Shown: in pieces, positions 1-20,412 of the stretch | Position numbering within the stretch: position 1 is the stretch's first letter | Layout: each line of letters opens with the position of its first letter | Source of the DNA: a virus | DNA length: 20,412 nt | IMG/VR virus record: IMGVR_UViG_3300046804_000947 | Coordinates: 1 to 20,412 of that record | Strand: one strand, 5' to 3' | Made by a program: the position numbers and the translations under genes | The notes under the pieces: model-generated | Databases searched by the model: none | What the model saw: the letters and a program-made list of their open reading frames with translations, nothing else | What the model was told of the DNA's origin: nothing

Positions 1-1462
1 CGTAAACTGCTCCTGTTTCGAAGAAGTTAGAACCTTTGAAGCCCATTAAGATAACGTTCTCTGTCATGTATGGGTTTTTGTAAACGTCATATCTGTTAGA
101 GATAGAACCGATGTTAGTTACACCTGCAGCAAATTGTAAAGCGTCTTTACCAGGATTTGCAGAGAAACCATTCATTGATTCTAAAATTGTAGCTACGTTT
201 GGAGATACTACTACGAAGTTAGCACCACCTCTCATTGTTAACTGATGAATTTTGTTAGATACCTTTTGTAATTTGATACCTAAAGTTTGGAACCATGTGT
301 TCTTTTGATATGCTGATGCAGCTGCTGCATTAGAATCAATTGAGAAACCAGCACCATTCCACTCATATCCTACTTTTGAAGACCAGTATTCAGTTGTGAA
401 TGCGTTTTGCTGTAACATCTCAAGGATTTCTAAATCAATCTCTAAAGAGATGTATTCAGATAACATTTGAGTTAATTCAGCTTCAGCATCTACTGAATGG
501 TATGCATTCAAGTCTTGTGCTAATTCTGGAGTCCAAATTGCTTTCAACTTACGAGTTTTAGCAACGATTGGTTCAGATTTCAATTCTAATTCAACTTCTG
601 GGATTGGTAAGTTTGCACCTCTATCTTCGAAGTCACCTCTAGAGATTGAAGTAGGTTGAACGTGGTAAGCTAATGAAACCTCTACTGTGTTATCATTACC
701 CATACCTGTTGCTTGTGCAACGAATTCAACATTAGAACCATTTTTAGTAGTGTATTGAGGGAAGAAAGTTACAGAACCTGTTAATGATGTTGGTTCAAAA
801 GCTCTTACACCGTTGAAATCAGCATCAGATGGTAATGCAACTACGAATTTTTTCAATGTGTTACCTGCGTAAGATGCAGAAACAGTTGAATTTGTTAAAT
901 CCCAATCAATATCTGCTAAAGATGCAGAAGACATTGTAGCTACAATTGTAGATGTAGCGTTATTGATTGTGTATCCAAATCTACCAGCTCCGTAAAGACC
1001 ACCTTCAGTAGCTTGAGTAGAACCCAATTTGTTACCTGATGGTGCTAAAGAATCTTTACCGAAAGTTCCACCATTACCGAATAATGAAGAACCTGTGAAA
1101 TCTGGATTACCTGCTGGGTTAGAACCATATTTGAAATCCATATAGAAAATAAGACCTGATGGTAAGTTCATTGGTTGTACAGAAACGAATTCTTTAGCAG
1201 CAATGCTACCGAAAATTCTTCTTACCAATGGAAGTGCTACACCAGCCCATTCTTCTGAACCTGCAGAAGTACCAGTTCTTGTTGCTTCATCCAATAATTG
1301 TTTAGCTTGGTTTTCTAACATTACTGCCATACCATGCTTTGAAGTTTCAGAACCAACACCTTCTAAAAGGCCAGTTTTTTCCCACTTGCTTTTCAAACCT
1401 CTAGTTTGCTCAAGCATTATGTTTTGTGGGTTTTTGCCTGTCATAATTTGTTTTAAGTCCAT
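1..1462 (-). CDS. 23: Major capsid protein, T4 gp23-like (C-terminus beyond window)
   Basis: This gene encodes the hexamer-forming shell protein of the head. It is open at the window edge, with 487 residues visible from the ATG at 1462. The central part contains TRKLKAIWTPELAQDLNAYH followed by DAEAELTQMLSEYISLEIDL, the hallmark block of T4-type capsid proteins (T4 itself has RQLKAAYSIELAQDL in the same place). An early VQPMNLPSG matches the T4 VQPMNSPTG element. The N-terminal ~59 residues resemble the T4 delta-peptide that gp21 removes: KWEKTGLLEG parallels T4 KWKPLLEG, and LDE59|A60 sits close to the T4 cleavage position E65|A66. The leader before the ATG is A/T-rich with no Shine-Dalgarno, and only 25 bases separate it from the scaffold stop. 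The identity is very secure. The C-terminal end and any following vertex gene cannot be seen. Confidence 0.96.
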   Translation of the reverse strand, partial: MDLKQIMTGKNPQNIMLEQTRGLKSKWEKTGLLEGVGSETSKHGMAVMLENQAKQLLDEATRTGTSAGSEEWAGVALPLVRRIFGSIAAKEFVSVQPMNLPSGLIFYMDFKYGSNPAGNPDFTGSSLFGNGGTFGKDSLAPSGNKLGSTQATEGGLYGAGRFGYTINNATSTIVATMSSASLADIDWDLTNSTVSASYAGNTLKKFVVALPSDADFNGVRAFEPTSLTGSVTFFPQYTTKNGSNVEFVAQATGMGNDNTVEVSLAYHVQPTSISRGDFEDRGANLPIPEVELELKSEPIVAKTRKLKAIWTPELAQDLNAYHSVDAEAELTQMLSEYISLEIDLEILEMLQQNAFTTEYWSSKVGYEWNGAGFSIDSNAAAASAYQKNTWFQTLGIKLQKVSNKIHQLTMRGGANFVVVSPNVATILESMNGFSANPGKDALQFAAGVTNIGSISNRYDVYKNPYMTENVILMGFKGSNFFETGAVY

Positions 1463-1487
1463 TTTAAAAAAATTTTATTTTTGTTGA

Positions 1488-2750
1488 TTATTTAATAATA
1501 CCTGCTAATTTCTTAAATCTATCAGAAAAATCAGCTGATTCAGCGATTACTACTTTTGCAGCTGCTGGTTTAGTTGATTTAACCGCTTTAGAAGCGATAC
1601 CTTCTGTGATTGATTTTTTGTTAGCTTTTGATGTAGAAGAAGTATATTTGAAATTCTCTGCTAATGTAGAGTAAACCAATTTAACTTCTCTTACTGATTT
1701 TGTTCTATCCAAAGTTTCAATAACTTTAACTTTTTGTTCGTTAGTCATATTGTGAGCTCTGAATAATTTGTTTGCGAATAACAACTTAGCGTTCAATAAG
1801 TTCACTTCGTTGATAGTTCTTTGTAATGATTTGATAGTTGCGTAAGCTTCGTTTAATTCAGCTTGTACAGCTTCATCTTTCTTTTCTTCTTCACCATCTT
1901 TCATATCATCTTCCATTTCTCTTAAGATTTCCTCTAGGTCGATTACATCTTCAGAAACGTTGTCGAATGAACCAACTTTACCTTTTACGGTAGCTTTAGT
2001 TACATCTTCTTGTTCGTTAGCAACTTTAACTGCAGGGTCTTCACTCTTATCAGTTCCAGCTTCTTCACCATCATGGTATATTTCAGCCATTGGGTTTTCA
2101 TCAGCTACTGGTTCTTCTTGAGCATCTTCACCTTCTAATTGAGCTTCTAACTCTCTGATGATAGCTTCTAAATCAAGGTCATCTTCTGATTCTTGGTCAT
2201 CACCACCAAATTGGTCGTCACCACCTAAATCATCAGAACCCATTTCATCAGAACCCATTTCATCACCTGCTGCCATAGTATCATCTTCAGAATCTTCGCC
2301 TGCTTCTAATTCTGCTAATCTAGCTCTTAATTGTGCGATTTCATTTTGTTTTTCATCGTCACCAGCCATAGCATCATCTTGTGCAAACGGATTTTCATCT
2401 TCAGAGATATCAGCAACTTTTTTGTAGTCGGTACCAGCTTGTTCTGGCTTACCGCTGTCCTTCTTAACACCTACTGATAAATCAGTATCAGCATCTAAAC
2501 TTGGTTGAGCACCTGGTGTTTCAGCGTACCCAGCATCAGTTTTAGAGCCAATGTTAGAAGAATCTAACTCTTCATTTTGCATATCATCATCCTTATCAAC
2601 TTCTGCTTCTGCTTGTAATTTTTGAGACAAGATAGATTGAAGTCTTGGAGTGAATGCTTCTTCAAGAGCTAATTTTGCGTTTGCTAATGCAGTTTCTTTA
2701 ACAGCTTTAGCGTCGGCAATTGCTTCTTTTAACAATTTTGAATTTGCCAT
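1488..2750 (-). CDS. Prohead core scaffolding protein, gp22 position
   Basis: This 420-residue, strongly acidic protein lies directly upstream of the capsid gene, which is where T4 places the gp22 core scaffold. It should form the internal core around which the capsid shell assembles and then be degraded by the prohead protease. Residues 1-50 and 290-370 look helical and coiled-coil-like. Residues 51-290 are Asp/Glu-rich and low in complexity. Two related helices, DLEAIIRELEAQLEGED (193-209) and DLEEILREMEDDMKDGEEE (271-289), suggest an internal duplication. The C-terminal tail FSDRFKKLAGIIK is the kind of basic-amphipathic end seen in T4-type scaffolds. Candidate protease sites are LEE31|A, LNE301|A, ITE383|G and IAE404|S. 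I chose ATG 2750 because AAGGAG lies 7 bases upstream; an in-frame TTG at 2801 has no such support. There is little recognisable sequence similarity to T4 gp22, so the call rests on position and composition. Confidence 0.82.
   Translation of the reverse strand: MANSKLLKEAIADAKAVKETALANAKLALEEAFTPRLQSILSQKLQAEAEVDKDDDMQNEELDSSNIGSKTDAGYAETPGAQPSLDADTDLSVGVKKDSGKPEQAGTDYKKVADISEDENPFAQDDAMAGDDEKQNEIAQLRARLAELEAGEDSEDDTMAAGDEMGSDEMGSDDLGGDDQFGGDDQESEDDLDLEAIIRELEAQLEGEDAQEEPVADENPMAEIYHDGEEAGTDKSEDPAVKVANEQEDVTKATVKGKVGSFDNVSEDVIDLEEILREMEDDMKDGEEEKKDEAVQAELNEAYATIKSLQRTINEVNLLNAKLLFANKLFRAHNMTNEQKVKVIETLDRTKSVREVKLVYSTLAENFKYTSSTSKANKKSITEGIASKAVKSTKPAAAKVVIAESADFSDRFKKLAGIIK
2231..2260. repeat. 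15-bp tandem duplication inside the scaffold gene
   Basis: The 15-base unit catcagaacccattt occurs twice in exact tandem (2231-2245 and 2246-2260), and the following catca begins a third copy. On the coding strand it repeats the pentapeptide GSDEM within the acidic region of the scaffold. It looks like a recent slippage duplication in a low-complexity coding stretch that can tolerate length change. Confidence 0.85.
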
Positions 2751-2757
2751 TTTATTT

Positions 2758-2763
2758 CTCCTT
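2758..2763 (-). promoter_or_regulatory. Strong Shine-Dalgarno sequence of the scaffold gene
   Basis: On the minus strand the sequence AAGGAG lies 7 bases before ATG 2750. It is the best ribosome-binding site in the window; most other starts here lack one, including that of the capsid gene. It decides the start of the scaffold gene in favour of the ATG over the upstream TTG. Confidence 0.75.
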
Positions 2764-2878
2764 AAATTTGTTCGTGAAGTTATTTGGAAAGGAAACTCCA
2801 ATAGTATAATGTTGGTTGTTCGGTCACTCTACATCAGAATCGTAGGTATTCATTAACCAACTGTGTCTTAAAATCGAA

Positions 2879-2897
2879 ATCCCATATAAAATGGGAT
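2879..2897 (-). terminator. Hairpin after bS21, possible weak terminator or RNA-processing element
   Basis: The arms ATCCCAT (2879-2885) and ATGGGAT (2891-2897) form a perfect 7-bp stem with a 5-base loop. In the minus direction it follows the bS21 stop by about 40 bases, and the downstream sequence is T-rich but interrupted (TTTCGATTTT). The stem is short and the T tract imperfect, so termination is uncertain. It could instead shape the 5' leader of the scaffold mRNA. Confidence 0.3.
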
Positions 2898-2938
2898 ATT
2901 TGATAATAAATATAGTATTTTTTTAGAAAACTAAAGAA

Positions 2939-3118
2939 TTAATATAAAAATTTATTTTTTCTTTTAGCTTCTTCCATTTGTAAACGTTTTTTTACTGAAG
3001 GTTTTGTAAACGTTTGTCTATCTCTCAATTTCTCAATTTGCTTTGAGTTTTGAACTTTTCTTTTGTAATCTTTTAGGGCTCCTTCAATGTTTCCACCCTT
3101 AACATTGATAATTAACAT
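2939..3118 (-). CDS. rpsU: Small ribosomal subunit protein bS21, phage-encoded
   Basis: This 59-residue protein begins MLIINVKGGNIEGALKDY and continues with a KRK segment. Its core, residues 31-45 LRDRQTFTKPSVKKR, matches the bS21 family and particularly the Bacteroidota version (RDRQAFTKPSV in cellular homologues, from memory). bS21 binds the 30S platform near the 3' end of 16S rRNA and helps mRNA selection. In Flavobacterium, bS21 takes part in hiding the anti-Shine-Dalgarno tail, and a Tyr near residue 54 contributes. The phage protein has Arg at that aligned place (R53) and ends soon after, so it may lack that function. The start lies 2 bases after the ferritin stop, with AAGG six bases upstream, so the two genes are co-transcribed. 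Phage bS21 genes are known from aquatic viruses. The gene is short and easily missed. Confidence 0.88.
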   Translation of the reverse strand: MLIINVKGGNIEGALKDYKRKVQNSKQIEKLRDRQTFTKPSVKKRLQMEEAKRKNKFLY

Positions 3119-3120
3119 AA

Positions 3121-3651
3121 TTAACCTTGCTTAAAATAATATTCTTCGTAATGAATAATATCTAATAAATTTGTTGGGTCTATCAATTGTGCAGCATTTA
3201 ACAAATCAGAATATTCAGCTACCGATTGATTTTGTATATTTCTAAATTCCGTTAAGAAATCAAATGTACTAATATCTGTTGTTAAAAGTTTTAATGAATC
3301 ACTATTGTATTTGTTAAATAAATCAAATTCTATTGCATATGATTTATTAACAATATCAATCAAACTACCAAAAGTAATTCCGGGCTTTACTGCTGGCATT
3401 GTTGGAGTAACATTCCAATCAACTAAATATTTTTGTAATTTTTCTGCATGCTCTAATTCATTTTCAGCTTCCGCTTCAAAAAATTTAGCTGCGTTATTAT
3501 AACCTACACCTTTACACCAGTTAGCCGCATTTCTATAAAAAAAGTGAGCAGTATATTCATCTACCAATCTATCATTTAAGATTTGAGTAGATGTACCACT
3601 TAATACTTTTGGCATTATTGGTTTTCCAGTTGTCAACGATTTTGGCGTCAT
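3121..3651 (-). CDS. Ferritin-like iron-storage protein
   Basis: This 176-residue four-helix protein has the length and pattern of bacterial non-heme ferritin. Helix A contains LNDRLVDEYTAHFFYRNAAN with a metal ligand at E32. Helix B contains NAAKFFEAEAENELEHAEKL with E65 and H68; the spacing from E32 (33 and 36 residues) equals that of E17, E50 and H53 in E. coli FtnA. Helix C supplies E108 in SYAIEFD (FtnA E94), and helix D supplies Q140 in FRNIQNQSVAEY (FtnA Q127). The acidic residues of the third iron site (FtnA E49, E126, E129, E130) align with N64, I139, Q142 and S143, so that site looks lost. The role would be oxidation of Fe(II), and possibly mineral storage in a 24-mer. It starts 2 bases after the preceding stop; an in-frame ATG at 3615 (MPKVLSG) is an equally plausible start. 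A ferritin inside a head-gene operon is unusual. Confidence 0.88.
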   Translation of the reverse strand: MTPKSLTTGKPIMPKVLSGTSTQILNDRLVDEYTAHFFYRNAANWCKGVGYNNAAKFFEAEAENELEHAEKLQKYLVDWNVTPTMPAVKPGITFGSLIDIVNKSYAIEFDLFNKYNSDSLKLLTTDISTFDFLTEFRNIQNQSVAEYSDLLNAAQLIDPTNLLDIIHYEEYYFKQG

Positions 3652-3653
3652 TT

Positions 3654-4133
3654 TTATTTAAGTTTATTTTCTAAATCTTTTACAGTTTGTCTTTGTAATT
3701 TTACATCACCATAAGCTTGAGTCATAATTTTTATAAGGTCTTTTTCTAAAGCCTCTATACCACCACCATCAGTAACTCTCTTATCGTTTTTATATTTTTT
3801 AATTTCTTTTTGTGTTTCGGAATGATTTACATATATTTCTGCCATTTTTGCTGGACTAGCTCCAGAATAATATGCATCATTTATTTTTTTAACTATATCA
3901 TCACTACCAACTTTTCTAATTATTTCTTTTTCAGCTGATATAAGTTTGCTATTAAATCCATCTTGGTAATCTGCTACTTTTTCAAAAAGATTTGCTAACC
4001 AAGTTGCAACGAAATAAATACCTAGCGGTTCTAATATAGCACGAAGTAATCCTTCCTCAAGTGTTTTATTTTCTTGTGAATCAACTATTTCGTTTGTTTT
4101 CCATTCATCTTTTATGTGATTAGATAGTTTCAT
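3654..4133 (-). CDS. Unknown head-operon protein with one hydrophobic segment
   Basis: This 159-residue protein is not recognised. Residues 29-50 (LLRAILEPLGIYFVATWLAN and following) form one hydrophobic stretch that could be a membrane helix or a buried amphipathic helix. The rest is charged and helical, ending in a Lys/Glu-rich segment. LEE27|G28, directly before the hydrophobic stretch, fits the T4-type prohead-protease consensus. If it is used, residues 1-27 would be a removable targeting peptide and the product would be an internal head protein. The start overlaps the end of the upstream gene by 14 bases and the stop lies 2 bases before the ferritin start, so translation is probably coupled. 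Function beyond membership of the head operon is unknown. Confidence 0.7.
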   Translation of the reverse strand: MKLSNHIKDEWKTNEIVDSQENKTLEEGLLRAILEPLGIYFVATWLANLFEKVADYQDGFNSKLISAEKEIIRKVGSDDIVKKINDAYYSGASPAKMAEIYVNHSETQKEIKKYKNDKRVTDGGGIEALEKDLIKIMTQAYGDVKLQRQTVKDLENKLK

Positions 4134-4536
4134 TCAATCCCAATCTTTGATTCATTTGTTCTTGAGTAATCTCTGCTATTTCAAAATATCTACCTAATAC
4201 GTGTCCCATATCTTCGTACAAAGCTTCCAATCTTTGTTCTTGTGCTTTTGCTTCTACGGATTCTTTTTCAAATGAAGATTGTAACTTTTTAAGTTCATTC
4301 ATATTTCTCTTAATAGTTACTCTATCAAACCAATCACCACCTTCTCTCAAAGTATATTCTTGTGCAGCATCTGCAATAGCACCTAATGTTTCAGCAACTT
4401 GTCTAATATCAGATTTTCTACTCATAGATTCTCTGTGTTGACCATAAGTTGATATGATTTCTAAAAAATGCTTTTTTAACTCCGATGGAAGTTGTTGCAA
4501 TTCTTCTTCTTTTAATAAATCTTTTAACTTTATCAT
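4120..4536 (-). CDS. Unknown conserved-looking phage protein, helical
   Basis: This 138-residue protein has predicted helical, highly charged sequence. It opens with MIKLKDLLKEEE, a short amphipathic N-terminus of the kind often seen on head-associated proteins of T4-like phages. The middle holds GGDWFDRVTIKRNMNELKKL, the most distinctive block. LRE65|G66 just before it fits the prohead-protease consensus. The ATG overlaps the previous gene's TGA (ATGA), which is typical of translationally coupled phage genes. It could be an internal head or core protein analogous in position to T4 gp67/gp68, but there is no sequence evidence for that. Confidence 0.7.
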   Translation of the reverse strand: MIKLKDLLKEEELQQLPSELKKHFLEIISTYGQHRESMSRKSDIRQVAETLGAIADAAQEYTLREGGDWFDRVTIKRNMNELKKLQSSFEKESVEAKAQEQRLEALYEDMGHVLGRYFEIAEITQEQMNQRLGLNETI

Positions 4537-4811
4537 CTATGTACGATTTTATATTTTTTTAATTTCATCACAGCTTGCTGTAATTCGGAAGGATTCATAT
4601 CTAATGCATCTATTAAAGTTGCAATTACATATTGCTCTTTTTTTCTTGGTAAATTATATTTTTTAACAATACTAACTACTTTATCTAAATATCTTTCTAA
4701 TTGAGTAGGTAGTGTTATATCCATATCATCCAATTCCTCATTCATTTCAGCTTTTGAAAGAACTTTTGCGGTTGTATAATTTTTTGGTATAAAATTTACT
4801 AATTTTGCCAT
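4533..4811 (-). CDS. Small unknown protein following the prohead protease
   Basis: This 92-residue protein has a basic N-terminus (MAKLVNFIPKNY), an acidic stretch at residues 24-32 and a helical C-terminal half with KKEQYVIATLIDALDMNPSE. No family is recognised. It starts 4 bases after the protease stop and its TGA overlaps the next ATG, so it lies within the tightly packed operon. The coding evidence is operon continuity and normal composition; there is no Shine-Dalgarno. Confidence 0.66.
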   Translation of the reverse strand: MAKLVNFIPKNYTTAKVLSKAEMNEELDDMDITLPTQLERYLDKVVSIVKKYNLPRKKEQYVIATLIDALDMNPSELQQAVMKLKKYKIVHR

Positions 4812-4815
4812 TTTA

Positions 4816-5406
4816 TTAATTTAATTCTATTATAATTTCTCTCATTAAATCTTGTGCTCTACACCACTTTCCACATTCTTCTGCTATTTGTTTCCATTGT
4901 TTTGCTTCTTGCAAAGGTGCCATAAATGCACCATGTGTAGATGGATTGGAAACAAAATCCCAACCTACTAATTCGAAATCTTCTTGTACCATCAAAGTAC
5001 CATCATTTAATTCTTTTACTGAACCTAAACCTCTTGATGAAATACCTAAACGAATATTATTTTTTAATAATTCTTTTAATATATTTCCTGATGGTGTGGA
5101 AAGAATTTCAACTTTACCCATTACATCATCACCATCCCACCAAATTTCTCTGATGTTATGTGATACATTCTTTAAATTGATTACTGGAGAATCTGGATGG
5201 TCTAATTCGCCTAATGCTCTACGTTCTTTAATAAGTTGTCCATATTTTTGGCACTCTCTCATTAAAATTTCTTTTGGATATCTTCTATTGTTTTGATTTG
5301 GCGCACCTGCTCTTTGAAGAATACCTTGAACTAAATATGTTCCGTTTTCTTCTTTAACCATTTTGGCTTCGAACAAATGTGTTTCTATCAATAATCCTTT
5401 ATTCAT
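4816..5406 (-). CDS. 21: Prohead core protease, T4 gp21-like
   Basis: This 196-residue serine protease of the T4 gp21/S80 type digests the scaffold and trims head proteins during maturation. The family core is visible: RRYPKEIL (41-48), ALGELDHPDSP with the catalytic His at H70, GISSRGLGSV with the candidate nucleophile among S123/S124, and FELVGWDFVSNPST (144-157) with a candidate third residue at D150. LFE13|A14 and LQE167|A168 fit the enzyme's own LxE|A consensus close to the two ends. T4 gp21 is known to be self-trimmed at both ends, and here the mature form would be residues 14-167. Its ATG overlaps the stop of the upstream gene by one base (TAATG). Identity is secure from motifs and from its position between portal and scaffold. 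Confidence 0.93.
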   Translation of the reverse strand: MNKGLLIETHLFEAKMVKEENGTYLVQGILQRAGAPNQNNRRYPKEILMRECQKYGQLIKERRALGELDHPDSPVINLKNVSHNIREIWWDGDDVMGKVEILSTPSGNILKELLKNNIRLGISSRGLGSVKELNDGTLMVQEDFELVGWDFVSNPSTHGAFMAPLQEAKQWKQIAEECGKWCRAQDLMREIIIELN

Positions 5407-5696
5407 TATTTATCTTTTCTTAATTTTGCTAAATCACTACCTTCAATCTCACCATCACCATCAACATCTATCTGCTTTTGCTTATTGGTTAATTCTTCTG
5501 GTAACCCAGTTAATCTACCTTCGGATTTTGCATCGTATGCTTTATCTACTGCATTAAAAAATTTCTTTTTTTCATCATCAGACATAGAATTAATATCTTT
5601 GCCCGTTCTATCTAACATATGTTTAAAAAGAGCTTGATAATCTTGCTCCTCTTTCATTACCTCTTTGATAAGTTCTATTAATTCTGATTTTTTCAT
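5406..5696 (-). CDS. Small protein with a C-terminal EF-hand-like calcium loop
   Basis: This 96-residue protein has a charged helical N-terminus (MKKSELIELIKEVMKEEQ) and a C-terminal segment KQIDVDGDGEIEGSDLAKLR. Residues D77, D79, D81, E83, E85 and D88 occupy positions 1, 3, 5, 7, 9 and 12 of an EF-hand loop, so Ca2+ binding is plausible. Only one loop is present, as in dockerin-like half-sites, so dimerisation or a structural Ca2+ would be expected. It is coupled to the flanking genes (TAA-T-ATG before it, TAATG after it). Its role in the head module is unknown; a calcium-stabilised virion component is one inference. Confidence 0.74.
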   Translation of the reverse strand: MKKSELIELIKEVMKEEQDYQALFKHMLDRTGKDINSMSDDEKKKFFNAVDKAYDAKSEGRLTGLPEELTNKQKQIDVDGDGEIEGSDLAKLRKDK

Positions 5697-5697
5697 A

Positions 5698-6282
5698 TTA
5701 TTCTGATATTTGTCTAATTTTTTGGTCTAATTTAATTAATCTCTCCTTTATAGCATAAATATGGTTATTGGTTCTTTTCCAATAAGATTTATTATCTACA
5801 CCACTTTCGTTCTTTATTTTACCATACCAATTAAGAAATCTTTCCATTTCTCTTAATTGTTTATTGATATTAGATATACCTCTACCTATTTTAGCTTGTG
5901 CAGAAGATTCTTCATTTTTTAATTCTAACCAACGATTTTCATTAACAACTGTATATCCTGTTAAATCGGCTTGTTTTTTACCTTTCTTTTTTTCATTTTC
6001 AGGTTTTCCAAATGCACCAGGTGAATCATATCCTTGAACGTTTCCTGTAACGTTCATTTCTCCTAACATTTTTTCTCTAATGATTTCACGAATCTTTGAT
6101 TTAAGTGCTTCTTTTACATGGTCAGGTAATCCTTTATGTTTTGTGGATGCAAAATCTTTAGCATCTTTATCACTCATACTATTTGCTGCTTTTGCTACTT
6201 CAGGACTTGCAGGTTCTTCACCCTTTTGTGCGGCGTGAACCATGCCCATAAATTTTTGTTGTGCTTTACTTACTGCTGGCAT
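5698..6282 (-). CDS. DUF3008-type conserved phage protein with helical C-terminal extension
   Basis: This is a 194-residue protein. Residues 1-60 (MPAVSKAQQKFMGMVHAAQK, then SPEVAKAANSMS and DFASTKHKGLP) match the small DUF3008 family that is common in marine phages and some bacteria. Residues 61-110 are a basic linker. Residues 115-194 form a charged coiled-coil-like domain of the kind fused to other phage structural proteins. The start has a good Shine-Dalgarno (GGAG six bases before the ATG), one of few in the window. Function is unknown, but its recurrence next to T4-type head genes suggests a virion or assembly role. Confidence 0.78.
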   Translation of the reverse strand: MPAVSKAQQKFMGMVHAAQKGEEPASPEVAKAANSMSDKDAKDFASTKHKGLPDHVKEALKSKIREIIREKMLGEMNVTGNVQGYDSPGAFGKPENEKKKGKKQADLTGYTVVNENRWLELKNEESSAQAKIGRGISNINKQLREMERFLNWYGKIKNESGVDNKSYWKRTNNHIYAIKERLIKLDQKIRQISE

Positions 6283-6300
6283 TTTATTCTCCGTTTGATT

Positions 6301-6573
6301 TTATGCTAATAAATATGCTGAACCTGCTGTTACTGTAATACTTCTTACATACATTGGAACCGGTTCTCCAACTGCTAAATGTTCTAATTTTATTGTAGAA
6401 TGATTTCCAGTTTGAGATATAGAACCACTATAATTACTATCAACAACACCTTCTAATACAACTGAACCCGATGTGATTCCGTTTTTAGATACCATAACAC
6501 CCCAAGCCTTGTCTAATGAACCAGATTGGCCTGCAGTATATTCTTTTGCGTTAAATATTCTATAATTTACCAT
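6301..6573 (-). CDS. Small beta-rich protein of unknown function
   Basis: This 90-residue protein is Gly/Ser/Val-rich with alternating hydrophobics (GSVVLEGVVDSNYSGSIS, then VPMYVRSITVTAGSAYLLA), which predicts a compact beta-sandwich. It lacks charged helical segments, unlike its neighbours. The size and fold type would suit a head decoration or connector-completion protein, but I recognise no family. It begins one base after the preceding gene's TAA (TAAGATG) and ends 18 bases before the next start. Confidence 0.72.
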   Translation of the reverse strand: MVNYRIFNAKEYTAGQSGSLDKAWGVMVSKNGITSGSVVLEGVVDSNYSGSISQTGNHSTIKLEHLAVGEPVPMYVRSITVTAGSAYLLA

Positions 6574-6574
6574 C

Positions 6575-7444
6575 TTATTTTAATTTATTTTTTAATTCTG
6601 CTAATAATTCATATGTCATCATCATTGCTGATAAATGTTGTTCTTTAATTTTTTTAGCCGATTTTATTTTTTTAATATTTGAAAGTGTTTCAGCTAATTT
6701 TATTTTTGTAACTTTATCGGAAATTTGTGAACCGATTTCTTTTAATTCGTTTATCAGTTTATTAATTTCATTAGAAACATATTCATTTAACTTACCAGTA
6801 TTATTAATATTATTAATATATTCTCTTAATAATCCTTTTTGTTCTGCTGTAAGATTTTTGTATTTGTTATTAAATGATTCTACTAATAATTTATAAGATA
6901 CTGCTCTCAAATCTTCATCTTGCTTTCTATATTCTTCTAAAACAGCATCTTTTATTTTTACATCTTTATTTTGTATAGATGTATTTATAATATTTTCTGC
7001 GATTGTAAATCTAGAAGATACTATATCTGTTGGTTCGTATTGTTCACCGGTTGTTATTACTTCAAATAACTTATAAATAGATGCCAATACTTTATAATTA
7101 GATACTGGTGATTTTACAAATTCATCAATATCATATTTTTCTTTAATTTCTTTGATGAGATTGTATTTTTCTTTCATTAATTTTTTCTCATCTAATCTTT
7201 TTCTAGCTTCTAAAATTGTAGTTATAAATTGGTCTGCTTTAGATTCGGAATTATATTTTTCATTAATAAGATATTGATATAATTTCAATTCTTTTGATAA
7301 TTCCTTTTTACCATTAAAATTTTCTTTTAAAATAGTTTCTGCTACGGATTTGTTGGACGAAATTATTTCCGCCGTAATCTGTCTTACAAGCAATTCAAAG
7401 ATAAAACCTGTATTTTTAAATTTCGAATGTTTAATTTTTTTCAT
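6575..7444 (-). CDS. Conserved T4-like phage protein downstream of the portal
   Basis: This 289-residue, all-helical, Lys/Glu/Asn-rich protein begins MKKIKHSKFKNTGFIFELLV; a similar opening recurs in proteins located next to the portal gene of marine T4-like phages (from memory). It occupies the position between gp20 and gp21 where T4 has the core proteins gp67 and gp68, but is much longer than either. I prefer ATG 7444 to the in-frame TTG at 7447. No catalytic motif is visible. An internal core or assembly factor role is inferred from context only. Confidence 0.75.
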   Translation of the reverse strand: MKKIKHSKFKNTGFIFELLVRQITAEIISSNKSVAETILKENFNGKKELSKELKLYQYLINEKYNSESKADQFITTILEARKRLDEKKLMKEKYNLIKEIKEKYDIDEFVKSPVSNYKVLASIYKLFEVITTGEQYEPTDIVSSRFTIAENIINTSIQNKDVKIKDAVLEEYRKQDEDLRAVSYKLLVESFNNKYKNLTAEQKGLLREYINNINNTGKLNEYVSNEINKLINELKEIGSQISDKVTKIKLAETLSNIKKIKSAKKIKEQHLSAMMMTYELLAELKNKLK

Positions 7445-7491
7445 CAATTGATATAATTAATCAGATATAAATATATTTTTCTATTGGTTTA

Positions 7492-9240
7492 TTACTCTTT
7501 ATCCAAATTCTCTGTCAAAATCTTCTTTTTTCCACCATTCATATCTTTAAATACTTCCAAATATGAACTTTTTCTTGGTTTATATTGAACAGAGCCTTCT
7601 TTTTGTTTAAGAGTTTTGATTCCCAATGGGTCTCTCCCTTCCGGATGGTCATCTTTACCATATCTAACAGGGTCTTTAGGTCTACCAACTTTATCAGCTT
7701 CTTCTAATTCTGCCTTTAATCTACTTAATTCTTCTTCTACATTTGTAGGGCCTTCTGTACCTGTTTCTTTTGCAGGGTCTACACCTTGTGTTTCAATTGA
7801 TGTTAAACGGAATTGTTGTTTAGTATCTTCTAAAACTTGCAATGTCATATCATCTTGTTCATCTTTTGCCATACCCATAATAGCTTGATACATCCATTCT
7901 TTAGAAAACATTTTTGTTTGTTGCATTTGCTGAATTAATTGAACTTTTGAATTGTATAGTTCAACTCTTTCTTGCTCATATATTTTTGATGGGATTGTTA
8001 ATTCTAATGAAAAGTTTGTCAAACGGTCATCTTCTATACCTTGAGAATATAAGTGAATGATTGCAATTTTTGTTAATTCAGAAACCATAACTCTCTGTAT
8101 TCTTTCAATAGTTTTTGCAAATCTAACATCCATTGCTGCAAGAGTTGCTTTACCATTTGTATCTTCTTCATATCCTAAAAATGCTTTTGGAATTTGAAGT
8201 GCTGACATCAATTTACCTTTTAAGTAATTAAGGTCATCAATCATATTGTATTCCAAACCCTTTAAAGTATCAATTGAAGTACCATTATCATTACCACGAA
8301 CTGGCATATAGTAATCTTCAATAAGGTTTTGGATATTGTATTTTAAATTATATTCTCCTGTTTTTTCATCAACGAATGGAACTTTTTTCGATGCATTGAT
8401 AATTTTTTGCATATAATTATCTACTTCGTTTGGTGGAATATTACCAACATCAATTTTGAATATTCTCTTTTCAGGTGCTCTCATCACTCTATGAATTAAC
8501 ATAGCATCTTCCATTAACATAATTTGTTTCCAAACTCTTCTACCACCTTCTAACATTGATTTACCATATGGTAAGAAGTTAGAATCATTATTTAAACGGA
8601 AGTGAGCAATTTCATAATTCTCATATTCTTTCTTTGCAGTTTGTCCTATAGCATTGTAAGGATTCTGATATGGAGCATAAATAAATTTAACTCTTTGTGG
8701 GTTTTGTGGGTCAAATCCTTCAATTCTACTCATTTCATAAGTAGACATTGGAAGAACATTCACAATACCCAATCCTTCTGCCATTTCTAATTGTAAATAG
8801 AAATCACCATATTTTACCAAGTTTCTAGCCCATGGCCATAGATTAAATTCTACATTAAGAATATCGTAAAAAAGATTTTCTAATATTTGTTTTATATTAT
8901 CATCTTCATGATGAATTTTAAGAACAGAACCCATTTCATTTCTAGCAGTACATTCATCTGCATATGTATTTAATGCAGCATGTAAAATTGGGTCAGTATC
9001 CATTGAATCATAATCTCTAAACAAATCAATTCTAACTTGTTGATATGCCATAGATGATTCTGCTAATCCTGCACCAGAATAATTTGCCATTCTTAATTTC
9101 ATAAAACGGTCTACAAGATTGGTAGTCATACTTTGATACTCATCTGTATCAATAACTTTAACCCCATCTTGTGTTTTACGAACTATGGTATTTGTTGAAA
9201 ATAATTTTTGTAACCTACCAAATATTGATTTATCTGCCAT
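7492..9240 (-). CDS. 20: Portal protein, T4 gp20-like
   Basis: This 582-residue protein should form the dodecameric portal ring that nucleates head assembly and serves as the DNA channel. The N-terminal wing has YDSMDTDPILHAALNTYADE (77-96). The central block YGKSMLEGGRRVWKQIMLME (225-244), followed by DAMLIHRVMRAPEKRIFKID, is the signature of T4-type portals and is the region used for gp20 environmental surveys. A later segment, LQIPKAFLGYEEDTNGKATL, is likewise typical. The C-terminal ~120 residues are charged and variable. It lies 48 bases after the preceding gene, with an A-rich leader and no Shine-Dalgarno. The length is close to T4 gp20 (524), with a longer C-terminal tail. Confidence 0.95.
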   Translation of the reverse strand: MADKSIFGRLQKLFSTNTIVRKTQDGVKVIDTDEYQSMTTNLVDRFMKLRMANYSGAGLAESSMAYQQVRIDLFRDYDSMDTDPILHAALNTYADECTARNEMGSVLKIHHEDDNIKQILENLFYDILNVEFNLWPWARNLVKYGDFYLQLEMAEGLGIVNVLPMSTYEMSRIEGFDPQNPQRVKFIYAPYQNPYNAIGQTAKKEYENYEIAHFRLNNDSNFLPYGKSMLEGGRRVWKQIMLMEDAMLIHRVMRAPEKRIFKIDVGNIPPNEVDNYMQKIINASKKVPFVDEKTGEYNLKYNIQNLIEDYYMPVRGNDNGTSIDTLKGLEYNMIDDLNYLKGKLMSALQIPKAFLGYEEDTNGKATLAAMDVRFAKTIERIQRVMVSELTKIAIIHLYSQGIEDDRLTNFSLELTIPSKIYEQERVELYNSKVQLIQQMQQTKMFSKEWMYQAIMGMAKDEQDDMTLQVLEDTKQQFRLTSIETQGVDPAKETGTEGPTNVEEELSRLKAELEEADKVGRPKDPVRYGKDDHPEGRDPLGIKTLKQKEGSVQYKPRKSSYLEVFKDMNGGKKKILTENLDKE

Positions 9241-9288
9241 TTATATTATTTTTTTTTGAATATACGAAAAATTTTTGGTTTTACCAAA

Positions 9289-9903
9289 TTACCACTTACG
9301 GCAGCTCCAATATCTTGCTTTTGTTCTTGGTCCTGGATTATCACAATTATGTCTAGCTCTGAAACTTCTTCTTCTATCAGGGTTAGATTTTTTAATTCTC
9401 ATATTTGGGTCTCCAAAGTTTACCTTAACAACATTACCTGCTGGGTTTTTTACATATACTTTAAACTTCTTTACATCACCTCTCATTGGTTTACCCAAAG
9501 GAACTTCTCTTCCTTGGTATTCACCTTCTAACATACAAGGGCAAGTTGCTTCATTTAATTCCGCAACATATCCTCTCATAAATTTTACAAAATCTTCATA
9601 ATCATCTACATTATCCACATCATATTCTTCTGGCTCAACTTTTCCGTATTCTACTTCATCATCTGTGTCTCTTAATTCCGGATTATCTCTCAATGCGGCA
9701 TCATCTTCTTTAATATCCTTTTCATCCGCATCATCACCAAAATATCCACCCGGTTGACTTGCTCCGTATGAATCAATGGCCTCATTGTTAGGAACGCAGT
9801 TAGGAACTTCTTTACCGTTTTTCTTTTTAGTTCCAACCATCTGATATCCTTTCCAACAAGGATTTTCCATTTCTTTTAGTGGTAATAAATTAATTAATCT
9901 CAT
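9289..9903 (-). CDS. Conserved phage protein between terminase and portal, possibly processed
   Basis: This is a 204-residue protein in three parts. Residues 14-38 have a short Cys-containing motif (NPCWKGYQMVGTKKKNG, then VPNCVP) that recurs in many T4-like phage proteins. Residues 55-117 are an acidic linker. Residues 119-204 form a basic domain, GDVKKFKVYVKNPAG, then VNFGDPNMRIKKSNPDRRRS and a Cys/Arg-rich end with RARHNCDNPGPRTKARYWSC; I recall this domain as conserved in cyanophage-type genomes. LNE118|A119 at the linker/domain boundary fits the prohead-protease consensus. It stands where T4 encodes tail sheath and tube genes. A virion-packaged basic protein is plausible but unproven. 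Confidence 0.78.
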   Translation of the reverse strand: MRLINLLPLKEMENPCWKGYQMVGTKKKNGKEVPNCVPNNEAIDSYGASQPGGYFGDDADEKDIKEDDAALRDNPELRDTDDEVEYGKVEPEEYDVDNVDDYEDFVKFMRGYVAELNEATCPCMLEGEYQGREVPLGKPMRGDVKKFKVYVKNPAGNVVKVNFGDPNMRIKKSNPDRRRSFRARHNCDNPGPRTKARYWSCRKW

Positions 9904-9941
9904 TTTAATATATTTTATAGTTTCATCTTATAAATATAAAA

Positions 9942-11549
9942 TTATCCTAATAACCAATGTAAATTTTCTTTTTCTCCTCTACCCATATCCATTTCATATG
10001 GATTTTGTTTAATATGAGTAGTTGTGTATACTCCTTCGTATTTATTTATTTGTGCGGAGTTTAGCATTTGTTTTGTTAAATCTATACCTTCTTGCTTCAA
10101 TCTTAATGCAGTATTTCTTACCCACAATCCAATACCCAATGCCATTGTAAGGTCATCATTATAACCCTTCATTGCTTCTGCCTTACCATTATTCCAAATA
10201 AACGTAAATAACTCATCTATCAATCTATTAGAACGAATTAAGATATCTTTATCCGTCATATAGGTATCTAATGCTGAAATGATAAGCGGTCTGGTTTTTG
10301 TAGTTGTACTAAATCCTGCAACCATTTTCTTTTCATCTCTATAAAATTTATTACTCATTTGTTTTTCAACATCAATATATTTTAAATCTTGACTCATATA
10401 GAATAAATTTCCATATTGTCTATCAATACATTGTTGAATTGCTGCCCAACCTACATTTGAGTTTTCCACAATAAGTAATGCGTTATTCCATTCGGTTGCA
10501 ACTGCTACTAAAAAGTTTCCAAAATCTTTTGTATCAATTTTACCTCTATATTCTGCAACTTGAGATGAATCTTCTATATCAACTACTTGGAATGTAGAAT
10601 AATCCGAACCATCACCTCTGGCAACGTCGGCAGATATCAAATATTGTCTGTTATAATTTGGATGTTCCCATTTCCAATAGTTTCCATCAAATCCACTTTT
10701 TTCTACAGGTTCCATAACATAGGTATCCTTATACCACATTAATAATTGTGGGTCTATTACGTTATCACCTGAACCAATAAAGTCACAATCACATTCTTGT
10801 GCTGCTCCTTTGTGTCCTAAAATACGGGTTTGTTCATCTCTCCATTCTTGATTTCTTTCTGGGTGTACAGTCCAATGCAGTTTAATACAATTGAAACCAT
10901 TTACACCACTTTCACCATCAACCCACATTTTGTGAAACCAGTTACCAATACCATTTGGAGTAGATAATACTACAGCAGCACCACCCGTTGATAAAGTAGA
11001 TTGTGCTGATAGCCAAATTTCATCAATATCTCTAATGAATGCGGCCTCATCGACAACTAATAGTGATAAGGCTTCCGAACGTCCGGCATCTGGAGAAGAT
11101 GCAATTGCTTTTACTTGCGAACCATTTTTTAATTTAAGCGATAGTTTATTATCTTCGACAGATGAGTTACCACCATCTCTTAACCAAACAGGAAGCAAAT
11201 CGTGCATTACTCTTACCTTTTCTACAAGGTTTTTTGCTACCGTCACTTTAGTTGCGATAACCAATGCATTGAAATCCTGATTAAATAACATTTTCCAAAG
11301 AATGAAACCAGCAGAAAGTGTGGATAAACCCAACTGTCTACTTTTAAGGATGATATTAAAACGATTGTTTTTAAAATCCGTTAAACAATTCTCCTGGAAA
11401 GGATAAAGGTGAAAGGGTATTTTTCCTCTCACCGGATGCTGAATTACACAATATTTTTTCATAAAGTAAATGGGGTCGGAACCACACTTACGATATTCAT
11501 CAGCAATTATCTCTTTAAGGGTTTTCTTTGGTTGCCCTTGAACTGACAT
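9942..11549 (-). CDS. 17: Terminase large subunit, T4 gp17-like
   Basis: This 535-residue DNA-packaging motor has an N-terminal ATPase and a C-terminal RNase H-like nuclease. The ATPase shows SRQLGLST (70-77) as Walker A, LLVVDEAAF (163-171) as Walker B with catalytic E168, and the coupling motif STPNG (196-200). The nuclease shows ISADVARGDGSDY with D308, LLIVENSNVG with E362, and YNDDLTMA with D465/D466, giving the expected acidic triad. The Walker A lacks the usual Lys before Ser/Thr: T4 has SRQLGKTT and this protein has a Leu there. The ATG overlaps the preceding stop by one base (TAATG). No small terminase subunit is recognised beside it. Confidence 0.96.
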   Translation of the reverse strand: MSVQGQPKKTLKEIIADEYRKCGSDPIYFMKKYCVIQHPVRGKIPFHLYPFQENCLTDFKNNRFNIILKSRQLGLSTLSAGFILWKMLFNQDFNALVIATKVTVAKNLVEKVRVMHDLLPVWLRDGGNSSVEDNKLSLKLKNGSQVKAIASSPDAGRSEALSLLVVDEAAFIRDIDEIWLSAQSTLSTGGAAVVLSTPNGIGNWFHKMWVDGESGVNGFNCIKLHWTVHPERNQEWRDEQTRILGHKGAAQECDCDFIGSGDNVIDPQLLMWYKDTYVMEPVEKSGFDGNYWKWEHPNYNRQYLISADVARGDGSDYSTFQVVDIEDSSQVAEYRGKIDTKDFGNFLVAVATEWNNALLIVENSNVGWAAIQQCIDRQYGNLFYMSQDLKYIDVEKQMSNKFYRDEKKMVAGFSTTTKTRPLIISALDTYMTDKDILIRSNRLIDELFTFIWNNGKAEAMKGYNDDLTMALGIGLWVRNTALRLKQEGIDLTKQMLNSAQINKYEGVYTTTHIKQNPYEMDMGRGEKENLHWLLG

Positions 11550-12847
11550 TACTTCTTAACTTTAATTTTCCAATATGTTCCAAAATTGATAAATGGTGAA
11601 AGAGAACCATTAGTTCCATCAACGGTTCTATTTGCAACACCTATACCAAATTCGTATATTTTATCTTTTTTGGTTTTTAACATCAATCCAGCTCCAACGT
11701 GAGATACAACATCTGCTTTATTAAATCCACCATTTAAACCATAATATACTTGATTTTTTGGTAATTCTTTTACAATAAGAGTTTCTTTAATTTCTCTTTG
11801 TTTTACTTTAGCATCAAATGTTCTACCTAAAATTCTATTTTTAGTAATTGTATCTACTAATGCAATTATTCCTAATGAATCTGGTAAATGTAATGTATCT
11901 TTGTAAATTACTTTAGATAAATAATCTTTAAGAATTGCTGCAGAGTCAACGTTTACTAATTCTTTAAGTACTAAAGTATCTACATCAATTACTTCGTGTA
12001 TAATATCTTTTCCTTTTTTAGTTACTACTTTTTCTTTAACAACCTCTACGGTGTCAATTTCATGTTTAATAACTTCATATTTTTTACCATCAATTTTGAC
12101 AGTTTTTCCTGGTATAATTCCACCTGGGTTGCAAGTTTGTAAATAAACCCAAATAAGTAATACCGCAATAGCAATGTTTTTAAAATTTAATAATTTTTTC
12201 ATAATTAATTTTTGTAACTTATTTTCTAACAATCCTTTTCTTTGCAATAGTAGTTCTAATGCATCATATGAATTATCAATATCATTTTTAAGGTCCTTCT
12301 TTACCTTATCTATATCTATATCCCATTTCCAATTTTCAATTTGTCCGTTTTCATAAACCATTTGATAATCGGTTGTTATATATTTTAAACTATCTTCTAA
12401 TTTTTGTTTATAATCTCTTAACCAACCAATTTTATTACAAGTAATTTTGTAATCTTCATAGTATGGCCAAGTTCCATCATCTTTTAATTTTTGTTCGTTT
12501 TTGTGATTACATACAACACAATATCCGGTTCTAACAATTAGTTTTTTATCGGCTTGTGAGTATAAATCCGTATCACATTCTTCATTTTTACAAGTTGTAA
12601 GTTTTTTAAGATATTCTCTAACATCATCTAATTTATTGACCGATGCTCTAAATCCTTCTCTTTGTTCCCACGTTTTTCCATCACTATCTGTCCAAACTTC
12701 TCCAACTTCTCTTTTTTTATCACTCTGCCCTTCGTAACCAAAAACTCTCTGGGTGTTATCTTCTCTACCAAACACGGTATCAATAATCTTTTTACGAGAT
12801 TTGTGAATGTGTTTGTTTTTTTGGTCCCAACTTGTTCTTTTTTGCAT
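11549..12847 (-). CDS. Zinc-ribbon protein fused to an exported, barrel-like protein (apparent fusion)
   Basis: This 432-residue frame looks like two genes. Residues 1-215 are soluble, with WTDSDGKTWEQREGF (52-66) and a zinc-ribbon-like C86/C91/C110/C113 set, then a charged helical end. Residues 216-432 restart with MKKLLNFKNIAIAVLLIWVY and LQTC, a textbook signal or anchor with a possible lipobox cysteine at 239. A Thr/Val-rich extended region follows, and then a C-terminal ~65 residues of alternating Gly/aromatic strands (YYGLNGGFN, GAGLMLK, YEFGIGVANR, SPFINFGTYWKIKV) like an outer-membrane beta-barrel. ATG 12202 begins the second part. Just before it, deleting one A of the A5 run (12209-12213) would create TAA-TT-ATG, the same junction as ferritin/bS21. 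The parts are therefore either separate genes joined by a one-base change or error, or a true fusion. Functions are unknown; the second part could act at the cell envelope, for example in lysis. Confidence 0.72.
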   Translation of the reverse strand: MQKRTSWDQKNKHIHKSRKKIIDTVFGREDNTQRVFGYEGQSDKKREVGEVWTDSDGKTWEQREGFRASVNKLDDVREYLKKLTTCKNEECDTDLYSQADKKLIVRTGYCVVCNHKNEQKLKDDGTWPYYEDYKITCNKIGWLRDYKQKLEDSLKYITTDYQMVYENGQIENWKWDIDIDKVKKDLKNDIDNSYDALELLLQRKGLLENKLQKLIMKKLLNFKNIAIAVLLIWVYLQTCNPGGIIPGKTVKIDGKKYEVIKHEIDTVEVVKEKVVTKKGKDIIHEVIDVDTLVLKELVNVDSAAILKDYLSKVIYKDTLHLPDSLGIIALVDTITKNRILGRTFDAKVKQREIKETLIVKELPKNQVYYGLNGGFNKADVVSHVGAGLMLKTKKDKIYEFGIGVANRTVDGTNGSLSPFINFGTYWKIKVKK

Positions 12848-12877
12848 AATTTTATATATTTTTGTAACTAATTGTTT

Positions 12878-12885
12878 TATTTATA
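12878..12885 (-). promoter_or_regulatory. T4-type late promoter box TATAAATA
   Basis: The minus strand reads GATATATATAAATAAAAC in the 50-base gap between the 1500-residue gene and the next gene. It contains an exact T4 late-promoter box, TATAAATA. The box ends 30 bases before ATG 12847, which would give a short leader of about 20 bases. It stands at the head of the packaging module, where a late promoter makes sense. In so AT-rich a sequence a chance match is possible. Confidence 0.5.
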
Positions 12886-12897
12886 TATATCAAAGTA

Positions 12898-15800
12898 TTA
12901 TTCATAAAATATACCTAATATTTGATTAAGTGGTGCAAATGTGCCTGTAAGTTTATAAGTTTTTCCATTATAAAAGAAAACTATTCCTTCATTTGCAACT
13001 ATCTTATCCACCCCACCTAATTGATTTAATCTACTTAATTCTGTTTTTAATTTTTGAATTTTAGATGGGTCTCCACCACTTCTAACTTGTGCAGCTACAC
13101 TTTTTAATTTTGCTTTCATTGAACGGATTGCTTTTTCAGGATGAACTGTTAATACTGAACTAACAAATTCTAATACATCCGCACCAACACCTAAAAATAT
13201 TTCCTCAAATGGTTTGATATTATCTTTTTGCTGTTTTGCAACATTTACTTTATCATTATTTACTGCCCACTCTTGTAATTTAGGATTTGTAATCGTATTT
13301 AATCTTAAACTTTTATCACCAAATGCCCATCTTCTAACTAATGCCTCTTTTGTAAGTTTATCAACTTTAATAGGCGCTTTTTCATCTATAAAATTTTCCC
13401 ACCAGCTTTGATGATATAAAGAAATTGTATCATTATCATTTAATCCAAATTCCGATTGTAATTTTTTTAATTTAGAAATATATTTTCCTTGTTTTGAACT
13501 TAATTCATCACTTTTAGGAATTTCCGTTACCGGTGGTCCCTGTATAGTATATTTCGATTGGATATCAGCATTTACTTGCTTAATCATTCCTGCTAACATA
13601 CTAGCAGCTCCTTGATTTGCACCTGTTGGAGAACCTTTTTCATCATAACAAGTTGTATTATGAAATATTAATAATGCTTGTCCATAAGGGATAACATTTA
13701 CCGATGTCGGCCATATTACTTCCAAATTCATAAAACATTGCCCTTCATTGAATATCTTTTTTCTTTGTGCATCAGATAAACCACTTATTGCTGCTGATAA
13801 ATCTTTCATTGCGTAATTATAAGCATCGGTTAAACCACCTCTACCTGCAAATTTAGATGCAACATCTTCAATACCCATTGCGTTTGCTCCAGCATTTGCT
13901 AAATGTCCTTTATTTCTAGCAGCAATTAATCTACCATTTTTCCAACTGATTGCTAATGCTTGTCCATCTGTTTTTTCTCTAACTACACCCAATTCACCAT
14001 TAAGTGCACCTGTAATAATATTCTTTAAATCACCAAATGTCAAATCCATATCATCAAATGGATGACTCATATGCCCATATGCTCCACCTTCGGTAATAAC
14101 TTTTTTTCCAATTTTATTTTTTCTTATTGGAAAATCCGTTTCCATATCATCATCCGTTCTTGCAACATTTTTAACTTTATATGAAACTGTATATTGATTT
14201 TGGTCCTCTGCTCCATATATTGCATCTGCTACAGGAAAATCCGTTTGAGTATATCCACCATTTGTATACCAATCATCACTTTTATTTACACCATCATCTG
14301 CTCCTAATTTTCTAGCATGTCCTTTTGGTAAATAACCACCATCTGGTTGAGAATCATCGCCGGCCATTGCACTAACTTCATCAAGATTTGGTCTAATATT
14401 TAATTCCTTTTCCATTTGAGTAATATCATCATATCCCATATTTCTCAATGCTCTTGCAACATCATTTGCTTTATATCCATTTGGATTTCCAAAAAGATAT
14501 GCATTTATTCTTTTTCTAAATTTTGCATCTCTATATAATTTAATCATATTTGCAAAATGAATATCTTTACTACCCATTTCATCCAATGTCCTAAATGTAG
14601 TTGCTTGTTTTCCATTAATTGTTGGCATTCCGTGGTCATCGGTTCCAATATTTTTAACGGTAACTTTTTTATTTTTAAATTTACCCATTAATACGGTATC
14701 ACCTTTATCAACATCTACATTAACATCTTCTGTATAAATTTTTTTATTCTTTTTTCCAAATTCTCTTAAAAGTATTCCTGCCACTGCGTTTGCTTGATTT
14801 TCAACAGGTGAACCAGTTTTACCAGCTTCCATTGGATTTTTAATCAATCCCATTTCATCTTGCTTTCTATGAATCATTTCATGTGCAATAGTTCTTAAAA
14901 TATCTGCACCCAATCTTTTATCACATTGAACAAATATTTCTTTTGATTCAGGATTATATCCACCCAATGAAGATTGTTCATTTGAATATTCTTGTCCACT
15001 TAAAAGAGTTATTTTTGGTCTTTCTTCTAATTTTAATCTTTCGGTTGCATAATCAACAAAATCGTTTATGAATTGTTTTTTTACATCTGACATTGTTTCA
15101 TTTAAACTTTCTTCTTCCGGTTCGGTTTCTCCTGTTTCAGGATCATGATGTGCAAAAGTCTGATGCCAAATTTTAGATTTTTCAATTGCTCTTGCAGGAT
15201 TTAATTTATCTATTTTTTGTTGAACGGTTAATTTTCTATTAAACATTCCTGTAGATGGAACATAGTGTTCTTCTTCCATTTGGAATTTATTTAACATCTT
15301 TTTATTATTCCAACTATCCACAATATTTTCAACCACTTCAGGAGTTAATTTCATATTTTGTAATCGTTCCGCAATTGCTCCTGCAAATATGTTCAATGCA
15401 GTTGCTTCATCAACACCTTCGGCAAACATTGCTGCCTTTCCAACTCCACCTATTAACACTTCACCAATTGCATGTGGTACTAATTCTGCAGCTACGTGTT
15501 TTGCAAATGCAGCTGCTCCATGTGCAAGTCCACCACCTGCGGCCGCCATCACAGCTGTTACTGCTATTTTTTTACCAACCGATAACATTGCCTTTTTATC
15601 GTGGTCATCTAATTTTTTTCCACTCATCAATTTCATTACACCACTACCTGCAGCTTTAAATTCTTGAGCTTCATGTTTTAATCCATGCATAATAGCATGT
15701 CCTGCACCTTTTGCTTTATCCATTATAGCTTGGCCCCAACTTCTTCTTTCATCGTGTCCTTCTTTTTTATTAAGGATTTTGCTAAAAGTTTCCTTTTCTT

Positions 15801-17400
15801 CTTTACTCCAATTTTTTAATTTACTATGTAATCTTTTTACAACGTGCTCTTTTGAATCACCATTTTTTTCTTTTTCGGCTCTATGTTCTGCATCTGATTT
15901 TAATTCTACCCCACTTAATTTTTGTTCAGGTGGAGGTCCTTGTTCTTTCCCAGGTTCTCCTACTGGTTTAGATGTATCAGTTTTACCTTGTGCAGTTTGT
16001 CCTTTTTTAACAGGTTGGCCTGGTTGTGCAGGTTTTGCTGCAGCTTGCGCTGCTTTTCCAGGTTCTTCTTTTCGTTTTGGTTCGTTTGCAGGAGCATCAT
16101 CCGGTCCTGCTATTTTTGCAGCCTGTATGTGTGCTGGATGGTCTTTGGGTAATCTTAAAGCATCTCTGGCTTTAATTTTCTTTTGTTTGCCATCAGCGGA
16201 TGTATATGTAATATCCGTATCCAATGCTTTGTTTGGAGCTTCACCCAAATATTCCATCAACCATTCTTCAAACATTTCATTAGTGATGTATCTGTCTATG
16301 ATTTCTGAAATTGGGTCATATAAATTTTCTTCATTAATATTTCTAGCATAATTCATAGTTCCATCTACATCTGGTGGGTAAATATTTACAGGCCTTTGAT
16401 TATATGGATACATTTCCCATTTTTCTGCTTTATCTTTTGCATACTCCGGTCCTTTTGATGGGTGTATAACTCTTTTTAGTTCACCATTTTCATCTTTTGG
16501 ATTATTTGCAGGTAAATAAACATCTCCCGTTTTTTGTTTATGAAAATTAGAATCATGCCCTAACATTGTATATCCTACTATTTCTGCATGGTTTTGTCCC
16601 GCAGTATCAAATGGTGTCCAATCTCCCATCCAAGGTGAACGGAAACTTTGGTCATCCAATGTACCATCAGCTGTATTACCACCTTCTTCATTTAAGAATG
16701 TTTTATTATCAAAATATTCTTGTAAAAATTTTGCAAATTCTTGTTCTGCTATACTTTCATTTGAACCCGTGGGTGCACCATTAATATATCCTCCCGGAAG
16801 GTTTAGTCCAACGCCTGTACCACCTGGAAATTCTTCATTAAGTTTTCCTGTTATCATTTTAAATACTTCTTTATCAAATTTTGGATATGCTTTTAAAAAA
16901 CCCTTTTTAGCTTTTTCTTTATCAGTAGTACCTAACCATTTACGAACATCAGTTCCACTAATAGGATTTTGTTCTGCAGGTACTGGGTATACATAACCAA
17001 TTTCATCATAACCATATCCTGCTTTATTTTTATATGGTTTGAAATATTTTCCTTGCAATCTAGTTGCATCTTTTTCACCCACAGCTGCAATGTATTGCGT
17101 TGTTTGTCCATCAAACTTTTTAAGAATTTCTACCGGCTGATATGGGTTTTTTATTTGAATGAATTTATTTGAAGGTACTCCAAACATTTTCGTTGCAATT
17201 TCTTTCTTCTCTTTAAATGAAAATGGCGATTTTGGACCAGATTGGTCATTAGATGTACCAATATAAACATTACCTTCACCAAATTTAGAAACCAGTTTCG
17301 CATAAGATGCATAATGTCCTTTGTGGAATGGTTGAAATCTTCCTGAATATACAACTACTACTTTTTTTACTTCTGGTTTATTTACTTCGATTAAATTCAT
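12898..17400 (-). CDS. Giant multidomain protein: nucleotidyltransferase, metalloprotease-like and ligase-like domains
   Basis: This is a 1500-residue protein. Residues 12-185 form a HxGH nucleotidylyltransferase of the NMN adenylyltransferase/cytidylyltransferase type: SGRFQPFHKGHY with H26 and H29, and ISGTDVRKWL (147-156) as the second phosphate-binding motif. Residues 200-390 are of unknown fold. Residues 430-500 are a Pro/Ala/Lys/Gln-rich linker. Residues 605-665 are Gly/Ala-rich and hydrophobic. Residues 770-885 contain RTIAHEMIHRKQDE, an HExxH zinc-protease motif (H840, E841, H844), and ENQANA with a possible third ligand E867. Residues 1105-1500 resemble the covalent nucleotidyltransferase core of DNA/RNA ligases: motif I EKTDGQ (K1143), ARNKG (R1162), MNLEVIW (E1227), EGIVF (1471-1475) and YKLTG (K1483). 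ITE1104|G1105 and LGE387|A388 fit the prohead-protease consensus. It starts 21 bases downstream of a 42-residue gene. Domain calls are by motif; activities are unproven. Confidence 0.85.
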   Translation of the reverse strand: MNLIEVNKPEVKKVVVVYSGRFQPFHKGHYASYAKLVSKFGEGNVYIGTSNDQSGPKSPFSFKEKKEIATKMFGVPSNKFIQIKNPYQPVEILKKFDGQTTQYIAAVGEKDATRLQGKYFKPYKNKAGYGYDEIGYVYPVPAEQNPISGTDVRKWLGTTDKEKAKKGFLKAYPKFDKEVFKMITGKLNEEFPGGTGVGLNLPGGYINGAPTGSNESIAEQEFAKFLQEYFDNKTFLNEEGGNTADGTLDDQSFRSPWMGDWTPFDTAGQNHAEIVGYTMLGHDSNFHKQKTGDVYLPANNPKDENGELKRVIHPSKGPEYAKDKAEKWEMYPYNQRPVNIYPPDVDGTMNYARNINEENLYDPISEIIDRYITNEMFEEWLMEYLGEAPNKALDTDITYTSADGKQKKIKARDALRLPKDHPAHIQAAKIAGPDDAPANEPKRKEEPGKAAQAAAKPAQPGQPVKKGQTAQGKTDTSKPVGEPGKEQGPPPEQKLSGVELKSDAEHRAEKEKNGDSKEHVVKRLHSKLKNWSKEEKETFSKILNKKEGHDERRSWGQAIMDKAKGAGHAIMHGLKHEAQEFKAAGSGVMKLMSGKKLDDHDKKAMLSVGKKIAVTAVMAAAGGGLAHGAAAFAKHVAAELVPHAIGEVLIGGVGKAAMFAEGVDEATALNIFAGAIAERLQNMKLTPEVVENIVDSWNNKKMLNKFQMEEEHYVPSTGMFNRKLTVQQKIDKLNPARAIEKSKIWHQTFAHHDPETGETEPEEESLNETMSDVKKQFINDFVDYATERLKLEERPKITLLSGQEYSNEQSSLGGYNPESKEIFVQCDKRLGADILRTIAHEMIHRKQDEMGLIKNPMEAGKTGSPVENQANAVAGILLREFGKKNKKIYTEDVNVDVDKGDTVLMGKFKNKKVTVKNIGTDDHGMPTINGKQATTFRTLDEMGSKDIHFANMIKLYRDAKFRKRINAYLFGNPNGYKANDVARALRNMGYDDITQMEKELNIRPNLDEVSAMAGDDSQPDGGYLPKGHARKLGADDGVNKSDDWYTNGGYTQTDFPVADAIYGAEDQNQYTVSYKVKNVARTDDDMETDFPIRKNKIGKKVITEGGAYGHMSHPFDDMDLTFGDLKNIITGALNGELGVVREKTDGQALAISWKNGRLIAARNKGHLANAGANAMGIEDVASKFAGRGGLTDAYNYAMKDLSAAISGLSDAQRKKIFNEGQCFMNLEVIWPTSVNVIPYGQALLIFHNTTCYDEKGSPTGANQGAASMLAGMIKQVNADIQSKYTIQGPPVTEIPKSDELSSKQGKYISKLKKLQSEFGLNDNDTISLYHQSWWENFIDEKAPIKVDKLTKEALVRRWAFGDKSLRLNTITNPKLQEWAVNNDKVNVAKQQKDNIKPFEEIFLGVGADVLEFVSSVLTVHPEKAIRSMKAKLKSVAAQVRSGGDPSKIQKLKTELSRLNQLGGVDKIVANEGIVFFYNGKTYKLTGTFAPLNQILGIFYE

Positions 17401-17421
17401 ACATATAAATATCCCAAAATA

Positions 17422-17550
17422 TTAGAAACTTTTATAAACGAATGGGTCTCTCTTTTTAAGTTCTTCTAATTTCTTTTGAATTTTCTTTTTCATCTTATAA
17501 TTTTCGTATTTTTTAACGAAAAATGAGATGATAGGTAATTTTTTAAACAT
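17422..17550 (-). CDS. Small basic protein, conserved-looking in T4-like phages
   Basis: This 42-residue frame fills the gap between two larger genes: MFKKLPIISFFVKKYENY at the start, a Lys/Glu-rich helix, and KKRDPFVYKSF at the end. The ending (RDPF(V/I)Y) resembles short proteins I recall from marine T4-like phages. The leader AAAATTAATTATT before the ATG resembles those of neighbouring genes, and it begins 5 bases after the preceding stop and ends 21 bases before the next ATG. Function is unknown. It is short enough for some gene callers to miss. Confidence 0.6.
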   Translation of the reverse strand: MFKKLPIISFFVKKYENYKMKKKIQKKLEELKKRDPFVYKSF

Positions 17551-17555
17551 AATAA

Positions 17556-18098
17556 TTAATTTTTATAATATAATTCAGGCCATTCTACTATGATATGAAC
17601 CCCACCTTGCTCATAAGCTTCGGTATATATTCTATAAATATCTTCTATTTGTTTTAATTTATGAACTTTTGTAAATTGAAGTATTGATTCAAATTCATCG
17701 GTATAATCATTTCTATGTTGAATTCCTGGATCTAAAGGGTCTTTACTACCAACACCAACTCTAACTATTATGTTAGCCTTTTTACCGGTCATATGTTCAA
17801 ATTTATCAGCATGATTAATTAATTGATTTGCAGCTGATACTAAAAAATCCCAACGGGGATAAAATGATATTACAGTTTTACCCGTAATTGCCAACCCCAA
17901 ACTCATTCCCATTTGAGTTTCTTCCATAACAGGCACTTCAATCATTTTTTCTTTTGGAACATCTCCCAATGTTGTACTCATTGGATTTCCTGCATAAACT
18001 ATTTGTTGTCCAATAAAGATGGTATCTTCTTTTTCAGCAAGAAATTTCATTGCTTTACTTAATTCATCTTTATATGGTGACATTTGTGGAGCACTCAT
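17556..18098 (-). CDS. Thiamin-diphosphate enzyme domain, half of a pyruvate dehydrogenase E1 beta/transketolase-type subunit
   Basis: This 180-residue protein corresponds to the pyrimidine-binding (Pyr) domain of 2-oxo-acid dehydrogenase E1 beta and transketolase-like enzymes. E59 in EVPVMEETQMGMSLGLAITG aligns with the conserved Glu that activates the ThDP cofactor. YPRWDFLVSAANQLINHADK (80-99) matches the E1 beta helix that follows. The C-terminal transketolase domain of E1 beta (~120 residues) is absent, yet the gene ends cleanly with TAA and no remnant follows, so it is a single-domain version. A partner carrying the pyrophosphate-binding domain is not in the window. It overlaps the epimerase stop by one base (TAATG), which suggests action on the same sugar pathway, for instance a two-carbon or amino-sugar modification. 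Substrate is unknown. Confidence 0.8.
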   Translation of the reverse strand: MSAPQMSPYKDELSKAMKFLAEKEDTIFIGQQIVYAGNPMSTTLGDVPKEKMIEVPVMEETQMGMSLGLAITGKTVISFYPRWDFLVSAANQLINHADKFEHMTGKKANIIVRVGVGSKDPLDPGIQHRNDYTDEFESILQFTKVHKLKQIEDIYRIYTEAYEQGGVHIIVEWPELYYKN

Positions 18099-19090
18099 TA
18101 TGGTCTTGAATTTGGATTATATAAATGTTTATTTTCTTTATACCACTCAATTGTTTCTTTTAGTGCCTGTTTTAGATTTCTCTTTGGTTTCCAACCCATG
18201 TCATTAATTTTTTTAGATGACATTAATCTAACAGGAATCATAGGTGCTTTATTATTCACATATTCAACTGGATTATTATTGTTATCCGCTTCTTTAATCC
18301 ATCCTAATACTTCATTTACACTAAATCCTTCACCATAACAAACATTAAAAATATTATATGTATCGTTGTTTTCTGCTACAAAAATAAAACCATCTGCCAT
18401 ATCTTCAACATGCAATAAATCTCTCACTTCCGTACCATCACCCCAAACTGGAATTGGATTTAAACCATCTGCTACTTTTCTGATGTTTGCAGGAGTAACG
18501 TGACATTTTTCATAATCAAATTTATCGTTAGGTCCGAATGCGTTTGAAGGTCTAACAATCAAACATTGCATTGGATTGTGGATTTGGTTTGAGAAGAAAT
18601 GACAAAGTAATTCACCATATCTTTTCATATTACCAACTGCTCCGTAAATTGGGAATGTTGGTGTCGCATGTACATTAATATCTTCTGTACAAAAATCACT
18701 ACCCATATCAGGATAAGATGTGTTAGATGAAATAAATAGGAATTTACCAACTTTATTTCTCCAACTTTGTTCCATTAAGTTTACATTCATTTCCACATTT
18801 GGAGTAACATGTAATAATGGATTCTCTTTTGTATCTAATGCATTTGATGTGTTTGCTGCACAATGAAATACAACATTTACATCCGTTGATACTTCTTTAC
18901 AAAAATCAGCATCTTGTAAATTTCCTTTATAAAATTCAACTTCGGATGTTCCTTCGAAATCGTTTTTTAAATCTCTACTATAAGATGTTGCTCTTAAGTT
19001 TCTATATCCTTTTTCCCATAATAATCTTAATAGGTGTGAGCCGATAAAACCACTTGCTCCTGTGACTAAAATTTTGTCTGTTTTTTTCAT
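18098..19090 (-). CDS. NAD-dependent sugar-nucleotide epimerase/dehydratase (extended SDR)
   Basis: This 330-residue protein is of the size and architecture of nucleotide-sugar epimerases and GDP-fucose-synthase-like enzymes. The N-terminal Rossmann motif is TGASGFIGS (10-18). NVVFHCAANTS follows, then the active-site serine region FISSNTSYPDMG. The catalytic Tyr is Y150 in PIYGAVGNMKRYGELL. The usual Lys four residues on is replaced here by Gly, with a Lys at +7 (K157), so the spacing is Y-x6-K. Late motifs RPSNAFGPNDKFD and GDGTEVRDLLHVEDMADG are typical of substrate-binding loops. It lies 5 bases after the SGNH gene and overlaps the E1-beta-like gene by one base, so they probably form one pathway. 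The exact reaction cannot be told from sequence. Confidence 0.88.
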   Translation of the reverse strand: MKKTDKILVTGASGFIGSHLLRLLWEKGYRNLRATSYSRDLKNDFEGTSEVEFYKGNLQDADFCKEVSTDVNVVFHCAANTSNALDTKENPLLHVTPNVEMNVNLMEQSWRNKVGKFLFISSNTSYPDMGSDFCTEDINVHATPTFPIYGAVGNMKRYGELLCHFFSNQIHNPMQCLIVRPSNAFGPNDKFDYEKCHVTPANIRKVADGLNPIPVWGDGTEVRDLLHVEDMADGFIFVAENNDTYNIFNVCYGEGFSVNEVLGWIKEADNNNNPVEYVNNKAPMIPVRLMSSKKINDMGWKPKRNLKQALKETIEWYKENKHLYNPNSRP

Positions 19091-19095
19091 AATTT

Positions 19096-20133
19096 TTATT
19101 TAAAAATATCCCAATTTAATACAACTTCGTTTACGAATTTTTTAGTAAGAATTGCTGATGTGTGTCCGTACCAACTTCTTTCTAAATATTTCTTTTGCTC
19201 ATTTAAATTCATACCATTCATTTCTCTCCACAATACTTTTGGTAAATCTCCATCCATATTATAATCAAAATTTCTAATTGACCATTCAATTAGACCACCA
19301 AACAAATGTAATGAATTTTCTTCAAAAAACCAAAAATATTTTTTAAAATCAATTTTATCCGCATATGATTTTACATATGAATTTTCAAAATATAATTCTT
19401 TTTGTTCCCAAGTATCACAAATATCTTTATTTTCTATAATACATTCGTATATAGATTTTTCTTTTGGAGTATGATAGTATGGTGGTGTTCTACCCTCATT
19501 CAAATATTTTTTACTAAAATTATTATTCATACAAAAGAATTTTATTTTATTAATTCCATTTATATGAAGAAAATTTAAAAGCATATTAATATATTCAAAC
19601 CATTCAAAATATCTTTCATTATAAGTCATTATCTTATCAAGCCATTCAAAAGTAACTGAATCTATATTGATTGGATTGTTAGTTGGATTAAATCCACCTG
19701 TTAGGTGAAAATACCCTTGTTGGTATGGTGATGTTTTATCTTTTCCATTTATTAAATAATCAGTAGTGTGTGCCCAACTTTCATTGTATTTTTGATATCG
19801 TAAAGCTGGATTTACTGTTTCGTATTTTTCAGGAGTTATAAAAAAAGAATTTCTTGTAAGCGTTGTCCATTGTGCTATTACAATAATATCATCCGGTTTA
19901 ATTCCTTCTTTTAATAAATCAGAAACTTTGTAAATAATAGACCTAACAATACTTTTATTATCATGTGTTAGTGCTCCGTAATTGTGTAAAACATATTCAT
20001 CTTTTAAATAATGTTGTAACCAATTTGCCCACGTCCATTCTTCTATTGGGTCATTCTCCCATCTTCTTTCATCACCTATATTAATTCTAAAATTATTTGT
20101 GAAAGAACATCCTGATACTACTATGTGTTTCAT
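19096..20133 (-). CDS. SGNH/GDSL-hydrolase-like protein
   Basis: This 345-residue protein opens with MKHIVVSGCSFTNNF, where GCSFT is the block I nucleophile motif of SGNH-type esterases (Ser11). A block II-like LHNYGALTHDNKS and a block III-like IVIAQWTTLTRN follow. Near the C-terminus SWYGHTSAILTKKF supplies a candidate catalytic His. The central ~200 residues are aromatic- and Asn-rich and not recognised. Such proteins in phages usually act on acyl groups of glycans, and this one sits next to an epimerase. It overlaps the upstream SGNH-like gene by four bases (ATGA). The block II/III residues deviate from classic forms, so enzymatic activity is uncertain. Confidence 0.74.
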   Translation of the reverse strand: MKHIVVSGCSFTNNFRINIGDERRWENDPIEEWTWANWLQHYLKDEYVLHNYGALTHDNKSIVRSIIYKVSDLLKEGIKPDDIIVIAQWTTLTRNSFFITPEKYETVNPALRYQKYNESWAHTTDYLINGKDKTSPYQQGYFHLTGGFNPTNNPINIDSVTFEWLDKIMTYNERYFEWFEYINMLLNFLHINGINKIKFFCMNNNFSKKYLNEGRTPPYYHTPKEKSIYECIIENKDICDTWEQKELYFENSYVKSYADKIDFKKYFWFFEENSLHLFGGLIEWSIRNFDYNMDGDLPKVLWREMNGMNLNEQKKYLERSWYGHTSAILTKKFVNEVVLNWDIFK

Positions 20134-20412
20134 ATATAATTGAATTCTTTAATTTTTTGATATAAAAATTCTGCCCAAATTTTATGGCCTTCTTCATTCG
20201 GATGTTCTGATCCTGGTGTGTTTGTAAATACACCAAATTTTTCTTCTAAAAAATTTTTATCTGTTAAGGATATTATTTCTTTTTTAGTTTCAAATTCCCA
20301 TCCAAAAAACATTATAAATTTTATCTTTTTTGCTTTTAATAAACCATACAAAGCATATTGAAAACAAAATGAAATCTCTTCTTGATATTCTTTATTGTAA
20401 AAATTTGTAGAA
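20130..20412 (-). CDS. SGNH-hydrolase-like protein, C-terminal part only (start beyond window)
   Basis: This frame is open to the window edge, so only the last ~93 residues are seen. The visible part has a beta-strand KAKKIKFIMFFGWEFE and then the block V-like TPGSEHPNEEGHKIWAEFLY, in which the His of SEHPNEEGH is the expected catalytic His of an SGNH esterase. The Ser block would be upstream. Its TGA overlaps the next ATG, so it is the first visible gene of the same operon. An internal TTG at 20351 has no special support as a start, because the frame continues upstream with normal coding composition. Confidence 0.68.
   Translation of the reverse strand, partial: STNFYNKEYQEEISFCFQYALYGLLKAKKIKFIMFFGWEFETKKEIISLTDKNFLEEKFGVFTNTPGSEHPNEEGHKIWAEFLYQKIKEFNYI

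Follow-up and report, generated by a model that had tools for sequence, protein, structure and literature searches.

Dps and Mn-catalase are encoded by the 'Gratiaviridae' gut phages and were proposed to limit oxidative damage (PMC8008677), and a giant-virus ferritin was proposed to regulate iron in virion production (PMC7136201). A protein of the Vi01-like phage Sajous1, identified in the virion by mass spectrometry, was modelled as a ferritin with Phyre2, and Vi01-like phages were not found to depend on those host genes for iron uptake that were tested (PMC10892097). Phage Dps and Mn-catalase and a viral ferritin, with proposed roles similar to the one discussed here, are thus already known (PMC8008677, PMC7136201). 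The phage ferritin analysed in this study resembles the 'Gratiaviridae' proteins as a phage-encoded member of the ferritin superfamily proposed to act against iron and reactive-oxygen damage in infection, but those are mini-ferritins or catalases and not a maxi-ferritin, and no swap in the head operon was reported for them (PMC8008677). The giant-virus protein differs in being encoded by a eukaryotic virus in an unrelated genome setting (PMC7136201). Entry A0A6J5MFB8 of BFVD, 'Ftn Ferritin-like protein (Fragment)' from an uncultured Caudovirales phage, belongs to the same phage ferritin family (65% identity over 128 residues); it is a fragment, and no account of its setting or function was found. 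Literature on phage ferritin, Dps and DUF5856, the family that shares the ferritin's slot in sister phages, yielded no description of the present ferritin family and no mention of DUF5856.

The window, that is, the whole 20.4-kb IMG/VR record (20,412 nt), carries an intact 176-aa ORF (Table 1) that the initial annotation had read as a ferritin from the letters alone. The product matched the Pfam Ferritin family with E=1.7e-19 and 70.6 bits (cut-off 24.5) and PDB ferritins in phmmer (V. cholerae FtnA 3qz3, E=2.5e-11), and a profile of the ferritin family also matched ferritins among the solved structures. The AlphaFold2 model, obtained from an alignment of 40 phage relatives, had a mean pLDDT of 94.0 and a pTM of 0.86, and placed five ferritin helices at residues 19-49, 52-78, 97-123, 127-154 and 162-172, giving the predicted architecture of a ferritin with a four-helix bundle, a long BC loop and a short fifth helix. 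The nearest folds in Foldseek and VIA-align were the FtnA proteins of E. coli and V. cholerae (Z 23.6, rmsd 1.3-1.6 over 160 residues), so that the structure prediction proposed as a check on the first reading recovered the ferritin fold. By sequence family, predicted fold and invariant ligands (see below), the gene is a ferritin, far beyond chance. It shares with FtnA the fold, the order of the five helices, the ferroxidase ligands and a conserved tyrosine; unlike FtnA, it has lost the third iron site, carries an N-terminal extension of about 15 residues, and belongs to a phage clade of its own at 21-22% identity, scoring below the cut-off of the NCBIfam FtnA equivalog NF007638 (38.6 vs 178 bits). 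The dN/dS ratios of close pairs among relatives L001-L013 (L numbers denote loci) were 0.07-0.11, indicating purifying selection on the ferritin. Assembly into a 24-mer cage and ferroxidase activity would be expected of such a protein. A similarity between the N-termini of the ferritin (TTGK..) and the capsid protein (MTGK..) was rejected as too weak.

Residues of the window ferritin were mapped on E. coli FtnA from MG1655. E17, Y24, E50, H53, E94 and Q127 of FtnA correspond to E32, Y39, E65, H68, E108 and Q140, and these six ferroxidase residues, including Tyr39, did not vary in any of 40 diverse phage relatives with 37-76% identity; in E. coli FtnB, by contrast, the equivalents of E50, H53 and E94 are lost. 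Five of the six, all except the tyrosine, had already been placed at ferroxidase-site spacing in the initial annotation, which had also described the acidic residues of the third site as lost, and the alignment agreed with it on both counts: E49, E126, E129 and E130 are replaced by N64, I139, Q142 and S143, respectively. At the position of FtnA E129, E or D is retained in 23 of the 40 relatives. The third iron site, which the window ferritin lacks, marks the FtnA type and not the ferritin family.

The genes of the head region run on the minus strand in the order terminase, a 204-aa ORF, portal, several small genes, prohead protease, X92, X138, X159, ferritin, S21, scaffold and capsid (Table 1). 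The placement of the ferritin in the head operon proved correct, as the gene lies on the same strand as its neighbours at 2-bp spacings. It had, more precisely, been placed between the protease and the scaffold with 2 bases on either side; those spacings exist, but they are to X159 and S21; three genes lie between it and the protease, and S21 and 137 bp between it and the scaffold. Expression late in infection with the head genes would follow naturally from this arrangement. A candidate late promoter, TATAAATA, was rejected, with seven matches in the window against 4.3 expected and none ahead of the ferritin. Terminator-like elements numbered four against 2.7 expected in a consensus scan, in which chance matches are common and are not evidence of function; the one between S21 and the scaffold had a folding z of -1.96. 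The true start of the scaffold gene is probably the ATG at 2750 (MANSKLLKEA..., as in relatives), and the capsid gene was named by its position and by the annotation order in immuto and Mel-JY01. X138, which has 305 relatives in IMG/VR, begins with MIKLKDLLKE, a stretch that includes an [LI]xE motif. The S21 homologue, a phage version of a ribosomal protein within a head operon, was found in 73 of 99 related slots. Elsewhere in the window, a 1500-aa protein (12898-17400) combines an N-terminal cytidylyltransferase domain (PF01467) with an internal zinc-protease-like motif, HEMIHRK, and genes resembling those of sugar metabolism (17556-20133) include a weak transketolase pyrimidine-binding-like match, an NAD-dependent epimerase and DUF6071.

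Table 1. Features of the head operon around the ferritin gene in the window.
Feature	Coordinates	Strand	Basis or remark
Major capsid protein, T4 gp23-like	2..1462	(-)	Truncated by window end; LDE/A site at residue 59
Acidic scaffold-like protein	1488..2801	(-)	Named by position and composition; without Pfam or PHROG match
Terminator-like short hairpin with T-rich tail	2879..2897	(-)	Between S21 and scaffold
Ribosomal protein S21 homologue, 59 aa	2939..3118	(-)	PF01165 E=4e-14; 2 bp downstream of ferritin
Phage ferritin, 176 aa	3121..3651	(-)	Pfam PF00210, AlphaFold2 model, residue mapping
X159, 159-aa ORF	3654..4133	(-)	2 bp, directly upstream of ferritin; without Pfam match
X138, 138-aa conserved head-operon protein	4120..4536	(-)	Left border of variable slot
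Prohead core protease, Peptidase_S77	4816..5406	(-)	PF03420 E=6.8e-32; phrog_207 head maturation protease E=6e-55

To compare the locus with its relatives, IMG/VR was searched with the protease and X138 of the window, the slot being defined as the stretch from X138 to the scaffold; the best 80 relatives per scan were taken, so that the proportions apply to the window's close relatives. Ferritin was found in none of the 113 newly fetched loci spanning X138 to the scaffold. Once the ferritin loci were included, there were 99 unique slots, of which 84 contained DUF5856 without ferritin, nine contained ferritin without DUF5856, one contained both (L010) and five contained neither. The survey of related phages suggested at the outset thus mostly found DUF5856 in the place of the ferritin, and not an empty locus with a disrupted gene: relatives lack the gene, but where the ferritin is present it has stayed intact, with purifying selection acting on it. 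As it is absent from most close relatives, the ferritin is not needed to build the head. With the window counted, DUF5856 was missing from 10 of 11 ferritin carriers against 5 of 89 ferritin-free slots (Fisher p=1.8e-9, a value that ignores kinship). L108 and L109 have the tightly spaced order X138-X159-DUF5856-S21 where the window has X138-X159-ferritin-S21, with X159 75% identical, so the exchange is exact in position. In a DNA tree of protease and X138 (80 rows), the window was nested among DUF5856 carriers (99/97) and L009 was nested in another DUF5856 clade (100/99); three changes were forced by well-supported branches. A single clade of all ferritin carriers was rejected (p-AU 6e-5), though not when the window was left out (p 0.118). 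The head-gene phylogeny thus supports about three replacements between ferritin and DUF5856; the independent swap pairs, all or nearly all exclusive, number only three, at which significance is unreachable (sign test p 0.25). In 48 long records, which were partly picked for having ferritin or DUF5856 and may be fragments, 20 carried ferritin, 17 carried DUF5856 and one carried both above the cut-off. The slot also takes a SET-domain protein (L001:2124-2540), a DNA methylase with an I-TevI-like DNA-binding tail (L210:6753-8117) and small ORFs, and is therefore partly a general insertion spot. The swap as a general rule was rejected: in 160 loci that are close kin of the ribonucleotide reductase and tail settings of the ferritin (see below), neither ferritin nor DUF5856 was nearby, so the swap is particular to the lineage of the window.

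The main occupant of the slot in the relatives matched DUF5856 (PF19174, E 4e-12 to 4e-16; phrog_858) and has 123 aa (for example, L106:7249-7617). A Dps ligand pattern, Hx11Hx14Dx3E, was first spotted in one member and then found in all 73 unique DUF5856 sequences of this lineage, and a weak phmmer match to H. pylori NAP had the pattern in register. The AlphaFold2 model of DUF5856 had a pLDDT of 93.5. Nearly all of its top 50 Foldseek matches were Dps proteins, at E values of only 0.004-0.05 (best 0.0036) and with the caveat that four-helix bundles match easily; VIA gave Z 14.4 to MsDps2 and 13.7 to E. coli Dps, with rmsd 2.1-2.2 over 121 residues. Against the Pfam Ferritin-like domain, DUF5856 stayed below the cut-off (best 12.8 vs 24.5 bits). 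Remote DUF5856 proteins of other phages keep the HW..H..D..E ligands with a shorter loop. The assignment of DUF5856 as Dps-like is well supported by the predicted fold together with the ligands, and ferroxidase activity may be expected of it. The two occupants of the slot nevertheless belong to different families, DUF5856 having Dps-type ligands between subunits and the ferritin a site within the subunit. L409-L415 also encode DUF5856, and the family is annotated as unknown or as 'starvation-inducible transcriptional regulator'. That DUF5856 belongs to the head operon in all phages was rejected: six other phage records, Mel-JY01 among them, carry it away from any recognisable head operon. In L410 (6267-6782), DUF5856 has a 45-residue N-terminal extension with a possible prohead protease site (..VMHLNE/AEKK..), a hint from the sequence that Dps-like DUF5856 could be packaged.

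Carriers of the ferritin are uncultured aquatic phages, and at least 174 phage relatives were found in IMG/VR. In tblastn, no relative was recognisable in 50,697 phage records of isolates or in 72,556 plasmids. The carriers probably infect Bacteroidota, and the isolates closest to them are the Flavobacterium immuto phages. A scan of 84,980 prokaryote species, which required the family's own motifs and could be escaped by remote cellular sisters, returned one relative, L076, on a 3.2-kb contig of an Actinomycetota MAG; the contig has the phage gene order dUTPase-ferritin-601aa and is a phage piece misbinned into a bacterial genome. Recent capture from a host genome was rejected on this ground. 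Within the family, at least six genomic settings were recognised, so the head operon is not required for the ferritin. When the window is added to the 73 loci of the first scan, 14 ferritins lie in the head operon, 13 adjoin dUTPase and have DnaB and a ribonucleotide reductase of class II close by, 12 adjoin endolysin and arrays of tagged genes, six adjoin the tail sheath, tube and baseplate hub, and the remainder are in further settings. The wider scatter shows that the ferritin also moves as ordinary cargo. In the ferritin tree, in which E. coli FtnA is the only cellular sequence and its branch is too long for rooting, the head-operon ferritins formed one clade (97/98), and therefore the cassette moves between these phages.

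The presence of a ferritin in a Dps-like slot points to iron control in late infection being important for these phages. The reading we prefer, with slightly better than an even chance of being right, is a late sink for Fe(II) and peroxide in the infected cell, interchangeable with the Dps-like DUF5856. The ferritin would be made late together with the head genes, would bind Fe(II) at the two-iron ferroxidase site, oxidise it by O2 or peroxide and store the ferric mineral, and free Fe(II) and peroxide would thereby be prevented from reaching phage DNA during replication and packaging, as well as the host cell as it fails. In most sister phages, the Dps-like mini-ferritin DUF5856 would do the same job at the same operon position, the two being exchanged as cassettes. 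We infer both this protective role and the functional equivalence of the two proteins; protection of the particle or host from iron and peroxide chemistry, one of the options raised in the initial annotation, gains support from the Dps ligands of the protein in the relatives' slot. A narrower version, in which these T4-like phages reserve a site in the head operon for an iron oxidase of the ferritin superfamily, DUF5856 or maxi-ferritin, that acts at or in the prohead and keeps Fe(II) and peroxide from the DNA during packaging, appears unlikely. Possible, if rather doubtful, is that the ferritin is a mobile moron or auxiliary metabolic gene that stores or seizes host iron from a permissive spot, the loss of DUF5856 being a by-product of recombination. 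The number of settings, the unrelated genes housed in the slot, the sporadic presence of the ferritin among close slots and in two other lineages (1 of 80) and the like interpretation of the giant-virus ferritin (PMC7136201) all fit such a gene, but the near-exclusive replacement of DUF5856 at the exact position in about three lineages does not, nor would ferroxidase ligands on both proteins be expected of random cargo. That the ferritin feeds iron into an enzyme of the phage, for instance a di-iron ribonucleotide reductase, is very improbable: the reductase near the dUTPase-linked ferritins, the setting that brings this function to mind, matches a B12-dependent class II insertion domain (PF21995 E=5e-8) and needs no di-iron subunit, and no ribonucleotide reductase gene adjoins the window ferritin. 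The missing third-site acids could also be taken to mean a ferritin-fold protein without iron chemistry, acting as a scaffold or binding protein. Vertebrate H ferritin likewise has a degenerate third site, and a ferritin lacking that site need not be inactive; with all six ferroxidase residues invariant across such diverged sequences this explanation is scarcely credible.

A place for the ferritin in the virion, as cargo or structural component, had been suggested too and was not borne out. As a component in or on the head, the protein would protect packaged DNA or, in a 'Ferrojan horse' variant, carry iron to the next host, which we regard as decidedly unlikely; packaging found little support. 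The position in the head operon speaks for it, as do the ferritin model of the Sajous1 structural protein (PMC10892097), the [LI]xE N-terminal extensions of relatives in other settings (L016, L018, L038, L056, L059), the location of some relatives within arrays of tagged, internal-protein-like genes, and the weak matches to the ferritin fold of BFVD entries that bear the name prohead protease. However, the prohead protease site [LI]xE, the T4-type internal-protein tag, was not present in residues 1-120 of the window ferritin, about one fifth of proteins would have an [LI]xE within 25 residues by chance, most close relatives form heads without the ferritin, and the family is spread over many settings. 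The motif is present in the capsid, the scaffold, X138, X96 and the 204-aa protein.

Several observations were made on tagged proteins in these phages. Ferritins outside the head operon (L016, L018, L038, L041, L056, L059, L066-L068) have N-terminal extensions with LKE, INE, IRE, LNE or LGE, possibly by chance. Arrays of small paralogues sharing an N-terminus (MKKVKLFEQFINEA, MKTFKEFTIDEA) were found in L018, L021, L022, L031-L037, L042, L050, L053 and L054, and the ferritin is located inside some of them. Judged from its sequence, the shared N-terminus resembles a capsid-targeting peptide with a prohead protease site at its end, and the arrays may be large sets of injected internal head proteins. 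In BFVD, A0A6J7XDU5, A0A6J7WIS1 and A0A6J7WPK9, named 'prohead protease' in uncultured phages, matched the ferritin fold weakly (E 0.004-0.03) and are possibly fusions of prohead protease and Dps.

Relative to the described systems, the new elements are a large phage-restricted clade of maxi-ferritins, its repeated and position-exact exchange with DUF5856 in the head operon, and the assignment of DUF5856, on its predicted structure, to a Dps-like fold with the Dps ligands. The ferritin clade has many members and was wholly missed by isolate collections. If the late iron and peroxide sink is the true role, these phages, which are abundant in fresh water and the sea, would repeatedly face iron and oxidative chemistry as a problem late in infection and would have met it at a single place in the operon with two different proteins of the ferritin superfamily. 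The phage family DUF5856, until now without an assigned function, would thereby gain a likely one, and the slot would offer a direct test of phage iron management.

Follow-up and report, generated by a model that had tools for sequence, protein, structure and literature searches.

Why would a phage build several enzymes into a single protein? The question is raised by a viral stretch of 20,412 nucleotides (the window; IMG/VR virus record IMGVR_UViG_3300046804_000947, positions 1 to 20,412), in which a fresh-water T4-like phage appears to make several enzymes as one long protein. All features described below lie on the minus strand.

Three enzyme-like modules in one reading frame

The module chain (P0001; 12898..17400) starts with ATG and runs for 1500 residues without an internal stop. 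Relatives are encoded in 426 IMG/VR stretches, and the module order is identical across the full-length ones; the frame is therefore not an artefact. A sequence-only reading had described an uninterrupted frame with nucleotidyltransferase, peptidase and ligase motifs, all of which were found in place: GRFQPFHKGH at residues 20-29, ISGTDVR at 147-153, HEMIH at 840-844 with Glu867 downstream and, in the C-terminal part, KTDG at 1143-1146, EGIVF at 1471-1475 and YKLTG at 1482-1486. Such short motifs are weak alone (shuffled versions of the chain contained KxDG in 60%, HxGH in 6% and HExxH in 4%) and are credible because they are conserved among relatives. A Gly/Ala-rich hydrophobic stretch (about residues 590-730; 15211..15633) is optional, being absent from short relatives. 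With the whole chain as query, a phage record search returned only 6 records, none reaching 80% coverage, and PADLOC gave no match for the window protein.

Module 1 (residues 6-189; 16834..17385) was assigned to the HxGH nucleotidyltransferases. It matched PHROG 395 at 7.8e-14 and CTP_transf_like (PF01467) with 25.0 bits against a gathering score of 21, and the HxGH and ISGT motifs are present. All cut-offs of the NMN adenylyltransferase equivalogs (NadM/NadR/NadD) were missed, the best score being 26.4 against 127 bits. HKGH is replaced by GPHH in many marine relatives, and the nucleotidyltransferase is therefore possibly not catalytic everywhere.

Module 2 (residues 769-905; 14686..15096) is a zinc metallopeptidase of the HExxH...E, gluzincin type by alignment, model and fold matches. 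The H-E...H and an E-N pair were invariant in 26 peptidase sequences that are 29-71% identical, and the structure model contains an HExxH helix (77-95) and a downstream-Glu helix (111-130). These two helices are shared with the minigluzincins, IrrE-PprI (M78) and Wss1-SprT, which were matched by fold (Foldseek probability 0.97-1.0, Z 7-9.7) at a sequence identity of 13-20% and with no one family prominent. The M78 profile was matched weakly by 6 of the 26 members (best 8.9e-4), and a PDB search by sequence only with the peptidase profile gave no relevant match. In the model, residues 769-905 fold as a zinc peptidase of gluzincin type. Sequence comparison also revealed a small KOW/SH3-like piece (KGDTVLMGKFKNKK...HGMPTING; about residues 891-938, 14587..14730), which precedes the kinase module in marine relatives and recurs in HTVC008M gene AGE60462.

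Module 3 (residues 1105-1500; 12901..14088) was assigned by motifs and alignment as an RNA-ligase-like covalent nucleotidyltransferase, with KTDG at 1143, RNKGH at 1162, NLEVIWPTSVNVIPY at 1225, EGIVF at 1471 and YKLTG at 1482. Among aligned sequences 36-86% identical to the window's ligase, Glu53, Lys54, Asp56 and Gly57 (K-x-D-G), E138, E382-G383 and K394 were invariant. The best 30 Foldseek matches of the model were ligases, nearly all RNA ligases, at a modest E of 4.5e-3, and structure comparison (VIA) gave a Z of at most 5.8. Pfam RNA_ligase was matched weakly by 11 of 25 members (best E 0.0059) and no other family by more than 2; a PDB search by sequence only with the ligase profile gave no relevant match. 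In hhalign, KTDG, RNKGHL and NLEVIWPTSVNVIPY paired with KEDG, KSKGSI and NFEFVAPTNRIVLAY of T4 Rnl1 at a P of only 0.049. Comparison with T4 Rnl2 gave a P of 0.067 over the KxDG region only, and the control, T4 gp30 DNA ligase, gave 0.55. The likeness of module 3, by sequence and model, is to RNA ligases (T4 Rnl1/Rnl2, archaeal Rnl) and not to NAD+-dependent DNA ligases. Assignment as an NAD+-dependent ligase was rejected, since none of the 25 members matched a LigA family at E up to 5 and the structure matches were ATP-type ligases.

Each of the three proposed enzyme-like domains thus has family or fold evidence. Profile searches, domain by domain, confirmed module 1 through PHROG 395, and gave weak matches to Pfam RNA_ligase and M78 for the other two. 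A functional NAD link between the first and third domains, raised earlier as speculation, was not upheld, because the ligase is RNA-ligase-like and every NMN adenylyltransferase cut-off was missed.

Head-protease motifs at the module edges

In T4, the prohead protease gp21 cleaves at the tripeptide L/I-x-E, and Asp at the Glu position stops the IPIII targeting peptide from being processed (PMC9026906). In the chain (arrows mark the predicted cut) this tripeptide occurs at residues 3-5 in a propeptide-like start, LIE↓VNKP (17386..17394; 21 of 21 distinct homologue N-termini), and at the end of module 1, LNE189↓EFPGG (16834..16842; 38 of 43 distinct flanks). Two further copies, LNE238↓EGG (16687..16695) and LGE387↓APN (16240..16248), were read from the linker sequence. 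Another, LNE768↓TMSD (15097..15105), stands directly ahead of the peptidase fold, where the model has an N-terminal arm of low confidence, and the motif was present at the peptidase start in 26 of 33 distinct flanks. The ligase boundary carries ITE1104↓GGAYGHM (14089..14097), at low confidence in the model and probably disordered.

Immediately ahead of the ligase module, 81 of 85 distinct flanks have L/I-x-E, as do 38 of 42 linker clusters dissimilar to one another (<40% identity), against a background of 3%; decoy tripeptides with D, K, Q, S, N or A in place of E were found in 0-1 of 85. The 4 clusters without the motif at the exact boundary had LLM (twice), LLC or IQS. At kinase boundaries, V or M replaced L/I in 4 of 8. 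The boundary motif has Glu at P1, L or I at P3 and a free P2, and its spacing is held despite the loss of one residue (MNLINE/MNLNE). In both the ligase and peptidase models it lies in an arm with pLDDT<50, immediately outside the fold. Enrichment was 1.57-fold over whole linkers and 0.79-fold within modules. The motifs are retained in short relatives that lack residues ~200-765. The tripeptide is short, and other proteins have such tripeptides too.

The window also encodes the matching protease. A prohead core protease of the Peptidase_S77 (T4 gp21) family (4816..5406; PF03420, 6.8e-32) lies ~7 kb from the chain gene within one gene cluster and has LIE↓THLFE↓ at its own N-terminus; an S77 protease was encoded in 6 of 6 relatives tested. 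The major capsid protein (2..1462) contains QLLDE↓ATRTG, an L/I-x-E↓A at the expected propeptide position, represented by one distinct propeptide sequence only across the compared loci. A small head-region protein (4120..4536) has, by sequence, the capsid-targeting-like start MIKLKDLLKE↓E.

Stand-alone relatives of the modules begin with similar capsid-targeting-like segments: MKFLKSYEEFLNE↓NLILE↓GG, MNYKQFLRE↓ST, MFYKQFLVE↓SK, MIPFILKE↓GLYDPGIFK and MKTFAELQE↓GVYDPNIFK, compared with MKTYQEFIAE↓A in T4 IPII and IPIII. The short targeting peptide is clear in these relatives; the start of the fused chain is only 5 residues long (MNLIE↓). The cytidylyltransferases T4-GC190 and that of S-SZBM1 start with MKKFSAFLNE↓A and MRFRQFIIE↓A. 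T4-GC190 has been detected in S-SM1 virions by mass spectrometry (PMC3037559), and NMNAT-like proteins are recurrent in cyanophage virion proteomes (PMC10665884, PMC9602691); the virion mass spectrometry in print covers relatives of the nucleotidyltransferase module only (PMC3037559, PMC9602691, PMC10665884). The module set is variable, with polynucleotide-kinase-like and HD modules swapped in among marine relatives. Among cultured relatives, the chain of Microcystis phage Mel-JY01 joins a nucleotidyltransferase to a ligase, and that of Flavobacterium phage immuto (immuto136C_182) joins one to a zinc peptidase. The huge-phage chain LR756508, used as a query in IMG/VR, gave no match.

A probable head polyprotein and its alternatives

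Since a head-protease signal stands at every enzyme boundary, the chain is probably packed in the head, cut apart and injected. By its sequence it is most likely a precursor and not one enzyme. We consider it probable that this T4-like phage uses the chain as a head polyprotein, which is packaged, cut by the S77 protease at L/I-x-E and injected with the DNA as a set of enzymes. Its packaging, cleavage and injection, and every enzyme activity, are what we infer. The chain would be synthesized late, alongside the head proteins, and brought into the prohead core by capsid-targeting-like segments. The S77 protease would then cut at the N-terminus and at each module boundary, setting free the nucleotidyltransferase, zinc peptidase and RNA-ligase-like enzyme inside the head, from which they would pass into the host together with DNA. 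The set would probably serve take-over and repair early in infection. RNA cut by nucleases of the host defence may be mended by the ligase, in marine relatives together with a kinase or HD end-healing module; the peptidase may cleave some host protein, and the substrate of the nucleotidyltransferase may be NAD or another nucleotide. Virion delivery of such a toolkit, anticipated in the sequence-only reading, remains a prediction and is strengthened by the capsid-targeting-like starts of stand-alone relatives, the prohead-protease motifs and the virion mass spectrometry of domain-1 relatives.

An unlikely alternative is a single multidomain injected "polyvalent protein" (Iyer et al. 2017) whose own zinc peptidase may free the other domains after injection, with the head protease uninvolved. 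Multidomain effectors with embedded metallopeptidases have been described near portal/terminase genes, with autoproteolysis put forward as their mode of release (PMC5512222); the peptidase module of the window chain is intact. However, it is the prohead protease that the boundary motif fits. The motif is equally present in Mel-JY01 and marine chains, from which the peptidase module is absent, and stand-alone modules have the same N-terminal motif, where self-cleavage between modules is superfluous.

It is rather improbable that L/I-x-E marks mere conserved domain edges or helix caps in a fusion enzyme of the usual intracellular kind, produced late in infection. A conserved GGAYGHM does follow the ligase-boundary motif, which is short and only modestly enriched over linkers; yet the tripeptide falls in a low-confidence arm outside both folds, and four unrelated boundaries share one pattern with P1 and P3 fixed and P2 free. 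The T4-like capsid-targeting starts of stand-alone homologues and the occurrence of nucleotidyltransferase relatives in virions (PMC3037559, PMC9602691, PMC10665884) also argue against it. That all three domains lack enzyme activity, being degenerate structural or scaffold elements retained for head assembly, would accord with GPHH in marine relatives and with family scores under the curated cut-offs of specific enzymes. This seems very improbable, however, given that the ligase Lys, Asp and Gly and the peptidase HExxH and Glu are invariant down to about 30-36% identity.

The head-polyprotein reading unites T4 capsid targeting, NMNAT-like cyanophage virion proteins and phage RNA-repair enzymes in one testable mechanism. 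It predicts that the particle itself delivers RNA repair before gene expression, against tRNA-cutting defences. L/I-x-E at module edges would offer a sequence rule for recognizing, among uncharacterized phage genes, those that encode injected enzymes, and natural multi-enzyme packing could serve protein delivery by phage heads. A wider claim is finely balanced, and we lean marginally against it: that T4-like phages of lake and ocean have true head polyproteins, with swappable motif-bearing modules cut in the capsid and injected as an RNA-repair and take-over kit acting before phage gene expression.

Comparison with known systems

No paper on "phage polyprotein" or on a polyprotein with prohead protease was found in the open-licence literature. 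The closest parallels are partial. T4-GC190 belongs to the same nucleotidyltransferase superfamily and has a capsid-targeting-like start with LNE↓A, but it is unfused to peptidase or ligase. Its neighbour gene GC71 encodes a different KWDG protein, whose KWDG, EGYVAV and VKLVDR are similar to the window ligase by motif only; the families are kept apart. In Pelagibacter phage HTVC008M, known here from its genes, AGE60461-AGE60464 encode KWDG ligase-like, KOW-piece, polynucleotide-kinase-like and nucleotidyltransferase proteins side by side, several with L/I-x-E starts, as separate genes and not as a fused chain. T4 RNA ligase 1 (gp63, RnlA) pairs with the window ligase in motifs I-III, whereas it begins without an IP-like capsid-targeting segment.

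Polyvalent proteins (PMC5512222) likewise have several effector domains per chain, zinc peptidase included, beside packaging genes, an arrangement also found for the window chain. The release proposed there is by embedded peptidases. The window chain differs in its T4-type head genes, in boundary motifs for a head protease acting in trans, and in its family's domain set of nucleotidyltransferase, RNA-ligase-like, kinase and HD modules. The T4 internal head proteins IPI-III and Alt likewise combine L/I-x-E, a head gene cluster and an S77 protease, and a short N-terminal targeting peptide like theirs is seen in stand-alone relatives of the window's modules. The T4 internal proteins are single modules cut near their termini, whereas the window chain fuses several enzymes, with a motif at each boundary.

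Three enzyme-like modules in one reading frame

The chain is encoded on the minus strand by an ORF at 12898-17400 that runs for 1500 amino acids without interruption, as the sequence-only reading had proposed, and all of the motifs named in that reading were found in it. Short motifs by themselves are little proof for domain calls, as 60% of shuffled versions of the chain contained KxDG, 6% HxGH and 4% HExxH. The motifs of the chain are credible because they are conserved among its relatives, which are encoded in 426 IMG/VR stretches (metagenomic contigs; kin sequences in any count are not independent). Among the best 80 of these stretches, full-length ORFs kept the order nucleotidyltransferase (NT, aa 6-189), zinc peptidase (PEP, aa 769-905) and RNA-ligase-like module (LIG, aa 1105-1500). 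The middle of the chain is variable and is missing from forms of ~900-980 aa. Its Gly/Ala-rich hydrophobic stretch (15211-15633, minus strand), perhaps membrane related, is optional among relatives; a comparable hydrophobic stretch precedes the ligase of one marine chain.

The NT module matched PHROG 395 cytidyltransferase (7.8e-14) and exceeded the cut-off of Pfam CTP_transf_like. Its top PDB relatives were NMN adenylyltransferases (2.6e-6), and it fell below the cut-off of every NCBIfam NMNAT model. The PEP model (pLDDT 76, pTM 0.71) has a zincin fold, with an HExxH helix and a second helix carrying a Glu that is the likely third ligand. Foldseek matched it to minigluzincins (probability 1.0), PprI/IrrE (0.99) and a DNA-protein crosslink protease (0.97), and VIA-align to the YbeY-type protein 1oz9 (Z 9.7) and the crosslink protease 6mdx (Z 9.1); weak Pfam matches included M78, in 6 of 26 members.

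For the LIG model (pLDDT 78, pTM 0.68), the best 30 Foldseek matches were ligases, nearly all of them RNA ligases. Foldseek and VIA-align scores were modest, the latter reaching Z 5.2-5.8 against T4 Rnl2, Naegleria Rnl, Palaeococcus Rnl and T4 Rnl1. Pfam RNA_ligase, the sole family matched by many members, was found in 11 of 25 (best E 0.0059), and hhalign paired three ligase motifs with T4 Rnl1; in the profile comparison, T4 DNA ligase gave no alignment in the region of these motifs. The Pfam matches and the hhalign pairing are independent support for the predicted RNA-ligase-like assignment.

Protease motifs at the module boundaries

In T4, the prohead protease gp21 cleaves its substrates on the C-terminal side of Glu in L/I-X-E (PMC9026906). 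This tripeptide ends at aa 5, 189, 238, 387, 768 and 1104 of the chain, at the N-terminus, module edges and linkers, and further copies lie outside this set. Immediately ahead of LIG, 81 of 85 distinct flanks had it, as did 38 of 42 clusters of flanks (<40% identity), against a background of 3%; the counts there for six similarly shaped decoy tripeptides were 0-1 of 85. Within a 12-aa window at the boundary, it was found in 38/43 distinct flanks at the NT end, 26/33 at the PEP start and 80/84 at the LIG start. All 21 N-termini carried it, with spacing maintained where one residue was lost, and only the P3 L/I is independent there, since this set was chosen by a pattern expecting E or K near the start. 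Enrichment across all linkers was weaker, at 1.57-fold versus 0.79-fold within modules. Both the LIG and the PEP model place the boundary motif beyond the fold, in an arm of low confidence.

Single modules have similar starts (a vertical bar marks the presumed cut): MKFLKSYEEFLNE|NLILE|GGSYGH in a huge-phage ligase, MNYKQFLRE|ST or MFYKQFLVE|SK in the peptidase of Synechococcus phage B23 and relatives, and MIPFILKE| (HTVC008M) or MKTFAELQE| (Melnitz) in the kinase. T4 IPII and IPIII start with MKTYQEFIAE|A, the known capsid targeting sequence (PMC9026906). Thus, the internal motifs of the chain match the processed starts of single internal head proteins.

Several unrelated genes of a 209-kb relative (G001; 27484-27837, 40611-41618 and 153364-153792) all open with M(I/L)KLKDLLKE|E. 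This is probably a capsid-targeting peptide in common use, through which more internal head proteins could be listed. In immuto, different proteins of neighbouring genes (12609-13909) begin with near-identical leaders that have two motifs each, MADNFNLRSFLTE|NKLTKNAQLLKE| and MENFDLKKFLVE|NKLTTNSKILKE|.

Genomic surroundings and relatives

The window derives from part of a T4-like phage genome. The same strand encodes terminase, portal, Peptidase_S77 prohead protease (PF03420, 6.8e-32), a scaffold-like protein and major capsid protein; among cultured phages, Flavobacterium phage immuto (52%) and Microcystis phage Mel-JY01 (51%) have the most similar terminases. Also on the minus strand, a ferritin-like gene (3121-3651; PF00210, 1.7e-19) lies between the capsid and protease genes, and a 432-aa protein (11549-12847) with one hydrophobic, membrane-span-like segment, for which the family search gave no match, lies between chain and terminase. 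A protein with a similar N-terminal part adjoins the chain in Mel-JY01. Upstream of the chain, minus-strand genes for a transketolase-pyrimidine-binding-like fragment (17556-18098), an NAD-dependent epimerase (18098-19090) and a DUF6071-like protein (19096-20133) are possibly a small sugar-modification cassette.

In marine relatives LIG stays C-terminal, and other modules are exchanged for a P-loop kinase (AAA_33, PHROG polynucleotide kinase), an HD domain (PF01966, 2.4e-8), a Zn_protease (PF05618) domain or KOW/SH3-like pieces. Known phage RNA-repair sets include kinase, HD-like phosphatase and RNA ligase (PMC7824862). HTVC008M has adjacent ligase-like, KOW, kinase and NT genes, and cultured immuto encodes a 907-aa NT and zinc-peptidase chain with LAE| ahead of NT.

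In published work, mass spectrometry detected cytidylyltransferase T4-GC190 and gp21 in virions of S-SM1 (PMC3037559) and NMNAT-like or cytidylyltransferase proteins in S-CBWM1, S-SZBM1, S-SCSM1 and S-CREM2 (PMC10665884, PMC9602691). The S-SM1 protein starts MKKFSAFLNE|A and its S-SZBM1 counterpart MRFRQFIIE|A; in the available text, the authors considered encapsidation possible and did not mention a targeting peptide (PMC3037559, PMC10665884, PMC9602691). Adjoining the virion cytidylyltransferase gene is T4-GC71 (L180, 1302-2534; L201, 4010-5230; L202, 37296-38270), a core cyanophage gene annotated as hypothetical, with the ligase-like motifs KWDG, EGYVAV/EGFVTV and VKLVDR. Its relatives occur in 469 phage records.

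A putative chain of injected enzymes

In the best-supported mechanism, the chain would be packed in the phage head and processed by the protease at the boundary motifs, and the freed enzymes would be injected. The analysis demonstrates the sequence rule, the fold assignments and the genomic context, and infers processing, delivery and enzyme activity. Compared with the T4 internal proteins, the chain consists of fused modules. In contrast to polyvalent proteins, as far as the available text of PMC5512222 describes them, it carries boundary motifs for a head protease that would act in trans.
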